From assembly GCF_000011485.1 (NCBI RefSeq), contig NC_005071.1, positions 933,347 to 997,346 of the forward strand: a DNA stretch of 64,000 nt, given 5' to 3'. The DNA is from Prochlorococcus marinus str. MIT 9313. Its GTDB lineage: Bacteria; Cyanobacteriota; Cyanobacteriia; PCC-6307; Cyanobiaceae. Both the position numbers and the translations under genes were made by a program. Below the pieces are notes generated by a model. It saw only the letters and a program-made list of their open reading frames with translations, made no database searches and had not been told where the DNA came from. Below, piece after piece: positions 1-64,000 of the stretch. How positions within the stretch are numbered: position 1 is the first letter of the stretch; every line of letters begins with the position of its first letter.

Positions 1-30
1 AGAAAGTTCTTCATTACAAAGAAGATTGAG

Positions 31-327
31 ATGGAACTCTCAACCATCGGGGCAACTCAACAAGAGCAAGGAGCAACAAATATAAAAATATCAGGAATTA
101 AGCAGAAGATGCAGATACGCTATATGTATGTGAATTTAAAAGAAGATCGTGCTGTTCTAGATCTGGTACTCAATGTCCCAGAAGGCACACTGACAGAGGA
201 AAAAGTAACCTCTATTAATAAAATACTGTTTGATTCAATAAAAGAGTTTGGGATTAGACAACTCGATGTAGACACAAGAATCGTTCCTTCACGAGTTCAT
301 CAGTACAGGGAGACTCTTAAGCAATAA
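31..327 (+). CDS. hypothetical protein, 98 aa
   Basis: I do not recognise a family. The ATG at 31 follows a purine-rich stretch that could serve as a weak ribosome binding site. The protein is soluble and charged, with no signal peptide or membrane segment. Its middle has alternating hydrophobic residues (VLDLVLNVPEG), then a lysine/glutamate-rich helix, which suggests a small alpha/beta fold. It stands alone, convergent with the MscS-family gene to its right. The composition looks like a translated protein, but no function can be given. Confidence 0.5.
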   Translation: MELSTIGATQQEQGATNIKISGIKQKMQIRYMYVNLKEDRAVLDLVLNVPEGTLTEEKVTSINKILFDSIKEFGIRQLDVDTRIVPSRVHQYRETLKQ

Positions 328-458
328 ATTCATTAGGCTGCAAATTGAGGGATTAGATATTAAATATTTCAAGAAGAATCAGACCATTGCATCTGAATAT
401 GCTACAACTGACTGAACATTACTTCGATGAAGAATTTATATGATTTAGTTAAAGTTAA

Positions 459-2435
459 TCATTTTTGACGAGAAAATAACACATTTTGAATAGGAGCACC
501 AAGTGTAATTCCCTCCCGGTCAAAAGCTTCTTTAATCTGCAACCTAAACTCACGACCTAAACTCCACTGGGCGAGGGGTTGAGTTTTAATCCAAACACGG
601 ATTAAACAACCTGATGATTGCACCTGATCAATCCCAAGGATCTCGGGAGCATCAAGAAAATAACCACTCCATTGCTTATCATCTCTCATGGTATTGGCTA
701 CAAGCCGAACCACATCGAGCACATGGCGAAGATTCTCGCGAGCTGATACCTTGATCTCAAAGTTAACTCGAGACCAATCCTTAGTAAGGTTCTCTACGGT
801 TCGAATCTGGCTATTAGGCAGAGTTGTTAGTTGACCATCAGAACCACGAAGTTGAGTGTTGAATAAATTCATATTTTCAACAAAGCCACTAAAGGTGCCG
901 ATTGTAACTACATCACCTATTGCAAAACGATCACTAGCCAAGATAAGAAATCCGTTAAGAATATCCTCCAGCACATTTCGAGAAAGAAAACCCACGCCCA
1001 CAGCAATAACCCCAGCACTGGTAAAAATAGACCGGTCGACTCCTATTGTTGTTAAAGTCAAAAAGATACCTAGAAAGATAGTGACTACGGTTGCTCCACC
1101 TTTAAGAACCTTAGAGTATGTACTTGCCCTAAGGGTATAGCGCATCGAACTAACATCCCTGCTAGAAACCCGCCTTATCCAATTATTAATATTAAAATCA
1201 ATGATAATGACAACCAAAAGCCGAAAAATAAAGATACCTAGCCAAATCAAAGGAATCGCAATCGACTGCTGCAGGGCAATAAATGCGTATATACGCATTG
1301 AAGGAAAAATAGCAGTAGCAGAAAGCAAGACTAAGACTGAAAATGCGATTCGAAGGAAATTACTTGCTAATAGAACGAGTTCTAAGAAGTTCTGGGTCTG
1401 GTTCAATAAAGAGTGAGTATAAGCAGCGGATCGAGGAAGATTGTCGATCGATTGATTAGGGTGTTGCTTTGCAGACTCATTGACATTATCGACGACAGAT
1501 GAATCCATAGAATGTTCAAGTGAATCGATTTCTTTAACATATCCGTCTTTACTGGAAAGCGGCATAAGGTTGCCCGAATAAGCAGCCATGACATCGTCTT
1601 TAAAAGATTCTGCAAGTGATTCCTGCTTATGCAATAAACGACAATTTATGGAGAGCAATGAAGCTCGTATAGTCTTGAGAAGAAGCAAACCTAAAGTACC
1701 AGTTAACAATAAGCTCAAAGAAAGGAAAACACGTAATCCAGGAAAGGAGGAGGAAAATTCCAGGCCCCACAGTTGATCACTAAAATTAATTCTTATTCTC
1801 TCCTGCCACTCTTGCGCCAACTGAGGGATCTCAATGCCTGCATGCTGAGCATCTGGAGCAGTTACAGTAATTACTGTCTGTTTAAAAAGACGATACTTTG
1901 GATTGTCTGGCAAATAGATAACTGTGGCTTTATTTTGGGTGCCGATCTGCACTGCAGGAGTAAGAGGATGTATAGGTTTCTGATGTAAGAACCACCAGAA
2001 GCGTGGATCATAGATTTGTTGTATACTATAGGTAGAAGTCTTACCAGACAACTGGGTCTCTCGCCAAAAACTAACAAGGCGATTTTTGACAGATTTAACA
2101 GTTAACTGTACAGATTGAGCTCGCAATTCAATGTTCTGAGCTGCCTGCTGTGGACTGATATTATTTAAAGCCTGCGCAGCAAGAGTGAGGCGATTGTTCT
2201 GGCTAAGAATTCGAACAGGAAAAACAACTCTGCTGCAGTAAAGGCGTCCACAACGCCAAGGTCTATTAAGGTCCCAGACAGGTCGGTTCATCGGGTTACT
2301 GATAGGAGTTGCAGTTGACCCGAACGAGATCTGTGCAAAAGCAGGAAAAAAAAGCAGACTGATCAGTAAGCCACAAAAAAGACATACCAACCAACGTAAA
2401 GCTAATTTTTTTTTGGAAGGTAGTTGCATTAGCAA
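459..2435 (-). CDS. MscS-family mechanosensitive channel, 658 aa
   Basis: Large MscS-type channel that would open under membrane tension and release solutes during hypo-osmotic shock. A signal peptide is visible at residues 1-35 (KKK, then a hydrophobic run ending in AFA). A long periplasmic domain follows, with a membrane segment near residue 240. A cluster of membrane helices begins near residue 350. The hallmark MscS pore and beta domain comes next: SAGVIAVGVGFLSRN, LEDILNGFLIL, then a beta-rich part with FSGFVENMNLFNTQLR and LPNSQI. At 658 aa it belongs to the long MscS class, not the 286-aa E. coli MscS type. Single gene; MscL lies 1.7 kb away on the same strand. Family assignment is secure; physiological threshold and selectivity are not readable. 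Confidence 0.92.
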   Translation of the reverse strand: MLMQLPSKKKLALRWLVCLFCGLLISLLFFPAFAQISFGSTATPISNPMNRPVWDLNRPWRCGRLYCSRVVFPVRILSQNNRLTLAAQALNNISPQQAAQNIELRAQSVQLTVKSVKNRLVSFWRETQLSGKTSTYSIQQIYDPRFWWFLHQKPIHPLTPAVQIGTQNKATVIYLPDNPKYRLFKQTVITVTAPDAQHAGIEIPQLAQEWQERIRINFSDQLWGLEFSSSFPGLRVFLSLSLLLTGTLGLLLLKTIRASLLSINCRLLHKQESLAESFKDDVMAAYSGNLMPLSSKDGYVKEIDSLEHSMDSSVVDNVNESAKQHPNQSIDNLPRSAAYTHSLLNQTQNFLELVLLASNFLRIAFSVLVLLSATAIFPSMRIYAFIALQQSIAIPLIWLGIFIFRLLVVIIIDFNINNWIRRVSSRDVSSMRYTLRASTYSKVLKGGATVVTIFLGIFLTLTTIGVDRSIFTSAGVIAVGVGFLSRNVLEDILNGFLILASDRFAIGDVVTIGTFSGFVENMNLFNTQLRGSDGQLTTLPNSQIRTVENLTKDWSRVNFEIKVSARENLRHVLDVVRLVANTMRDDKQWSGYFLDAPEILGIDQVQSSGCLIRVWIKTQPLAQWSLGREFRLQIKEAFDREGITLGAPIQNVLFSRQK

Positions 2436-2840
2436 TTCTTATACATCTAAGGATTCTAGCTAGAGTAAATGAGCTGCTGGTCGATAGCCAGCAAAAACAA
2501 GAAAAGTTTGATCCATAAGCATTATCTGTTAAACAGGCATTAGAATTTTCCTGCCTATGCAATTCGCCTAGGATTCCAATAATAAAGTAAAACTTAAAAG
2601 CGTTAGAAAAATAGGAATCTGGCCATACTATTACCTACAAGATGGATCTTTTCACAAGATGAATTACTAAATTCATCTATCTTATGTAGAAATATATTGC
2701 CCAACAAAAATGAATTAGGCAAGTATTAATTTAAAGCTTAGTATAACTATTGCAAGTCAGGATGATTACATCTAGAAGGTTTCGTATTGGTCTAGTTCTA
2801 TCGGAATTAGTTAGATAAAAGCAGCAAAAGATTTATCGGG
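2436..2840. other. spacer without a convincing gene
   Basis: AT-rich spacer upstream of the MscS-family gene. It contains a perfect 9-bp hairpin at 2657-2678 (AGATGAATT, loop ACTA, AATTCATCT) without a following T-run. Reading frames here are short or are the out-of-frame extension of the channel gene. Confidence 0.5.
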
Positions 2841-3077
2841 TTAGGACTCTGACTTTTTTACTGAGGGCTCTAAGCTTGCCAAATCTGCTGTTGCTTCAGC
2901 TATATTGTTGCTGAATTTACAAGTTCCCAGATAACAACCTAGAAAACGCTCTCCTTGCTTGGCAGGAAATTTATGGATAGTGCCACCTTGGGCAGTGGAA
3001 TGAACAAGAATAGCTTGAAGAGCCATAATAGGATGTAAACACTTGCCTATCATCACGCAATACACCAGCTTTGCCAT
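2841..3077 (-). CDS. hypothetical protein, 78 aa
   Basis: Small cysteine-containing protein with no family I recognise. Cys residues occur near the N-terminus and in the motif GCYLGTC. The C-terminal third is helical and acidic and ends in a serine/lysine tail. No clear membrane segment or signal peptide. It stands alone between two spacers of more than 300 bases. The composition is protein-like, but a chance frame cannot be excluded. Confidence 0.35.
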   Translation of the reverse strand: MAKLVYCVMIGKCLHPIMALQAILVHSTAQGGTIHKFPAKQGERFLGCYLGTCKFSNNIAEATADLASLEPSVKKSES

Positions 3078-3417
3078 AGGTGGATGTACTGCCTTGAGAG
3101 AGAGGATTCAATGTGCCAAACAAATTAATAAATTCTAACGGATTAAGCTTCTAAAAATAATTCTCGTTTAAAAAAGAATCTGGACAAAACTTGCTGCTAG
3201 ACATAAATCAATGAGCATGAGGGTGTATTGGATTCATCCCAAAAATTCTCGTAAGATTAATCAATACAATCAAACAGAATAGAACTCTCATCATTAGTTA
3301 AAGGTAAATCTATAACTCGATAGCCACACAGTTAAATAGTCTGAATTCAAGAAAGGCGCTAATAGAAAGTTCTTGTGATCATTGAACTTAGGGAATGTAA
3401 AGTAACGCTAGAGGTTA
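3078..3417. other. spacer, nothing recognised
   Basis: AT-rich 340-base spacer with no open frame worth reporting and no strong hairpin or T-run. It would hold the promoter of the small gene to its left and the 3' flank of the hydrolase to its right. Confidence 0.4.
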
Positions 3418-4071
3418 TCATTCTGATAGGCACTCCTTTACTAAGTTACTAATAGTTTTAAATTCGACTCTATCGGCTCGATGGCACCACTCAAACATCA
3501 CTGATTCTGTAGTTGTTAAAGTCACACCAACAGACTCCATACGTCTTAATGCAAACTCATAGTCAATTCTCCTACGACTACCAATTGCGTCGACAGCTAC
3601 AAAAACCTGATAATCATTTGAGATGAGATCTATTGCTGTTTGAAGGACGCAAACATGAGCTTCTATTCCGCAGAGAAGAATCTTACTAATACCAGACTTC
3701 CTAAATTGTTGAAGGGTTTCTGCACATCTAACACAACTAAATGACATTTTTGGGTAAGGCTTATGTACTATCCTTTTCGCAATTAGTTCTATTGTATGAC
3801 CAAGGCGTTGAGGATATTGTTCCGTTGCTGCCATCTCTATACTCAGAGCATTCGCAGCATCAATCAGACGCCTGATATTCCAAACGATCTGTTTCTGATC
3901 ATCCACAGGCTGTATCAATCTCTCTTGTACATCAATAATCAAAAGGGCTGTGTCTTTAGATTGCATCAACATTGGGCTATGCAAAAGAGAATCAGTAAAC
4001 GAAGTCGATAAATCCGAAAATAAGTTTTCGGAATAATCTGTGTTCATAGGGATGTTCAGGTGATACACCAA
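3418..4071 (-). CDS. isochorismatase-family cysteine hydrolase, 217 aa
   Basis: Member of the isochorismatase-like hydrolases, a fold shared by nicotinamidases, YcaC-type proteins and true isochorismatases. The triad residues are in the usual order: Asp in LLIIDVQERL, Lys in HKPYPKMSF, and Cys in the GIEAHVCVLQTA loop. The family cis-peptide motif GIEAHVC is intact. The protein has about 35 residues before the fold begins, so the true start may be an internal Met (MNTDYS or MLMQSK). No neighbour fixes the substrate. The family is clear; the reaction is unknown. Confidence 0.85.
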   Translation of the reverse strand: MVYHLNIPMNTDYSENLFSDLSTSFTDSLLHSPMLMQSKDTALLIIDVQERLIQPVDDQKQIVWNIRRLIDAANALSIEMAATEQYPQRLGHTIELIAKRIVHKPYPKMSFSCVRCAETLQQFRKSGISKILLCGIEAHVCVLQTAIDLISNDYQVFVAVDAIGSRRRIDYEFALRRMESVGVTLTTTESVMFEWCHRADRVEFKTISNLVKECLSE

Positions 4072-4146
4072 AAATGGCAGCCAATCAAGCAGAAGCGGTT
4101 CAGTGCATTAAGAAACCTAAACTAGTTTTATAAGAGTTTGATGAGC

Positions 4147-4539
4147 TCAAAGCTCACGGCTCTCCAGTGCAATTGCTAAACGTTCAACCGCTTCGGCTAA
4201 TTGCTGTTGGGTATTTGGACCTGCTACAGCTTTAACCTCTTGTTTGCGTTTGAAGCGCTCGATAGCCCTCACCACAATAAATACCACGAAGGCAATGACC
4301 AAGAAATTGATTATTGCAACCAGCAAGGATCCGCCGGGCAAGTCACTTAGTGTCTCTACCTTAAGTTTACGAAGTAGAGGGTCCATCGCAGCGATAGTGA
4401 CCAACTTGACAAGTGCATCCACCACCTTGGAGAAGGCACCACCTACGACAACAGCGACCGCTAGATCAACGACATTGCCGCGATTGATAAATTCAGTGAA
4501 GTCATGAAGGACGTTGGTTATTTTGCGACGGTATGCCAT
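4147..4539 (-). CDS. mscL: large-conductance mechanosensitive channel MscL
   Basis: MscL, a homopentameric inner-membrane channel that acts as an emergency release valve at high turgor. Diagnostic features in order: N-terminal amphipathic helix with FTEFINRGNVVDLAVAVVVGGAFSKVV, which is the highly conserved TM1 pore helix; a periplasmic loop; TM2 (LLVAIINFLVIAFVVFIVVRAI); and a charged C-terminal helical bundle. At 130 aa it has normal length. I place the start at ATG 4539 because the frame open to 4548 would need a TTG. Together with the MscS-family gene nearby, the window carries both main mechanosensitive channel types. Confidence 0.95.
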   Translation of the reverse strand: MAYRRKITNVLHDFTEFINRGNVVDLAVAVVVGGAFSKVVDALVKLVTIAAMDPLLRKLKVETLSDLPGGSLLVAIINFLVIAFVVFIVVRAIERFKRKQEVKAVAGPNTQQQLAEAVERLAIALESREL

Positions 4540-4703
4540 ATGAAGCAATGACTAAAAAGACACCATAATGAACCTCTCAGTGAGATGACGCCACAATCCT
4601 AAAAAATTTAAACGATTTACCCCTTCTAAATCTTCAGGGCTTGGTCAGAAGAAATCTTATCAAATAACTAATGGATGCATTTAAATGATTAATTCGTCAA
4701 ATG

Positions 4704-4737
4704 AAAAAAATCCCCTGGCCTCCACTGACCAAGGGAT
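4704..4737 (-). terminator. intrinsic terminator, leftward
   Basis: On the minus strand a 9-bp stem (ATCCCTTGG against CCAGGGGAT, one mismatch) with a 10-base loop is followed at once by seven T residues. This is a classic rho-independent form. It lies 16 bases after the stop of the 27-codon minus-strand ORF at 4753-4836 and would end a transcript read leftward toward mscL. Confidence 0.6.
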
Positions 4738-4752
4738 CGTTTATGCGTTCCT

Positions 4753-4836
4753 TCAATAGTATTGCGTATATCCATGAACTACTGAGTAGTCGAAGGCCCA
4801 CATAGGTGTGCCAGATGTATCAAGCAGAGTAGTCAA
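4753..4836 (-). CDS. candidate micro-protein, 27 aa
   Basis: Tiny open frame starting with TTG and ending TGA. An in-frame TGA sits immediately upstream, so it cannot be longer. The peptide begins TLLDTSGTPMWAFDY and ends in YTQYY; it is rich in aromatic residues and does not look like random translation. An intrinsic terminator follows 16 bases after the stop, and a 16-bp perfect hairpin lies 26 bases before the start, so the segment resembles a complete small transcription unit. It could instead be the remnant of a larger gene or a non-coding RNA. I do not recognise the family. Confidence 0.35.
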   Translation of the reverse strand: MTTLLDTSGTPMWAFDYSVVHGYTQYY

Positions 4837-4861
4837 TCAATCTATTGAGATGGGGTGAGTG

Positions 4862-4903
4862 ATTTAATATCATAGAATTATATGTATTTCTATGATATTA
4901 AAT
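4862..4903. repeat. 16-bp perfect inverted repeat
   Basis: ATTTAATATCATAGAA at 4862-4877 is the exact reverse complement of 4888-4903, with a 10-base loop. It lies just upstream of the minus-strand micro-ORF. It is too long to be chance and could be an operator or the structured 5' end of a short RNA. A run of eight G residues follows at 4920-4927. Confidence 0.75.
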
Positions 4904-5142
4904 AGAACAACTTGTTGGTGGGGGGGGTAATGCATTACAGGCAAACCTTAAAAACATCAAACAAGGGATGGATCAGTTTCGGACAATCCCAAGGGGAAAG
5001 GTAAAAATAATATTATAAATACTGGAATCAGAAAAGATTAAAATGAGATTTCTATACGATATGTTTAGAAAAGTACAGATTAAGTACGCCAATATCTATC
5101 CAAAATATTAAATTATCAATAGATAAGTAAGCAAATCTGTCC

Positions 5143-5775
5143 GTGACACGAAAGAGAAGATATGCGGCCAAAATAATACCCTTATCCGATACATTTCATG
5201 TTAATACGTTGTTTTTTTACTTCTCCGGTGCTAGCATTAAGGAATATCAGCCTTCCAGTCATCAACATCAAAACGTGCTTAGAGAGCTGATTATTAGACC
5301 TAATCAAAATTGCCTTGCATCCTTTTTGAAGAGGTGTACAAACCTGAATTCCACGAGTTGGATTGAAACGTCCATTTTAGTGATTGGCACCTTTGGTTTC
5401 GCTGTCCTGATGCATATAGCGCCTGTAAGGGCAACTCCACTCAAGCTCATGTGCTCTTACATCTATGAAGGCAAAGCATATAAGGAAATATACATTGTCG
5501 ACCCCGAGAAATTATTAGTAGAGATAAGTTATCCATTTGCACCATCTGAAGAAGATAGAAATATCATCGAGAGACTTATCGTTGAATCAATCTCACCAGT
5601 TATTGTTGTTGCTAGACTTCAAACAAGCAACAGTCATTACTTCAAATATGAGATCAACAAAGTAAACCTTGAGATCAAAACATTTTCAGTAAGCCTTGTC
5701 GCCGGAGTTCAGGCGATGACAACCCGTACTTGCAAGAGAATTAAAGATGCTCCTAGCCATCAGATCAAGATTTAA
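5143..5775 (+). CDS. hypothetical secreted or anchored protein, 210 aa
   Basis: I do not recognise the family. The frame opens with a GTG at 5143, but the first 65 residues are poor in conserved features. A signal-like hydrophobic segment (ILVIGTFGFAVLMHIAPVRA) lies near residues 72-92. The true start may therefore be internal, giving an exported protein of about 130 residues beginning TPLKLMCSYIYEG. The mature part has alternating hydrophobic strands and two Cys residues (LMCSYIY and RTCKRI) that could form a disulphide. No operon partner. Confidence 0.5.
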   Translation: MTRKRRYAAKIIPLSDTFHVNTLFFYFSGASIKEYQPSSHQHQNVLRELIIRPNQNCLASFLKRCTNLNSTSWIETSILVIGTFGFAVLMHIAPVRATPLKLMCSYIYEGKAYKEIYIVDPEKLLVEISYPFAPSEEDRNIIERLIVESISPVIVVARLQTSNSHYFKYEINKVNLEIKTFSVSLVAGVQAMTTRTCKRIKDAPSHQIKI

Positions 5776-6686
5776 AACTCTAATAGTGGCTTCAATTCAC
5801 TTAGTTAAGGCTAGGCCAACCTAATGCAGAAAAGCTATACACAATGAGTAAGTTTGAAGGAATATAACCATTCTCAAGTATCTTTACCTAAAGAGCATTA
5901 ACAGTTTCATCTAAACTTATGATCAAACAATTAATCTAAATAGACAGAAAAATCAATTACATATTACCATTTTGTACTCAATAAAATTTAAATATAAGAG
6001 TAGTCTTGCTACTGACCTAATTTTTCCATAAACGGAATCCCTGGTAGACCCGTTTTGACGATCGGCAACCATAGGGAATAGCGAATTGTGCAATTTGGCT
6101 TGAAGGCGATTGCAACCAGTGTGAACCATCAGAGCGCTAACGCCTACCTCGACGATATGGGACTTACATCGGCAACTGAGCCGCATAGCACCATGGCTAC
6201 TGATGGCAGCCCTGCAGACATCAGTTGGGAAAATCTCGATGGGCTGAGCTACTACACACAGACTCTCGCAGCACATCCCACAGACAAAGCATCTCACAAC
6301 CTTTTAGGCCACAAAGATAAGCACTCTTTGATCAACTTCAAGGTGTTAGCTGTCACGTGCCCAGCCAGCGGACAGGGAACAATCAACAGGCAGTGGCAAA
6401 AGTCATCAAGGGCCAAACAATCTGGCCTTACACCGACTTTTACTTCGCGGGATGGGGTCTAGCCTCTAATAAGTATCATCTTACATGCAGGCGAGGCTAC
6501 AACAGCCTAGTAGCGCTATCAGGCCTTGCCACAAAGGCAGAAGGATCAACTATTGGCTTGGCTCAAACAACTTTAAAGAAACAACGCGATCGACCTTCAG
6601 AGGCTGCCTTGCTTGCAGGAATCTCAAACCATCAATTGCGCCAATCACTCTCATTAGCGGTTACTGTTGAGAAATGCATTGCAGAG
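5776..6686. other. 911-base region upstream of the Fur-family gene
   Basis: Overlapping open frames exist on both strands (5953-6297 minus, 6088-6462 plus, and an upstream extension of the Fur frame from 6357). None has a recognisable domain, good start context or convincing composition. The Fur frame stays open for 330 bases before the homologous region begins, but that part does not resemble Fur proteins. The stretch may hold decayed coding sequence and the fur promoter. Confidence 0.35.
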
Positions 6687-7169
6687 GTGGCCTTGCCTAC
6701 TTCTTCGTCCCTGGCCCGTATCCATGGACAACTTGAGGTTGGCTTGCATCAGGGTGGTCGACGTTTAACGCCTCAAAGACGCCGCGTTCTTGATCTCTTT
6801 GAAAGTATTGGTTCTGGCATTCACCTCAGTGCTGAAGAAGTGCATCGGCAACTTCTAGAAGCAAACTCGAAGGTGTCTCTAGCAACGATCTACCGCACGC
6901 TGCGCTTGCTTGTCGACATGGGCTTTCTACACGAGTTGGAAATAAGCGATGGCGGACATCGCTTTGAATTAGCAAGTCACGACCATCCTGATCATCACCA
7001 TTTGGTATGCGTGCGTTGTGGTCGTACTGAGGAGTTTGAGAGCAAACCAGTACTGGAAGCTGGACGCTCTGCTGCTGAGCGAATCGGGTTCCAACTGATC
7101 GAGTCAACCTTGAATGTAAGGGCTCTATGTCCGTCTTGTCAGAGACCCTCTACAACCAATGTCCATTGA
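6687..7169 (+). CDS. Fur-family metal-dependent regulator
   Basis: Ferric-uptake-regulator family DNA-binding repressor. Domains in order: winged helix with GRRLTPQRRRVLDLF and HLSAEEVH, recognition helix SLATIYRTLRLL, then the metal and dimer domain with HHHLVCVRCGRTEEFES (CxxC of the structural zinc site) and a second CxxC (CPSCQ) near the C-terminus. The motifs fit the Fur/Zur branch rather than the PerR-like FurC branch, but I cannot separate iron from zinc sensing. I place the start at GTG 6687 (161 aa) because homology begins shortly after; the frame is open further upstream without homology. Convergent with the DUF3721 gene, only 16 bases apart. Confidence 0.88.
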   Translation: MALPTSSSLARIHGQLEVGLHQGGRRLTPQRRRVLDLFESIGSGIHLSAEEVHRQLLEANSKVSLATIYRTLRLLVDMGFLHELEISDGGHRFELASHDHPDHHHLVCVRCGRTEEFESKPVLEAGRSAAERIGFQLIESTLNVRALCPSCQRPSTTNVH

Positions 7170-7185
7170 TGGCTGATGACAAACA

Positions 7186-7665
7186 TCAATGCTGAGAATG
7201 CTGATCGCACGGCATCCAATGGGTTCCCATCTGGTGAACGCCTTTGCATCCCAACTCACGTGCCTTCACTTCGGCCTCCAATTGAGTGGGGTAGGCCATC
7301 AAGCGAGGGTCCGTCTGCGACGAAGACTTGCCGCTCACGGGAAGGTGATGCTGATGGGAATTTTTAATCTCCGACCCACCCAAAGACACCAAGCCCATGC
7401 TTAATGGACCTGCCGTCCACACTCCCATGGTGCTTACACCAACAGAAAGCAAGCCCATCCCAACGACAGAAGCATTGATCACCCCCATGGCCACAACGCC
7501 AATGGAAACAACACCCATGGGAACAACACCAATGCAAACCACTCCCATTGGCACAATACCGATCGAAATTGTGCCTAAGGGAGCTATCCCAATAGCCAGC
7601 TTTTTCGGTTTGCTCCCGCAGTGTGCTGATGCTTTGTCATCGCCAGTTTTATCAGCAGTGTTCAT
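7186..7665 (-). CDS. DUF3721 protein with glycine-rich pentapeptide-like repeats, 159 aa
   Basis: Two-part protein. Residues 23-96 form about seven decapeptide repeats of the pattern IG(I/V)VPMGVVS, that is, a five-residue period with Gly and beta-branched residues, which suggests a beta-helix or membrane-embedded solenoid. Residues 123-155 form a DUF3721 domain (TQLEAEVKARELGCKG, then HQMGTHWMPC) with two Cys, found in cyanobacterial proteins of unknown role. The first 20 residues are charged. The start overlaps the stop of the upstream DUF3721 gene by four bases (ATGA), so the two are translationally coupled. The repeat is also visible in the DNA as a 30-base period. Function unknown. Confidence 0.75.
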   Translation of the reverse strand: MNTADKTGDDKASAHCGSKPKKLAIGIAPLGTISIGIVPMGVVCIGVVPMGVVSIGVVAMGVINASVVGMGLLSVGVSTMGVWTAGPLSMGLVSLGGSEIKNSHQHHLPVSGKSSSQTDPRLMAYPTQLEAEVKARELGCKGVHQMGTHWMPCDQHSQH

Positions 7666-7934
7666 GGATTGTGTTGAGACTCCATTTGAATGCCGTGCTT
7701 GTCACAGACCATCCACATCTGACCCATCTGATGGGCTCCCTTACAACCAAATTGTGGAGCTGCAGCTTCTGCCTCAGCTTGAGTTCTAAACATCGCCTGC
7801 TTCGGTTCAGTCGCTGATGTTTCAGCAGCGTTGATCCCTACTTCGCTCATTAAAACTGTCAATCCAGTCGTTGCAGCAATCAACAGTAGCGATCCACTTA
7901 ATGTAGTTGAGGCTGATCGGCCCATGAGCTCCAT
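7662..7934 (-). CDS. DUF3721 membrane-anchored protein
   Basis: Second DUF3721 protein, upstream partner of the repeat protein. One membrane or signal segment (LSGSLLLIAATTGLTVLM) precedes a DUF3721 domain with the same pattern as its neighbour (TQAEAEAAAPQFGCKG, HQMGQMWMVC). The frame is open to 8048, but that would put a strong GC hairpin (7985-8011) inside the gene and overlap the leader of the divergent SepF-like gene. I therefore prefer the Met at 7934 (MELMGRS) or the one at 7925. The two Cys of the domain are conserved. The four-base overlap with the next gene implies joint expression and perhaps a complex. Confidence 0.7.
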   Translation of the reverse strand: MELMGRSASTTLSGSLLLIAATTGLTVLMSEVGINAAETSATEPKQAMFRTQAEAEAAAPQFGCKGAHQMGQMWMVCDKHGIQMESQHNP

Positions 7935-7984
7935 TATTTCCACTATCCATGATGCATCCAGATTGAAGGATGCACCACAAAATC

Positions 7985-8011
7985 CTCTCGCTCGCTTTTG
8001 GCGAGCGAGAG
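7985..8011. promoter_or_regulatory. 11-bp GC hairpin in divergent leader
   Basis: CTCTCGCTCGC at 7985-7995 pairs perfectly with 8001-8011 around a five-base loop. It lies between the divergent DUF3721 pair and the SepF-like gene, 48 bases before the latter's start. It could be a 5' UTR structure or operator for either unit. Confidence 0.7.
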
Positions 8012-8059
8012 CTAGATCAGGCCCATCGACTGCACCAAAACTCCACAAGCGTCGAGGCT

Positions 8060-8365
8060 ATGGACGCACCGTTTGCTGACTGGTGGCAAGAGATCGTCGT
8101 GTTCAAACCATTGGTTTTTGAAGAGGCCTTTGAAGCGGTTTTGGCTGTCCGCGAGCAACGCACCGTTTTGCTCAACATCTGTCGGATGGACCCGGAACAT
8201 GCCCGGCGCACCATTGATTTTGTGATTGGATTTGTGACTGCGCTTGATGGACAATATGTGCGCATTGACGAGAAAGTGTTCCTATTTGCACCTTCACTTG
8301 TCGTGATCAAGACGTTGCAAGGTTCCCTTATAAGAAATTCAGGCAGCAAATCTATCGAGCGCTAA
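8060..8365 (+). CDS. SepF-like (DUF552) protein, 101 aa
   Basis: Short homologue of the cell-division protein SepF (Cdv2 in cyanobacteria), which binds FtsZ and aligns septal assembly. The SepF core is clear: FKPLVFEEAFEAVLAVREQRTVLLN, then MDPEHARRTIDFVIGFVTALDGQYVRI and VFLFAPS. It lacks the long linker and N-terminal membrane-targeting helix of full-length SepF (usually 150-200 aa), so it is probably a paralogue limited to the globular dimerisation domain. I choose ATG 8060 because the 30 residues before it are not SepF-like. Convergent with arsS, with a 31-base gap. Confidence 0.75.
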   Translation: MDAPFADWWQEIVVFKPLVFEEAFEAVLAVREQRTVLLNICRMDPEHARRTIDFVIGFVTALDGQYVRIDEKVFLFAPSLVVIKTLQGSLIRNSGSKSIER

Positions 8366-8396
8366 TCATCAGCTTTGATCACAGGGCCTTGAATGA

Positions 8397-9395
8397 TTAA
8401 CCGACCTCTCCCTCAGATTGAAGGGCGCCGCCACAACTGGATCCATTGCCTGCAGTGCAACCAAAACAATGAGGTCCAACAGTGATTGGTTGACCAGGCC
8501 ATTGAATTTCGACATCCAGCAAGTCCCTGAGGTGTTGAACAGGCCCCTTAAGGTGAAGACTCAGTTGCTGGTTAAAATCACAGTCAAAAAGCTGGCCCTG
8601 CCAATTCACACTGATCAAGCTTCGGCACATGACCGTTTTTAGATTATCGGGATTATGAGCACCTTCTAAAAGCTGCTGATAACTCTCTCGCTGGCCGGAC
8701 ATTGTCAACTGTGTAGCGAAACGTTGAATCGGCATGTTCGCTATCGTGAATAACCTGGTGAATTCGATGCCATAACGTTGTTTCAGCTCTTTACGATAGG
8801 CCTCTTCTAGTTGAGCTTGAGGAGGAGGCAGCTGAGGGCCCTGGGGGTTAAAAATCAAGTTGAGAATTAGTTGCTCATCGTTTTTCCCATAACCAAGTTG
8901 ATTCAACTGACGTAATCCAATAAGGCTGCGTTCAAACACTCCTTTGCCACGTTGTTGGTCTACATTCTCCGCCTCGTAACAAGGCAGAGAAGCCACCACA
9001 GTGACACGATGTTTGGCGAGAAAAGCCGCCAAGTTTTCCTGGCCTGGCTCAGTGAGGATGGTTAGGTTGCAACGGTCGATAACCTCCACACCCAAACAGC
9101 TGGCCTGAATGACCAAATCCTTAAATCCTGGGTGAAGCTCGGGAGCGCCACCGGTGAGGTCAAGACATTCCAGCTGGTATTGATCCAACACCTTTGGTAT
9201 CAAGGCCATAGTTTGGGGATCCATCATTTCCAGACGGGTCGGCCCTGCATTCACATGGCAGTGGGCACAGCTCTGGTTGCATCGGTAACCAAGGTTGACC
9301 TGCAAAGTACGTAGGTTGTCCCGATGCAGCTCAGGGAAAACCTCAGATCGAAACGCAGTTGCTGATGTGTCGTTAGAAGGCAACACGGAAATCAT
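8397..9395 (-). CDS. arsS: arsenosugar-biosynthesis-type radical SAM protein ArsS
   Basis: Radical SAM enzyme of the ArsS (DUF3641) family, thought to transfer a deoxyadenosyl group to dimethylarsenic during arsenosugar formation. The radical SAM cluster motif CxxxCxxC is at residues 39-46 (CNQSCAHC), followed by a GGAPELHP motif. The C-terminal DUF3641 part has further conserved Cys (MCRSL, FDCDF, HCFGCTAG, SSCGG) that could bind an auxiliary cluster. At 332 aa it has the usual length. No arsM methyltransferase is visible nearby. Function is by family; substrate is inferred. Confidence 0.85.
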   Translation of the reverse strand: MISVLPSNDTSATAFRSEVFPELHRDNLRTLQVNLGYRCNQSCAHCHVNAGPTRLEMMDPQTMALIPKVLDQYQLECLDLTGGAPELHPGFKDLVIQASCLGVEVIDRCNLTILTEPGQENLAAFLAKHRVTVVASLPCYEAENVDQQRGKGVFERSLIGLRQLNQLGYGKNDEQLILNLIFNPQGPQLPPPQAQLEEAYRKELKQRYGIEFTRLFTIANMPIQRFATQLTMSGQRESYQQLLEGAHNPDNLKTVMCRSLISVNWQGQLFDCDFNQQLSLHLKGPVQHLRDLLDVEIQWPGQPITVGPHCFGCTAGNGSSCGGALQSEGEVG

Positions 9396-9979
9396 TTGAG
9401 TGCAATCATCCTGACGTGGCCAATGGCAAACAAACCACTTAGTTAGTTATTACTGCTGATGTCGAAACAAACTGAAGATTCTTTGCAAACAGAACCTTTA
9501 GCGAGACGACTTAATAGAAGTGCAATACTTTACTTACGTTCAACGGAAGCTCTTTATTGAAGAACTCATCCACTAGCAGAAGAGCAAAGAGATAACAATA
9601 AAACATTCACAAGACATCCTATGCTTGCTACATTTGGGCTCAAGTCTGTACAACATTTACGTTCCAACTCTTGCTTTATCGATCGAGAGAGATAAATAGC
9701 AAGACGATCAATCATGCTGCAAAGATGATGCAAAATACTCAAGGCGTAGGGCAAGTCTCAATGCCGTGCTTCCCAAGAGGCAGCAACATGCAGTAATGTA
9801 TATTTACACTAAAAAATGATTAACCTTAAAAAGAATCTCTTTCTAAAAAAGACATGGTTGAAAACAATCAATCAAGGTGAAGGGACTCTAGTGCTTATAT
9901 CTAATCTCACCCTTGAGGCCCAATAGGCACGAAGGAATGGTCTCCTCTTAAGCCTCCCAAAGATTGCTAATTACAGCAT
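9396..9979. other. spacer without a convincing gene
   Basis: AT-rich 584-base spacer between two minus-strand genes. The best open frame (9566-9754 minus) has no recognisable features. It should hold the arsS promoter. No strong hairpin seen. Confidence 0.4.
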
Positions 9980-11185
9980 TTAACGACCTGAACGACGTTC
10001 AGCAAGTGACCTAAACCAAGCCACGTATGTGCTGGGGCCGCTAGGAACCAGTACATCAAAATGCAAGGGATCCTCAGGATCACTGATCCCTTGTAAACGT
10101 TCATCCGCCAAGCTAGGTCGGTATACTTCACCACCACTACTATCGACAAGAACCACTCGATTGGTTCGGTTATAAGTTGCACCTAAATTCTGTAGCAAGG
10201 TAAGAAAACCGCGGTCGCTTCCGCCACGTAACCATCCAGTTCCATCTGGAGATGGATTGGATGTAACCGTATCACCCACACCCATCAACAGTGGCATCTG
10301 ATCAACAGGAATATGTTTGCGGCAGAGATCCAACAATCCCTGATGAGTCTTAGGTGCTGAACGCACATCAAAGTCTTTGCCGAGAGGAGCTCTGCCTTTG
10401 TGTTTAGCGATATGCTTGTTAATCAAAACCACTAGTCCGGCTTCCTTGACAGCACCTTTGAGCATGAACTGGATATCAGTGGTGCCTACATCGCCAGGGG
10501 CAGCAGGCTTGAGCCTCTCCCGTTGTCCATCACAGCCCATGTTGGGAGCAATATGCAGAAAAAACGAATTAGGCAAACCAGCACTTATTGCACTATTCAT
10601 CAATTCATTCATCAATTCATGCAGCATAATTTGCAGGGATTGCTGAATACCAACATCGTCAGGAGACAGGCTAAACAAGCCATTCAAGAGAATTGTGGGC
10701 GATAGCTCTGTATCAAGAACTGACATCTTTGCGAGGGTTTGGATCTCATCAGAGGTGATCTGGGGAAGCAATGCAGGGAGACGCTGTTCCAGCAAGGTCT
10801 TCATTCGGCTAGGCAGTGCAGCAAGAAAGGCAATTTCTGCATCACTAATGCCGGGATGGCTGATCTCGCCATAACAATTCTGCAGTTGCACTCCGCCTGC
10901 GGCTAATCCCGGTAAGTAGAGGCCCTGCTTAGCCGGCAGCTGGGGATCACCCAAAGCCCTCTCGACTACACAATTGACTCCACGATGTCCGCCATGCTCT
11001 CCATTGGTCAGTACAGAGAAAGACCCCTCAAGACTTTTGGCTGCCCATACGTAGGCAGGATCCAAAACTCTCGTCAGAGGATCCTTGACAAGAGGGATAC
11101 AAACGCCGTCAAGATCCTGAACGATCAAGAGGTCTTCAGTACTGACCATCTCAGCCAAAAGCTGATCGAGGTCGATGTGGCCCAT
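9980..11185 (-). CDS. stpA: glucosylglycerol-3-phosphate phosphatase
   Basis: StpA/GgpP, which dephosphorylates glucosylglycerol phosphate to glucosylglycerol, the main salt-protective solute of moderately halotolerant cyanobacteria. The sequence matches the family along its length: N-terminal LLIVQDLDGVC with the DxD at residues 24 and 26, VLTNGEHGGHRGV, QGLYLPGLAAGGVQ, GTTDIQFMLKGAVKEAGL, and MPLLMGVGDTVTSNPS. At 401 aa it is close to the about 420 of Synechocystis StpA. The synthase GgpS is not in the window. The divergent neighbour looks like a glycerol-3-phosphate dehydrogenase and could supply one of the synthase substrates. Confidence 0.88.
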   Translation of the reverse strand: MGHIDLDQLLAEMVSTEDLLIVQDLDGVCIPLVKDPLTRVLDPAYVWAAKSLEGSFSVLTNGEHGGHRGVNCVVERALGDPQLPAKQGLYLPGLAAGGVQLQNCYGEISHPGISDAEIAFLAALPSRMKTLLEQRLPALLPQITSDEIQTLAKMSVLDTELSPTILLNGLFSLSPDDVGIQQSLQIMLHELMNELMNSAISAGLPNSFFLHIAPNMGCDGQRERLKPAAPGDVGTTDIQFMLKGAVKEAGLVVLINKHIAKHKGRAPLGKDFDVRSAPKTHQGLLDLCRKHIPVDQMPLLMGVGDTVTSNPSPDGTGWLRGGSDRGFLTLLQNLGATYNRTNRVVLVDSSGGEVYRPSLADERLQGISDPEDPLHFDVLVPSGPSTYVAWFRSLAERRSGR

Positions 11186-11509
11186 GTTTGGTTGCTATGG
11201 CCGGGTCTACACACCTTCCCACGTTGAGCACGATGGGCCAAGCCACTGACATGGAAACACTGTGGCTAGCACCTGTTGACTAATGAGCAGCTGTATTGGC
11301 GCGAGGTGAAAGTTCAGCTGTTTGTTGAGCAGATCCTGATTGAACTAAAGGCCACAAAAGCAGTCTGATCTGAACAGAAGCTGCACGATTTATCATAGAG
11401 ATTAAACGTTTTAATATGGTGATATGCAAATTCCCATTTTCCTGAGATCAGCTGCATCCGTAGGGTTAAAGAAGACAACAACAAATCTGCATAGAAGCAA
11501 GGAGAAGTG

Positions 11510-13021
11510 ATGAACAACAGTTTTTTCACCAAGTCCCTAAATCCGGAGTTGATTCAAAGCAGAATTAAAGCACTTGAGAATGGCAATGTCGGGTTCTACA
11601 GCGTGGGGCTTTATCCAGCCTCACTGGCATACAACTGTGCGATGCAAACTGCTGGTGTCAGCTTATTGCTTGCCCCGCGTCCAGAACGAGAATTACTGGG
11701 AGCCTTTCCAGAGGGTTCTTTGGATGGAATGGACGAGGCCCATGTTGCATCTGTTATCAAGATGGGCACACATGTAAAAGCTGGAGTTCGTGTCACAAAC
11801 ACACTGGCTGATCTAATTGAACGCTGTGAGCTCGTCGTTCTCAGTGCGAACAGCAACCATGTAGAGCTAGACCTTGAGGAAGCTTGTCGACTACGTGAGG
11901 AGATGAAACGAGAACAGGTTGTTCTAGCTTGTCTGGCCGGTTCCTTCTCTCATAACCAGATCAATAATGAATCATATGTCCTATGTGAAAAGCAACCAAA
12001 TCTAGCGTTCTTCTCAGGATTTCACCGCCATGGAGCATTGCGAAATCCGTTTGATAGCTTCACGGCCAACTTCTGCCATCCAAATGCACTAACAGCGATG
12101 CTTGGAGCTCGAATGCTGGATCGATTGTCACCAAATATCCAGGTATCGTCAGGTGTTCACAATATTGAAGGGCAATATATCAAAGCAGCAAAAAATATGG
12201 CTTCAATATTTGCTGGGTTTGGTTATACATATCACCATGATAATCCAGGCGTACTTCCAACTCTGCTGACCTTACTTTTAGATCAGTGTCTTGATCAAGC
12301 TGCCACAGTATCGATGTGTAGAAATGATCGTCATGGGCTCTACAATCAACAACCATTTTCATTAACTGAGCTTGGTTACGGAGTGCAGCGCATTGAAGCC
12401 GCATTGGCTCGAGATGGGGAGATGGAAAAGGTGCGAGACCACACCTTTGCACAACTTACTGCCATGGTTGCAGATGTTAGGGGCAGCATGATGCTTCCGG
12501 TTTGTGGCAAACCAACGCGTAACTTTCAAGCTGGGCAAGTACTAGCTAAAAAGATGAAGGAAGAAGAGCGCTGCCCTCATCAAATGGAAGAACTTGAAGA
12601 ATGGTGTGAATCTGATGGGCTACAAAAGGGAGGGTTAGAAGGCTTGAAGTCTCTGCGTTATTGGCCACAGATTGTTCATAATTACTCTATTCCTCTGCAT
12701 GATTCATCAATGGTGAATCTTTTATACATGTCTATCTATGGAAATAAGTCCAGCAAAGGAGTTGCTTATTCTGTGATGACAGAAAGCCGTGAACTCACTA
12801 ATTACTGCCAGGAATCTGTCAGACCAACCCATAGCCGCAGATATGCCGAAGCTCTTCAAAATCTTGACAACCCAGAGGCCATAGACCTCATCGTTAATGC
12901 AGTGATTGCCGACAATGGGCGTCGTGCAATCCGAGATGATTCATTCCTTAATGGTTCGGAGGCAGTAGACAAGACACCAGCTTATCTCAGAGCGATGAAT
13001 GTAATCGAGACAAGCCTATAA
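11510..13021 (+). CDS. putative glycerol-3-phosphate-dehydrogenase-like protein, 503 aa
   Basis: Annotated only by resemblance. The N-terminus (NVGFYSVGLYPASLAYNC) could form a Rossmann nucleotide site. Residues near 200-290 resemble the substrate domain of NAD(P)-dependent glycerol-3-phosphate dehydrogenase: an IEGQYIKAAKNMASIFAGFGY segment followed by a helix, comparable to the GALKN-type motif of GpsA. At 503 aa it is longer than GpsA (about 330), with an extra C-terminal helical domain. I place the start at ATG 11510 because AAGGAG sits six bases upstream; a GTG at 11507 is possible. It is divergent from stpA, separated by 324 bases, suggesting a role in glucosylglycerol or glycerol metabolism. 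That function is inference. Confidence 0.6.
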   Translation: MNNSFFTKSLNPELIQSRIKALENGNVGFYSVGLYPASLAYNCAMQTAGVSLLLAPRPERELLGAFPEGSLDGMDEAHVASVIKMGTHVKAGVRVTNTLADLIERCELVVLSANSNHVELDLEEACRLREEMKREQVVLACLAGSFSHNQINNESYVLCEKQPNLAFFSGFHRHGALRNPFDSFTANFCHPNALTAMLGARMLDRLSPNIQVSSGVHNIEGQYIKAAKNMASIFAGFGYTYHHDNPGVLPTLLTLLLDQCLDQAATVSMCRNDRHGLYNQQPFSLTELGYGVQRIEAALARDGEMEKVRDHTFAQLTAMVADVRGSMMLPVCGKPTRNFQAGQVLAKKMKEEERCPHQMEELEEWCESDGLQKGGLEGLKSLRYWPQIVHNYSIPLHDSSMVNLLYMSIYGNKSSKGVAYSVMTESRELTNYCQESVRPTHSRRYAEALQNLDNPEAIDLIVNAVIADNGRRAIRDDSFLNGSEAVDKTPAYLRAMNVIETSL

Positions 13022-13032
13022 GTAGGATTCCC

Positions 13033-13066
13033 CAGCAGATCACCAGTAATTTCAAAACATCTGCTG
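13033..13066. repeat. 8-bp inverted repeat after gene end
   Basis: CAGCAGAT at 13033-13040 pairs with ATCTGCTG at 13059-13066 across an 18-base loop, 12 bases after a stop codon and between convergent genes. No T-run follows, so it is a weak terminator at best. Confidence 0.3.
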
Positions 13067-13144
13067 AATTGAAAGCAAATATCCATTGATTTGAATCATG
13101 AGCAAGCTAGCTGATCTAGTTATCAGATTATAAGTCTGAGTCAA

Positions 13145-15901
13145 TTAAGGACTTGGCAAGTAAATAGTCTTATCAGCAATTGTTTCGTAAGGGGTTGGGT
13201 CGCAACTGAGCACAATCACCTGAAGGCCACGCTTTACCGCCTGGGTCATCATCCTGAGCACTGTCTCGATGCGATCTGGATCAGTATTGGTAAAAGCATC
13301 ATCAAACAGAATTGGCAAACAGTCGCCATGTCCTCCTTTGAGGGCATCTGCGATCGAAAGACGAAGAGCCCCATTGAGCTGTTCCTTCATGCCGCCACTT
13401 AAATCTCGAAATTGTACGTTTTGACCGTCACGTCGAAGGCCTAATTCTCGAAAACCATCATGAGGGTCGAAACTAAGGTGACAACGATCATTTTCGTTAC
13501 CAAGCAAGGGCTCTAAGTAAGAACAAATTGCCTGACTAAGTGGAGTCGTATATCGATTTGATAGTTCAGCTTGAGCTTGTTGAAATGATTTTAAGAGTCT
13601 TTGCTGTGCATGAGCAAGCATCAATTGTTCACGCTCCTCCAGCTTGGCCTGATTAAAGTTTACGCGGGCTTCCTCAAGAGCAGCATAAGGTTCAAGGCTT
13701 CCAAGCCCTTCACAGCGTTCACGCAGAGCTCCTCGTTGTCCGCTAAGCAGCTGTAAATGTTCCTGCAAACGTTTTTCTTGGGCATCCAGCTCTGCAAGAG
13801 CTGACTTGATGGCTTGTAGAGTTTGTTTTCCGAGCTGTTGTTCCAAATCAGAAACCTTCTGTCCCAAATGAGTCAGTGATTGATTAAGTTTAAGTAGTTT
13901 TTCCTCAATCTCTGGTTCAGGACCATGTTCAGCCAAAAGAGATTTCATATGTTGTTTTCGTTCGATTTGTTTTGCACTTAACACCTCAATCGAAAGTGTA
14001 AGCTTCTGTAAGTTCTTGTCTTGCTCATACTCTTCTCTATGCAGCTGCTGAAGTCGCAACTTGATCACCTTAATTGACTCACTAATGGTTCTGTAGCTCT
14101 GACGATATCGCTTAAGCTCAACGCGGATGGTATCGAGATCAAGAAGTTGATTCAAGCTTCCATCATTGGAGAATAAACTATCATCTAGCTTTGAAAGTTC
14201 TGATTCTGAGGTCATCTCTTGTTCAAGTTCTTCCTGACGATTTTGCAGTTGTTTTCTCTGTAGAGATAGACTTATATTTCCATCATGTCCATCTTGACAT
14301 CCATTGAGTTGTTCGTTGACAAGATTCAATTGCTGACTCAACTGATTCCTGTGATTAATCTTTTGTTCGGCTTCCTCCAAAGATTTCACTTGCCAAGCCT
14401 TCAGGGTCTCCGTGTACTTCAGAAGATTCCTCTCATGGTCACGTTTTAGTTCTTCAATTCCCGTACCTTGGCCAGGATTAATATGAAAGCACACTCCATC
14501 ACCAACATTCACGGTGAAGCTTGATGTAAGGCGTTTCTTCTGACCCTCCTTCAGGGGAAAACCATCGACAATTACAGGCTGATCTGCACGTTCTAGATTG
14601 AATTCAGATGCCATCGTTTCAATGCGAATAGCACATGCTTTGACTTGGTCATAACAATCACGAAGACGCTGCAACTTAGCCACACCAAGATCAGGCAGTG
14701 CATCGAGTTGAATTTGCAGTGTTTGGGATTGTTTGCGCAAGCGTTGTTGCTCGTTGTGCTGTCGTTGGAGGGATTCGCGTTGAAGCTTGAGCTGTGTGAG
14801 TTCTTCTAACCGTCTCATTTGCAGACCCCTTAATTCCCAGTCCGATCGTTGTTGATCCAGATCATTGAGCTTTTGCTGTGTGGTCTCAATCTGCTTTTTG
14901 GTCTCACTAAGGCTGTGCTTAAGCAGAGTCTGCTGCTCACTGCCATCCTCAAGATTCTTCTGGCAGAGGAGAAATTCATTGTGGATTTGATTATTAGCAT
15001 GAAGGACGCTTTGCAGTTGTTTCTTTCGCAGTTGAAGAGGTTCGAGCTGCTGTCGATAAAGGAGCAGAGCAGCTTCGTCCTGGCGGGTCTGCTCCTGTTG
15101 CGTTTGCAACTCGAAACGTCGCTTCTTGAGGGCAGGTTTGCGGTCTGACGTGAGCAAATCAAGCTCATGTTCAAGTTGATCCAACTCTGCACTGGTGGAT
15201 TCAAAGCTGTCCCGTTGCAGTTCTGCAGTTTTAAGAGCATCTTCCGCTCTCTCTCGTTGTTGCTGACATTGCCAAAGAAGTGAGTTACGACGAACCCCTC
15301 GACTCGTGAAAGTGGCTTCCACAAGAGCCTCCAGCTCCGTACTCACCTTTTGATCAAGAGATGATTGCAAAGACACTTCTGCCCGTTGCTCCAATTGCTG
15401 CATCAACCCATTGAGGTCGTAATGCTGGGGTCCTTGATCTAAAAGATTCTGGCCAGCGAGTCCCTGTAACACCCAGAGATGAGCCCATCGACTCGGAAGG
15501 ACTCGCGCTGCCTGACGACTGCCAACGATCTCATCAACTCCGAGAAGTTTTGCTAGGAGCTCTTCTGCCGCAGAACCGCTGAGTGGAACTTCTTGCCCGG
15601 TTCCATCAAGCCTTACGCTGCCACTCTGACCACTAAAGCGTTTGCTCAACGACCAGATCGCACCTTTGGCTTCAAAAGAAAGTTCAATGAGGGGGTGACC
15701 TGGAAAAAGATTAGAGCGCAACGCTTCTACTAGCGATCCGCTAGCAGTAGCCTTGAGAAATAAGCCTCGATGCATCGCCTCCACAAGTGAGCTTTTCCCG
15801 CTTTCATTGGCTCCAGAAATCAACGTCAATCCGGGCGAAAAGTCGAGATCCAAGAACCGATGACGGCGAATATTTTCAAGATGGCAGTGCAATAAGCGCA
15901 T
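13145..15901 (-). CDS. SbcC/YhaN-like ATPase, 918 aa
   Basis: SMC-type ATPase of the Rad50/SbcC superfamily, partner of the nuclease encoded just upstream. Walker A is GANESGKS at residues 30-37; the C-terminal half has the LSGGMKEQ signature and Walker B LPILFDDAF. Two long glutamine-rich coiled-coil arms lie between. In the middle is a small beta domain (VDGFPLKEGQKK to CFHINPGQGTGIEEL), as in YhaN-type proteins. I find no CxxC zinc hook at the arm apex, which true Rad50/SbcC has. It probably acts in DNA end processing. Start ATG 15901; the gap to the nuclease gene is seven bases, so they form an operon. Confidence 0.85.
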   Translation of the reverse strand: MRLLHCHLENIRRHRFLDLDFSPGLTLISGANESGKSSLVEAMHRGLFLKATASGSLVEALRSNLFPGHPLIELSFEAKGAIWSLSKRFSGQSGSVRLDGTGQEVPLSGSAAEELLAKLLGVDEIVGSRQAARVLPSRWAHLWVLQGLAGQNLLDQGPQHYDLNGLMQQLEQRAEVSLQSSLDQKVSTELEALVEATFTSRGVRRNSLLWQCQQQRERAEDALKTAELQRDSFESTSAELDQLEHELDLLTSDRKPALKKRRFELQTQQEQTRQDEAALLLYRQQLEPLQLRKKQLQSVLHANNQIHNEFLLCQKNLEDGSEQQTLLKHSLSETKKQIETTQQKLNDLDQQRSDWELRGLQMRRLEELTQLKLQRESLQRQHNEQQRLRKQSQTLQIQLDALPDLGVAKLQRLRDCYDQVKACAIRIETMASEFNLERADQPVIVDGFPLKEGQKKRLTSSFTVNVGDGVCFHINPGQGTGIEELKRDHERNLLKYTETLKAWQVKSLEEAEQKINHRNQLSQQLNLVNEQLNGCQDGHDGNISLSLQRKQLQNRQEELEQEMTSESELSKLDDSLFSNDGSLNQLLDLDTIRVELKRYRQSYRTISESIKVIKLRLQQLHREEYEQDKNLQKLTLSIEVLSAKQIERKQHMKSLLAEHGPEPEIEEKLLKLNQSLTHLGQKVSDLEQQLGKQTLQAIKSALAELDAQEKRLQEHLQLLSGQRGALRERCEGLGSLEPYAALEEARVNFNQAKLEEREQLMLAHAQQRLLKSFQQAQAELSNRYTTPLSQAICSYLEPLLGNENDRCHLSFDPHDGFRELGLRRDGQNVQFRDLSGGMKEQLNGALRLSIADALKGGHGDCLPILFDDAFTNTDPDRIETVLRMMTQAVKRGLQVIVLSCDPTPYETIADKTIYLPSP

Positions 15902-15908
15902 AGGGCGG

Positions 15909-17195
15909 TCAGTTATTTAAGGATGACTCACTGCAAAGCCGATGGAGTTCACAAAGAGCTAACTCGATCAGCTCGGCTTCGCTCTGCTGTTCAGTTGTAA
16001 GAGATTTTGTAAGTTCAAGGTTTTCAAGTTCTCCCTGTAGTTGTAAGGCAATAGAACTAATCAAATGATCTTCACTGCGATCAGTCATGGCCAGAAGTTC
16101 TTCCTGACCTGGACGTCGATGGCAGGTTCCTTTGATGCGTACATGCAGCAATTGCGTCCTTAGCACCTCGATTAAGGCATCAAAGCGTTGATACTCACGA
16201 AGGCTCAGTTGTCCATTAATTTCAAGCCTCAATAGATCACGGCCTACTCGACTTCCAATGCGCTGCTGGAGAGTCCGCTCCAGTCGATCAAGATCGCTTG
16301 TGGTTCTGAGCTGTACCCGAAGATTGTGCCAGTGCAACCCAGCCGTTGATACAGACTTCGGTATGGGACATGTCCCTCGATCAATATCAAAAACTAAAAC
16401 CTGCCCACGCTGGTCCTGGTCTCCCTGATCAAAGCGATCCGGTTCAGGGGTTCCGCAATACCAAGCACGATCTCCTACTTGTTTGAGATTGTGCCAGTCG
16501 CCAAGAGCGATGTAATCAACCTGCCCATGTTGGATCATGTCAAGATCAATGCGGTTGATCCGCTCCGACTGACCAGCACTGTCTTGGTTGTAATCAGTGC
16601 TCTCGAATCCGTGCACAGCTCCATGTGCAAGAACAATTCGAGGACAATCTTCAGCTAGATCCTGCCAATCCAGCTGACTGATCCAAGCTGAGGGGTCTTC
16701 GCTATCGCGCTGACGTAGCAGAGGGCAAGGCAAAACAAGCGCTTGATCAAGCAAAACCGGCTCCGGTTTAAGAAGCAACTGCATCAAAGGTGCTCGTTCC
16801 TTCAACTGCCTTTGAACATCCTGGCGCTGCCAAACACCTCCAGCTCCACCATGGTCATGATTGCCCGGGATCACCAGGACTGGACGATTCATAGAACCAA
16901 TCACTTCCAAGACCTCCATCACCACAGCTGATGGGACGGTGCTGGAATCGAACAGATCGCCTGCCACCAGCACGGCATCTACGTTGTGCTCTTCGGCAAC
17001 AGCAGCGATCCGTGAAACAGACAAGATCCGCTGCTGTTGCAGGCGAAAGCGCTTATGAGGATCTGTGATATTCCTAAAGGGCTTGCCGATTTGCCAGTCA
17101 GCGGTATGGAGAAATCGGGGCAAAGCTGCAACACACTCCGGGTCCCCATGCTGCCGTGAGTCTGCTATTTCTGAAGCCCCCTCAGGGGAGATCAA
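15909..17195 (-). CDS. SbcD/Mre11-like DNA exonuclease, 428 aa
   Basis: Calcineurin-like metallophosphoesterase of the Mre11/SbcD/YhaO group. Metal-binding motifs appear in order: HTADWQIG, VLVAGDLFDSS, VLVIPGNHDHGG, IVLAHGAVHG, and ALGDWHNL. These are the five phosphoesterase motifs that coordinate two Mn ions. The C-terminal 130 residues form the helical and capping part. The protein would pair with the downstream ATPase for double-strand-break or hairpin processing. Its start at 17195 faces the LuxR-type gene at 17322, leaving a 126-base divergent promoter region. Confidence 0.88.
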   Translation of the reverse strand: MISPEGASEIADSRQHGDPECVAALPRFLHTADWQIGKPFRNITDPHKRFRLQQQRILSVSRIAAVAEEHNVDAVLVAGDLFDSSTVPSAVVMEVLEVIGSMNRPVLVIPGNHDHGGAGGVWQRQDVQRQLKERAPLMQLLLKPEPVLLDQALVLPCPLLRQRDSEDPSAWISQLDWQDLAEDCPRIVLAHGAVHGFESTDYNQDSAGQSERINRIDLDMIQHGQVDYIALGDWHNLKQVGDRAWYCGTPEPDRFDQGDQDQRGQVLVFDIDRGTCPIPKSVSTAGLHWHNLRVQLRTTSDLDRLERTLQQRIGSRVGRDLLRLEINGQLSLREYQRFDALIEVLRTQLLHVRIKGTCHRRPGQEELLAMTDRSEDHLISSIALQLQGELENLELTKSLTTEQQSEAELIELALCELHRLCSESSLNN

Positions 17196-17321
17196 CTTGG
17201 CAAAGCGGCCCTATAGATGTGTTAAGCACTGACCTCAAAGGTCTTCTGAGCTGGGGCCAGTCAGACTTGGTCATAATTCCCCGCAGAGCTAGTCAGATTT
17301 AAAGCATTTCAGCTGCGCAGC

Positions 17322-17546
17322 ATGGGTCTGTCACCCTTAGTGTTCGAAGTGAAATCATTAACGCCTCGGGAACGCTTTGTCCTCCGTCTGGTGTGTGACG
17401 GGTTCACCAACCGGGAGATTGGTCACCAGATGTTCATTGCAGAAACAACTGCTCGAGGACATGTCAACTCGATCCTTCGCAAATTAGGTGTCCGTAATCG
17501 TGCGGCAGCAGCTGCTGAGGGTATACGACGTCAATGGGTTTCCTAA
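17322..17546 (+). CDS. small LuxR-type HTH regulator, 74 aa
   Basis: Stand-alone LuxR/FixJ DNA-binding domain without a receiver. The four-helix motif is complete: LTPRERFVLRLVCDGFTNREIGHQMFIAETTARGHVNSILRKLGV. Such short LuxR proteins occur in cyanobacteria; PedR, a redox-responsive regulator, is one. A single Cys (LVCDG) is present, but there is no evidence for redox sensing here. It is divergent from the SbcD-like gene. A long hairpin and a perfect palindrome lie in the spacer downstream. Confidence 0.8.
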   Translation: MGLSPLVFEVKSLTPRERFVLRLVCDGFTNREIGHQMFIAETTARGHVNSILRKLGVRNRAAAAAEGIRRQWVS

Positions 17547-17628
17547 TCAAATCTTGTGTTCAAGAATCTTTATTGAAATCCTCACTGCGTTCAGATTGGT
17601 TCAAGCGAACTAATTCTAAAGCCCAGAA

Positions 17629-17673
17629 GTGATCTACAGAGACAAGTGCGCGATAGCAAGTCCTGTAGATCAC
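17629..17673. repeat. long structured hairpin, 11-bp arms
   Basis: GTGATCTACAG at 17629-17639 pairs perfectly with CTGTAGATCAC at 17663-17673. Inside, after one bulged A, GAC pairs with GTC, and TGC can pair with GCA, so the whole 45 bases fold into one extended stem. It lies 83 bases after the LuxR-type gene. No T-run follows on either strand, so it is not a simple terminator. It may be an mRNA 3' structure or part of a small RNA. Confidence 0.7.
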
Positions 17674-17741
17674 CACAGTCCTCGGTCGCAAAAGTTCTAT
17701 AGAGGAAAGCAAAGTTCTTCTTATGTTGTCTCCAGTTGAGT

Positions 17742-17757
17742 GGCAAGGTACCTTGCC
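17742..17757. promoter_or_regulatory. 16-bp perfect palindrome
   Basis: GGCAAGGTACCTTGCC reads identically on both strands. Its size and symmetry fit a dimeric regulator's operator. No gene start is close: the nearest downstream start is 18437. Confidence 0.5.
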
Positions 17758-18436
17758 TTGTCAGATTAGTTGAGCAAGAAATAACAACTCTTTAGAAACA
17801 TTCGCAATAGAGGCTACTCCTGATGAATAGAGCTACCATATTAAAGATTTTATCCTGTGCTCGAGACAAGATTCTTATCTATAGACAAGGATTGCAATGT
17901 TAAGTTACCGAAACCGATACCGAGAAAGAGCTTCAAGAATATGCGGATAAAAAAGGTGGTCCATATGGTTACCTAACCAACCTAACAAGACCCAATAATA
18001 TAGGCATTCATAGGTTCTCCATACCTTGATCGGCAGGAATAATAAAACTCGATCAACTATAGATTGCTTACCAAGTGATTGCCACAAAGCCAGTCTCTGT
18101 GATCAATGCCAACCCGCAAACTTAGCCCATTAACTTAATAAATTCACTACGATTAGCATCAATCTCTGGATCTTGAACAAAGCTTGCCTCTCCAACTCAA
18201 AACAAAACCATCATTTCAAGCATGATGCACTAAGAAACCATGCTCTACCATAAAGAATTCAAGCCGTCCAGAACAAACGTGATGCCTGGAGCAAATCATC
18301 GAGTCTTTGAGTCAAGGCGAGAGCTTCGGAGATCCACCGCCTACTTTTCCGCACACTGATCTCTGGCAAAAGCCTCTAAAGACATCATCGTTGCTAATAA
18401 AGACACAAGTAAGCAGTCTTGGCCAAATCCCCACTC
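17758..18436. other. long leader or spacer
   Basis: About 680 bases without a credible gene before the sugar-kinase-like gene. A 65-codon frame at 18307-18504 overlaps the kinase start and looks fortuitous. The 3' end probably holds the promoter and leader leading into the start-codon hairpin. Confidence 0.4.
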
Positions 18437-18476
18437 ATGACCAGCAATGCACTAATGAGTATTGCTGGTCATTTTT
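18437..18476 (+). promoter_or_regulatory. start-codon hairpin with T-run, candidate attenuator
   Basis: ATGACCAGCAAT (18437-18448) pairs perfectly with ATTGCTGGTCAT (18461-18472) around a 12-base loop, and five T residues run from 18472 to 18476. The first ATG of the kinase-like gene forms the 5' end of the stem, and a second in-frame ATG (18455) sits in the loop. The structure could mask the start, present the loop ATG instead, or stop transcription. Confidence 0.6.
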
Positions 18477-19570
18477 GTGCTCAAGGAAATATATCAAGTA
18501 TTGATGTACTGGGGTCTGGTAACGTCAATGATACTTTTCTAGTGGCCTTGAGTGGTATTGAACCTCAAAACTTTGTTCTTCAACGTATCAACACCAATGT
18601 GTTTGATCGACCTGATCTCGTGATGAAAAACATGCTCAACCTTGTTGAGCATGTGGAAAGAAAATTAGCCTCACGTCCATCAGAGCTAATCAGCAGGAGA
18701 TGGGAGATCCCAAGAGTTCTACCAGTCCGTGGCTTAGATGAACATTGGATTGAACAAGATGGACAGTTCTGGCGTTCCATCACCTACATCAACTCCGCTA
18801 CAACTGTTGAGGTACTCCGCGACTATAAACACGCTAAAGAAATCGGATATGCACTTGGCATGTTTCATTATCTCATCAGTGATCTCCCCAACGATGGATT
18901 AGCAGACACGCTTGAGAATTTTCACGTTACTCCTGCATACTTACAACAGTTCGACATCGCCCAAACCATAGGATGCAGTGGTAGCGTTACAAATTTGAAG
19001 CGAGACTCACGCCTTAGCTCGGCGATGGATTTCATAGAGACCCGTCGCGCTGGCGTCGATGTACTAGAAGCCGCTCTTTGTCGTGGTGAATTAAAGAAGC
19101 GTCCCATTCATGGTGATCCGAAGATCAACAATGTCATGATCGACAACATCACAAGCCAGGCGGTGGGGTTGATTGACCTCGATACCGTCAAGCCTGGCCT
19201 GGTTCACTATGACATTGGTGATTGCCTTCGTTCCTGTTGTAATCCAGCAGGAGAGGAAGCTAGCGATATCAGCCAGGTTCACTTTGATCTCTCAGTATGT
19301 GAAGCAATTCTTGATGGATACCTATCTGTAGCAAGAGGCTTCTTGAGTGAAAGGGATTATCACTACATCCCCGAGTGCATCAAATTGATCCCATTTGAAC
19401 TTGGTTTGCGCTTCCTTACTGATCACCTCAATGGCAACATCTACTTCAAAACGAAACATCCAAACCAAAACCTTGATCGCGCGGAGGTGCAGTTCCGCCT
19501 CATGGAAAGTATTGAAGCTCATTGGACCTCTATTGTTGGCATGGTAGAGCGCCTGAGGAGCCAAAGCTAA
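18437..19570 (+). CDS. aminoglycoside-phosphotransferase-fold kinase, NahK-like
   Basis: Kinase of the APH/choline-kinase fold, most like N-acetylhexosamine 1-kinase proteins. Visible motifs: VLGSGNVNDTFLV (nucleotide loop), FVLQRINTNVFDRPDLVMKNM (family-specific), the catalytic loop PIHGDPKINNVMID, and IDLDTVKPGLVHYDIGDCLR, where Asp binds Mg. At about 377 aa it has normal length. ATG 18437 and ATG 18455 are both plausible starts, and a 12-bp hairpin covers this start region. The next gene begins two bases after the stop, so a DOMON-like protein is co-expressed. Substrate is probably a hexosamine or related sugar, by family only. Confidence 0.75.
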   Translation: MTSNALMSIAGHFCAQGNISSIDVLGSGNVNDTFLVALSGIEPQNFVLQRINTNVFDRPDLVMKNMLNLVEHVERKLASRPSELISRRWEIPRVLPVRGLDEHWIEQDGQFWRSITYINSATTVEVLRDYKHAKEIGYALGMFHYLISDLPNDGLADTLENFHVTPAYLQQFDIAQTIGCSGSVTNLKRDSRLSSAMDFIETRRAGVDVLEAALCRGELKKRPIHGDPKINNVMIDNITSQAVGLIDLDTVKPGLVHYDIGDCLRSCCNPAGEEASDISQVHFDLSVCEAILDGYLSVARGFLSERDYHYIPECIKLIPFELGLRFLTDHLNGNIYFKTKHPNQNLDRAEVQFRLMESIEAHWTSIVGMVERLRSQS

Positions 19571-19572
19571 AG

Positions 19573-20139
19573 ATGGCTCGCCATGCTGTCATGACACGCC
19601 AAGTATGCACTCTGGTTCCCTATGAACCAAGGCAGAAACCAAGCTTACTAGTTAGTGCTGAGTTTGTATGGCATGAAGAAGGGATTCTTGAGCTCAGTTA
19701 TGGGCTTCGAAGTCGAGGAGAAGCTGGGCTCAACGATATTCAAATACCAGCCACTGCAATTTCACCACAGCGATGTGATGAGCTTTGGTCAAACACGTGC
19801 TTCGAGGCATTCCTAGCACATCCTGGGCAAGAGAACTACTGGGAACTCAATGTTGCCCCTAGTGGTAATTGGAATCTTTACTCCCTTGAGAACTACCGCA
19901 ACGGACTCAAACCAGAGCTCGGCGTACTCCTCCCAAACATCAGCATCCATGCTGGACCAAAAGATTTTCGCTGTGATGTACTTCTCAATTTACAGCCCTG
20001 GTTGCCAGGTATTTCCTGCCCAGAGTTCTCTCTCGCTGCGGTCATGAAACATGCCGATGCAAGTTATAGCTATTGGGCCATTCGCCATACAGGCCAAGGT
20101 CCAGACTTTCATGACCGCCGAAGTTTCATTCAACCCTAA
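19573..20139 (+). CDS. DOMON-like domain protein, 188 aa
   Basis: Single DOMON-like/CBM9-type beta-sandwich. Matching segments are LELSYGLRSRGEAGLNDIQIP, RCDELWSNTCFEAFL, YWELNVAPSGNWNLYSLENYR, and a C-terminal YSYWAIRHTGQGPDFHDRRSF. These domains usually bind haem or sugar ligands, but no ligand residue can be assigned. No signal peptide is evident, so it is probably cytosolic. Start ATG 19573 is two bases after the kinase stop, implying an operon and perhaps a shared carbohydrate substrate. The frame is open further upstream inside the kinase gene, which is fortuitous. Confidence 0.75.
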   Translation: MARHAVMTRQVCTLVPYEPRQKPSLLVSAEFVWHEEGILELSYGLRSRGEAGLNDIQIPATAISPQRCDELWSNTCFEAFLAHPGQENYWELNVAPSGNWNLYSLENYRNGLKPELGVLLPNISIHAGPKDFRCDVLLNLQPWLPGISCPEFSLAAVMKHADASYSYWAIRHTGQGPDFHDRRSFIQP

Positions 20140-20250
20140 ATCGTTCACTCCTCCTGGGGACAATGCAGCAGCTCAAAAGCAAAAGCATTCCAATGCTCTA
20201 GATCAATCAGACTTATCATTCTCAGAACTTCATTGAAACATTGAAGTTTC

Positions 20251-20499
20251 ATGTCTAATAGATTCCGAAAGAATCAAGCAGCCTTCGGTTTCTTGATCAT
20301 CATAACTTTAGCCATTTTGATTACAGCGCTCGACATGAGTAAAAAACAGCTTTTAATGCGCGAAGACTCTTTAGTCCATCAATGTCTGCGAATGGCTGAT
20401 CTCAGCGCCTGCACATCCATCGATATGGAACAAATCCATCCCAATACGCGTGAACTGATATGGCGGATGATCAAGAAACTGCAGAAGAGCTGGTCGTGA
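20251..20499 (+). CDS. small single-pass membrane protein, 82 aa
   Basis: One N-terminal membrane helix (FGFLIIITLAILITALDM) after a positively charged start, then a soluble tail with two Cys (QCLRM and SACTS). The topology is N-in/C-out by the positive-inside rule. No family recognised. It lies 111 bases after the DOMON-like gene on the same strand and may belong to that unit. Confidence 0.55.
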   Translation: MSNRFRKNQAAFGFLIIITLAILITALDMSKKQLLMREDSLVHQCLRMADLSACTSIDMEQIHPNTRELIWRMIKKLQKSWS

Positions 20500-20546
20500 G
20501 ACAGACAGGAAAAGTTCGCTTCGCTACAAAATAAATACCATCTACT

Positions 20547-20693
20547 CTGATCACCATATTTAATAACATCGTTATCATCCAGCTTGCCGCCATCCTTGCC
20601 GCTTGCTGATATGAAAAAGATGAGGCAATTGTTGAATGGGGTGGACTGCTGATTGCTGTCGTAACTTTGGTTATCGGCTTGGTGCAGGGCTGA
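20547..20693 (+). pseudogene. remnant of a small membrane protein with in-frame TGA
   Basis: One frame reads through two hydrophobic segments, NIVIIQLAAILAAC and then after a TGA (20607-20609) YEKDEAIVEWGGLL followed by AVVTLVIGLVQG and a stop at 20691. No standard start codon precedes it within the open part. The continuity across the TGA suggests a decayed gene, perhaps TGG to TGA. A terminator-like hairpin follows at 20723. Confidence 0.35.
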
Positions 20694-20722
20694 GCACTAG
20701 ACAAAAACAGTAGTTAGCTTCT

Positions 20723-20753
20723 AGGCGGAAAGAACTCCTACCCCGCCTTTTTT
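20723..20753 (+). terminator. intrinsic terminator
   Basis: AGGCGG (20723-20728) pairs with CCGCCT (20743-20748) across a 14-base loop, followed by a run of six T from 20748. It would end the transcript of the small-membrane-protein region before the SDR gene. Confidence 0.6.
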
Positions 20754-20889
20754 CTTGCTTGAAAAAGGAATTGTGGTTGGTCTGAACGCAAAGGATGGTG
20801 CGACGAATTCAATTCAGCTCGTAGCAGCGTTGAAGGCCATCCCCTAGAAGCGAGGCAACAAGCACCATCTTCTGCATAGGGTGCAAACC

Positions 20890-21936
20890 ATGACCAAAGC
20901 CCCCTCGTCAACAGTCCAAAGCCGCCGAATCCTGCTCACAGGAGCAAGTTCTGGAATCGGCTATCAAGCTGCAGTTCGAATGCATCGTGCCGGGCATCAG
21001 CTAATTCTGCCTTGTCGAGATCGTTCTACAGCCACGGCAACGCTTAAAAAGCTCTCAGAAGAGACAGCTCAACATCAGCAAGAGAGAAGCCCAGTTTCAG
21101 CTCCAGTCATGGACTTAGCTGATTTGGAAAGCATCAAACATTGTGCTGATGAGCTATTGAGAATCGGCCAACCAATCGATACCTTGATCCTAAATGCTGG
21201 CCTTCAATACACTGGTGCAGCAAAAGCGCAGCTCTCATCTCAGGGCTACGAACTCACCATCGCAGTGAATCATCTTGGTCATCAGGCCTTGAGCATCCGC
21301 CTATTACCGCTGTTAGATGAAGGGAGGAGCCCACGTGTAGTGGTAACAGCTTCCGAGGTGCATGACTCCAATTCTCCTGGCGGACGCTTTGGCAAGCCTT
21401 CTGGCTTAGGTGATTTGACGGGTCTCAAAACCGGAGCCGGCTTTGAGATGATTGATGGCAGTTCAAACTTTAATGCAGACAAGGCCTACAAGGACAGCAA
21501 GCTTTGCAACGTACTGTTCGCTCGGGAATTGGCAAGACGACTGAGTTTGCGTTCCACACAGATACCAGTGCTGGCATGGGCACCAGGGCTAGTGATACCT
21601 CGCAGCTCAGGAGGCTTCTTTCGATACAGTCGGCGCTACAACGAATGGGGTCAGCGGGTCTTTTCACTAGTGGTGCGAGATCTGTTGCGCATTAGCGAAT
21701 CAACAGAGAATGCGGGGTCTCTACTGTCGAGACTTGCGACAGATCAATCGTTAAGCACATCTCCATTTAGCTATCGAAGCAATCGGCTTGACGGTCCAGG
21801 GAAGCACCGTTTTGAAGAAGCAAATGTAAGTAAGGAAGCACAGGACAACAATCTGGCCAAGTCGCTCTGGGAAGTGAGCGCCGAGCTGATAGGACTACCT
21901 ACTGAGCTACCACCTGCCTCAGTATCACAATGCTAA
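20890..21936 (+). CDS. short-chain dehydrogenase of the protochlorophyllide-reductase group, 348 aa
   Basis: NADPH-dependent SDR whose overall layout is that of light-dependent protochlorophyllide reductase. Cofactor motif is ILLTGASSGIGYQAA; then NAGLQYTG, NHLGHQALS, and the YxxxK catalytic pair in ADKAYKDSKLCNVLF. The C-terminal FEEANVSKEAQDNNLAKSLWEVSAELIG is typical of POR proteins. The POR-specific cysteine normally found in a PGC motif after the YxxxK helix is absent: here the segment is WAPGLVIPRSSGG. It is therefore probably a paralogue with another substrate. ATG 20890 chosen; GTG at 20881 is also possible. No pigment genes adjoin. Confidence 0.75.
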   Translation: MTKAPSSTVQSRRILLTGASSGIGYQAAVRMHRAGHQLILPCRDRSTATATLKKLSEETAQHQQERSPVSAPVMDLADLESIKHCADELLRIGQPIDTLILNAGLQYTGAAKAQLSSQGYELTIAVNHLGHQALSIRLLPLLDEGRSPRVVVTASEVHDSNSPGGRFGKPSGLGDLTGLKTGAGFEMIDGSSNFNADKAYKDSKLCNVLFARELARRLSLRSTQIPVLAWAPGLVIPRSSGGFFRYSRRYNEWGQRVFSLVVRDLLRISESTENAGSLLSRLATDQSLSTSPFSYRSNRLDGPGKHRFEEANVSKEAQDNNLAKSLWEVSAELIGLPTELPPASVSQC

Positions 21937-22100
21937 GCTTTGTTCAAGAGGACCTAATTAACTGTATATATAGGCCCTGAATTATCAAAAAGCAGAAGCA
22001 ACAACATGCAGCATGTATCTCAAATCCATAGTCAAAGATTGACAAGTCTTGATCCTAAAACTATTGCGATTTCTGCTAAGCCAGCAATAACACTACTATA

Positions 22101-22916
22101 ATGCCAAAACTCCCCCCTGAACATAAGTTTTGGGACCTGTCAGATTATGCACGTCCAGGAGCAATATGGCTGGTAAAACAACTGCTACCTACATCGATAG
22201 GCGCTATCACATTGACATGGCTATTTACCGCAGTAGGCCTAGTCAGTGTGGTGCTAATTTTTAATCGTTATGCACTTACACTTGCAGGCTCACTACTGAT
22301 CTTAAAAAGCTTGCTTGATGCGGCAGATGGTGAAATGGCTCGCGCAAGAAATCGACCATCACATACTGGTAGATACTTGGACTCAATAAATGATTTAATT
22401 CTGAACGGGCTTGTGTTGTTTTCGATTGGCATCCCGCTGATGATACCTGTTTGGAAAATTACGCTGACCTGGATCTCATTTCAACTACAAGGGACCATAT
22501 TTAATTATTTTTATGTGATTAAAAGGCATCAGGCATCCGGGGATAAAACAAGCCGTATATCCGAAGTGACATCTCCAGTTCCTTACCCTCAAGAGAACCC
22601 AAGAGTCTTATTTATGCTTCATAAGCTATATCTAATTTTTTACGGGTGGCAGGACTGGATTATCGACACAATGTTCAAGGGCAATCAAATAACCAACTCA
22701 AGATCTCGCCCAATCCCAAACTGGATTATGAGCTTAATCTCAATCTTTGGATTGGGATTCCAACTACTGATTATAGCGATACTTCTCTGCACCAATAACC
22801 TAGAGCTAACCTTCCCTATCTTTTTGGTCGTCTACAACATCATCGCGGCACTGGTTGTATTTAGTGTTTTAATATTAGGGTCAAAAAAGTTACAGAAAAG
22901 GGCCGAAAGGCTCTAG
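22101..22916 (+). CDS. CDP-alcohol phosphatidyltransferase-family membrane enzyme, 271 aa
   Basis: Integral membrane enzyme that joins a CDP-linked lipid or alcohol to a second alcohol. The family signature DxxDGxxARx8Gx3Dx3D is perfect at residues 73-98 (D73, D76, G77, A80, R81, G90, D94, D98). At least four to six hydrophobic helices flank it, and the last two form a C-terminal hairpin. The acceptor alcohol cannot be deduced; candidates include glycerol phosphate and inositol-type acceptors. Single gene with a 160-base spacer upstream. Confidence 0.8.
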   Translation: MPKLPPEHKFWDLSDYARPGAIWLVKQLLPTSIGAITLTWLFTAVGLVSVVLIFNRYALTLAGSLLILKSLLDAADGEMARARNRPSHTGRYLDSINDLILNGLVLFSIGIPLMIPVWKITLTWISFQLQGTIFNYFYVIKRHQASGDKTSRISEVTSPVPYPQENPRVLFMLHKLYLIFYGWQDWIIDTMFKGNQITNSRSRPIPNWIMSLISIFGLGFQLLIIAILLCTNNLELTFPIFLVVYNIIAALVVFSVLILGSKKLQKRAERL

Positions 22917-23221
22917 CTGCAAATTTATAGTCAATCTTCATTGAAGGAGAGATATTAACTATAATCCACTAGTTCAAGATCAACCCAATAACATTTTCTG
23001 CAAAGAGCAGGTTTCCTAAATTGATTGATTTACAGAATTCAAGAACTACTTACAAAAGACATCTCATTGTCAACAGGTGATCAAGCCAAATAACCTTATG
23101 TCGCTAGAGGTTATAGCGATACTCCATGTGCGGGGATTAAAACTATTGAGTTTTTATAGCCTAATTCATAATATGTTAGCCATTGATCATCCTCCTGACC
23201 ATTCTGCATTGATCAAAGTGG
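22917..23221. other. spacer, nothing recognised
   Basis: AT-rich 305-base spacer between convergent genes. No T-run terminator with a convincing stem was found. Confidence 0.35.
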
Positions 23222-24193
23222 TTATCTTGGGCTACTTGCTGGAAACTTCCTTAAATAGGTAGACACAGGAATTGGCTTGTTTTGGTTATAACCAACAGGC
23301 AGCCATAAATCCCCAGCATCAATGTCAAAGTGAATTTCCCAATGATAAAGCCCAGTGAATGCGCGCGGATCTTCCTTCAATAAGGCTGTGTATTCGAGCA
23401 CGGCCCTTCCGTAATGGTCGCTATTGTTATATCCCCACAACCCTTTACGGATATCTTGTAGCCCGCCGCGGCGTACTAGATAGCGCGCGGCTGCCTGAAT
23501 CGCGTCATGGGGGTCACGGATGTCACCTTCTCCAATACCATTCTCTTGCCAAGTTGTTGGCAAAAACTGCATCGGTCCTTGAGCATTAGCTACAGAGAGA
23601 CCATCGATGCGGCCCATTCCTGTCTCAACAAGGTTCACTGCCGCCAAAACTTCCCAATCGATACCAGTTGAACTTTCTGCTTTGCGGTAATAGCTCAATA
23701 ACTTCTCTGCAGGCTCGGGCGGAATGATTCTCCAGGCCGGCATTAAGCGAGGTCTAAAGGATCTCCTGTGCATCGCAAGAAACTCACGCCTTGCGGCTAA
23801 ATGCCGTTCAGCCACATGACGCCAACGGCTCGGCAAGTGAGCCAGCACCTTATTAGAAGTGGGTAGATCCTTAGACAACACCCGGTAGATGAGCTGTTGT
23901 TGATGGCCAAGGCTTGGTAGATCTTCTTCAGGTGTTGATGGTTGAAGCAACGCTTCTTCTACCTCTTGAAGAAGATCCGCAAGCTTGATCGGATCATCTG
24001 GAACGATGGGGTAATGACGCCCATCAGCCATACGTGGCCGATCGGCATCGCTTGGCAGAATCGAATCTTTTGATGCCGATTGGCGTTCCGCCACAAAAAC
24101 ATTCGTGGTACTTAGTGACTTCAAAGCCAAGCTACCCATGAGGCTTAGAACCCCAGCGCTGAAAAGCATTAGAGCGAGGTGGCGTTTCCCCAT
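23222..24193 (-). CDS. lytic transglycosylase, 323 aa
   Basis: Exported peptidoglycan lytic transglycosylase (SLT/goose-lysozyme fold). Starting at the Met encoded at 24193 gives a standard signal segment (MGKRHLALMLFSAGVLSLMGSLAL); the frame is open to 24322, but that part is not signal-like. The catalytic domain near residues 175-265 has VLAAVNLVETGMGRIDGL with the catalytic Glu, SVANAQGPMQFLPTTW, and DIRDPHDAIQAAARYLVRRGG. About 140 residues of low-complexity linker precede it. Divergent from the hypothetical gene at 24306. Confidence 0.85.
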   Translation of the reverse strand: MGKRHLALMLFSAGVLSLMGSLALKSLSTTNVFVAERQSASKDSILPSDADRPRMADGRHYPIVPDDPIKLADLLQEVEEALLQPSTPEEDLPSLGHQQQLIYRVLSKDLPTSNKVLAHLPSRWRHVAERHLAARREFLAMHRRSFRPRLMPAWRIIPPEPAEKLLSYYRKAESSTGIDWEVLAAVNLVETGMGRIDGLSVANAQGPMQFLPTTWQENGIGEGDIRDPHDAIQAAARYLVRRGGLQDIRKGLWGYNNSDHYGRAVLEYTALLKEDPRAFTGLYHWEIHFDIDAGDLWLPVGYNQNKPIPVSTYLRKFPASSPR

Positions 24194-24305
24194 GACAACC
24201 AACTCAAAGGTAAAGATGACGCTACCGGAACTAACCAACAAAGGCTCGATGGCACTGATCAGCCCGCCGCCGCTTACGCTGCCGTCCATTACATGAAACC
24301 CTCGC

Positions 24306-25001
24306 GTGGCCAAGGAATCCACTCACCGAGCTGATGAGCTCAAAGAACTTGGCTGGTCCAGCGAGGACGTAGCCCGCTATGCGGAGCTATGGGACTACCG
24401 GCAGCGTTGGGGTGCAATGAACTTGGAACGAGAGGACCGCCAGTTCCTAAGAAAGGCTGAAGCCGCACTGCCAGCAATCGTCACTGGCAAGGCTGCAGCC
24501 AAAAAAGCCACTGAGGACAAGTCTTATTACCGCAGGCTCCGCTTCTATCTCCAGGCCATGAATGAAGCAGAGTTAGCTCTCGCACTTGAAGAGAACGCTC
24601 GTGGCGCATGGCCTATCCTGCTGGAAGAAGAATTGCGCGCTCTCGACTATTACGAACCTGTTCTCGGCCTACCAGACACCCTCAAGGCCAAGAAGTTCGA
24701 TGCTGTACGTGAATCGATTGCAAACCGTGCATCAAAGCTTGCTGATCAGCAGGGCCTTGTGGTGAGTTTTGATTTCCAGGCCCCCCTCAACGCTCTCAAA
24801 GCTCAAGAGCCGACAAAATGGCGCCAATTAAGAGAAGAAGACACTTCAGCTGATCAGAGCTATCCCATACTCAATGCGTCTGTGGTCGAAGGATTCCGCC
24901 AGGAAGTGAGGGCCGAATTGGTGCCCTTGATTCGCGAAACACTGCCATCCTTAGCAAAGACAGATAAAGCTGCTCCACCGGACGACTGGAACCGCGCCTG
25001 A
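24306..25001 (+). CDS. conserved-looking hypothetical protein, 231 aa
   Basis: Soluble, strongly helical and charged protein beginning with GTG. I do not recognise a domain. Notable segments are LGWSSEDVARYAELWDYRQRWGAMNLEREDRQFL and a central LRFYLQAMNEAELALALEE, both amphipathic helices. No Cys, signal peptide or membrane segment. It lies 43 bases upstream of metY on the same strand and could be co-transcribed with the methionine genes, though nothing in the sequence ties it to that pathway. Confidence 0.6.
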   Translation: MAKESTHRADELKELGWSSEDVARYAELWDYRQRWGAMNLEREDRQFLRKAEAALPAIVTGKAAAKKATEDKSYYRRLRFYLQAMNEAELALALEENARGAWPILLEEELRALDYYEPVLGLPDTLKAKKFDAVRESIANRASKLADQQGLVVSFDFQAPLNALKAQEPTKWRQLREEDTSADQSYPILNASVVEGFRQEVRAELVPLIRETLPSLAKTDKAAPPDDWNRA

Positions 25002-25044
25002 GACTAAGTTGCTAGAAAGAAGGGACCTTCCTGTTTACGTGTAG

Positions 25045-26373
<1,329 letters not shown>

Positions 26374-26387
26374 GACTGGAGGCATCG

Positions 26388-27281
26388 ATGGCGCTGATCC
26401 TGCCACGCAGTTATCACAAGATCGCCGCGGTGGAGAAGAACCGGATCTCATGGATCGAGCCGGAACTTGCGGAACGTCAGGACATCCGGCCATTAAGAAT
26501 CGGAATCCTCAACATCATGCCCCTGGGCAAGCAGTATGAATTCAATCTGCTGCATCCCCTAGGGCTTTCACCTCTTCAGATCGAACCGATCTGGATAAGG
26601 CTAAGTAGCCATAGCTATAAAACATGGGACCTTGCTCATCTCGATAATCTCTATGTGAGCTGGGAGGAAGCAATGGAACCCAATCCTCTTGATGGTTTGA
26701 TCATCACTGGAGCACCAGTTGAGCATCTTCCATTTGAGGAGGTGAACTACTGGCCAGAGCTAGTAAAAATCATCGAACAGGCACGGCAGAACTGTGCAAA
26801 CACGCTTGGCTTGTGCTGGGCTGGTTTTGCAATGGCCTATCTCGAAGGTGTCGATAAAAAATCATTTGCCAAAAAGTTGTTCGGGGTGTTCCCAATGCGC
26901 AGCTTGGTCCCCGGCCATGCCCTGATGGGCACTCAAGACGATCGATTTGTGTGTCCGCAGAGTCGCCATGCTGGGTTGCATGATGGCGCAATGGAAGCAG
27001 CACAACGACAGGGACGTCTACGTTTACTTGCCCATGGTGAGAAGGTTGGCTACACAATCTTTGAGACCACCGATCAACGCCAACTGGTTCATCTTGGCCA
27101 TCCGGAGTACAACGCGGGGCGCCTGTTAACAGAGATGGAACGTGATCAAGCGCGAGGTGATGTTCAGCCCCCTGAAAATTTTGATCCAGACAACCCTTTA
27201 ACTCTATGGCGATCACATCGCAATCTACTGTTTCAACACTGGCTCTGGTTCTGCTATCAAAGAGTAAGCTTGCGTGACTAA
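26388..27281 (+). CDS. metA: homoserine O-acyltransferase MetA
   Basis: Acyl-transfer enzyme that activates homoserine for the MetY reaction. The catalytic Cys is at residue 143 (GLCWAGFA), and His 238 and Glu 240 lie in HLGHPEYNAG. ATG 26388 is chosen because GGAGG lies five bases upstream; the frame is open to 26370 via a TTG. Residue 112 in TGAPVEHL is Glu. In characterised MetA proteins Glu at this position favours acetyl-CoA and Gly favours succinyl-CoA. The product should therefore be O-acetylhomoserine, which fits MetY next door. Confidence 0.92.
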   Translation: MALILPRSYHKIAAVEKNRISWIEPELAERQDIRPLRIGILNIMPLGKQYEFNLLHPLGLSPLQIEPIWIRLSSHSYKTWDLAHLDNLYVSWEEAMEPNPLDGLIITGAPVEHLPFEEVNYWPELVKIIEQARQNCANTLGLCWAGFAMAYLEGVDKKSFAKKLFGVFPMRSLVPGHALMGTQDDRFVCPQSRHAGLHDGAMEAAQRQGRLRLLAHGEKVGYTIFETTDQRQLVHLGHPEYNAGRLLTEMERDQARGDVQPPENFDPDNPLTLWRSHRNLLFQHWLWFCYQRVSLRD

Positions 27282-27324
27282 AATGCTGTCATAATGACTA
27301 TGTATAGCAAACAGAATAACCCAA

Positions 27325-27385
27325 AAAGCCAGGAAATCTCTATCAATCAACCTCGAAAGCACCATAGATCGAGGGGCTTTCTCAT
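27325..27385 (+). terminator. candidate terminator after metYA
   Basis: AAAGCC (27325-27330) can pair with GGCTTT (27375-27380), enclosing an inner stem CCTCG (27351-27355) with CGAGG (27370-27374). The outer arm ends in a short T-rich segment (TTTCTC). A plausible but imperfect terminator for the methionine operon. Confidence 0.4.
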
Positions 27386-27728
27386 TCACGACTCAATTTT
27401 TTATAGCATGTAAATACAACAAAGGCACAATGAATCATTGGCAATCAGAAAGCATTAGAAGCATCAAAGAATGCATTTCCCTATAAAGCTACAATCTGCT
27501 AAAATGCATTGAAATAAAGCTTTCTATCACGAGATGCTCAATGATTAAAAAAAAAGATTTGCGACCTGCCTGATCTTTTCGACATTGATTCCACCTGGAT
27601 CAGTCATGTCAGAGCCTATCAATGAGCAATACAAAAGCAGAGTTCTATAGCCAAAGATTCTTCATTGTTTGTCCCCACAAGAGAAGCAAAGTCATAGTCT
27701 ATTGCAAAAGCCAAGTGTATCGGATGCA
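27386..27728. other. spacer, nothing recognised
   Basis: AT-rich spacer of about 340 bases between convergent genes. A run of nine A is present near 27546. No credible gene or strong structure. Confidence 0.35.
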
Positions 27729-29399
27729 CTAAGGATTCAGCAAAACACGCAAACGTTCTAGGCCAATGCTGATCGGAGTTTTTTCCGTAAACCTAACCGT
27801 CAAGTCTTGCTCATCGGTTGTGAGAGGTTCAATCCACGCTTTCTGCAGTTCACGCACGCTTAAATCTGCCTCAGAGGGGTCAGTTCCAATCCCCATCCTT
27901 GTAGCGATACGCTCCTGAGCTGTGAAATCACTACATTCACAGGCCACGATGGCAATCGGGCATCCTTGTTGACGCGCCAATACAAACATTCGCTGTCGTT
28001 CGCGTTCGCGTAAGAAGGTGGCATCGACAATTGTGGTGTAACCACTGCTCAAGCAACTTTGAGTCAATGCCGGTAGGCATTGATCAAACAACCACTGGGT
28101 GACCTCAGGTCGATAAGGGTCTCCTTGAAAAAGTGGTTTAATGCCAACACTTGTCATCGATCCTTTCTCAAAGCCAAGCAGCTTGTGCAGTGGTCGGCGA
28201 CCGAAAGCACGCTGACGTTCAATATCTGAACGCAATCGTACTGCTGGCAACTGCTGATAGAGCTGCTCACTCAAAAAGGATTTACCACTACCGCTCAGTC
28301 CATGCATCAGCACAATACCGGCTGACTTTGTTTGCTGGACCTCTCTTGCCCGCTGAATATAGAGGTTGAGATCCTTAAGCAGCCGTTGAAGATGTTGCTG
28401 ATCAACAGAGTGATGCTGACTCTGAGAGCAGAGTTGCTGCCATTGCAGACCACTCACCTTGGCGCGCACAAGCGCTCGGTAAGCCGAATACCAAGGCCAA
28501 AGATCAAGAGCCTTGTAATCGCCGGTGTGCTCAAGCCATTCGTTGAGTATCACCATGGCATCACCCTGATGATCGTGTACCTCAAAATCCATCACTAGAA
28601 ATGCCATTTCACTAATCGGATCGATCCAACGAAGACTTGGATTAAAATCAATGGCATCAAAGACTTCTAAACTTTCATCGTTGTTTAAGTGTATGTTGCC
28701 GACATGAAGATCGCCATGGCATTCACGAATGGCTCCTGCATTGAGTCGTTGTTTAAAACGAAAAGCCAGTTCTGGCTGAATACTCTTAATCCAAGCTCGA
28801 TGCTCCTCAAGCCAAAGCTCTAATGGCTCAGTAAGTGTCAATTGATCCAACACACGCAAATTGGCATGAACAGGATTGATTACCGCATCAAATCCACCAA
28901 AATCTCCATCTGCAGAAGCCGTTTTGACACTGAGATGAAACCCTGCAAGTTCGAAAGCAAGTCTTTTTAGGGATTCAGTCTTCAAAACCCCATCACTAAG
29001 ATAAACACTGAGAAGACGAGAGACAGGGAACTGACGCATCTTCACAGCAACATCAACCACACCCTTTGTGGATGGATCATTCAATTCAAAGTTTTCATCG
29101 AGAACTTTGGCGCCATCAACTGATTCGAGAATCCTGGTCACACCTAGATAAAGGTCTGGAGCCAAGCGACGATTTAGTCGCAGCTCCTCTTGGCAAAAAT
29201 GAAGGCGTTGCTTCAGCGTGGTGGCGTCTACAAAGTCCAAATGCACAGCTTTTTTGAGCTTGTAGGCATAGGAACCGGTCAGAAGCACCCAGGAAATGTG
29301 GGTCTCGACAAGCTCCACAACCTTCACCGGATGTGGATAAGCCTCTGGCTTCATTAATGCCTGAATCAAAGCGGGTTGTTTTTGCTTCGTCGTGGTCAC
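27729..29399 (-). CDS. two-domain protein: APH-fold kinase and P-loop kinase, 556 aa
   Basis: Fusion of an aminoglycoside-phosphotransferase-like domain (about residues 1-340) and a zeta-toxin/gluconokinase-like P-loop domain (about 365-550). The first has HGDLHVGNIHLNN as catalytic loop near residue 230 and FDAIDFNPSLRWIDPISEMAFL as the Mg-binding segment. The second has Walker A GLSGSGKS, then LRSDIERQRAFG, and ATFLRERERQRMF with an Arg-rich lid. This fusion is widespread in proteobacteria and cyanobacteria, with no firm substrate. Single gene, divergent from the AlkB-like gene by about 100 bases. Confidence 0.8.
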   Translation of the reverse strand: MTTTKQKQPALIQALMKPEAYPHPVKVVELVETHISWVLLTGSYAYKLKKAVHLDFVDATTLKQRLHFCQEELRLNRRLAPDLYLGVTRILESVDGAKVLDENFELNDPSTKGVVDVAVKMRQFPVSRLLSVYLSDGVLKTESLKRLAFELAGFHLSVKTASADGDFGGFDAVINPVHANLRVLDQLTLTEPLELWLEEHRAWIKSIQPELAFRFKQRLNAGAIRECHGDLHVGNIHLNNDESLEVFDAIDFNPSLRWIDPISEMAFLVMDFEVHDHQGDAMVILNEWLEHTGDYKALDLWPWYSAYRALVRAKVSGLQWQQLCSQSQHHSVDQQHLQRLLKDLNLYIQRAREVQQTKSAGIVLMHGLSGSGKSFLSEQLYQQLPAVRLRSDIERQRAFGRRPLHKLLGFEKGSMTSVGIKPLFQGDPYRPEVTQWLFDQCLPALTQSCLSSGYTTIVDATFLRERERQRMFVLARQQGCPIAIVACECSDFTAQERIATRMGIGTDPSEADLSVRELQKAWIEPLTTDEQDLTVRFTEKTPISIGLERLRVLLNP

Positions 29400-29502
29400 C
29401 CGCGGAGTGTTTCAGCTATGACTCAACACTCGCATCTGTGACGACTCTCCGCCATCTATAAAGCCAACATGGTTCTGTTCAATGATGTTGGCTAGGAGCT
29501 CT

Positions 29503-30108
29503 ATGGCACAGCCATCACAAAGACACGGTTGGGCAGAAGCTCGCCCTTGGACGTGGATGGCCAATTGGTTGAACTGCGCTGATGCTCGATCCTGGCTGCA
29601 TCGACTACAAGACGGTGTGGCTTGGGAGCAACCGGTTGTTCGAGTCTACGGACGTGATCACGTTGTCCCACGACTGACGGCCTTCATGGCAGCTGAGGGG
29701 GTCAACTATCACTACAGCGGTGTAAGCCATCGCGGCAAAGGATTGCCTGATTGGCTCTATCCCTTGCTCAGGCGGGTGAATACGGCCAGCAAGGAAAACT
29801 TCAACGGTTGTTTACTGAATCTCTATCGCAATGGCAACGACCGCATGGGTTGGCATGCGGATGATGAAGCTGAGATTGAGCCAAACACACAGATCGCTTC
29901 CTTGTCACTCGGAGCAACAAGGGATTTCTGTTTCAAGCATCGCCATCAACCGTTGCGGGAAGTACTTCATTTGCAGGGCGGAGATCTGTTGATCATGCAC
30001 CCTCAATGTCAAAAAGAATGGCTACATGCGTTGCCGAGGCGAAAGAGAGTGCTTCAACCAAGAATCAACCTGACCTTCCGTTGCTTTATCAAAAGCCAAG
30101 GTCTATAG
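29503..30108 (+). CDS. AlkB-like 2-oxoglutarate/Fe(II) dioxygenase, 201 aa
   Basis: Dioxygenase of the AlkB family, which removes alkyl groups from nucleobases by oxidation. The Fe ligands are visible as HAD in RMGWHADDEAEI and the distal His in EWLHALPRR. The 2-oxoglutarate-binding Arg is in PRINLTFR. NFNGCLLNLYRNGNDRMGWH is typical of the AlkB group near human ALKBH2/3. I start at ATG 29503, which has AGGAG five bases upstream. Single gene. Confidence 0.87.
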   Translation: MAQPSQRHGWAEARPWTWMANWLNCADARSWLHRLQDGVAWEQPVVRVYGRDHVVPRLTAFMAAEGVNYHYSGVSHRGKGLPDWLYPLLRRVNTASKENFNGCLLNLYRNGNDRMGWHADDEAEIEPNTQIASLSLGATRDFCFKHRHQPLREVLHLQGGDLLIMHPQCQKEWLHALPRRKRVLQPRINLTFRCFIKSQGL

Positions 30109-31145
30109 CTCATCAAAATGCTTACATGAGATCAGATCAATTTTATCTTAAAATAAAATCGGATGCAAATAAATAATATCGATTGGCATAACAACAATAC
30201 AGCAACTGATCTTCTTCTTTAAACGAGATAGGGCTTTGCAGGAACAGTTAGGGAAGAGTTTTGATGGCTAAAGGAGAATTACATCTAAGCCATCTTTTGC
30301 CTTAACCTAGGACCTCCTAGGACAGCAACAAAGGGTATTGCCAAGCAATCACTAAACATACTTAGCAAGGCAATAACCACTCTTATCAAAGTCAAGCGAG
30401 AACGACAGCGTTTCATTTTTCCAAAAACAAAACAACAACTGTCTTGGGATTGAGATGTATGGCCTTTGCAATGTGGTTGAGAAGTTCTAAAGACATTCTC
30501 GTTTCACCAACTGCAGAAGGACACTGCCGCTTTGATTGCGAATAAGATTTTCTCCACCAGAGGGCTGGGCAGATCACCTAAGACGATGGCAATTATGATG
30601 CTTGATGCTTCCTGTGTTATGCCTATTTCTAGCCACGCCAAGCACGATGAAGATGATGATGACTGTCTAGTAGGTGAGCTGAATGAAATTCTCCATTTAA
30701 CCCTCCGATCATTTAATTCATTCACGCTCAGTTGCTCAAGCAGCTTACAGGCAGAGCATTCGCGTTCACGGAGTTAGCAAGTTGATTGTCTGATTTTTAC
30801 ACGGGCGAACGCAGCTCACCGGATTGGACTTTTTAAAAAACGCGCTTTGAAACCACTTGCGAACCTTCTCCCCTTAGATGCGAACCCTGAACACAAACGT
30901 GGCATCTGCTGTGAGTTGTTCAGTGAGATCAGCTTCAGGAGCAGGCTTGAGCCAAGGCGGGACATCTATGACAGTCCATGTCTTAAACCTAGATAGAGCC
31001 TCGTGACTTGTGAGACAGGGCACCGGCATCTTCACCAGCAATGCCATAGACCCCTTCTTTTTCTTGACCTACGCTTCTTCCTCCTATCACCATGAGATGT
31101 GATCAGGCAAAATTGAATTAGATGAGATCAAATGGAGGTTTAGGC
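30109..31145. other. 1-kb region without a convincing gene
   Basis: Opens the small-gene islet. Open frames at 30504-30725 (minus) and 30532-30777 (plus) overlap antisense and neither has a recognisable feature; the plus frame has an acidic DEDDDD patch. A direct repeat CCTAGGAC/CTCCTAGGAC lies near 30307-30322. The last 12 bases contain the GGAGG that serves the first gene of the nuclease cassette. Confidence 0.4.
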
Positions 31146-31277
31146 GTGACTGTTCACGAAAGAGATGTTGATGATGATTCCTATGACGAAGTTGATGAGT
31201 ACCTCATCAGCCAAGAATCTGATGAGGGAGAACGTGCTTACTTTCCAGTTGAAGGCTCAAAACCGCCTCACTACTGA
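31146..31277 (+). CDS. acidic micro-protein, 43 aa, first gene of nuclease cassette
   Basis: Starts with GTG at 31146 preceded by a perfect GGAGG (31134-31138) at seven-base spacing, which is why I believe it is translated. The product is strongly acidic (RDVDDDSYDEVDEYL and QESDEGERAYF) and ends in SKPPHY. It overlaps the next gene by about 55 bases in another frame. No family recognised. Its charge could let it bind a basic partner, but that is speculation. Confidence 0.5.
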   Translation: MTVHERDVDDDSYDEVDEYLISQESDEGERAYFPVEGSKPPHY

Positions 31278-31488
31278 GATCTTTGTCTTGGAAAAGATCA
31301 ATAAGAACTTGAGATCTCAATTGCCTTCAGTAACCTTTGATCGATGGCAGGTGACAACTAAAGAGGTTTGTGCCAAGGCATATGCACCCTATAAGCAAGG
31401 CAGTATTTACTTGCAGATGATCATTCGCTGCGATGACAGCCTCAACCTTGCCCTACGCCAGGCACTAAAAGGACTGGAAGAGAACTGA
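31222..31488 (+). CDS. hypothetical protein, 88 aa, nuclease cassette
   Basis: Soluble protein with mixed alpha/beta character (LTFQLKAQNRLTTEIFVLEKINKNL, then WQVTTKEVCAKAYAPYKQGSIYLQMIIRCDD). Two Cys are present. The ATG at 31222 and the GTG at 31234 are both possible starts; the frame opens at 31165, inside the previous gene. Its stop overlaps the start of the next gene as TGATG, so translation is coupled. No family recognised. Confidence 0.55.
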   Translation: MRENVLTFQLKAQNRLTTEIFVLEKINKNLRSQLPSVTFDRWQVTTKEVCAKAYAPYKQGSIYLQMIIRCDDSLNLALRQALKGLEEN

Positions 31489-31658
31489 TGGAGCGCTTGC
31501 ACTGGAGTTATCTAGAAGTTGGTTTGCTGGTTCTTTTCTACTGGGGTTTGATGATTTGGTGGATCAGGGGATCTAAGCGAAAGCAAGACCTTGCCAAACC
31601 GTTGACGGAGAAGGAGTTCGCTAAGTGCTTGGATCGGATATGGGCAAGGCACTTCTAG
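31488..31658 (+). CDS. micro membrane protein, 56 aa, nuclease cassette
   Basis: One membrane helix (YLEVGLLVLFYWGLMIWWI) followed by a basic stretch and a helical tail with PLTEKEFAKCLDRIWAR. The tail pattern T-x-E-[KD]-F-x3-L-[DE]-R-IW recurs in the micro-protein at 32321-32494, so the two are probably related. It starts on the ATG that overlaps the previous stop, and its 3' end overlaps the nuclease start by 19 bases. Unknown function; perhaps an anchor or immunity-like partner. Confidence 0.6.
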   Translation: MERLHWSYLEVGLLVLFYWGLMIWWIRGSKRKQDLAKPLTEKEFAKCLDRIWARHF

Positions 31659-32260
31659 TTCTGCTTCTTACTCTTTGGGCAGTGCCTTCCAATGCAGCAG
31701 AAGTGCTTGCGATCGGTGATGGCGACACTCTCACCGCCAAAGAAGGCAGTCAAACAATCAAGGTGCGCCTTGCCTGCATTGATGCTCCAGAGACTTCCCA
31801 ATCGCCCTATGGCAAAGCAGCACGACAAGCACTGAAGGGTCTATTGCCAGTCGGATCTGATGTGTCCCTTCGCTCCAAGCCAACTGACCGCTATGGAAGA
31901 ACCGTGGCAGAGGTCATTCGCAATGGCACCAACATCAATCAGTCATTAGTGAAGTCGGGCAATGCCTTTGTCTATTGGAAGTACATCAAAGGGTGTGATC
32001 GTCAGACCTACGCCCACCTAGAGACCTATGCCCGACTGGGAGGTATTGGGGTCTGGTCTGTTCCTGCTGGGATCCAGCGACCTTGGGATTACAGGCAAAG
32101 CAAGCAGAGCGACAGCAAGGGAAAGCGTTATCGCTGCAAAGACATGAGTTCATGGAATGCAGCGCAAGAACTGCTCAGACAAAGACACTCCTGCCTGGAT
32201 TGGGATAAGGACGGGGAAGCATGTGAGTCAATCAGGTGTGCAGGGCAGATTGCAACTTGA
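31640..32260 (+). CDS. secreted staphylococcal-type nuclease with excalibur domain
   Basis: Thermonuclease-family (SNase) enzyme with a signal peptide (MGKALLVLLLTLWAVPSNAA) when started at ATG 31640. The SNase fold has IGDGDTLTAKEG, the catalytic region VRLACIDAPETSQSPYGKAARQAL, and SKPTDRYGRTVAEVI. These match the Ca-binding Asp/Glu and the two catalytic Arg. The C-terminal 40 residues form an excalibur Ca-binding motif (YRCKDMSSWNAAQELL, then DWDKDGEACESI). It probably degrades extracellular or periplasmic DNA for nutrients or defence. It sits inside a tightly overlapping run of four other small genes. Confidence 0.88.
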   Translation: MGKALLVLLLTLWAVPSNAAEVLAIGDGDTLTAKEGSQTIKVRLACIDAPETSQSPYGKAARQALKGLLPVGSDVSLRSKPTDRYGRTVAEVIRNGTNINQSLVKSGNAFVYWKYIKGCDRQTYAHLETYARLGGIGVWSVPAGIQRPWDYRQSKQSDSKGKRYRCKDMSSWNAAQELLRQRHSCLDWDKDGEACESIRCAGQIAT

Positions 32261-32320
32261 TGAAGGTTTCGTGACGACAGAAGCCTGATCGAGCATTGTC
32301 TGATCGGAGGTGCTTGGGCG

Positions 32321-32494
32321 ATGCAACATCCCATTTGGGCAACCCTTGCGTGGGCAGTTGCTGCTTTCGCTGTTGGCATGAAATTAAGAAGACTCTCCCA
32401 TCTACTCTTCCAGAAGACACTGAATAGATCATTCACAACAGAAGACTTCAGAGCATCGCTAGAGCGTATCTGGGAGAAGGAAATAGTGCGATGA
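32321..32494 (+). CDS. micro membrane protein, 57 aa, paralogue-like
   Basis: N-terminal hydrophobic helix (PIWATLAWAVAAFAVGMKL) and a basic, helical tail with SFTTEDFRASLERIWEKE. The tail matches the motif in the 56-aa protein before the nuclease. ATG 32321 has a GGAGG at 32306-32310, ten bases upstream. It lies 60 bases after the nuclease stop on the same strand, so the nuclease is bracketed by two related micro-proteins. Confidence 0.6.
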   Translation: MQHPIWATLAWAVAAFAVGMKLRRLSHLLFQKTLNRSFTTEDFRASLERIWEKEIVR

Positions 32495-32549
32495 AACTGT
32501 CATTCGAGCATGCTTAAATGATTTCAATTAAAAAGTTATGAACCTATAG

Positions 32550-32735
32550 TTAATTACTACTGGCGTATCTAACTATGGAAACAACCGCAATGATGATTAC
32601 ACCATAGGTCCAGATTGCTCCACTTCTATTCGTTAGCCTCTCTAACCACACAGGAAATCCCGAAGCATCAATTATCAGTAGACAGGCTAGACCCAGGACA
32701 ACCATGGGAATGCCTAGCGCTAGCAATAAATCCAT
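32550..32735 (-). CDS. small membrane protein, 61 aa
   Basis: Two predicted membrane helices (LLALGIPMVVLGLACLLIIDA and GAIWTYGVIIIAVVSIVRYA) joined by a basic loop with PVWLERLTNRS. Hydrophobic, compact and protein-like, but no family recognised. Convergent with the nuclease cassette. Confidence 0.6.
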   Translation of the reverse strand: MDLLLALGIPMVVLGLACLLIIDASGFPVWLERLTNRSGAIWTYGVIIIAVVSIVRYASSN

Positions 32736-33097
32736 GCGTTTACCTCATTGACCCTAATCATATCCTTTATATCGTGAAAGCAAGTATTTTTGTCAAGACT
32801 AAGAAAAAGTCTGTAGTTTCTTTGGCCAACTTGGCTTTATGGATTGATATTACTTTTCCGCCAGCCTGGCATGAAACCCCTCTTTTAGGGGAAACAGCAA
32901 GATCAAAAAACCTCCTTCTTGGTGATGTTGCTGCAGGTTGGTTGCGCGATAGTGTGTTTGTCTGTGTCGAGAGCCTCACAATCAAAACCTCTAATATGAA
33001 TTTTAGTTCAATCGAAGTCAACTATCTAAAGGCTCCGCAGTTGCATTAGCATTCATTCATGTGGCGAAGGTGAAAACCTGAAGATCATCAACCAACA
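32736..33097. other. spacer with uncertain open frames
   Basis: A plus-strand frame (32615-33049) contains LLLGDVAAGWLRDSVF, distantly reminiscent of RES-domain proteins, and a minus frame overlaps it. Neither is convincing. A small hairpin CCCCT-loop-AGGGG lies near 32877-32893. Confidence 0.35.
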
Positions 33098-33766
33098 ATG
33101 AAACTCTTTTCTTAAATCTCTATTGCTGCCGTTCTCGGATCATTGCTCTTTACTGCTGCTGCTTCTAAAGCGAATCCACAAGTCGAACCTTCGATACACA
33201 CGCTTTGCATTGAAGCTAATGACTACGCTGGCTGCGTCAGAGTAATGAAAGGCGACACTATTAACACGGCCAGGTAGATTCGTTCACAAGGTGCAGATAT
33301 TGCAGAAGGTAATCAATGCCCATCAGGTTTTGCCTACGTTGGTGGAGGCAACTGCATGGAGGTTAAATGTGTCTACAACACAGCAACGGGTCTTGGCTTT
33401 GATACCGAACATGACCAACGAGTTGCAGGAAAAGCTGATTTGGGATGCAAGGGATCTTTTTGGCATGGAGCTGGAGTAATGCAACTTCAAGGCACCGCAA
33501 GAGCAAGCATCAATCCTGACTGACCTCCTGGCGAACCTCAAATCGGCTACAACAGCACTTTTCAAACACCTCCTGCTAGAGGGGAGAGCCCTTCAGAACA
33601 AGCTGCTCGAGAAAGTCGTGAAGAGCCAAAGTGCGATTTCAGGCTCCGTCAATACAAATGCAGCTATAACGATTACTTGGATGCCAACCCAGCCATGAAG
33701 AAATGGGCTGAACTGAACCCAGAAATGGCAAAGAAAGAAAGCTTTCGCCTGCAATCAGTTGATTAA
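33098..33766 (+). pseudogene. secreted-protein pseudogene with TAA, TAG and TGA in frame
   Basis: One frame of 222 codons with no indel reads as an exported Cys-rich protein: signal segment ISIAAVLGSLLFTAAASKA, then LCIEANDYAGCVRVMKG, GNQCPSGFAYVGGGNCMEV, LGFDTEHDQRVAGKADLG and a C-terminal CDFRLRQYKCSYNDYLD. It is broken by TAA at 33113-33115, TAG at 33275-33277 and TGA at 33521-33523, before the final TAA at 33764. The likely ancestral codons are TTA, CAG and TGC. Codon structure and the start ATG remain intact, so inactivation is recent or readthrough occurs. I regard decay as by far the simpler reading. Confidence 0.7.
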
Positions 33767-33773
33767 CTTTACT

Positions 33774-33786
33774 GGGGGGGGGGGGG
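33774..33786. repeat. poly-G run, 13 bases
   Basis: Thirteen consecutive G residues, eight bases after the pseudogene's final stop. The longest homopolymer seen in the window. It may be slippage-prone, or an assembly artefact in exact length. Confidence 0.85.
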
Positions 33787-34037
33787 ATTATGAGGTCTAT
33801 TGCCTAAAAAATGAACAAGAGCATAGGCGCGTTTCTCCTAGCAGTAGCGTCATAATCCAAAATGCCTGTGGGGTAGTTGCATGCTTAAAAGGTACTTCAT
33901 TATCACTTCCCTTTTGGCTGCAGCTACCAGGCGACCTAAATTGTAGTCATAAATAAAGAGTGAGATAGTCCTCCTTTGACTTCATGGGGCACACCATCTC
34001 TCTGTTCATCGCATAGCAGCTGCGTGTTCTCAAGTGC

Positions 34038-34343
34038 CTAACGATCAACTAGATAACGATTGTTGATCAACTCATCAAAGACTGTTGCGCCTCTTGCTTT
34101 CTTCCCAGCTGATACAGGAGTGACCTGATCAAGTACAGCGGCAAAGCAAGTGATCCAGAAACTACCTTTGCAGACACCAGCTGATTGGCAAATGTGATCA
34201 GGAGCGACTTCAACACAACCCTGCGTTCGAGAAACTTTGATACTTGCGATTTGAGAGTCCAGCGCTAGATCCAATAGCTTTGCCTCTCTTACAGTTATTG
34301 TTGTTCCAGCGGCATGGCATTCGAGCAGCATTTGATAGTTCAT
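34038..34343 (-). CDS. hypothetical protein, 101 aa
   Basis: Soluble protein with four Cys spread through the chain (LLECHAAG, GCVEVAPDHICQSAGVCKGSF, ITCFAA). The spacing suggests disulphides or a metal site, but no signal peptide is present. Protein-like composition (AKLLDLALDSQIASIKVSR). Family not recognised. Stands alone. Confidence 0.5.
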   Translation of the reverse strand: MNYQMLLECHAAGTTITVREAKLLDLALDSQIASIKVSRTQGCVEVAPDHICQSAGVCKGSFWITCFAAVLDQVTPVSAGKKARGATVFDELINNRYLVDR

Positions 34344-34545
34344 TTATGGACCAGCTGCTAGTAGAGGCTAGCTTCATATGCATGCTGCTAATCGTTTAAA
34401 GGGACACCCGCTACCCCATTGGTATTTCTTGCAGGCCGGAGAACTCGAAGATGCGAGAGTGCGTTGGCAACAGAGGCCTGCAGGGTCAAATCTGCCATTG
34501 GCAAGGGGTCGTGTCACCCTCTTGCACCAGCTCAGAGATAGCAAG

Positions 34546-34812
34546 TTAAGCCCTTGGCTTTTGCTCGAGAAGACCTTTCAGGATTTCCTTTTGCCTAGCA
34601 GCAGCACGGATATAACCCCTGTGTACCTCTGCTTCAGCCAATTCCTTCTTTAGAGGAGCTTCTACCTCAGCCAATTCCTTCTTTAGACGAGCCAATATCT
34701 CAGCTATTTCGTTTTTTAGACGAGCTTCTGCCTCAGCCAATTCGTTCTTGATACGAGCAATCCGAAGATCGATTTCCTGCTCGCTTTCCTGGCTACTGGT
34801 GCTGCTACTCAT
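34546..34812 (-). CDS. repeat-built coiled-coil protein, 88 aa
   Basis: After a Ser-rich start the protein is a continuous helix of 11-residue repeats of the form ARLKNELAEAE, four to five copies, with Leu/Ile at alternating 3-4 spacing: a right-handed coiled coil. The repeats are also visible as a 33-base tandem repeat in the DNA (about 34630-34745), so the gene has grown by duplication. No membrane segment. Function unknown; such hendecad coils often act as stalks or spacers. Confidence 0.6.
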   Translation of the reverse strand: MSSSTSSQESEQEIDLRIARIKNELAEAEARLKNEIAEILARLKKELAEVEAPLKKELAEAEVHRGYIRAAARQKEILKGLLEQKPRA

Positions 34813-34849
34813 CTAGATACCGAAGGGCTTGTCCAGCTGATGTTCTCAC

Positions 34850-35038
34850 ATGACCAGATACAGCAAGAACAAAAAAAGTTGTGTCCAACTTGAAAAGAAG
34901 TGGATCGAGGCTCGTTTTGCTGAATATCAGGACAACGACGAGGCCAGCGAGCCAAGCGAAGGGCAATTCTTCCTCATCGACAAGATCACAAGAGAGAAGC
35001 ATCTGGGTAGAAACCTGGCGCAAGCAAAGAAGGTTTAG
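34850..35038 (+). CDS. hypothetical charged protein, 62 aa
   Basis: Short, highly charged protein (VQLEKKWIEARFAEYQDNDEASE, then FFLIDKITREKHLGRN). A minus-strand frame overlaps it (34805-35023), but the plus frame has the more natural protein composition. No family recognised and no strong ribosome binding site. Confidence 0.35.
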   Translation: MTRYSKNKKSCVQLEKKWIEARFAEYQDNDEASEPSEGQFFLIDKITREKHLGRNLAQAKKV

Positions 35039-35173
35039 GGTTCCCTCGAAGATTCGATCGATTGATCGATGGGTTCTTATTGACGCAAACCGTATTCGAG
35101 ACGTTCAGGAGGTGATACCTAGCCCCGACCGGCCCTGGTTCCTCCGACCTTTTTAGTTCGCTCTCACGTTCTG

Positions 35174-35422
35174 ATGGCGTCATGCTGTAGAGGTCTTGAA
35201 CTGCACGAGCTGTACTCACGATTCGACGAAGACTTGAATGCTCCCTTTGGCTACACCATTCCTCGTGATCGCGTTGTTGTGATCCCTGATTCTGAGTACA
35301 AGGCTGCTCAGGAGCGTCAAACCGCACAGCGCGTTGCTGGTCTTGAAGCACGCAGAGCAGAGCGTCTCTCAGTTGTTGATCAGCTCGAGAAGCAGATTGA
35401 TGAATTGCAGCCTTCTCAGTAA
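35174..35422 (+). CDS. hypothetical protein, 82 aa
   Basis: N-terminal part has SRFDEDLNAPFGYTIPRDRVVVIPDSEYKA, and the C-terminal half is a charged helix (LEARRAERLSVVDQLEKQIDEL) likely to form a coiled coil. No membrane segment. A terminator follows at 35513-35541 on the same strand, which supports real transcription. Family not recognised. Confidence 0.6.
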   Translation: MASCCRGLELHELYSRFDEDLNAPFGYTIPRDRVVVIPDSEYKAAQERQTAQRVAGLEARRAERLSVVDQLEKQIDELQPSQ

Positions 35423-35512
35423 GAAGAAGTAACAGACAAGGGTTGGCGGCTACCAAAGAGTGGCCGCTGGGCCAGGTGATGGCGATCAGCTGGTCTTTTG
35501 TGAGTGGGTTAT

Positions 35513-35541
35513 GCCTCCTGACCTCACACAGGGGGCTTTTT
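35513..35541 (+). terminator. intrinsic terminator
   Basis: GCCTCCTG (35513-35520) pairs with CAGGGGGC (35529-35536), one G-T wobble, eight-base loop, followed by TTTTT. It ends the transcript of the 82-aa gene about 90 bases downstream of its stop. Confidence 0.7.
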
Positions 35542-35587
35542 ATTGATCACATAAAAACTCCAGCAAAGAGGTAGTGCAAGGGGTTGA

Positions 35588-35725
35588 TCAATCCAATCGC
35601 TCTGCGTAGTCCCTAAGTACTTCTGCAATTTTGTGCGGTGGGATTTCTTGCTGATATTCCCTGCAGAGATCGAAGAGCTTGTCAGTGAAGTCCTTCAAAG
35701 GGCTTGCTTTCTTGGTTTCAGTCAT
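35588..35725 (-). CDS. small conserved-looking protein, 45 aa
   Basis: Begins MTETKKASPLKDFTDKLF and ends in HKIAEVLRDYAERLD: a compact two-helix protein with good composition. Its ATG overlaps the stop of the upstream gene by four bases (ATGA), implying translational coupling. I do not recognise a named family. It is short enough to be missed by standard gene callers. Confidence 0.6.
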   Translation of the reverse strand: MTETKKASPLKDFTDKLFDLCREYQQEIPPHKIAEVLRDYAERLD

Positions 35726-35964
35726 TGAGCAGTTTCCACATCAGGAATGCTGGCATGCGGATAAAAAAAGAGCCCCCATAGGGCCTGATTTGTTCTTTCT
35801 GCTTTTTCCAAGTAGTGGCTCATAACATCCTCCTCCAGTGGAGATACCCTTTTAGGGTTTGTGGGCTTCAGTTGCTTTTGCAGCTCTCGAAGCGCGAATA
35901 TTGCAAGCATAGAACTAATACCCATAACAACTAGAGCAGGTGTGCCCATGCCCTGAAACTCCAT
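35722..35964 (-). CDS. single-pass membrane protein, 80 aa
   Basis: Membrane helix TPALVVMGISSMLAIFAL near the N-terminus, followed by a charged helical tail (RELQKQLKPTN, PLEEDVMSHYLEKAERTNQAL). I start at the Met at 35964, just before the helix; the frame continues to 36060 without clear coding character. Coupled by ATGA overlap to the 45-aa gene. Confidence 0.5.
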   Translation of the reverse strand: MEFQGMGTPALVVMGISSMLAIFALRELQKQLKPTNPKRVSPLEEDVMSHYLEKAERTNQALWGLFFYPHASIPDVETAQ

Positions 35965-36207
35965 GCACTTATGTGTTTGCGCCTTTGTTATCGTTATCCC
36001 CTTGGCATGGCTATGAACGCCTGCAGCGAAATCTCTATCGTTCGACAGAAACCATTTCATGCAGCGTCAATAACTTAGGCCGGTTGGTGAGTATGGCATC
36101 ACAGTTCAAAGGCACCACAAAGCCCTACATAGATGGACTGGGATAAGACCTCTGAATGCTTTCTGAGTTAATATTAGGTCCTATTCCTTTCGTGATCCTG
36201 ATGCACT

Positions 36208-36342
36208 GTGCCACCTCGGCAGAAGATTAAAGTTGACGCTGTTGCTGATGTGATAGCTCACAGACTTGAGTTTAATGTACACTCTTATGGTTGGGAAAGT
36301 AGTACGCCAAAAGCAGCAGCCTTTTCTGGAGTATTAAATTAA
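36208..36342 (+). CDS. candidate small protein, 44 aa
   Basis: GTG-started frame whose product (QKIKVDAVADVIAHRLEFN, then SYGWESSTPKAAAF) looks like a folded alpha-helical protein rather than chance. No recognised family and only a weak ribosome binding site. It lies about 200 bases upstream of the prochlorosin precursor. Confidence 0.35.
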   Translation: MPPRQKIKVDAVADVIAHRLEFNVHSYGWESSTPKAAAFSGVLN

Positions 36343-36540
36343 GTAGGTTAAACTAGTCGCCCCCTAAAGCACACGTTCTTCCAAGGACGTCTTCATAGCA
36401 AACCTTATATTCAAACCTTCAAGCGACAGTTGATCCACTCATTATCAAACTGCATGTTGTATTTTTTGTAAAAATTTAAGCCAGTATCGTTCCAGGCGAG
36501 CGCCTGAAGAGACAGGGAAATGAACTAAGCCCTTGTCCTG

Positions 36541-36837
36541 ATGTCAGAAGAACAACTCAAAGCCTTTCTCGAAAAAGTAAAAGCAGACACCAGCCTTCAG
36601 GAGAAGCTCAAAGCTGCAGCCGGTTCCGATGCAGTTCTTGCGATTGCGAAAGCGGCTGGGTTGATGATTTCTGCTGACGACTTGACGAAGGCTCAATCAG
36701 AGATTTCAGATGCAGAGCTGGAAGATGCGGCTGGGGGAGGGGCTCAGGGCCCTGCTTGTTGCGCAGCAATGGAATCTTCGGATACGAGATGCGGCTGGGT
36801 GAGTTGGGTATTGAGTGAGGTCGTACCACCGCAATAG
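36541..36837 (+). CDS. prochlorosin-type lanthipeptide precursor (ProcA)
   Basis: Ribosomal peptide precursor with a Nif11-like leader. The leader MSEEQLKAFLEKVKADTSLQ to ISDAELEDAAGGG matches the ProcA family of MIT9313-type Prochlorococcus and ends in the double-Gly cleavage motif near residues 65-67. The core of about 31 residues holds Cys at 73, 74 and 84 with Ser/Thr at 79, 80, 82, 88 and 92, enough for up to three (methyl)lanthionine rings made by a ProcM-type LanM synthetase and cleaved by a bifunctional ABC exporter. Neither enzyme is in the window, which fits the known habit of scattered precursor genes served by one ProcM. A strong terminator follows at 36911. Confidence 0.9.
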   Translation: MSEEQLKAFLEKVKADTSLQEKLKAAAGSDAVLAIAKAAGLMISADDLTKAQSEISDAELEDAAGGGAQGPACCAAMESSDTRCGWVSWVLSEVVPPQ

Positions 36838-36910
36838 CCATTGATACTTACCATACAGATAAGCGAACCCTAGCTTTGCTTGTATTCAGCCAGTTTACAC
36901 ACTCAACCTC

Positions 36911-36934
36911 CCCCTGCATTGACAGGGGTTTTTT
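36911..36934 (+). terminator. intrinsic terminator of the prochlorosin gene
   Basis: CCCCTG (36911-36916), loop CATTGA, CAGGGG (36923-36928), then six T. A textbook rho-independent terminator 74 bases after the precursor's stop, so the precursor is a monocistronic unit. Confidence 0.85.
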
Positions 36935-37114
36935 ATTGCTTCAATCCCCCCAAAAAGCCCATAAACCTCCATCTAATACCTGACACCATTGCAAACAAAA
37001 CAGCTACAGCTTGCACCCATCCAGTCACCCAATGCATCTACAAAAAATGCAAGGCAGAGCAAATAAAGCCTCAGCATCTTTAGCCCTACATCTGTTTATA
37101 TCTCCTCAACCTAT

Positions 37115-37306
37115 TCACCAAAGTCTTCGATCCCTATCGCCATCAAGGATGCCATTGGCTTTTCCAAATCTCACCGCAACCTGATGCCATTCCTCAGGGA
37201 TTTGATTGAGGCGAAAATCAAACGCAAAGGGCAATCTTTGTTGGTCTGGAGAAACCCTCTTCTTCTTGCTTCTAGCTCTTCTACTGCTCACGAGTCGTTT
37301 AAGCAT
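37115..37306 (-). CDS. hypothetical basic protein, 63 aa
   Basis: Arg/Lys-rich N-terminus (LVSSRRARSKKKRVSPDQQR) then FAFDFRLNQIPEEWHQVAVRFG, which has a protein-like pattern. A plus-strand frame overlaps it at 37184-37414. I favour the minus frame weakly on composition. No family recognised. Confidence 0.35.
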   Translation of the reverse strand: MLKRLVSSRRARSKKKRVSPDQQRLPFAFDFRLNQIPEEWHQVAVRFGKANGILDGDRDRRLW

Positions 37307-37449
37307 GCGACTACCCCAATGAAAATTTGGAGCGCCTTTGATCTTATGGAGATAAAGCTGGCAGAAATGCTCATAGCTCCTGGCGCACCCATCAAGCGTT
37401 GCCGAGAGCTTTAAAAAGGCAGGACTCCATTCCGTGATACTATGTTATT

Positions 37450-37740
37450 TCAGCCTGCCGTAGTGGGTCGCTTCCCATAGATCAACTTAAGGATAAGGAT
37501 TGTCACGTTGAGTGTGAAGGTAATGATATTTGCAATAAGAACAGGAAAAGCATTCGTTTCTATTGCATAGATAATCCAAAACAAGAGACCAGTGATAAAC
37601 ATCAAGAGCATCACTATTGATACATCATCAGCCTTCTTGCTTTTCCATGTCTTTATGACCTGAGGTATGAATGCAATGGTCGTTAATGCAGCAGCTATAA
37701 AGCCGAAGGTGTTAGGAGTTATGAGTTGATCAATGCCCAT
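37450..37740 (-). CDS. SemiSWEET sugar transporter, 96 aa
   Basis: Three-helix half-transporter of the MtN3/PQ-loop family that dimerises to move sugars. The PQ motif is clear in TTIAFIPQVIKTWKSKKADDVSI, followed by helix 2 (MLLMFITGLLFWIIYAI) and helix 3 (PVLIANIITFTLNVTILILKLIYG). The length of 96 aa is right for a SemiSWEET. The substrate is probably a disaccharide or glucose, as in other bacterial members, but no residue here proves it. Single gene. Confidence 0.88.
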   Translation of the reverse strand: MGIDQLITPNTFGFIAAALTTIAFIPQVIKTWKSKKADDVSIVMLLMFITGLLFWIIYAIETNAFPVLIANIITFTLNVTILILKLIYGKRPTTAG

Positions 37741-38048
37741 TTAGAACTCTAAGAATTAGTTTCTAGAGAATGGTTCTCTCAGTGTAATTGCACAGCAGCT
37801 TTGTCTATCTAGAGAGGCATACCCCAGTAGCTTTTGGGAGTGCTTTAGCAAGACGCTCCTTGCTTAGGCGCTACTTTTCAAAAAACCCTTTATCGGCTGT
37901 GCTCAAGCAAAAACGCCAACAGCTGTTCATATGACGGAGCGAGTGGTGCTTTGTTTCGATAAGGAATTGGATGATTGTTGCTTCCTTGTGTATTTGCTTA
38001 GTCCAGGGAAAGCCATGCGTGACGCAATGGCTCTCCGCTCTGTGACCT
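37741..38048. other. spacer with one doubtful frame
   Basis: A 56-codon plus-strand frame (37931-38101) overlaps the 3' end of the next minus-strand gene; not convincing. Nothing else recognised. Confidence 0.35.
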
Positions 38049-38249
38049 TCAGCTTTTCGAACTGCTCCTTCTTTGCTGGAGGTAACGACCTAAAGGCTTG
38101 AGGGGAAATGCCTTGGCCTCCAACTCATTCATCAGAGCCTGAGGCGTTAGGGCCTGGGAGTCGATGTGCTCCACAATGTCACGCGCCAGCTTCTTGTCGA
38201 GGTTGTTGATCTCCTCAATGGCTGCAAGCAACCCATCAGCGATCGACAC
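38049..38249 (-). CDS. small helical protein, 66 aa
   Basis: Helical and acidic N-terminal half (IADGLLAAIEEINNLDKKLARDIVEHID) and a Pro/Arg-rich C-terminus with GRYLQQRRSSS. It overlaps the preceding gene by 14 bases on the same strand, indicating a two-gene unit. No family recognised. Confidence 0.5.
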   Translation of the reverse strand: MSIADGLLAAIEEINNLDKKLARDIVEHIDSQALTPQALMNELEAKAFPLKPLGRYLQQRRSSSKS

Positions 38250-38511
38250 CTACCACCTCCTTGGCGACCTCACACCGAGCAATCCGTGCCTTCTTCGCCT
38301 GATCCATTGCAAGGTGGAAGGTCTGAATGAATGCCCGCAGAGCCTCAACCAAGGCAAACCCATAGAACACGCCCCAAAAACCGTTCCCCTCAAAAGCCTC
38401 TTCTAGAGCTTCTCCTGCGTTCTCGAGCTCCTTAAGCACATGGCCATAACCATGGAGGATCTTGCGTAGCTCAGCCTTTTGGCGCAGGTTGAGATCCATC
38501 TTCTCCTGCAA
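38236..38511 (-). CDS. hypothetical helical protein, possibly 5'-truncated, 91 aa
   Basis: Helical protein (LNLRQKAELRKILHGYGHVLKELENAGEALEEAFEG, then a hydrophobic FWGVFYGFALVEALRAFIQTF). The start used is a TTG at 38511. In the same frame, coding-like sequence continues upstream for about 40 codons (KRKVGRQKAHIFQLQAERVD) until a TGA with no ATG or GTG, so the original gene may have been longer and lost its 5' end. It overlaps the next small gene by 14 bases. Family not recognised. Confidence 0.5.
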   Translation of the reverse strand: MQEKMDLNLRQKAELRKILHGYGHVLKELENAGEALEEAFEGNGFWGVFYGFALVEALRAFIQTFHLAMDQAKKARIARCEVAKEVVGVDR

Positions 38512-38799
38512 ATCAACTCGTTCAGCTTGGAGCTGAAAGATATGCGCCTTTTGACGACCGACTTTTCGCTTGTATTGGCACGAGCTCTGTTGAGCTAATG
38601 AGCCTCGTCGAAGAGTCGGTTGTAGAGCTTCAGGGCATCACCACCGAGGTGGCGGGGTAACGATTGCGAGTGATTTGAACAGGAGCCATAGACGCAGGGC
38701 CAATTCGTTGAGAATGGTAGCTCAGATATGTCTACACCTTGAGCACACTTTGGCGTTATTAATTCGACACTCTGTAGCTCTACTGGCTATGCTGGGGCC

Positions 38800-38958
38800 A
38801 TGCCAAGCGTCAAGCCCCGTGTTGGCTGGATCATTGATCCAGAGCTGCTCTCCTTGTTAAAGGAACTGGCGGATAAGAGCGGCAGAACAGTTCCGAAGGA
38901 AGCCGAACAGGCGATCAAGAATTGGCTACAACTCCACGGCAATCTCCCTCAGGATTAA
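38800..38958 (+). CDS. ribbon-helix-helix-like small protein, 52 aa
   Basis: ATG-started frame. The pattern RVGWIIDPELLSLLKELADKSGRTVPKEAEQAIKNWLQ resembles the strand-helix-helix of CopG/Arc-type DNA-binding proteins: a short beta strand, helix A, a turn at SGRT, and helix B. No toxin partner is adjacent. Short enough to be overlooked. Function as an autoregulator is inference from the fold. Confidence 0.5.
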   Translation: MPSVKPRVGWIIDPELLSLLKELADKSGRTVPKEAEQAIKNWLQLHGNLPQD

Positions 38959-39115
38959 TTTCAGTCATCTGATCAGGGCTTCCAGACCTGATCTGTAGGC
39001 AGGAATGGCTTGAAATGCCATTCGCTGACCATTAAGCCCCCCTTTGTGGAAGAGCAAATGGAAAGCTGCAACCAGCAATCAAGAGCTGAATGATCACTGA
39101 CCACAAGATCATCTT

Positions 39116-39158
39116 CTTGCACACCTCTGGCCATGCGAGCTCATCAGAGGTGTGCAAG
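39116..39158. repeat. 14-bp perfect inverted repeat
   Basis: CTTGCACACCTCTG at 39116-39129 is the exact complement of 39145-39158, with a 15-base loop that includes GAGCTC. It ends 26 bases before the start of the small membrane protein gene at 39185. No T-run on either strand. It would form a very stable 5' UTR hairpin. Confidence 0.8.
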
Positions 39159-39184
39159 GCTGCCGGGATGGACATGTGATCTAG

Positions 39185-39463
39185 ATGGAGACGCACACTG
39201 CTCTACTCACGTTGATCTCAATGGCGGTGTTGGTTGGCCTTGGTGTTGGCTATTTGGCAAAAACTGCGCTGTTCAAGAACGGTCCAATCGAGAGAGGTCC
39301 ACTCGGGCAAATGAAGGCAGGAGGGCTGTTTGACTTTGGAACTGGGACAAAGGTCAGCTCTAAACGAAACCCTCCCAATCAACCGAAGATCAGTCAGGAC
39401 GAGACAATCAAAGCGCGATTGGAGAAGACCTTTGCTGATAGCGCATCAGGAATGGACGACTGA
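39185..39463 (+). CDS. single-pass membrane protein, 92 aa
   Basis: N-terminal membrane helix (ALLTLISMAVLVGLGVGYLA) then a soluble tail with Gly/Pro-rich middle (GPLGQMKAGGLFDFGTGTKVSSKRNPPNQP) and a charged helix at the end. Protein-like and monocistronic. A strong hairpin precedes the start. No family recognised. Confidence 0.6.
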   Translation: METHTALLTLISMAVLVGLGVGYLAKTALFKNGPIERGPLGQMKAGGLFDFGTGTKVSSKRNPPNQPKISQDETIKARLEKTFADSASGMDD

Positions 39464-39597
39464 GAATGACTGTGGTGCAATGAATTACCAAGCATTATAG
39501 AGAAGTCATCGTTCTCGCATGACCCAATTTCTGGTGTAGCAAAGACATCAAAGTAATGGCAAAGCAAAACTCTCCTTGATTAGTATTTTAATAAGTC

Positions 39598-39885
39598 TTG
39601 GTTTTAACAAGTCTTGGTTATCAGTGGTTGAACGGAGACCGCTCTTGGATGTTTGGGTTGAACGCAGATAATGACAGCAGGCCGGTGAATACAGGCGATG
39701 TTGATACTTATATCAAGGGAGCTAACTCCGTTAGTGATAACCATGATGTCTTCTTCTCGTATGTTGCATCAGGACTAGAAGCTTTCAGTAACAGCTGGAA
39801 TTTCAATGCCTATGCACAAGTTTTAATCACTGACGTCGAAATTGCTTCAATCCTAAAAATCCCTGGAGAAATTCACATCATTTGA
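39598..39885 (+). pseudogene. fragment of an inverse-autotransporter-like beta-barrel
   Basis: The 95 residues read as part of an outer-membrane barrel: LTSLGYQWLNGDRSWMFGLNADNDSRPVNTGD, DVFFSYVASGLEAFSNSWNFNAYAQV. The alternating aromatic/polar strands and the Y-W-GxNxxxDxR pattern resemble the inverse autotransporter beta domain (PF11924). There is no signal peptide, no start ATG and no rest of the barrel, and the 3' end overlaps the aapP stop. It is most likely a truncated remnant. Confidence 0.5.
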
Positions 39886-40613
39886 TTGAGAAAACGACGG
39901 CTGCGCTCTTCACGAGCATTCGCGAAAAACTCATCTGGTGATGAGGTCTCCACAACCTTGCCCTCATCCATAAACAACACCCGATCTGCCACCTCACGGG
40001 CGAAGCCCATCTCATGGGTGACAACCACCATGGTCATCCCATCATTCGCTAGCGACCGCATCGCATCAAGAACCTCCTTGACCCGTTCCGGATCGAGAGC
40101 GCTTGTCGGTTCATCAAAAAGCATGATTTCAGGTTGTAGTGCGAGTGCACGAGCAATGGCTACTCGTTGTTGCTGCCCTCCACTCAGCTGGCCAGGGTAT
40201 TTACCTGCCTGCTCGGCAATTCCCATCTGAGTTAATAAATCATTAGCGCGTGCCTCCGCCTCCTTTCGAGGCCGACGTTGCACACGAATCGGTGCAAGGG
40301 TGATGTTGTCGAGGATGGATAGATGTGGGAAGAGATTGAATTGTTGAAACACCATGCCCACACGTTTACGGATACGTCGTATCTGATGTTCATCGTGGTC
40401 TGCATCTAAGGGGATACCAAGCACTTCAAGTCGCCCTTCATCAAGCGACTCGAGTCCATTGAAGGTTCGAATCAAGGTGCTTTTACCAGAACCAGAAGGA
40501 CCCATTACGACCAAAACTTCTCCGCTTTCAACATGCAACGACACCTCATCAAGAGCTCGCTGATGATCACCAAAGGATTTAACAAGGCCTGTGGCTTGAA
40601 TGGCTGGAATCAT
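39873..40613 (-). CDS. aapP: polar amino-acid ABC transporter ATPase
   Basis: ATP-binding subunit of a polar amino-acid importer (GlnQ/AapP/BgtA type). Walker A GPSGSGKST at residues 38-46, Q-loop FQQFNLFPH, signature LSGGQQQRVAIARAL, Walker B IMLFDEPTSALDP and the switch His in VVVTHEMGF are all intact. At 246 aa it has normal length. Its start overlaps the permease stop by four bases (ATGA). It energises uptake of amino acids with the permeases AapM and AapQ and the binding protein AapJ encoded upstream. Confidence 0.93.
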   Translation of the reverse strand: MIPAIQATGLVKSFGDHQRALDEVSLHVESGEVLVVMGPSGSGKSTLIRTFNGLESLDEGRLEVLGIPLDADHDEHQIRRIRKRVGMVFQQFNLFPHLSILDNITLAPIRVQRRPRKEAEARANDLLTQMGIAEQAGKYPGQLSGGQQQRVAIARALALQPEIMLFDEPTSALDPERVKEVLDAMRSLANDGMTMVVVTHEMGFAREVADRVLFMDEGKVVETSSPDEFFANAREERSRRFLNQMM

Positions 40614-41638
40614 TGCTTTGAAGTCGCAGACCTTGTGGGGCTCAGTTGATGTTCAAGATGACGGGCAAGTAAGGCCATAGCAGTGCAAACCAACCAGTAA
40701 ACCCCTGCTAGCCACACATACACCTCCAGATACCGACCAATGAAATCAGGGTTGGCCAACAGGCTGCGACTGATCCCCAGGAGTTCCACCAAACCCAAGA
40801 TGGCCATCAGGCTGGTGTTCTGAAGCAATCCAACTGCTTGGTTGGTCAGGGCCGGTAGAGCTGTACGAAGTGCCTGCGGCAACACCACAAGTTGAATTAT
40901 TTGCTTAGGACTCAGGCCCAGCACAGCAGCAGCTTCACGCTGGGTTCGTGGGATCGCTTGCAATCCACCGCGCACGTCTTCAGCAATGTATGCAGCAGCA
41001 AATAATGCGAAGGCCAATACAGCGCGCAGGACTCGATTGACTTCTAGATGCATGGGAAGGAAAAGGGGAATCAACAGCTGACCAAAAAACAACACTGCGA
41101 TTAGAGGAACAGCCCGCATCACGTCGATATAGACGCTGCAACTTCGTTGGATCACGGCCAGCCTGGTTTGACGCCCGAGTGCCAAAAGGATGCCCAGCGG
41201 TAGAGCAAGAGCACCGCTGCAGGCGGTTAGCAGCAGGGTGAGGGTTAGGCCACCCCATGCATGAGAAGGGATCGGCAGTAAACCGAGGCCACCAGCAAGA
41301 AGAACCACACCACAGGGCACCATCGCAATCCATACCAAAGGCAAGGCCTTCCGAATCCAACCCCGACGTGGCCCTAACAGCGTTAAAAAGGTGAGGCCTA
41401 TCAGCAGCGCAATCCAAAGAAATGGGCGCCAACGTTGATGAGGTGGATAGCTACCAAAGGCATACAGCGGAAGGTTTTGGCTAACGACTTGCCAATCCGC
41501 ATCAACAAAAAGCCAATGCAGGGTTGTGGTCGCAACCCAACCAAGCAGGGCAAGCAGCAAAACAGTCATCAAGCCATCCAGAGGGGTGGCCAATAGGTGC
41601 CGTTTCAGACGTTTAAAAGGGCTTGGCCCAGACTGCAT
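40610..41638 (-). CDS. aapM: polar amino-acid ABC transporter permease AapM-like
   Basis: Inner-membrane permease, 342 aa. Several membrane helices; the ATPase-coupling EAA loop reads REAAAVLGLSPKQIIQLVVLPQALRTALPALTNQ. The RxVPLIAVLFFGQLLIPLF segment is typical of the HisM/AapM group. It is followed by aapP with a four-base overlap. The substrate should be neutral or polar amino acids, as for Nat/Aap systems of cyanobacteria; this is by homology. Confidence 0.88.
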   Translation of the reverse strand: MQSGPSPFKRLKRHLLATPLDGLMTVLLLALLGWVATTTLHWLFVDADWQVVSQNLPLYAFGSYPPHQRWRPFLWIALLIGLTFLTLLGPRRGWIRKALPLVWIAMVPCGVVLLAGGLGLLPIPSHAWGGLTLTLLLTACSGALALPLGILLALGRQTRLAVIQRSCSVYIDVMRAVPLIAVLFFGQLLIPLFLPMHLEVNRVLRAVLAFALFAAAYIAEDVRGGLQAIPRTQREAAAVLGLSPKQIIQLVVLPQALRTALPALTNQAVGLLQNTSLMAILGLVELLGISRSLLANPDFIGRYLEVYVWLAGVYWLVCTAMALLARHLEHQLSPTRSATSKQ

Positions 41639-41869
41639 CAGGATTTAGCAGGTGTACTCAGGAGAACTAGAAACTCAATTCGGACCACTTCTCTTGGGAT
41701 AGAAACGATCAAGGGACAGGCTCAAACGCATAGGCCATCGATGCAGATCATCAACGTAAGCCCATTTGTACATCCTGTTGAAACAGAGGTTCTGTTGCCC
41801 TTGTTGAGCCAAGCATGGACAGAAGCAAAAGCCATTTCTATTGCTTAGAGATCAACCAAGATCTAGGCA

Positions 41870-42106
41870 ATGGAGAGAGCTGAATTCGCTGAAATCTTTG
41901 CCAAGGCAACGGTGCTGAATTTCGCACTCTTGACCTTCTGGCTGATTGCTTTCATACGGCATCGTGAATGGGGCTACCGCTGGCATTCACGATGGTTCAT
42001 CGATCTCAGCAAGAGAAGCTTTGACCGCCTCCACTATGGCGGAATGATGCTTTACGAAATCATGATCATCCTCTTCTGCTTGACACCTGCTTTGGTACTT
42101 AGGTGA
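41870..42106 (+). CDS. DUF6868-like small membrane protein, 78 aa
   Basis: Two membrane helices (TVLNFALLTFWLIAFI and GGMMLYEIMIILFCLTPALVL) flank a central segment WGYRWHSRWFIDLSKRSFDRLHYGGM. The W-x-YRxHxxWF and FDxxHYxGM pattern matches the DUF6868 family of bacterial small membrane proteins as I remember it. It is encoded opposite to the amino-acid transporter genes that surround it. Function unknown. Confidence 0.65.
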   Translation: MERAEFAEIFAKATVLNFALLTFWLIAFIRHREWGYRWHSRWFIDLSKRSFDRLHYGGMMLYEIMIILFCLTPALVLR

Positions 42107-42160
42107 GGTTAATGATCATTTTGGCTTCTGCATTGCCTCGGAGTGCATTGTCTACAGCTA

Positions 42161-42181
42161 AGTAGTAGTAGTAGTAGTAGT
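42161..42181. repeat. (AGT)7 microsatellite
   Basis: Seven perfect AGT triplets in the spacer between convergent genes. Potentially length-variable between strains. Confidence 0.85.
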
Positions 42182-42249
42182 GCAAACATTGAAGGATTCA
42201 ATGCATCCCTATGGGAATGTTGAGATCTCAGCTTATTAATCGAGACTGG

Positions 42250-42285
42250 TCTCATTGGCGATATTTGATGATGTCGCCAATGAGA
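42250..42285. repeat. 12-bp perfect hairpin between convergent genes
   Basis: TCTCATTGGCGA at 42250-42261 pairs exactly with 42274-42285 across a 12-base loop; two further pairs (one wobble) extend the stem. It lies nine bases beyond the HdeD-like stop codon and downstream of the DUF6868 gene. No T-run, but its position fits a bidirectional transcript-end structure. Confidence 0.7.
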
Positions 42286-42293
42286 TCCACTTG

Positions 42294-42812
42294 CTAAGTG
42301 GTCTCAGCAGGCTTAGGGCCCCTCAGCAGGTTGATTGCAGATAGGAACAATGCTGCCCCGAATAATGTTCCCAGAGCCCAAATGCTGTCTGATGGCCATT
42401 CAATAACAAGTAAGAGGCCGAAGATTGCAGTGATCACTCCATCGAAGACCACCAATCCACCTAAAGGGCTTGGAGATGCTGCACCTCCAGCCAATTCCAT
42501 CAAGCCTTCTATGAGAAGCAAGACCCCTGCAAACAAGGTAAGGCTAATTTCACTATCGACCGGGTCGATCAAAATCCAAAGAGCAGCTGCGATATAAAGC
42601 ACGCCACTGAAGCCTCTAAACACTTTGCCCTGCAAGCCCGCTTCACCGCCAAGACGCAATAATTGGCCAATGCCTGCGGCACAGGCAGCCCCCCCGAGGG
42701 CAATGGTTAGCAAGGTGGCCGAGGCAAAAGGCAAAAGGATGGCAATGGCAGCTGCAATAAACAAGAGCACTGCTGCGATGCGCCGTTGAAGTAAAGAATC
42801 CATGAAAAACAA
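42294..42812 (-). CDS. HdeD-family membrane protein, 172 aa
   Basis: HdeD/DUF308 protein with six short membrane helices arranged in repeated pairs (IAAVLLFIAAAIAILLPFA, LLTIALGGAACAAGIGQLL, LYIAAALWILIDP, LTLFAGVLLLIEGLMEL, VVFDGVITAIFGLLLVIEW). The DUF308 repeat with Glu/Asp in membrane segments is present. In E. coli HdeD aids acid resistance; here the role is unknown. It lies 20 bases downstream of aapQ on the same strand, so it may be co-transcribed with the amino-acid transporter. Confidence 0.82.
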   Translation of the reverse strand: MFFMDSLLQRRIAAVLLFIAAAIAILLPFASATLLTIALGGAACAAGIGQLLRLGGEAGLQGKVFRGFSGVLYIAAALWILIDPVDSEISLTLFAGVLLLIEGLMELAGGAASPSPLGGLVVFDGVITAIFGLLLVIEWPSDSIWALGTLFGAALFLSAINLLRGPKPAETT

Positions 42813-42832
42813 AAACCTAATTGAGCTTAAGG

Positions 42833-43726
42833 CTATTGCTGGGATCTGATCACAATCCGATTGAGAACTTCCATCCCTCCAGTGATCAGAAGGTTAAGCA
42901 GCAAAAAACTGATTAACAACAAGAAGAATCCTTCAATCGCTCTGCCGGTCTGTGTGATTGTCGTATCACTTACCGCATAGACATCGGCATAACCTACGGC
43001 GATCGCCAATGTGCTGTTTTTGGCCAAGTTGAGATATTGGCTTGTCAGGCCAGGCAGGATGGCTGGTAAAGCTTGAGGTAACACCACCCGACGTAACCCA
43101 AAACGTTCTGGTAAACCAAGACTGCGAAACGCTTCCCATTGACCACTCGGAACAGAATTCAATCCACCGCGGACAATTTCAGCAATCGATGCTGCTGTGA
43201 AGACGCTTAGGCCCACTAATAAAGCCGAAAATTCAACGCTCAGATGTAGGCCAAGCAATTCGATGCCTTGGTTCGAGACACGTATCAAGGCTCCTAATGG
43301 CGCCAAGGGGGTCCCGGAAAGGCTTAAGAAAGCAACGAAATACCAAAACAACAGCTGAAGCAACAGAGGGATCTGCCGGATCAAGGCCACATATCCGCTC
43401 GACATTGCTCGCAACAGCAGATTGCGGCTACTTCTGGCAGCGCCTGCAAGCACTCCAATCACCGTGGCCAGAATAAGGCCGCAAAGGATGACCTTGAGGC
43501 TGTTTAGCCAGCCCATGCAAAGAGCCCAGGCATAACTATCCGAAGGCCTATAAGACAGCGGATGTTCAGCTAGAGCAAAGCCTGCAGGTCGTCCTAACCA
43601 AAGAAAGCTGAGCCCCATGTCCGTGCGGATCAGATTCACAGCGAGATTGTTGATCAACACGCCAAGAATGGTCAGCAGAGCGAGAGCGACGCCAACTTGC
43701 AAGCAAAAGTGCTGCGAGCGTTTCAT
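42833..43726 (-). CDS. aapQ: polar amino-acid ABC transporter permease AapQ-like
   Basis: Permease of the HisQ/AapQ group, 297 aa. N-terminal membrane anchor, a periplasmic loop, then the core helices. Coupling loop is WEAFRSLGLPERFGLRRVVLPQALPAILPGLTSQY; RQIPLLLQLLFWYFVAFLSL is the typical QLLFW motif. The ATG is preceded directly by eight C residues on its own strand and no Shine-Dalgarno sequence, so initiation may depend on the upstream aapJ. The second permease gene is separated from it by an HdeD-like gene and an opposite-strand gene. Confidence 0.88.
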   Translation of the reverse strand: MKRSQHFCLQVGVALALLTILGVLINNLAVNLIRTDMGLSFLWLGRPAGFALAEHPLSYRPSDSYAWALCMGWLNSLKVILCGLILATVIGVLAGAARSSRNLLLRAMSSGYVALIRQIPLLLQLLFWYFVAFLSLSGTPLAPLGALIRVSNQGIELLGLHLSVEFSALLVGLSVFTAASIAEIVRGGLNSVPSGQWEAFRSLGLPERFGLRRVVLPQALPAILPGLTSQYLNLAKNSTLAIAVGYADVYAVSDTTITQTGRAIEGFFLLLISFLLLNLLITGGMEVLNRIVIRSQQ

Positions 43727-43734
43727 GGGGGGGG

Positions 43735-44799
43735 TTAGTTAAATGGTGGCGCGATCAGTAAGCCACCTTGCCGATAGGAGCGATTTCGGCCTCTGGGAAT
43801 TGGCACAGAACTGTTTGGACCGAGGTGGCGGTTGTAGATCTCTCCATAATTGCCTGTGGCTCGGATCACCTTGACAACGAAGTCATCTACCAGACCAAGC
43901 TTTTGACCAAGGCCAGCATCAACGCCTAGAAAGCGTCTCAGCGACGACATCTGTGGGTTTGTCTGGGCTTGTTCAAGCTTGCTGTCGACATTCTCTTGAG
44001 TAATACCAAATTCTTCAGCGGCAAAAAGAGCAAAGACCACCCATCGGATGGCATCACCAAGCCGCTGGTCTCCACCCACTGAGGCTGGGGCAAGCGGTTC
44101 CTTACTCAGCACAACATCAAGAATGATGTGCTGTTCAGGATCAGGAAAACCAGATCGGGCCGCTGCTAGCTGAGAACGATCGGAAGTCATCGCTAGACAT
44201 CGACCCTGAAGGTAACCGGCGACAACCTGATTGAGATCTTGATACTTGATCGGCGTATAAGAAAGCTTTCGCTCCTGAAATGCATCGTTGAGGTTTTGTT
44301 CTGTCGTGGTGCCTGAGCCAACACAGATGTTGCTGGCTTTCAAATCCTGAAGGCCCTTAATTCCGCTACTTCGCTTGACCATCAACCCCTGGCCATCGTG
44401 AAACACCACCGGTGCAAAGGTGAGACCATTACCTCCTGCTGCATCCCGACTGAGATTCAATGTGGTATTCCGCGAAAGCAGATCAATTTCGCCTGTTTTT
44501 AAAGCAGTGAAGCGTTCGGGAGCTGTAAGAGGGCGATATTGCACTTTCGTGGCATCGCCAATAAATGCAGCGGCCATAGCGCGGCAGATATCAACGTCTA
44601 GCCCTTCATAGCGACCATTGCCAAGTAGAAAACTAAAGCCTGGGATCTTGCCGCTGACACCACAATTCAATTGGCCGCGCTTGCTGATCAATTCCAGCCG
44701 AGAACCACCACCTTGATCAATCGAGGCACATCCTGTGGCAAGCAAAGACAGAGTGACTAGACCTGTGGTTAAACGCCTCATCATGTTGTAACTATGCAA
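43735..44799 (-). CDS. aapJ: polar amino-acid binding protein AapJ-like
   Basis: Periplasmic solute-binding protein of the AapJ/NatF type, 354 aa. A signal segment with a lipobox-like LLATGCAS suggests lipoprotein anchoring at the Cys. The mature part has LELISKRGQLNCGVSGKIPGFSFL, GRYEGLDVDICRAMAAAFIGD and LTAPERFTALKTGEIDLLSRNTT, all typical of the family. The C-terminal part ends in GNYGEIYNRHLGP. Met residues at 44784 and 44781 are alternative starts. First gene of the transporter unit. Confidence 0.9.
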   Translation of the reverse strand: MHSYNMMRRLTTGLVTLSLLATGCASIDQGGGSRLELISKRGQLNCGVSGKIPGFSFLLGNGRYEGLDVDICRAMAAAFIGDATKVQYRPLTAPERFTALKTGEIDLLSRNTTLNLSRDAAGGNGLTFAPVVFHDGQGLMVKRSSGIKGLQDLKASNICVGSGTTTEQNLNDAFQERKLSYTPIKYQDLNQVVAGYLQGRCLAMTSDRSQLAAARSGFPDPEQHIILDVVLSKEPLAPASVGGDQRLGDAIRWVVFALFAAEEFGITQENVDSKLEQAQTNPQMSSLRRFLGVDAGLGQKLGLVDDFVVKVIRATGNYGEIYNRHLGPNSSVPIPRGRNRSYRQGGLLIAPPFN

Positions 44800-45611
44800 T
44801 TCAGACTCATTCTCTCAGATCTTTGACAAAGCTTGAGAATAATTGATTACCACCTGACGCTATGCAGTAACTAAAACATTCCTTGGTTCAAAATAGAACT
44901 AGAGAATAGAATGACTCATCTTAAATCCCAAGACTAACTCTTGTATGAAGTAGATGTCTTCAGAAATATTTTATAGCCTGTAATTAAAATGGATTTGTTG
45001 CTCCTTTGGACCGAGGGAGGAATGGGACTTGACATGAACAGCTAGGCTTTGCGGTAATTAAATAAAAGTCAAGTGAGTGATCTTGCCGCTATTAACTCTT
45101 TTCGTGAACAGGGCAAAGATTTTCGTTCCATGTTAATGGTATGGGATGGTATATATTGAATCGCTAGAATTATCGATTCATCATTGGTCAGAAGTCTGCT
45201 TGGGGTGAAGTGGAGATTCCTAGAAAGTATAGGCTAAGGGCTCAAGAGCCAATCCCTCCCTTATTCAATCAGTCATTTCGCTTGTAGAGACTTCTAGACT
45301 GACTAGATGCATGACATAATGCTTTTAACAGAGCGTTAAAGCTCTTTTGCAGCTTACGATTTTTTGTCTACTTCGATACCAATAATGATTTTATATGATA
45401 ATCAATGACAGGAAAGAAAGCCACATGGCGCAAAGAAAGTCTATAAGGTCCTCATGCCTTCTGCGCTATAGCCTAATGATAATCAAAGGGTATTTATGGT
45501 TCTTAGTTGGATTAAATGCTAAAAATAGCTCTCATGCTGATCACTTAATATGCGCGTATGATTTTTTCTGTAATGCCAATTGTATCGCAACAGAAAGCGA
45601 TCAGACAAAAC
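44800..45611. other. 800-base spacer without a convincing gene
   Basis: Contains a 28-codon GTG frame (45073-45159) with a protein-like look but no support, and a weak hairpin AGAGC-loop-GCTCT followed by TTT at 45330-45348. A plus-strand frame at 45395-45721 overlaps the monooxygenase gene antisense and is not credible. The aapJ promoter should lie at the left edge. Confidence 0.4.
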
Positions 45612-46001
45612 TTAGAAACGACTGTATCCACATCTTGTCTCGAAGATTTTTAGGGGTAATCCAGTTGCTGCCATTGCAGCTCGACACTCAGCGCCAATGG
45701 TGCCGTAGACCTCAACACTAAAACCATCACCAAGTTCTGCATGCTTAGCGAGATAGTCACCAACGATGGGGTTTGATAGATGAGCCAAAAAGGCCGCATC
45801 ATTTGCATAGACCTCAGACCAAACAAAAGCGAGGGGATCGTCTGGATCCTGATCAAAGGTGTGATGCAACATCCCAGGCTCAGAATCCTTAACCCCTGCA
45901 TCTGTCGTCGCAGCCAATGAAAGATAATCATCAACACAGCCTGGTTTTACATGGATGCGAGCCAGAAGAAGAAAGGGCGTAGAAGCATCGAAGTTCGCCA
46001 T
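45612..46001 (-). CDS. antibiotic-biosynthesis-monooxygenase (ABM) fold protein, 129 aa
   Basis: Ferredoxin-like ABM domain: PFLLLARIHVKPGCVDDYLSLAA, then EPGMLHHTFDQDPDDPLAFVWSEVYANDAAFLAHLSNPIVGDYL, typical of the single-domain dimeric family that includes YgiN-type quinol monooxygenases. Residues after 100 form an extra C-terminal tail. I start at the second Met (46001). No partner genes, so the substrate is unknown. Confidence 0.78.
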   Translation of the reverse strand: MANFDASTPFLLLARIHVKPGCVDDYLSLAATTDAGVKDSEPGMLHHTFDQDPDDPLAFVWSEVYANDAAFLAHLSNPIVGDYLAKHAELGDGFSVEVYGTIGAECRAAMAATGLPLKIFETRCGYSRF

Positions 46002-46010
46002 GAAAAGCAT

Positions 46011-46333
46011 TGGTGAGCTTAAGAGTTATAGCAGCCCTAAGCAGGTGTGTGAGAGAATTTCAAAATGAACCAAGGCATCATTTTTTCAGCAGCAAATCAA
46101 ACTAATGATTTTGTAAAGTAGCGCGTTTTATGGTTGGTGAAATATACAGCCCGACTGGAATATTCCCAGGAAGTTATTGCATTGACAAAATATCATCGTG
46201 TCTAAAGAATCAATGATTTAGATGAATCTAAGACCTTTAAGCCAGTTCAAGATTTGAAATCATTGGCGCTGCAAACAACTCTAACGATAAGACGACTTAG
46301 AAAATCTTGGGCATCATCTCAAATACAACCCTT
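46011..46333. other. spacer, nothing recognised
   Basis: AT-rich 320-base spacer between minus-strand genes. No gene or strong structure seen; it carries the promoter of the ABM-fold gene. Confidence 0.35.
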
Positions 46334-47914
46334 CTAGATATGAGCAGGCTCTTGATTGCCGCCTATGCGTTCAAATAGATCAAGACTTTCCTTGTTAAGG
46401 CCCACCACCTCGACTTCCGATCCTCCAAGGCGAAGCTTGCGGATCACCTGATCCAACGCAGCAACTCCGCTTTGGTCCCAGATGTGTGCTCGCGACATAT
46501 CGATCGTCACTTTGGCAGGGTGCTTGTGAATATCAAAGCCCTGTAAAAAATAAACCTTGCTCACGAAGAACAATTGTCCACTGACTTCATAACGAAGCTC
46601 ATCAGGGTTGACTTGAATAACACTGACACGGATCACTTTGGCAACTTTACGGCTGAAGAGTATTCCTGCGAGTGCAACACCCGCTAAAACTCCCAGCGCC
46701 AAATTATGGGGTGTGGTGAGCATGGTGACGGCAAAAGTCATCAGCATCACAGCTGTATCGCTACGAGGAATCTTTTTGAGCTGTCGGAGTCCGCGGATAT
46801 CAGCAGTACTGACAGCAATCGCAATCATCACAGCCACTAATGCCGCCATAGGGATTTGTTCTAACCAGACTCGACCCACCAAGATCATTAACAATAAACT
46901 GACGCCAGAAAACAATGTTGAAAGTCTGCTACGCCCACCATTCTCTGTATTCATTACCGATTGACCGACAAGTGCACAACCGGCCATTCCTCCAAAAAGA
47001 GAGGAGACAACGTTTGCGATTCCCTGGCCTCGAGCCTCAACATTCTTGTTTGATGTGGTATCAGTTAAATCATCAACGATGTCTTGGGTGAGGAAAGTCT
47101 CAATCAGCCCAACCAAGGAAACCGCGAGAGCTGTGGGTAACACCAATCCAAATGTTTCGAGGTTGAATGGCACTTTCCCATCTGCTAATGACCCAAATGG
47201 AAGTGTGAAACTAGGAAGACCAGTCGGGAGATGTCCTAAATCTTTAACGGTTGGAATATCGAAGCCGAAGCCGATGCTAATGATCGTCAAAACAATGATG
47301 GCCACGAGCTGAGAAGGCAGCAAGCGAGTCAAGCGTGGTAAGCCATAAATAATCACCAAGCCAAGGATCACCAACCCCCAAACCAAAGGGATCTGTCCAC
47401 CAGTAGGCAAAATCTGGGTGGCATGATCGCTAACTACAGCTTCTCCGTAATGCAGATTCAGGCCTAATTGGGGTAATTGAGCTTGAAAAATCAATAAGGC
47501 GAGTGCATTCACAAATCCACTTAGAACCCCTTGAGGAACAAAACGCATTTGATAGGCAAGTCTCAAATAACCCCAAAGGATTTGCAAGAGCCCAGTCAAT
47601 AGGCCTGCTGCCATCAAATAGGCAAGGCCTAGGCCTTCACCAACGGCATTACCAGTCGCCACAAGCCCTGTCATCAAAAGTGCTGTCGAGCCAGTCGCTG
47701 AGGTGATCATCCCCATGCGTCCGCCGACTATGGCGATGGTGACTGAAAGGCAAAACGCTCCAAAGAGGCCCACTTGCGGATCAACACCAGCGATGCCTGA
47801 AAAGGCAATCGCCTCTGGGATCATTGCGAAGGCAACCACCAGCCCAGAGAGGAGATCTTTTGGAGGGTTGCCTAACCACTGTTTGATCAACGATGGTTCT
47901 GACCGGTTAATCAT
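46334..47914 (-). CDS. SulP-family anion transporter with STAS domain, 526 aa
   Basis: SulP/SLC26 transporter. Membrane core of 10-14 helices with the family motif [20 protein letters not shown] near the start, [17 protein letters not shown], and [28 protein letters not shown]-terminal STAS domain (about residues 430-520) includes [23 protein letters not shown]. In marine cyanobacteria such proteins include the Na-dependent bicarbonate transporter BicA and sulphate transporters. I cannot distinguish these from the sequence alone. Single gene, 32 bases downstream of the FAD oxidoreductase stop. Confidence 0.88.
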
Positions 47915-47946
47915 TAAAAAGGCTGGCTTTGACGGCAGACCTTATC

Positions 47947-49152
47947 TCAAAGCGACGGCAAAATACCGTTTGGGTCATGACGAGCCTTAAGTTCTTGAAG
48001 ACCTGGTAACCATTCGCCGAATGCTGCTTTCAGCTCCCGCTGATGCCATGGCAGATGCGGATGCATCTGAGCCAGATGAACTCCTGCGCAATAAGGCTCA
48101 AGCGTTGCCCATACCTTCTCTAGCCAGTTGAGACTTAGCGCTCTGATATGGCTATCTCCAGCCGGCCAGGCTGCCGTGATCCATGGTTTCCAGATCGCCT
48201 CACGGTGAATCAAAGAACTGACATCCTTGCGTTGCCGACTGGCGACTCCGCCGAGTTGTTGAACAGCCAAGGAACACCTTGGATCTGGGCGTTCTGCCAT
48301 CAGTTCGGCAAGGGCCGTGATCACTCCCTGACAGCCAGACCCCCAAGCAGGGCCAAGCAATGCAACGACTTCAGAGTGGCAACGCCCAATCGCTGCGTTC
48401 GAAACAACAGGCAATGCAAATGGTGGCAATTCATGTATGCCAGCAACATCGTCAATTTCAACAACGTTTGTGCAGAGAGTTGTTTTTTGCAGCTGATTGA
48501 ATGTCGCAACAGCGGCAGCATCGGCAGAAAGAAGCACTCCGTAAGCGTGGACTTCATCCCCCCAGATCCACTGCAGGCTTAACGAATCAGGCCAGCTTTC
48601 AGCCTGATGGATAAGCTCCAACAGCTGTTCAAACGTCAAATTTGATTGCCAGATACGCAGCGGTTGCAGCAGATGTGTCTGAAGCTTCAGGTCTGTGATC
48701 ACAGCCAGAAAAGGAGCTGCTCCGCAGAGGCCACGCCAAGCCAATTGATCTTCAGAGCAGCAAGCAGCTTCCGGCTTGGAGAGAACAAAGCTTTCTCCAT
48801 CGCCCCATACACCTTTGATCTCAAGGATTTGATCAATTGCTAATCCTTGACTGCGACTCAAAGGGCTGATGCCTCCATTGAGGATGTAACCGAGGCCTGG
48901 CAGCCCTGATAGCCCTGTGGGAAAACTTCGTCCGTGCTTGGCGAGTTCCCTGAGAAGACTCTCCATTGTCTGACCAGCCCCAATCTCCACGTGTTGGGTG
49001 CTGGGATCGAAATGGATCTGGCGACAGCTTTGGCGCAGATCCAGAGTCCAGTGTCCTTCAGCTGCACAGCGACTGGTTGTGCCTCCGCTGCAAACCATTA
49101 AGGGTTTACGTTTGAGCTGTAGCGAGCGCATCAGCGCAGGAATGTCATCCAC
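47947..49152 (-). CDS. FAD-linked oxidoreductase (FAD_binding_4), 401 aa
   Basis: Flavoenzyme with a PCMH-type FAD domain. Motifs: [79 protein letters not shown]. The C-terminal half carries the substrate domain. The start is uncertain: the GTG at 49152 leaves out residues that look homologous ([17 protein letters not shown]). The frame is open for 27 codons further to a TAA, without ATG, GTG or TTG. An ATG at 49244 would join after a one-base shift. Possible start-proximal frameshift. Substrate unknown. Confidence 0.75.
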
Positions 49153-49386
49153 TTTGGGATTGAAGACTCCTGCGATGCAAGCATCCTCTGCAAGTGCGTT
49201 TGGAACATGGAGGCGACGATGAATGGCGGCCTCTTAACCCTCATTGATCAGCGTAACTATCTCTGTCTTGAGGAGAAAGCCCTTACTCATCAGGCTTCAG
49301 TCAAGATCTCATTGAAGACATCGAACTTTGCGTTGGTTCTCTTGCTTCACGACAACAGATAGGGTCTTTCTAGGTCGCTACTCACT

Positions 49387-50502
49387 GTGAATCCTGCATC
49401 CTTAGATCATCCAGATGGTCATCTCGGCATCCTGATCTGTGGGCATGGCAGTCGGAATCGCTTAGCCGTTGAGGAGTTTGCCCAATTAGTCAAGGCGCTC
49501 AAGCCAAAATTCCCCACAATTCCCGTTGAATACGGCTACCTGGAATTTGCCCGTCCAGTGCTCAGAGAAGGCCTTGATCGGCTACTTGAACAAGGCGTGA
49601 AGAGGGTTCTTGCAGTCCCGGCGATGTTGTTTGCCGCAGGCCATGCCAAAAATGACATCCCCTCCGTACTCAACAACTACGCAGCTGAAAAGGGGTTAAT
49701 CATTGATTACGGACGCGAACTCGGCATTAACGACTTAATGATCGGTGCGGCCGGCGCCCGCTTGAAAGAGGCGCTTGAATCTGCTCCTGACGTCCCACTT
49801 TGCGAGACGCTCCTGGTGGTCGTAGGTCGTGGCTCCTCAGATCCTGATGCCAATTCCAATGTGGCCAAAATCACCAGGATGTTGGTGGAAGGCTTCGGAT
49901 TCGGTTGGGGGGAAACCGTGTATTCCGGCGTCACCTTCCCCCTTGTGGAGCCTGGCTTGCGTTACCTAGTACGCCTCGGTTTCCGCCGCATCATCGTGTT
50001 TCCTTACTTCCTCTTCTCAGGGGTGTTGGTGAGTCGGATTCGACAGCACACAAAGCGGGTTGCAGATGATCATCCCAAAATTGAGTTTCTTGCGGCCAAA
50101 TACCTCGGAGACCACCCCCTTGTCATCGAGACCTTCCGGGATCGCATTGACGAGATCTTGCGTGGCGGAAATACCGCAATGAACTGTTCGCTATGTAAAT
50201 ACAGGTCTGAGCTTCTCGGCTTTGAAAACGAAGTTGGTCTTGCGCAGGAAAGCCATCACCATCACGTCGAAGGCCTTACAGAGAGCTGCACCCTGTGCAA
50301 AAAGGAGTGCACCGGTGCCTGTCAGCCCGACGGCATACCAGTGTCCCTAAAGGAAAAGGCTCATGACCATGACCATGACCATGACCATGACCATGACCAT
50401 GACCACAGCCATGACCACAGCCATGCTCACTATCCCTATCCCCATGCTGAACATCCATTTGGTCCAGTCAGCCTGAGAAAATCAAGCGAAACTGAAACCT
50501 AA
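49387..50502 (+). CDS. cbiX: sirohydrochlorin cobaltochelatase CbiX, long form with His-rich tail
   Basis: Inserts Co into sirohydrochlorin in early cobalamin synthesis, or Fe if used for sirohaem. Two tandem chelatase domains (LGILICGHGSRN at the first, LLVVVGRGSSDPDANSN at the second). After them, MNCSLCKYR fits the MxCxxC Fe-S motif described for the long CbiX of Bacillus megaterium. More Cys follow (CTLCKKECTGAC). The tail is a run of His-Asp pairs (residues about 325-350), encoded by seven CATGAC repeats, likely a metal-binding reservoir. GTG start at 49387. Single gene. Confidence 0.88.
   Translation: MNPASLDHPDGHLGILICGHGSRNRLAVEEFAQLVKALKPKFPTIPVEYGYLEFARPVLREGLDRLLEQGVKRVLAVPAMLFAAGHAKNDIPSVLNNYAAEKGLIIDYGRELGINDLMIGAAGARLKEALESAPDVPLCETLLVVVGRGSSDPDANSNVAKITRMLVEGFGFGWGETVYSGVTFPLVEPGLRYLVRLGFRRIIVFPYFLFSGVLVSRIRQHTKRVADDHPKIEFLAAKYLGDHPLVIETFRDRIDEILRGGNTAMNCSLCKYRSELLGFENEVGLAQESHHHHVEGLTESCTLCKKECTGACQPDGIPVSLKEKAHDHDHDHDHDHDHDHSHDHSHAHYPYPHAEHPFGPVSLRKSSETET
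50362..50403 (+). repeat. (CATGAC)7 hexamer repeat inside cbiX
   Basis: Seven perfect CATGAC units, each coding His-Asp, in the CbiX tail. Copy number can change in steps of two residues without altering the frame. Confidence 0.9.
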
Positions 50503-50554
50503 AATCACTTATGAAACGCAAGGATTGTCAGTAGCTTTCTCACTTGCGATAGAC

Positions 50555-50590
50555 GCGACTAGGCTTAGATAAGCAAGGCTTATCAGTCGC
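50555..50590. repeat. nested hairpin after cbiX
   Basis: Inner stem GATAAGC (50568-50574) pairs with GCTTATC (50578-50584) around AAG; an outer stem GCGACT (50555-50560) pairs with AGTCGC (50585-50590), with a seven-base bulge on the left. No immediate T-run on the plus strand. It lies 50 bases downstream of cbiX and may mark its transcript end. Confidence 0.55.
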
Positions 50591-50891
50591 CAAGGGGTGC
50601 TTTTCTTCAACTGCTTTCCACAGTTCTACGAGGGTTTTCCACGGTCTGTTGGGCAACACTCTTGATGGGCAGGTGGTCCTGTGGTTTAACAGCTTTGTTA
50701 CTGATCTGCGTTACATCAGTAAGCCTTGGACTGCGTTCGGCTCCCTGCTCAGCCCAATGAAGCCTGAACGCCTGTGAGCACATGAGTCTTGCCTTCCCAC
50801 GGGACAGCTTGCTAAGTGCTTGCAACGATTGACGCTAAGCCCAAGAGTGTGGCTTCCTGGTGTCAAGAAAAAAACTCGCTGAAGGCGTTCT
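50591..50891. other. spacer upstream of DUF2811 gene
   Basis: Contains two sequences close to the cyanobacterial DnaA box TTTTCCACA (CTTTCCACA at 50614-50622 and TTTTCCACG at 50635-50643). No other origin feature was seen. A minus-strand frame (50607-50825) is open but unremarkable. Confidence 0.3.
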
Positions 50892-51158
50892 ATGGATCGA
50901 AATCACCTCGAGCGCTGCGTTGAAATCAATGATGCTTGCCAATCAGTTGAGGCCACTTCCACCTATGTGAGCCTTGAAGCAGAAATTCCAGAAGTGCTCT
51001 ATCGAGGCATGAAGGAATTCATCGGGTCACATCCCAACTGGGACCAATACCGTGTGATGAGTTCAGCCATCGCCCATTTCCTGTTTCAAAACGGCTGCGG
51101 GGATCGAGCCGTTACTGAGCGGTATCTCAATGACCTTTTTAGCCACGCCGAGGCCTAA
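50892..51158 (+). CDS. DUF2811 protein, 88 aa
   Basis: Small cyanobacterial protein of the DUF2811 family: VSLEAEIPEVLYRGMKEFIGSHPNWDQYRVMSSAIAHFLFQNGC and RAVTERYLNDLF. The pattern resembles the ribbon-helix-helix type, with a leading strand and two helices, but no function is established. Its 3' end overlaps that of the convergent GMC oxidoreductase by 20 bases. Confidence 0.8.
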   Translation: MDRNHLERCVEINDACQSVEATSTYVSLEAEIPEVLYRGMKEFIGSHPNWDQYRVMSSAIAHFLFQNGCGDRAVTERYLNDLFSHAEA

Positions 51159-52794
51159 GGGCCTCTAGACAAGCCCTTCTTGTAATCGCCATCATTGTCA
51201 GAGTGGGACTCTGCCAGGCGGATGTTGGCCAACACGCTCCATCCACAACAAGCACATTTGGACATCGCCAAAGACGGTTCCAACGATCCACCACACTGCA
51301 ATCTTCACTTTCTCCCATCGCAGCACCGCCAACTTCATGGATGTAATACCCCGGCGGTGGAGACGTTTCACTGAGAGCTAGCGCACCATCGAGAAGGGGT
51401 TCGAGAAACATCAAATTAATCAGCTCCTTGAGCGGCAACATTGTTCCCCCAGCTGACTGGATCGCTGCCTTGATCGTGCCTTGCATGTGATCAACCATGG
51501 CCTGCTCATTCTCCCCCCATCGACAATCGATATGTGGTACCGGAACACCCCAGCGATCCAAAGTGCTTGAAAGCGTCACTTTGTTGTGAGGTGAAGGCAA
51601 CACTTCACCATGCCCAATCAGGAAACCTGTAGCCGTCTCTGGTTTACGTTTCAACCAATCTGGGGGTTCAAAGCGATCAATCCCTCCCCAGAGTCCATAA
51701 CCCCGCAAGAACTTCAACTGATTTTTAGGCTCTAAGCAAGCACCGAAAGGAAGAAAAAAACTGCCAGCTCCAGAAAGCACATTCGCTGTTGAGTCAGTCT
51801 CAGACACCTGCTTCACTTGGCTACGTGGCAGAGCAAAGAAACGACAGGTGGAGACGTGGTCCATCAAATAGCAACCGAGGTTGCCCGAGGGGTCAGTAAA
51901 CCCCTCGCTGTGATGGTTCACTTCGGAACTCAGCAGGAGTCGAAGACTCTGAATTGTCGATGCACAAAGCACCACAAGCTCACCATGGAGCTCTTGTCGG
52001 TTGCCGTTGTGCTGATCAATCACCAGCACCCCTCGGGCTGCTTCATGATCTGGATGCATCAGCAACCGCTCAGCCTTGTGGTTGCTCAGGATCTCTACCT
52101 TGCCTGTAGCAAGTGCCATCTGTAAGGTGCTGCCCGGACTGCTTGAACGAGGCCAAGGTCCATCAACTGAAGGCTGGTGAGGTCCGAACCCTCGTGAATG
52201 AATGACTGGATAACCAAGTTCCGTATCAACAGCGCTAGCGAACTGTTGTTCGCTAGCTGTGAACGGTAATGGGTCGATGTAGTTGCCATCCGGTAACTGT
52301 TCCAACCCATCCACATGACCATGAACCTTCAAGCGCTCTTCTAGGGCGGAGTAATGAGGGGCTAACTCGCTGTATTGCAGTGGCCATTCAGGCCCATACC
52401 CATCTCTGCGCGAAGCCTTTAAGTCCTGATCTGAAAGGCGAAGAGTGATTCCACCCCAAGTGAGGCTGCGCCCCCCCACCTGATGACCCTGGGTCCAGAT
52501 GAAGGGGTGTTCAGAAGGATAGGTATAGGGATTCTCTTTTTCATTCGCGTAGAGCAACGGATTCGCTTTCCAATAGCCAGGATGTTGAGCCTGAGATCGA
52601 TGCTTGCCGCTACATAAACCATCCAAACGTCTAAGGGTGTTTCCAGGTTCTGAGCCCAGGGCTTTTTGAGCAGACAAATCTGGCCCAGCTTCTACCACGA
52701 GTACACGTACGCCAGCTTCTGCAAGGGTTAGAGCCGCAACCCCTCCAGTAGCACCAGAGCCGATCACGATCACCTCATAAGGGTGCTGAATCAC
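51139..52794 (-). CDS. GMC-family FAD oxidoreductase, 551 aa
   Basis: Glucose-methanol-choline oxidoreductase. The ADP-binding loop GSGATGG is at residues 12-18, followed by VLVVEAGPDL. The GMC signature appears as HQVGGRSLTWGGITLRL. The C-terminal HEVGGAAMG with the catalytic His region and NVLVVDGACWPTSAWQSPTLTMMAITRRA are intact. Length is normal. The substrate is an alcohol or sugar, not specified. Convergent with the DUF2811 gene. Confidence 0.88.
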   Translation of the reverse strand: MIQHPYEVIVIGSGATGGVAALTLAEAGVRVLVVEAGPDLSAQKALGSEPGNTLRRLDGLCSGKHRSQAQHPGYWKANPLLYANEKENPYTYPSEHPFIWTQGHQVGGRSLTWGGITLRLSDQDLKASRRDGYGPEWPLQYSELAPHYSALEERLKVHGHVDGLEQLPDGNYIDPLPFTASEQQFASAVDTELGYPVIHSRGFGPHQPSVDGPWPRSSSPGSTLQMALATGKVEILSNHKAERLLMHPDHEAARGVLVIDQHNGNRQELHGELVVLCASTIQSLRLLLSSEVNHHSEGFTDPSGNLGCYLMDHVSTCRFFALPRSQVKQVSETDSTANVLSGAGSFFLPFGACLEPKNQLKFLRGYGLWGGIDRFEPPDWLKRKPETATGFLIGHGEVLPSPHNKVTLSSTLDRWGVPVPHIDCRWGENEQAMVDHMQGTIKAAIQSAGGTMLPLKELINLMFLEPLLDGALALSETSPPPGYYIHEVGGAAMGESEDCSVVDRWNRLWRCPNVLVVDGACWPTSAWQSPTLTMMAITRRACLEALRPRRG

Positions 52795-52925
52795 GCTTGC
52801 ATAGACAACATCAAGACAGTTTCGCCCCTCACGTGCATAGATACCATCTGGATCTCACAGACCTGCGCGTTGACTTGATGCCTTGGAGAATGGATGTGCT
52901 GCTGCAATAGGGAGTTGAAAGTCTC

Positions 52926-53267
52926 GTGCTCGCCTTAAAACTTGCGCCGGGAAGTAATCTGAATGGAAATGTCTATGTTTCCAATCCATTGAGTCCGATT
53001 GTAGGTAGCCACTCAACTGAACCAGGTGTCCCTCCACAAGAATCTCAGGACCGCTGGTTCAAGTCAGATTTACTTCGACGGGAGGTGAACCTCTCAGAGT
53101 TGTACGAACTCTCTCAAGGTGAACTTGATCTCCTAATGGCCGAAACCGCAACGATTCGCAGCGACCCAGATTCTAGTCGAAACAATCGTGGCAAGTTTGT
53201 AGTCGCAGGTTACGTTCTGGAGCTGGCCAAAATCATCAGCGATCGTCGAGCTAATCAATCATCATGA
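52926..53267 (+). CDS. hypothetical protein, 113 aa
   Basis: N-terminal half is flexible (SHSTEPGVPPQESQD); the second half is helical (LRREVNLSELYELSQGELDLLMAETATIR, then FVVAGYVLELAKIISDRR). No signal peptide or membrane segment. Translation-like composition, but no known domain. The true start may be internal. It stands alone, divergent from the GMC gene. Confidence 0.5.
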   Translation: MLALKLAPGSNLNGNVYVSNPLSPIVGSHSTEPGVPPQESQDRWFKSDLLRREVNLSELYELSQGELDLLMAETATIRSDPDSSRNNRGKFVVAGYVLELAKIISDRRANQSS

Positions 53268-53359
53268 TTGGAGCCGCTATGAGCTAGGCAAACTTAGATC
53301 CTGAAGGAGATTGAGAAAGTACTTTCCAACCTCCTTATCAATCAAGCGGTACATTCGCA

Positions 53360-53635
53360 TTAACGACGCAGCACTCCTCTTCCTCCGCCAAGGAAACAAA
53401 TATCAAACAGAATGCCCATTGCAAGAATCAACAATCCACTAAAGCTGCTGAATCCACCATCCAGTGCAATTGCCCAACAATAAGCAAGGGTTGTTGTTGG
53501 TAGCAAAAACAGCCCTAACAATGGCCAGATCCAAACGCCAGCAAATGGGCCCATGATAAATGGTTGATAAAAGAACCAAAGTGCAATCAGCACAACTCTT
53601 GGGGCTAGAAGTCCAAGCAAGCCGATTAAACACAT
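53360..53635 (-). CDS. small membrane protein, 91 aa
   Basis: Very hydrophobic protein with three helices (LIGLLGLLAPRVVLIALWFF, WIWPLLGLFLLPTTTLAYCWAIAL, SFSGLLILAMGILFDICFLGG) and a basic C-terminus. Its pattern resembles small conserved cyanobacterial membrane proteins, but I cannot name a family. It overlaps the preceding gene by 10 bases. Confidence 0.7.
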   Translation of the reverse strand: MCLIGLLGLLAPRVVLIALWFFYQPFIMGPFAGVWIWPLLGLFLLPTTTLAYCWAIALDGGFSSFSGLLILAMGILFDICFLGGGRGVLRR

Positions 53636-53811
53636 GATTGATTCACCACTCTTCTTTCAATAGATAGCAATTCCTGCTTCACCTGGTTGAGATGGCTGGC
53701 GAAATCCTCACCAGAGTAAAAACTCAAACTCAGCAAAGAGGTTAAAGACAAGACTTGCCCATAGGCAGCTAACGGCCGCTTGCTCTCCTTATCAGAATTT
53801 TCAAGAACCAA
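53626..53811 (-). CDS. small helical protein, 61 aa
   Basis: Soluble helical protein containing AYGQVLSLTSLLSLSFYSGEDFASHLNQVKQELLSIERR, an amphipathic pattern. The 10-base overlap with the following membrane-protein gene suggests co-translation. Family not recognised. Confidence 0.5.
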   Translation of the reverse strand: MVLENSDKESKRPLAAYGQVLSLTSLLSLSFYSGEDFASHLNQVKQELLSIERRVVNQSCV

Positions 53812-54184
53812 AGACTGCCAATAAGATACCGACCTCCCTGCAATGGCCAGGTCTCGGGGAGGTCAGACCGCATTGTGCAAGGCACCAGCCCAGCTGTTGA
53901 CAGAGGAGAAGAAACCCTGATGTTGAAAAGAATTTATGCAGACCGACAATGCCGAGTCAAGCAATTCTTTAATGGTTAGACCAAATTAGGGAAATCAAAA
54001 GGAGCAATGATTTGAGCCTGACCCAAATGATTTAGATGTGCTGAAGCGAGATCAGCAAAAAAAACAGTATTTATTTCTAGAGAGCATGAGCATTCCGAAG
54101 ACGTTATGGCAATTCCCTCCATGAACCATGGAGGGCCATTTCAGGCTGAGACCAGTTTAGATGCTCGCCTTATGAAAAGAAGGT
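53812..54184. other. spacer with two inverted repeats
   Basis: Besides the hairpin listed separately at 54106-54139, GACCTCC near 53834 can pair with GGAGGTC near 53861. No credible gene. Confidence 0.4.
54106..54139. repeat. 9-bp perfect hairpin with outer stem
   Basis: CCCTCCATG (54115-54123), loop AAC, CATGGAGGG (54127-54135); outside it ATGG (54106-54109) pairs with CCAT (54136-54139). It lies 45 bases past the stop of the minus-strand membrane-protein gene. No T-run, so termination is possible but not typical. Confidence 0.6.
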
Positions 54185-54325
54185 TCAGCCTTCTTTTTTG
54201 ACGAAGACTTGCGTGGCAAGCAGGAACAGTCCTCCAGCGATAAGCAGTGCTATCTCGGGACGGATTGAGGGGCCGACTGCTGAGGCAAAGAGCACTGCAG
54301 GCATAACCACGTCCATGACGTCCAT
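54185..54325 (-). CDS. micro membrane protein, 46 aa
   Basis: Begins at the Met at 54325 and has two short hydrophobic stretches (VVMPAVLFASAVGPSI and EIALLIAGGLFLLATQVFV) with a KKEG tail. The frame is open upstream to 54409 but that part is polar and unconvincing. No family recognised. Many cyanobacterial micro-membrane proteins look like this. Confidence 0.5.
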   Translation of the reverse strand: MDVMDVVMPAVLFASAVGPSIRPEIALLIAGGLFLLATQVFVKKEG

Positions 54326-54557
54326 TTCAAAATCGCTGCCACTTCTAGCACTGAACAACCCCCCTCGTCCATCAACGTCATCAAAGGCCATGACAACCAA
54401 TGCACTCAAGCCAAATCTGCTGAAACAGCTGCAAAGACACGCAGAGGGAGCTCCTAGAAGACAAATCTAAAGAAAAGCTGAGTAAAGGTTGGGTAAGAAT
54501 TGAGCTTCAGCAGTGCTTCTCAGGCTTATATGTATCACCCGATACAGGGAGCCAATC

Positions 54558-54740
54558 ATGAGCACCCAAAACCCCAGAACACCAAAACCCGACAAAAGCC
54601 CTCCCCAACGCAAAACCACCTTCAAGTGGAACAGCAACGGAGAGTTGTCTGCGGTGGATATGGCACGAGTACTCGAGCGATTGACCAACCCAGCGCTGAC
54701 CCAATGCGATCTTGCCTGTGAACTTGATCAAAATACCTAA
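54558..54740 (+). CDS. hypothetical basic/helical protein, 60 aa
   Basis: Starts at ATG 54558. The first 22 residues are Pro/Lys-rich (STQNPRTPKPDKSPPQRK); the rest is a helix with SAVDMARVLERLTNPALTQCDLACEL and two Cys. The frame is open slightly upstream. Protein-like, no known family. Confidence 0.5.
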   Translation: MSTQNPRTPKPDKSPPQRKTTFKWNSNGELSAVDMARVLERLTNPALTQCDLACELDQNT

Positions 54741-54851
54741 ATCAACTTGATATTGATTCAGGTTCATGTACTGCCTGATCGCCTTGGAAGCTACTCGTGC
54801 CATTGAGCCAGCCAGCAGCTGTGGCACCATCAACAAGACAAATAGATCGCC

Positions 54852-55301
54852 ATGACAATTCTCAAGACCTTCATGATCAGGCTGAAGAGAACAGCGACTC
54901 TAATAGCCTTACTAGCACTTGTTTTGACAATATTCTCCCCTACAGCAGTCTTCGCTTCTGAGATTGTTGATATAGAAGATCCTACGCCATTAGAGCTTAA
55001 AGTCGCACAAGGCTATGCAGGCAAATTTTGCAATGGAGTTGCCATGGGCCTTACGCAAGAAAGTGCTCTTAAAATTGCAATTGCTGAAAATCGCAAACCC
55101 TCATTCAATCCCTCGTTATGGACTGCTGTCATCTCCAATGACAAGCAGCTAGAAAGTATAGACGAAAACAAAATTGCATCCCTTGTTACATCAATGGTTG
55201 TCGATAAATGTGGTGACCCTCTTGGGCTAAATAGCCAAACTGATGTGGATGAATTTACATCCTATTTCATATCTACGCGAGAAGAGTCATTGAGTAATTG
55301 A
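54852..55301 (+). CDS. exported hypothetical protein, 149 aa
   Basis: Classic signal peptide: basic start, hydrophobic core LIALLALVLTIFS, and AVFA-S cleavage site near residue 35. The mature part is small and helical, with two Cys (KFCNGVAMGL and DKCGDPLGL) likely in a disulphide, and a repeated pattern of Leu/Ile helices. Periplasmic or secreted. No family recognised. Confidence 0.65.
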   Translation: MTILKTFMIRLKRTATLIALLALVLTIFSPTAVFASEIVDIEDPTPLELKVAQGYAGKFCNGVAMGLTQESALKIAIAENRKPSFNPSLWTAVISNDKQLESIDENKIASLVTSMVVDKCGDPLGLNSQTDVDEFTSYFISTREESLSN

Positions 55302-55552
55302 TGAGTTCTGACCATCATTGAAATGTCCATGACAATGAAGGTAATCCTCCAGATAACGCATCCTTAGATGAATGTATTCGGTCACCTGCGGCTGCATGGT
55401 CGATGTATTTAAAGGAGTCCGCCAGAGTTTCGTTAGGTCTACTGCTTGGCTGAGGGCCAAAGAGCTCAATGGTGTTGAGGTCCTCAATCGAAGCGCCCAG
55501 TATCAACAAAATGCAGGAAAGCTCCATAGGCTTTAGCAATCGCGATTTAGAC

Positions 55553-56353
55553 ATGGAAACCCCCTTTCGTAACGTCACTCCCAATACCCCTGGAGGTACG
55601 GCATCACTTCTGATCGCTCTCTTGTTTTCCAGCTTTATCTTGATCACGCAGGCTTTGTTCGTCGTCCCAGCAGGTCAAGTTGCAGTTGTGACCACGTTGG
55701 GCAAAGTCAGTGGGGGGTCTCGTCTGCCAGGGCTAAACCTCAAAATTCCGTTCATCCAAGCAGTAGCTCCCTTTGATGTTCGCACGCAGGTGAGGCCTGA
55801 GAAATTCGCCTCCCTAACAAAGGATCTTCAAGTCATTGAGGCAACTGCCACGGTGAAATATGCAGTACGGCCTAATGAAGCCGGGCGTGTGTACAGCACA
55901 ATCGCCAGCAATGACCGCGAAATCTATCCACGCATCATTCAACCCTCCCTGCTCAAGGCACTTAAATCAGTGTTCTCCCAATACGAACTTGTCACTATTG
56001 CCAGCAAGTGGAGCGACATCTCAGAGCTTGTGGAACGGGCTGTCGCTGATGAACTCGATAAGTTTGACTATGTAGAAGTTCGTGGCCTTGATCTCACTGG
56101 CCTTGTCATCGCTGAAGAGTACAGAGCCGCTATCGAACAAAAGCAGATTGCAGAGCAACAACTTCTCAGAGCGCAAACTGAAGTTAAAATTGCTGAGCAG
56201 GAAGCACAGCGATACGAAACCCTCAACCGCACTCTCGACGACCAGGTGCTTTTCAAACTGTTCCTCGACAAATGGGACGGCAGCACGAAGGTTGTGCCCG
56301 CTTTGCCAGGATCAAAAGGAGGCGGGACGCCTGTGATCGTAGGGGGACGTTGA
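55553..56353 (+). CDS. prohibitin/SPFH-domain membrane protein, 266 aa
   Basis: Band-7/prohibitin homologue. Start chosen at ATG 55553, giving one N-terminal membrane helix (SLLIALLFSSFILITQALFVV) followed by the SPFH domain: VPAGQVAVVTTLGKVSG, PGLNLKIPFIQAVAPFDVRTQ, EATATVKYAVRPNEAGRVY. A C-terminal helical segment (EEYRAAIEQKQIAEQQLLRAQTEVKIAEQEAQRYE) forms the coiled coil. The frame is open upstream without homology. Probably a membrane-microdomain scaffold, possibly linked to membrane proteases. Confidence 0.85.
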   Translation: METPFRNVTPNTPGGTASLLIALLFSSFILITQALFVVPAGQVAVVTTLGKVSGGSRLPGLNLKIPFIQAVAPFDVRTQVRPEKFASLTKDLQVIEATATVKYAVRPNEAGRVYSTIASNDREIYPRIIQPSLLKALKSVFSQYELVTIASKWSDISELVERAVADELDKFDYVEVRGLDLTGLVIAEEYRAAIEQKQIAEQQLLRAQTEVKIAEQEAQRYETLNRTLDDQVLFKLFLDKWDGSTKVVPALPGSKGGGTPVIVGGR

Positions 56354-57000
56354 TCATTAATAAGATCAGCCAAATTCTCAACTGTGGTAAGAACCGAAGA
56401 CAAAAAATCACCACTAGACAAAAAGCCAGTTAAAAACTAATAAAAGCCCTGATTAAATTTCCAAGTATTTAATCGCAGTGTTGGGGCGCATCCCAATACG
56501 CACTATTGCCGTTAAATTGATTGTGGCAATAGCACGGCAATCAAAAAGAAGAGTTATTAGACTCATTAGAAAGGAGTTGTCATCACGGTGAATAATTAGA
56601 ATTTGTCAGTAAATTATGCGGAAGAATATGAGTCGGTTCGCTGCCGCTCAATACCTCGATAAGTAGAAGCAAGCCATATCGTAAATTTGTGCATAGAAGA
56701 TCAGTCGTGAAGCCATGCTTCCTCTGGTATTTAGCTTTTAATAGCGAATTAAGACGATTGAGGTAATGCTGAAAAGCACGATTGGGTCTATAATAAACAC
56801 ATAAGTATTGAGGCTTCTATTGCCAAAAAGACATTTCTGTGTTGATAAATTTAAATGCTGAGATTTTTAAGCACTACTCATTGATCAACTGATCATTAAT
56901 CTTGAGTGACAGGTCCTCAACTCTGTGCTTGCCTTTAATGGCTAATCGTGAGGAATCGTTTTTCTGACGTTAAACGCCCTCCGGGACATGGAGTTGCGAG
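56354..57000. other. 650-base spacer with small hairpins
   Basis: No convincing gene. Small inverted repeats occur: TTGGG-loop-CCCAA near 56481-56496, and ATTGCCG with CGGCAAT near 56505-56541. Probably holds the promoter of the symporter gene. Confidence 0.4.
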
Positions 57001-59214
57001 ATGGTTGCCGGACTGCGATGGCTTCTCTGGCCACTGAGCCGCTTTCTGCGTCAGAGCCTATCGATGCAGATCCTTGAAGGTTTGCTGGCAGGGGTCATTG
57101 CTGGGTTGATGCTTCCCGTAGCCCTGGTGAGCCTGCTTGCACCAATAGGGGAAGGCTTCCTTCGCCTGTTCCAGATGCCAGTTGTGCCGTTTTTGAGCAT
57201 TTCGCTCGTGGCTGGAGTGGGACGCCTTGAACTTGCTCAAGCAAGTCGGCTACTCGGCCGAGCAGCGATTGTGCTGATGGGGTTCTGGGTGGTCGTGCTC
57301 GGGGCAGTGCTTTTGATTCCCCTTGGCTTTCCAGATTGGCGGGAAGCATCGTTCTTCCGGCCAAGCCTCTTAGAGGCTGCTAAGCCGATGAACCTCATCG
57401 AACTGTTTATTCCAGTCAATCCATTCGCAGCATTTGCAGACACACAAATTCCAGCAGTGGTGCTGTTTTCCATTGCGCTCGGCATCGCTCTGATTTCAGT
57501 TCCAAAAAGGCAGGGCTTGATCGAGGTGTTGGATCGGGTTCAATCAGCGCTGTTGAAGATCTCTGCATACATCGCAAGGTATACACCACTTGGAGTGTTT
57601 GCGATCCTCGCAAGCACGACGTCTCAAGTTTCACCATCAGAGCTCCCTCGACTCGCCATCTACATTGTTTTGCAGGGCGGAATTGCAGTTGTCCTTACAT
57701 TTCTCTTCCTTCCCTACCTCGTTCAAGCAGTCATCCCTATCAAGGCCGGGGAACTGATCAAGTCTTTCCGTACACCGCTTTTGATTGCGTTCTCAACAGC
57801 AAATTTACTGGTGGTCCTTCCATTACTAATCAATCAAGGCAAACAGCTCTTGATTGAGGGAATGGCAAGGCAACGTTCCCTTGGCTTAGAAGATCGTGAA
57901 AGCCGTAAAAAGTTAGCTCAGTCGATCGAATTACCGGTTGAGGTGCTGACTCCTCTTGCGCTGGTCTTCCCTGATATGGGCCGAGTGTTGTCGCTTGCTT
58001 TCGTCCCTTTTGCAGGTTGGCTTACAGGCAATCCGTTAACAGTCGAACAAATGCCCAGCTTCCTCATCACAGGTCTGGCAAGCACCTTCCTTGAAGGCGT
58101 GCTTGCGATGACATTCCTGCTGAGCAAGATGGGCCTGCCTACAGACATGGTGAATCTCTACATTGCCCTTGATCAGTTGGCTGTAGCACGTCTTGGCACA
58201 CTGCTTGCATGCATGAGTGTGATCAGCCTTGTACTTGTTGGGACATGGATCAGCCTTGAGGGATTTCGATACAGATTATCGAAACTCTTACCAGTTGCTA
58301 TCTCAATGCTAATCATACCAATATTCATCAGTGTGAATCGGTTTATTCTCAATCAAATTCCGCAACCAAGCAATCCATACCGAAGTCAACTCGAGACTCA
58401 AGGCTTTGTTCTGGCCAAAGAGAAAGCAGAGCTAATCAAGGAACCAAAGCCACTCGAAGGAGCCGGTATCTGGCCATCAATGCAGGCTAGAGGAGCAATC
58501 CGTTATTGCATCCATAAGCAGGATTATCCAATGGCTTATCGCAATGCAAAACAAGAGTTAGTTGGTGCTGATGTTGAAACTGGGCTCTTATTTGCAGAAG
58601 ATATGGGTATGAAAGCAAGTTTTATTCAAATCGATCACTTGGGTAATCAAAATAAGGTTAGACCAAATGGACTCGAGGCACTGAAGAATGAATTATGTGA
58701 CCTAAAGCTATCCAGTGATATCATTGTACCTCAGGAGTCTGCTGAGGTGTTGTACACTTCAACCAATCAAAGCTACGGCATAGGATTGCTGTTAAAGGGG
58801 AGTCGATTCAGTAGTAAATATAGATGGAAAGAGATCAAGGCTATAAAAGGTTTTCGAGTTGGCCTCGAAGCTCATTCCCCGTACAGTATCAATTGGGTGC
58901 AACGATTGCTTCCGCACGCTATCTTGAATACATCGAAAGTAACGGCCGAGCTACTCAAGGAACTCAAAAATGATAATCTTGATGCAGTAATCATTTCGGC
59001 CCAGAAAGGTGCTGCTTGGAATGTACTCGAACCAAGCCTCACATTACTCGTACCAAAACCTACAAAAAGCTTGCCGACCGCAAGACAAGTTCCTGAAGAT
59101 GCGATTGAGCTTTCGAGGGTTTGGAATCACTGGCTAAAGCTGCAGGGGTTTGACGGAACTAAAAATAAAGTTTATCAACACTGGGTTGAAGGGATTGCAG
59201 ATGAGGGAAAATAA
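57001..59214 (+). CDS. DAACS-type symporter fused to a solute-binding domain, 737 aa
   Basis: N-terminal about 445 residues form a dicarboxylate/amino-acid:cation symporter (SDF/DAACS) with IELFIPVNPFAAFADTQIPAVVLFSIALGIAL. The family's substrate motifs are altered: the Ser-rich AFSTSSSAATLP-type loop reads AFSTANLLVVLPLL, and the NMDGT segment is replaced by LTPLALVFPDMG. After a linker, residues about 494-730 resemble a family-3 solute-binding protein (AIRYCIHKQDYPMAYRN, ELVGADVETGLLFAEDMGM, KAIKGFRVGLEAHSPYSINWV). Such a fusion is unusual and would place a binding domain on the transporter. Start ATG 57001. Single gene. Confidence 0.75.
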   Translation: MVAGLRWLLWPLSRFLRQSLSMQILEGLLAGVIAGLMLPVALVSLLAPIGEGFLRLFQMPVVPFLSISLVAGVGRLELAQASRLLGRAAIVLMGFWVVVLGAVLLIPLGFPDWREASFFRPSLLEAAKPMNLIELFIPVNPFAAFADTQIPAVVLFSIALGIALISVPKRQGLIEVLDRVQSALLKISAYIARYTPLGVFAILASTTSQVSPSELPRLAIYIVLQGGIAVVLTFLFLPYLVQAVIPIKAGELIKSFRTPLLIAFSTANLLVVLPLLINQGKQLLIEGMARQRSLGLEDRESRKKLAQSIELPVEVLTPLALVFPDMGRVLSLAFVPFAGWLTGNPLTVEQMPSFLITGLASTFLEGVLAMTFLLSKMGLPTDMVNLYIALDQLAVARLGTLLACMSVISLVLVGTWISLEGFRYRLSKLLPVAISMLIIPIFISVNRFILNQIPQPSNPYRSQLETQGFVLAKEKAELIKEPKPLEGAGIWPSMQARGAIRYCIHKQDYPMAYRNAKQELVGADVETGLLFAEDMGMKASFIQIDHLGNQNKVRPNGLEALKNELCDLKLSSDIIVPQESAEVLYTSTNQSYGIGLLLKGSRFSSKYRWKEIKAIKGFRVGLEAHSPYSINWVQRLLPHAILNTSKVTAELLKELKNDNLDAVIISAQKGAAWNVLEPSLTLLVPKPTKSLPTARQVPEDAIELSRVWNHWLKLQGFDGTKNKVYQHWVEGIADEGK

Positions 59215-59504
59215 TGACGCCAACAATATCAACCGAGTAATAGACAAGATTTGACAGTTTCCTAATCATTTTAAGATTGATATTCTGGAAATATGTATGT
59301 CAATGATGGTGCTAGAAAGCGCGAGAATTTTGACGAGGAGTCAGTAATATATCCATAGAAAATGACAAGAAAGAATCAAACTGCTGGTCAGATTCAGTCA
59401 GTTTGATCAAAGGGTGTTCTGCTTAGAGATCAATAACCCAATAGTTTTTTTAGCGAATCAAAATCTAAGTACAAACATCTGCCACAGCCTGCCTCTCTTT
59501 TGAT
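59215..59504. other. spacer, nothing recognised
   Basis: AT-rich 290-base spacer between convergent genes. No gene or strong terminator seen. Confidence 0.35.
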
Positions 59505-59867
59505 CTAGTCAGGATTACCAGCCTTGGTCAGGCCAGAAGAAAGGGGATGAAGCTTTTTCCTAGCGCGAGGCGGCGACACCCTCAACCGTGAAGTCGGTGC
59601 ACTGCTGGACAATTGATGGGCATGTGGACCCCATTCGGGGATAGGTGCAGGTTGTGCATTCCGATTGACATGCGTTGAACGGATTGGAGTTAACGATGAG
59701 CGGGAAGGCTTTAACCGTCGTTGGGAGCGCGATGCAGTCAAGGTGATCAACAATGCGATTGCGCTAATAAATACGGGGCGCAAAGTAAAAACTGAAAAGC
59801 GCCCTCCGAGCAATATTGCAATGCCAACAACGATGGTCAGCTCGTAAGGGTGTGGAGAGGATCTCAT
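59505..59867 (-). CDS. membrane protein with Pro/Arg-rich tail, 120 aa
   Basis: One or two N-terminal membrane helices (TIVVGIAILLGGRFSVFTLRPVFISAIALLITL) followed by a long basic, Ser/Pro-rich tail, probably disordered. The first ATG overlaps the previous stop by four bases (ATGA), so it is coupled to the 61-aa gene. No family recognised. Confidence 0.55.
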   Translation of the reverse strand: MRSSPHPYELTIVVGIAILLGGRFSVFTLRPVFISAIALLITLTASRSQRRLKPSRSSLTPIRSTHVNRNAQPAPIPEWGPHAHQLSSSAPTSRLRVSPPRARKKLHPLSSGLTKAGNPD

Positions 59868-60049
59868 TGATCGTCTTCCAATTCGGTAGTACTCAAGCTT
59901 CTAACGCATTGATCTTCTTGTCGCAAGGATTGCCTTGATCTTCGAAAGTCCTGATCCAGCTGCTGAGCTGCCCATCGGTTGAGAACAATGCAAAGGGCGA
60001 ATGGGTAGATGCTCAATTGATCAAAGCCGATAAGACGCCTTGCTAACAA
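59864..60049 (-). CDS. small hypothetical protein, 61 aa
   Basis: Mixed protein with a short hydrophobic stretch (LSIYPFALCIVL) and a charged, helical second half (QLDQDFRRSRQSLRQEDQCVRSL). Coupled by ATGA overlap to the downstream membrane-protein gene. No family recognised. Confidence 0.5.
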   Translation of the reverse strand: MLARRLIGFDQLSIYPFALCIVLNRWAAQQLDQDFRRSRQSLRQEDQCVRSLSTTELEDDQ

Positions 60050-60121
60050 GCAAAAAAGTGTTCAGGGACAGCGCAGATCTTGGACATCAATCAGCTGTGA
60101 TTTCTTGGATTTATAGGCTGA

Positions 60122-60328
60122 TCATCCTCCCGGCCAATTGCCTCTGCAAACCAAGCGACATCTTTCTGAATCAAGCTGAGCGCTATCTCTAATTTTGCTG
60201 ATCAAGATCTGATCGCGATTGCCTAAGTGAATCAGGTTGATCCTCACTTCAAGCTGCTCACAAGTTATTGGCAGGCTTGCCTTCAAGTCTGAAGGTCGAA
60301 TTAACGCCCAACTCTCAGACTCACTCAT
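60122..60328 (-). CDS. hypothetical protein coupled to pfkB-like gene, 68 aa
   Basis: Starting at the Met at 60328, its ATG lies inside the last codons of the PfkB gene (GATGAGTGA), an eight-base overlap, which argues for translational coupling and real expression. The product has ITCEQLEVRINLIHLGNRDQILISKIRD, a plausible beta-alpha fold, and one CRLVCRG pair of Cys near the C-terminus. No family recognised. Confidence 0.5.
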   Translation of the reverse strand: MSESESWALIRPSDLKASLPITCEQLEVRINLIHLGNRDQILISKIRDSAQLDSERCRLVCRGNWPGG

Positions 60329-61190
60329 CACTGGAGTAAGGCCCAAAATGAGTTGCACAGCTTGCACCGCAGTGAGCCCCTAGGCTGATCGCCTGTTCAT
60401 CAGTCCAACCAGCAGCCAAACCTGCAGTTACCCCAGCGGCAAAGCTATCGCCACAGCCATAAGCATCCACGACTGGAGACTTCAGTGAAACAGCCTGATA
60501 GCGTCCCCCAGGCCATAGCTGACCGCCTAAAGCTCCTTCAGTTGCAATTCTCAGCCGGGGAGTTGGAAAGAGCGCTTTATCTGGAACGTGTTCGCCTGGA
60601 TCAAGACCACTACCAATCAGCGCATCAAGCTGAATATTCGCCTGCTCAAGTGTCTCTAGACGCACGCGAGGAGTAGCTGCCATCACACCAGCATGACGAC
60701 AATGATGCAGTGCAGGTGCATCTGCAGCGGTCACAAAAACACCGTCGTAACCAGCAAGGGCTCCCCAGCCCAGCGCATCTTTTGCTCTGGGTTGTAAACG
60801 CTCGCCAATCACTGTAATTGCCCGTTCCCCATGAGAATCAACAAGGCTGATCGCCCGACGAGTGGGTTGATCACGCCAAGCCACAGTCAGGCTTAAGCCA
60901 AGCTGCTGGAGTCTTTGAAAACTCTTTTCACCGCATGAATCTCGACCTAGAGCTGTTATGAATTGAACGGGTTGTTTAACGAGCCGAGCCAATTGCACCG
61001 CGACGACAGCTCCACCGCCAGCGGGCTCTTCAAAAGAATGATCTGCATGGCTGATTACCCCAGGCTGGGGTAATTGATCTGTAGACAGGAAGGTCACCCA
61101 TTCAACGTGGCCCACAACGGCCAACTTCAGCTTGGGAAGATCTGGCAGATCCTGGGGTTCCAAGAGATTCATGGTGATTGATTCACTCAA
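60321..61190 (-). CDS. PfkB-family sugar kinase, 289 aa
   Basis: Ribokinase-like carbohydrate or nucleoside kinase. Signature 1 region is GGGAVVAVQLARL, with QFITALGRDSCGEKSFQRL; signature 2 is VVDAYGCGDSFAAGVTAGLAAG with the catalytic Asp in the GxGD motif. At 289 aa it has typical length. Substrate cannot be deduced. The downstream small gene overlaps its stop, so the two are co-translated. Confidence 0.85.
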   Translation of the reverse strand: MSESITMNLLEPQDLPDLPKLKLAVVGHVEWVTFLSTDQLPQPGVISHADHSFEEPAGGGAVVAVQLARLVKQPVQFITALGRDSCGEKSFQRLQQLGLSLTVAWRDQPTRRAISLVDSHGERAITVIGERLQPRAKDALGWGALAGYDGVFVTAADAPALHHCRHAGVMAATPRVRLETLEQANIQLDALIGSGLDPGEHVPDKALFPTPRLRIATEGALGGQLWPGGRYQAVSLKSPVVDAYGCGDSFAAGVTAGLAAGWTDEQAISLGAHCGASCATHFGPYSSDE

Positions 61191-61866
61191 TAGAAAAAGG
61201 ATGCATCAGTACGGCATGGTCACGCCGATGGGGCTGTTGGCTATCGATTTGACTAGTAACAAGCCTGGGCCGCTCGCTTAGGCCATGATCGTTGCAGGGC
61301 ATGCACAAAGCCTTAGCTGATTCGTGGCCTTAGAAAAAAGGAGGACTGGCGAATGGCGTGCCTCTTTGCTATCCCTGGGTAACTGCCAAAGCACAATGGC
61401 AACACTGTTACAGGCAACTGGGGTGGAGCTAGAGCCATGCCTTTGCGAGCATTGCTGTCAGATTCGAAGTCAACAAAAGGAATCCCAGAGAGTCTGGCAA
61501 CTTCCGAAATTCCAAAGCGGTTGCTGGCAGCGTCTTGATCTGCATCATTCCAGCAAGGCCACATAATCTAAAAATGCCAAGCAGATGATCGACAGAACCA
61601 AAACCCAGTTCTTCATGCGAGCTGGGTTGCCTTTCTCCTGGTCATCTCAGCATGGTGATTCGCACTGTTCACTGATGTAGAGAGTTCGCATTCACGCTCT
61701 CAAAAGAGGTCTGAAAAGCCGTTCGCAAATGATCGTTATCGACACGAGTTTCCCTCATTGAATGAGTAAGCAACCCAGTCTGCTCGAAGGGCCTTGTAGA
61801 AGAGACGATAGGCAGAAGGTCTGACCCGTTACGTGATCAGCTTGATTGAAAACGGCTTGAGACGAT
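61191..61866. other. 680-base region with two antisense frames
   Basis: Open frames 61324-61566 (plus) and 61313-61564 (minus) lie exactly opposite each other. The plus one contains a Cys cluster (CLCEHCCQ), but neither has a family or good start context. I cannot choose between them and list no gene. Confidence 0.35.
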
Positions 61867-62040
61867 TCAAGACCTGTGCTGCTCGCGATTGAGTTCAAGC
61901 AAGACCTGATCCTCAATAGCGTTCCGAAGCCATGAGGCAATAGAACGACGCTCATTCCTTGCCAAACGTTCCACCTCTGCCGCAAGCGAAAGCGGAAGGT
62001 TGACAGCCAGTCGCCTGGTGATGGTGAGATTGACAGGCAT
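61867..62040 (-). CDS. ribbon-helix-helix DNA-binding protein, 57 aa
   Basis: RHH fold by pattern: strand LTITRRLAVNLP, helix A LSLAAEVERLARNE, turn RRSI, helix B ASWLRNAIEDQVLLEL. This is the Arc/CopG-type layout and uses a clean ATG at 62040. It is divergent from a two-gene micro-operon beginning at 62203, with inverted repeats in the space between that suit an RHH operator. Short enough to be missed by callers. Possible autoregulator or antitoxin-like protein; no toxin recognised. Confidence 0.65.
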   Translation of the reverse strand: MPVNLTITRRLAVNLPLSLAAEVERLARNERRSIASWLRNAIEDQVLLELNREQHRS

Positions 62041-62156
62041 TGCCCTGAAGCTGCATCAGCCAACACACAATAGCTATAAGGGATCCAAAGTGAAGCATAG
62101 GGGTATCCCTACACGCAAGGGGTTGCACTTTGCAGTAGAAAGAGCCGATGATTCGG

Positions 62157-62176
62157 ATGCCGACAAATTCCGGCAT
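62157..62176. promoter_or_regulatory. inverted repeat upstream of micro-operon
   Basis: ATGCCG (62157-62162) pairs with CGGCAT (62171-62176), eight-base loop, 26 bases before the first ATG. A second short dyad, CCGATGATTCGG, lies just left at 62145-62156, and TAGGG-GTAT-CCCTA near 62099. Candidate operators for the divergent RHH protein. Confidence 0.4.
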
Positions 62177-62202
62177 TAAAACAACTCCATCGCAATCAGT
62201 AA

Positions 62203-62388
62203 ATGAACAACACAATCAAGAGAACTTCAGTAACGCGTGGGCTGACAAACATCCACACGATCAAGTTGGCAGTGCTCGATGCAATCGAATATGCAGAGCA
62301 GCGAGGTGATTTAAATCTAGCTCTCGCCTACGCCGCTCTCCTTAAGAAAGACCTCGACCCATTGATCAAAGAGAGGCTAGGATTATGA
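62203..62388 (+). CDS. small hypothetical protein, 61 aa, micro-operon
   Basis: Basic N-terminus (MNNTIKRTSVTRGL), then an amphipathic helical part (IHTIKLAVLDAIEYAEQRGDLNLALAYAALLKKDLDPLI). The end overlaps the next gene by four bases (ATGA). No family recognised. Likely regulated together with its partner by the divergent RHH protein. Confidence 0.6.
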   Translation: MNNTIKRTSVTRGLTNIHTIKLAVLDAIEYAEQRGDLNLALAYAALLKKDLDPLIKERLGL

Positions 62389-62660
62389 AACTTACAAATG
62401 TTGTAGCAAAACATGGATTCGTTCCATCTGCTCTTGCCCAAATCAACAATGCCAAGCTCTATGAGCGCAACAACTCAGACGGAGTTACAGAACTACTTTG
62501 CGTTCAGAAGATAGGCAAGGGAATGAGAGTTGATCGCATGCCATTGCTGATAGCGTCTGGTTTAATCATCCCTATCGGGGAGGCAGTTAAACAGATCCTA
62601 CCGATTTCAGAGCTCGAGGGATTTCTAGAACTAACACTTAAGCCAGCTGTGTTCCATTAA
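62385..62660 (+). CDS. hypothetical protein, 91 aa, micro-operon
   Basis: Soluble protein with a beta-rich pattern (VTELLCVQKIGKGMRVDRMPLLIASGLIIPIGEAVKQILPISELEGFLELTL). Coupled to the 61-aa gene. No known family; the pair could be a small phage-derived or toxin-antitoxin-like unit, but nothing in the sequence proves that. Confidence 0.6.
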   Translation: MKLTNVVAKHGFVPSALAQINNAKLYERNNSDGVTELLCVQKIGKGMRVDRMPLLIASGLIIPIGEAVKQILPISELEGFLELTLKPAVFH

Positions 62661-62844
62661 GCTGCTTTTCATTGAACAGCAAAGCTCTAGTTATAAAGTA
62701 TGTAAGCACTAAGTGGTAAGCGCTTAAGAGTGGATAAGAAGCAAATCTAGGAATAAGCAGGTATTAATAAATAGAAAGGGGAGTAAATGGTCTTTGATTT
62801 AATTATCAATCAATAGAAAAAGAAAAGTCAGGCATCTAATCAGC

Positions 62845-63177
62845 TCAACTGTTTTCTTGATCAAACCACTGCCGATCATCAAAATCCTCAGAAGGATGCA
62901 GACAAGCCTCTTGCATATTTTGATCTATTTGTTGATTAACTATCTGATCATCAGGTGTTTTTGTTTCAAGTTTAGGGAGCTGTTGCCAGCCACTGTTCCA
63001 CATAGAGGAGTCTTTCATTTCCTGCCAAGACACACGTAATCGTGCTTGGCCATCAAGTACAGAAACGAGATTCACCCATCGATCTGACCCCTTACCACCG
63101 TAGTTGATTGCAACAAAATGGCGAAAACCAAGCCGAGAAGTTGTACTTGTCCAAGCTTTGTTGGGTGGCCAGTTCAT
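62845..63177 (-). CDS. TIGR02450-family Trp-rich protein, 110 aa
   Basis: Small tryptophan-rich family found in cyanobacteria and proteobacteria. The pattern is clear: PPNKAWTSTTSRLGFRHFVAINY, SVLDGQARLRVSWQEMKDSSMWNSGWQQLP. I start at the second Met (63177), which fits the family N-terminus. The acidic C-terminal tail is an extra. Function unknown. Confidence 0.85.
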   Translation of the reverse strand: MNWPPNKAWTSTTSRLGFRHFVAINYGGKGSDRWVNLVSVLDGQARLRVSWQEMKDSSMWNSGWQQLPKLETKTPDDQIVNQQIDQNMQEACLHPSEDFDDRQWFDQENS

Positions 63178-63515
63178 AGGTAGACTAAGGCGATGCAAAA
63201 ATCGGAAAATACATTTTTACCAAGGATTCGGAGTCGATGGAAAACATCTATAGTTTTAGTAACGAAACAAAGACAGGAGATTCTGTTCTCTAACCAGGAT
63301 AATCCTAGAGCTATCTTGAACAAAATCATGGGATTGTAGTGGGATTATGATCTACCCAGCAGGTTAGTCTCGCGGCAATCACGCTCTTTTAAACCATGGC
63401 TAGCTGCGAGCATGCTGCAGAGAACGGAAGCCTAGGGAATCAATGGCTTGCGTAAAGTGGTGTCAAAGATGACGACTATCAATTGATTAGAGACCCTAAG
63501 CATCTAAATTTAGAC
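63178..63515. other. spacer, nothing recognised
   Basis: A 338-base spacer between divergent genes. No structure or frame worth listing. Confidence 0.35.
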
Positions 63516-63779
63516 ATGGCCAAACTCAAGACCGACAAATCAACACCTTGGCCCTTGTTGGTGATCAGCTTTTTCATCTCGTTATTTATTGGCAGCCAAT
63601 TAGGACTGGTTGGCCAGATGCTCTTATCTGATATCAGTGAGCAAATGAATTCTAATGACAAAAAAGATCAACAGTATAGAACTGAGAAAGAAGAGCCACA
63701 GACTCAACAATCGAGCTGTATCCAGCCCGCAGATGGTGGCCCAGCTTTGAATGAAAACTTCGAGCCATGCACAAATTAG
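63516..63779 (+). CDS. single-pass membrane protein, 87 aa
   Basis: Starts at ATG 63516 (basic AKLKTDKSTP), then one membrane helix (LLVISFFISLFIGSQLGLVGQML) and a polar tail with Gln/Glu and two Cys (SSCIQPAD, FEPCTN). The frame is open for 11 codons upstream with no better start. No family recognised. Confidence 0.55.
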   Translation: MAKLKTDKSTPWPLLVISFFISLFIGSQLGLVGQMLLSDISEQMNSNDKKDQQYRTEKEEPQTQQSSCIQPADGGPALNENFEPCTN

Positions 63780-63952
63780 AGTTTGATTTCATTTGATTGA
63801 ATGAACATTCTTCTGACGGTCAATACAGCAAGGACGTCAAGCAATAAACTAGCTGATTAGAACGAACAGAATACAGATTCGTGACTAAACTTGGCAAGGA
63901 GAAATTAAATAACAAGAAAGATTATCGGATTGGAATTTCTCGCTAGTAGAAA

Positions 63953-64000
63953 CTAGTCTCCGGTTTTAATGATAATCTCAACACGGCGATTGCGTTGGCG
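63953..64000 (-). CDS. 3' end of an OmpA/MotB-domain gene (partial)
   Basis: The last 15 codons read RQRNRRVEIIIKTGD then TAG. The NRRVEI motif is the conserved end of OmpA-like peptidoglycan-binding domains (R and RVEI contact the diaminopimelate residue). The rest of the gene lies beyond the right edge, so full identity is unknown. Confidence 0.7.
   Translation of the reverse strand, partial: RQRNRRVEIIIKTGD

Follow-up and report, generated by a model that had tools for sequence, protein, structure and literature searches.

The five closely packed reading frames at 31146-32494 of the window (the entire 64-kb stretch of DNA that was analysed) are probably a composite, in which a putatively exported nuclease is combined with one dead gene and with two micro-protein modules that are independent of each other. 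Judged by comparison with other genomes, the frames belong to separate families that form two recurrent pairs elsewhere: an LprI-like gene followed by memA or memB, and acid43 followed by an exported SNase. By the same comparison, a segment carrying a truncated LprI-like gene, memB and SNase (dLprI-memB-SNase), which has a second copy in the same genome, sits here between acid43 and memA. A preliminary description of this DNA had proposed one dedicated five-gene system; this proposal is not supported, and the locus looks instead like two recurring modules patched together. The window lies in the single-contig genome (2,410,873 bp) of Prochlorococcus marinus str. MIT 9313 (G000). Below, acid43 designates the 43-aa acidic ORF, memB and memA the micro-membrane proteins of 56 and 57 aa, and SNase the nuclease. 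The features are the following.

31134..31138, plus strand: GGAGG ribosome-binding site of acid43, 7 nt before the GTG at 31146, with identical motif and spacing in MIT 0701 and G002:C36
31146..31277, plus strand: acid43, 43 aa, GTG start, C-terminus PPHY (family search and alignment)
31222..31488, plus strand: 88-aa ORF, the 3' part of an LprI-like gene, probably dead (comparison with the intact copy)
31299..32230, plus strand: segment duplicated elsewhere in the genome (blastn, 833 of 933 columns identical)
31488..31658, plus strand: memB, 56 aa, single-span membrane protein (one hydrophobic stretch; profile searches)
31640..32260, plus strand: SNase, predicted exported SNase-Excalibur nuclease, 206 aa from ATG 31640 (domain matches, signal-peptide-like N-terminus)
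32321..32494, plus strand: memA, 57 aa, single-span membrane protein, homologue of memB (profile search, profile-profile alignment)
31322..33635, plus strand: stretch comprising memB-SNase-memA and beyond, absent from the corresponding G002:C36 site

The five ORFs, the overlaps and the GGAGG described earlier are all present in the sequence: the 88-aa ORF and memB overlap as TGATG at 31486-31490, and memB and SNase overlap by 19 nt. Four of the five supposed genes have relatives in many genomes, but the fifth, the 88-aa ORF, is a remnant. All five frames occur together only in the window and in Prochlorococcus sp. MIT 0701 (G001; contig C14 is NZ_JNBA01000014.1), where they are decayed. Promoter and terminator scans of the locus remained at chance level, and Rfam gave no match. 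The family searches with acid43, memB, memA and SNase all covered the same 201 genomes of the family, and the genus sample comprised five genomes. Further along the window, 33112-33523 is a secreted-protein pseudogene with an internal stop, whose 'CIEANDYAGCVRV' motif resembles the 'CLNARDYEGCIRV' motif present in MIT 0701 C49, and the ORF at 36541-36834, with a leader-like N-terminus, a Gly-Gly and then a Cys-containing core, is by its look what we take to be a lantipeptide (prochlorosin) precursor.

SNase matches PF00565 (E 4e-19, 69.4 bits, above the curated cut-off of 21) and, at its C-terminus, Excalibur PF05901 (E 1e-6, 29.2 bits, above the cut-off of 22), and its N-terminus is signal-peptide-like, which confirms the signal-peptide nuclease with an excalibur motif of the preliminary description. 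An alternative start, GTG 31625, would give a protein of 211 aa. When aligned to the solved thermonuclease, SNase presents the active-site and calcium-site motifs DGDT, RL..D.PE and TD.YGR; the score against this nearest solved relative (a thermonuclease chain) is only about 40 bits. SNase would be exported by Sec and, with its calcium-binding Excalibur domain, may cleave nucleic acid (DNA or RNA) with the assistance of calcium, either in the periplasm or beyond the cell, in a role that could be scavenging or clearance. SNase-family matches were found in 145 of the 201 family genomes. PADLOC, the anti-phage defence library, recognized the SNase domain only (PDLC01096, 5e-10) and gave no match for the other four proteins submitted. 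A viral origin was rejected. A single-protein query of viral_contigs, which finds close relatives only, returned no relatives of the window SNase, and a short Prochlorococcus SNase had distant matches only, in five phage records. As a separate observation, a truncated trigger-factor-like ORF (L264, about 2933-3349, minus strand; 138 aa, Trigger_N E 1e-24) runs into the end of an exported SNase in two loci, L264 and L309, and is found close to SNase or acid43 in L269, L259 and L312; in the first two, a fragment of a ribosome-bound chaperone would be coupled to a nuclease for export.

Window 31299-32230 matches the minus strand of G000:C1 at about 339.7-340.7 kb (933 columns, 89%, blastn). The duplicated segment starts inside the LprI-like gene, just past acid43, and ends before the SNase stop codon. 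In this second copy (copy 2), memB is directly preceded by an intact LprI-like gene (340.5-340.8 kb, 107 aa, with a signal peptide), and a one-base shift at about residue 143 has cost SNase (339.7-340.4 kb) its Excalibur frame. Comparison of the two copies identifies the 88-aa ORF as a 5'-truncated remnant of an LprI-family gene and not an independent gene: it retains the intact gene from about residue 45 onward, has lost roughly half of helix 1 along with the signal peptide, Cys26 and Cys37, and keeps two of the four cysteines conserved in the family. The MIT 0701 equivalent contains stops and a frame change, and a 107-aa extension of the 88-aa frame had no Pfam match. On these comparisons the 88-aa ORF is probably dead. 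We infer that the dLprI-memB-SNase segment was copied into its present place.

We collected 30 LprI-like sequences, five of which were left out of the alignment (shortened, without a start, or with an unknown residue); all 25 members submitted match PF07007 (best 5e-7), copy 2 itself falling below the cut-off. A model of the LprI-like protein built from one sequence had a pLDDT of 45, and one built from the 25 rows has three helices and a pLDDT of 84. The model resembles the DUF1311 structure 3gi7 (VIA Z 8.8 and, across 77 residues, an rmsd of 2.5, a moderate similarity for helical proteins) and TsiV3 (4noo, VIA Z 9.8), values to be read with caution, as a Z under about 13 can be common in helical folds and the Foldseek E was 0.6 at best; a search of PDB sequences gave nothing useful. 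TsiV3, to which the model likens the intact LprI-like protein of L018:7492-7812 (minus strand), is a periplasmic protein that confers immunity to a type VI muramidase effector.

The locus has had different fates in the relatives. In G002:C36, acid43 is still in place with the opening bases of the LprI remnant, after which the sequence jumps from window position 31321 to 33636, a gap most simply explained, from the alignment, by deletion of memB-SNase-memA. At the orthologous place in MIT 0701 (C14), SNase is broken by stops and frame changes and memA and memB are open; at C49 of the same strain, an intact SNase stands behind a fossil of the last 16 residues of memB, with memB itself at C14. 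Since C14 and C49 differ in this way, at individual loci in relatives the nuclease has persisted without the micro-proteins, and they without it; a claim that they are dispensable is based on two relatives, both draft assemblies. At C6 of MIT 0701 SNase contains a stop, and at C26 it is shortened. A fossil of the memB tail apparently also precedes SNase at C26, and SNase is followed by memA at C26 and at G002:C8. These tail fossils and the recurrence of SNase-memA in the genus indicate that the linkage persisted for a while. On this sequence comparison the memB-SNase overlap is old in the genus, which counts against a composite.

The protein acid43 has a computed pI of 4.05 and matches in 55 of the 201 family genomes, mostly small Prochlorococcus-type genomes and often in several copies; in an alignment of 19 rows, 12 positions are invariant, the last four (PPHY) among them. 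Across the 28 genomes having both genes, 8 of the 37 acid43 places, in four genera, have a SNase no more than 300 bp downstream and in the same orientation (0.0049 expected), and SNase lies at most 1300 bp downstream at 12 places in seven genera, the window and MIT 0701 included (0.0212 expected); positions were taken from search listings, and the expected numbers assume random placement and independent genomes, several of which are closely related. SNase starts 10 or 17 nt past the end of the acid43 alignment in nine chosen loci and 64 nt past it in one more. Upstream, micro-membrane ORFs (tm48, tm55 or the 33-aa tm32) were found at 22 of 44 chosen acid43 sites, a set that includes loci fetched for a SNase adjacency already seen, so that the fractions 14/44 and 22/44 are biased; in the cases read, their stops overlap or nearly touch the next start. 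Matches to tm55 occur in 47 of the 201 genomes. Thus part of the earlier intuition of a nuclease with small partners survives, because acid43 directly precedes exported SNases beyond chance in other Prochlorococcus-type genomes, but with SNases of another clade and without extending to memA or memB.

The two clades appear in a tree built on 76 SNase rows, near-duplicates included. The enzymes of the window genus group with those of Synechococcus and Cyanobium (45 rows, branch support 100/100), and the acid43-linked enzymes of other Prochlorococcus-type genomes form the other clade (31 rows, 100/100), which also contains the acid43-linked rows under the ids L280, L286, L295, L300, L301 and L302. 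In the window, acid43 thus stands beside a SNase of a clade that is unusual for it. The sight of acid43 next to an exported SNase of a second clade, which would rarely come about by chance, speaks against a composite, and it argues for a different explanation: acid43 could be the true partner of exported SNases, an acidic cytoplasmic inhibitor or export chaperone that leaves the nuclease harmless until it reaches Sec. The micro-operon would then be tm48-tm55 (or tm32)-acid43-SNase, and the window would be a re-pairing with an Excalibur-type SNase. The adjacency, the spacing and the upstream ORFs all favor such a partnership. However, 27 of the 55 acid43 genomes have no SNase match (some are incomplete, the complete ones including G034, G111, G160 and G172), five of the eight adjacent cases come from one genus (g52), and acid43 can outlive the nuclease, as in L274, where a SNase remnant lies behind an intact acid43. 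The old memB-SNase joint, the recurring SNase-memA order and the presence of acid43 beside both clades keep this partnership in play, though we consider it unlikely. A bolder proposal, which we hold to be distinctly improbable, is that an undescribed micro-protein operon of Prochlorococcus (tm48, tm55 or tm32, and acid43 with its invariant tail) works for exported nucleases from several clades. In it, acid43 would be a cytoplasmic inhibitor or export escort, the micro-membrane proteins would hold it at the Sec exit, and the nuclease would often be lost and re-acquired behind this platform, the Excalibur-type SNase having come here with memB from an LprI module. In the composite that we prefer, acid43 would be a Prochlorococcus micro-protein in its own right, coupled as a rule to the other micro-membrane ORFs tm48, tm32 and tm55.

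No trusted match was obtained for acid43, memA or memB in Pfam, NCBIfam, PHROGs or PADLOC. Relatives of acid43 and of memB were absent from viral_contigs and from phage records, and PDB sequences offered nothing useful for acid43. A link of acid43 to photosystem II was rejected: the NCBIfam Psb35-related model was hit by 8 of 19 members (best E 0.003), and the window protein scored 16 bits against a cut-off of 80. Pfam matches to SlyX (9 of 19) and cytidylate kinase (3 of 19) are weak and were taken as chance in an acidic helix. In L262 and L265, acid43 follows a 107-125-aa membrane ORF ending 'DAEVISKE..', relatives of which precede acid43 in L315 and L326; the next ORF in L262 and L265 is one of 54 aa.

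Turning to the membrane proteins, the shared tail noted in the preliminary description is not a matter of chance, since in an HMM comparison (hhalign) the memA and memB subfamily profiles align over 57 columns with a probability of 98 and an E of 1.8e-13. At E 0.01, memB has matches in 60 and memA in 66 of the 201 family genomes; the joint profile finds 24 of 291 phylum genomes, the four outside the family being weak, partial matches, so that memA and memB form a family of picocyanobacteria. Of the 60 named memB loci, 16 have memA upstream (two of these cases being weak or spaced) and that of MIT 0701 has it downstream; 5 have an LprI-like gene on the same stretch, no more than about 3 kb away, and only 3 have SNase within 3 kb, namely MIT 0701 itself, an opposite-strand case about 2.3 kb off and a fragment. 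At 9 of the 38 LprI places, in five genera, memA or memB follows the LprI-like gene in the same orientation at a distance of up to 800 bp, compared with 0.0115 expected on the same assumptions of random placement and independence (29 genomes having both; positions again from search listings). On these neighbor counts, the association of memA and memB, whether mutual or with the LprI-like gene, is more frequent than their association with the nuclease. The SNase ATG lies inside the codons for the conserved I-W of memB (ATA TGG), and the 19-base overlap can consequently be explained without a functional link.

The idea that memA and memB anchor, regulate or immunise against the secreted nuclease, as parts of one dedicated system, draws on the tight overlaps and on the SNase-memA or memB-SNase linkage at several places in the genus. 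The scarcity of SNase near memB, the far wider occurrence of SNase than of memA and memB, and their separate loss in relatives make it very unlikely; a role as anchors or immunity partners is unsupported because so few memB loci adjoin a SNase and because of the opposite outcomes at MIT 0701 C14 and C49. The small frames, which had been expected to be conserved where the nuclease is, do not in the case of memA and memB follow it, nor do SNase and memA/memB show the constant co-occurrence, with the partner kept where the nuclease is intact, of an effector and its immunity protein. A type I toxin reading of memA and memB was set aside: the genes overlap others, and the charged tail is conserved.

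Some further observations concern proteins of similar build. A small one-span membrane ORF at window 39185-39460 is built like memA and memB, as are three ORFs of L022 (1106-1354, 1479-1700 and 4216-4581), two of which match the memB profile weakly (37-39 bits). In L131 and L141, two other family genomes, memA and memB are about 5-7 kb apart, with a block between them that presumably holds a frame for an S21-like ribosomal protein; there memB abuts a membrane ORF of 98-103 aa starting MKQLPG.

The memA gene has a dN/dS of 0.18 and 0.27 against two relatives and of 0.03 between MIT 0701 and G002, where the differences are almost all silent; at MIT 0701 C14, memB (0.32) and memA (0.18) are found alongside the broken nuclease. 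The view that the whole stretch is decaying neutral debris, left by gene duplication where the chromosome is poor in genes, would account for the truncated LprI gene, the frameshifted second SNase, the broken MIT 0701 SNase, the G002 deletion and the pseudogene at 33112-33523, but is hardly probable in view of these memA values, of a SNase dN/dS of 0.18 between the window and MIT 0701 C49, and of the invariant positions of acid43.

In the composite reading, memB and memA would each cross the inner membrane once and have a basic, cytoplasmic tail (as suggested by charge alone) that contains an amphipathic 'EF...LERIW' helix. Their function may be in the envelope and linked to the LprI-like protein, not to the nuclease. 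The translational coupling of memB and SNase would here be an accident of descent, the SNase ATG having been borrowed from the I-W codons.

What the locus contains is thus an ordinary exported nuclease surrounded by micro-protein families that are real and in part new. Nothing on this cassette came up in the open-access literature searched, including PMC2518516 and PMC5126843, a result that does not amount to absence from print. The families memA/memB and acid43 are without a library match, yet each is present in more than a quarter of the 201 genomes. The family to which these genomes belong contains the Earth's most abundant photosynthetic cells. Recurrent coupling of the micro-proteins to an exported LprI-like protein or nuclease leads to a testable claim about how picocyanobacteria handle secreted enzymes and extracellular DNA.

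Three known systems can be compared with these frames. NucA-NuiA of Anabaena reportedly pairs a secreted cyanobacterial nuclease with an acidic inhibitor. This precedent speaks in favor of an acid43 partnership and offers a possible analogy for an acidic cytoplasmic partner of an exported nuclease, with acid43 as a candidate only. The genes of SNase and acid43 are linked, as those of a nuclease and its inhibitor would be, but acid43 is also present in genomes with no SNase match, some of them incomplete, and NucA-NuiA differs in nuclease fold and in inhibitor size. The intact relatives of the 88-aa ORF match the LprI/DUF1311 family (PF07007, lysozyme inhibitor) in profile and fold, whereas the copy in the window departs from it in having no signal peptide and only half of the conserved cysteines. 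Finally, SNase shares with the staphylococcal nuclease family (PF00565, secreted thermonuclease, with PF05901) its domains, its signal-like N-terminus and its active-site motifs; it differs in being set in an overlapping array with micro-proteins.

Follow-up and report, generated by a model that had tools for sequence, protein, structure and literature searches.

The open reading frame at 36541-36837 is a real but ordinary prochlorosin precursor gene, served by one distant enzyme. It lies in the window, by which we mean the whole 64-kb stretch analysed, C1:933347-997346 of a genome searched as a single contig of 2,410,873 bp. Only one unusual point deserves following up: its third Cys may derive from leader-end DNA. 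The features on which the argument depends are as follows (window coordinates, strand).

36506-36540, +: 5′ flank beginning GAAGAGACA, also found at further procA genes from this leader subgroup
36541-36837, +: procA-type lanthipeptide precursor gene, 98 aa, with Nif11 leader, double-Gly site and Cys/Ser/Thr core
36541-36738, +: Nif11/double-Gly leader, residues 1-66
36723-36739, +: first copy of a 17-nt direct repeat, AGATGCGGCTGGGGGAG, at the leader/core junction (DAAGG)
36739-36834, +: core peptide, 32 aa, as read from the translation, with Cys73, Cys74, Cys84 and five Ser/Thr
36787-36803, +: second copy of the repeat (16/17), AGATGCGGCTGGGTGAG, one frame off, reading RCGWV and supplying Cys84
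36911-36928, +: terminator-like hairpin CCCCTGCATTGACAGGGG followed by TTTTTT, a 3′ element shared by procA genes
37078-37466, -: remnant of a Y1 (IS200-like, TnpA-REP type) transposase gene, decayed to its 3′ part and convergent with procA

A precursor of the ProcA family

The 66-aa leader (MSEEQL...ELEDAAGG) matches TIGR03798, the Nif11-like RiPP leader family, over residues 1-66 with an E of 1.7e-23, which passes the cut-off, and PF07862 with an E of 1.8e-16. It ends in a double-Gly cleavage site, ELEDAAGG, that fits an ELExxxGG-like motif. The preliminary description of this DNA had proposed a ProcA-like leader, a clear double-Gly site and three Cys plus five Ser/Thr in the core, and the translation and family matches uphold it; judged by its sequence, the ProcA-type identity of the frame is far beyond chance. 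The leader shares its subgroup with the leaders of other procA genes in the genome and is under purifying selection: against three paralogues of that subgroup its dN/dS is 0.13-0.14 (66 codons, simple counting method).

The genome holds 30 strong Nif11 precursors with similar leaders and different cores, so that the ProcA hallmark of many paralogues combining a conserved leader with unrelated cores is present. Groups of 5, 4 and 11 occupy 905-914, 1004-1017 and 2235-2245 kb, respectively, and 7 lie close to the synthetase; the window gene is one of three singletons. Some of the cores appear to be those of ProcA1.1, 1.7, 2.8, 3.3 and 4.3, which points to Prochlorococcus MIT9313. The same genome also carries a degenerate procA-like leader that lacks the double-Gly end (C1:1043870-1044016) and a truncated copy consisting of the 5′ flank and first codons, up to ATGTCAGAAG, with no Nif11 leader behind it (C1:1909487-1909531). 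For MIT9313, 30 double-Gly substrates have been described (PMC6363468), 29 ProcA are given elsewhere (PMC9298688), and ProcM modifies 29 ProcA with unrelated cores (PMC5686179); going by these numbers, the window gene is very probably already among the published 29 or 30.

One protein in the genome, at C1:280135-283359 (-), has both a DUF4135 and a LANC_like domain. This ProcM-like LanM, the sole class II lanthipeptide synthetase of the genome, lies 687 kb from the window gene and carries a CCG motif (HLCCGS), as given for ProcM-like enzymes (PMC10783134). Two C39-peptidase transporters are found, at 1057585 and 2259273. All genome matches to LanM or C39 transporters fall outside the window, in agreement with the earlier statement that neither enzyme nor exporter is nearby. 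The term ‘orphan’ used there thus describes the gene locally; genome-wide it does not apply, as one class II synthetase serves all procA genes and most of these are distant from it. The genome search for procM and other procA genes that had been proposed returned that one synthetase and the 30 strong procA genes, and the preliminary reading, which had been staked on the genome encoding a class II synthetase, stands on this point.

Core peptide and the repeat within it

The core that follows Gly-Gly is GAQGPACCAAMESSDTRCGWVSWVLSEVVPPQ. We compared it with the cores of the 30 strong procA genes of the same genome. The adjacent pair Cys73-Cys74 is present in the translation as first described, but the unusual ring topology that had been expected from it is not supported, since adjacent Cys occur in 9/30 cores; three Cys occur in 11/30, and five Ser/Thr lie within the family range of 1-6. 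The extremes of this core are limited to its length, the greatest among the 30, and to its Cys-free tail. The long tail had been singled out at the outset, and it is indeed uncommon: its 14 residues make it the second longest among the 29 Cys-containing cores. Because no Ser/Thr precedes Cys73-Cys74 within the core, these two residues would be able to close rings only onto downstream dehydro residues. The predicted loss of up to three waters confused Cys with Ser/Thr; with five Ser/Thr, the core should allow up to five dehydrations and up to three rings. Compared with the ProcA of MIT9313, the window gene shares the leader family, the double-Gly site, the hypervariable Cys/Ser/Thr core, the 3′ hairpin and a synthetase acting in trans, but it differs in having the longest core, 14 residues beyond the last Cys and a leader-end repeat inside the core.

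The two copies of this repeat are 64 bp apart and hence one frame off. Thirteen exact bases, as seen here, were reached in 6 of 20000 dinucleotide shuffles of the downstream part and in 12/3906 real mismatched leader/downstream pairs, 7 of the 12 on one gene with a true duplication; without that gene the mismatched-pair rate is about 0.1%, with roughly 0.08 expected among 63 genes. These frequencies are suggestive, not proof, of an origin of the repeat by duplication at the junction. A clear case exists in a relative, at G001:C27:11729-11938, where GAGCTGGAAGGCGTGGCTGG is tandemly repeated at the leader/core junction; this out-of-frame duplication of 20 bp has moved the former core into another frame and given rise to a new core. 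In the window’s genome, the procA gene at C1:1017189-1017401 has a Cys-less core and probably makes no lanthipeptide; that core aligns with the core of the procA gene at 274805 through frame-shifting indels. Indels and a newly arisen stop likewise distinguish the procA genes at 905453 and 906436. We tentatively propose, while considering it a minority prospect, that new prochlorosin cores may arise by short frame-shifting junction duplications that recycle leader-end DNA (here, Cys84) as the leader stays under selection. If true family-wide, this would be a concrete route to hypervariable cores beside a conserved leader.

The same repeat can be read in another way, namely that the leader is intact while junction duplication and frameshift have recently produced a core that is not under selection, its tail being read-through rather than selected peptide. 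The out-of-frame 17-nt copy within the core, the core’s extreme length and its long Cys-free tail speak for this, and the frameshifted gene at 1017189 shows that decay of this kind happens. We nevertheless consider this reading rather unlikely: three Cys and five Ser/Thr remain, inside the family range, the reading frame is open, and other cores of the family are equally without relatives. For the core and its 3′ stretch, no significant match was found in the genus, in related loci or in viral contigs, and for the core none in GTDB genome contigs; the core sequence was likewise not found in the literature searched. The core has no orthologue against which selection could be measured, and it may be decayed or neutral. 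A resemblance between the core and the out-of-frame remnant at G001:C27:11729 (MEAAETRC / MESSDTRC) was dropped: the pair alone gives p 0.0005 but was picked post hoc, and shuffled cores equal the best core/remnant score in 51% of trials (all frames, 63 genes).

Predicted maturation

Because of the family match, the 30 strong paralogues, the single LanM, the two C39 transporters and the leader dN/dS of about 0.14, we consider it highly probable that the open reading frame functions as a member of the ProcA (prochlorosin) family. Its leader would recruit ProcM in trans, core Ser/Thr would be dehydrated and the Cys would then form thioether rings, after which a C39 transporter is predicted to cut after Gly-Gly and export the product. 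ProcM-modified ProcA peptides are described as losing their leader to the C39 protease of another system (PMC6363468). Modification of the precursor by some other enzyme, or action without modification, is very improbable: Nif11 leaders do serve other RiPP classes (PMC2887384), but the genome has a single class II synthetase, and the leader falls in the subgroup of other procA genes. As a predicted ProcM substrate, the precursor would be one more for a well-studied, promiscuous lanthipeptide system.

Flanks and the same locus in a relative

The preliminary description had given the gene ‘its own terminator’. The hairpin and T-run are there (fold z -2.0), although a scan for such elements alone is not above chance, with 1 found against 0.9 expected; we assign the hairpin as a 3′ element of the procA family, and so not as this gene’s own, because a terminator-like hairpin follows 21/30 procA genes. 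A sequence scan found no sigma-70-like promoter site for the gene, there is no Rfam match near it, and the window contains no tRNA. Upstream, at 35010-35469, lies a dispersed repeat of ~460 bp that recurs in this genome at 1048948, 1063069, 1037955, 1040349 and 1042744 and also in relatives; the open reading frame within it has no Pfam match.

The segment at 37078-37466 is a repeat present near many procA genes, and its full-length relatives are Y1 (IS200-like) transposases. Lanthipeptide genes have already been reported in association with TnpA-REP transposases, as the title of Laurenceau et al. states (bioRxiv 2020.03.09.984088, cited in PMC10783134). As far as that title describes such pairs, the window gene likewise has a convergent Y1 sequence on its 3′ side, but here only the 3′ coding part is left, without the catalytic part; no full Y1 transposase stands beside the gene, and the genome’s five Y1 domains are all located elsewhere.

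The relative G001 has matching flanks on either side, at C14:41685-42735 and 42996-44151, which align at about 90%, but in place of window positions 36515-37345 it has about 260 bp and so lacks the gene. The G001 site keeps the sequence that starts the shared procA 5′ flank in the window, together with the end of the transposase repeat. Gain in the window genome by recombination at those two points and loss in G001 are both possible.
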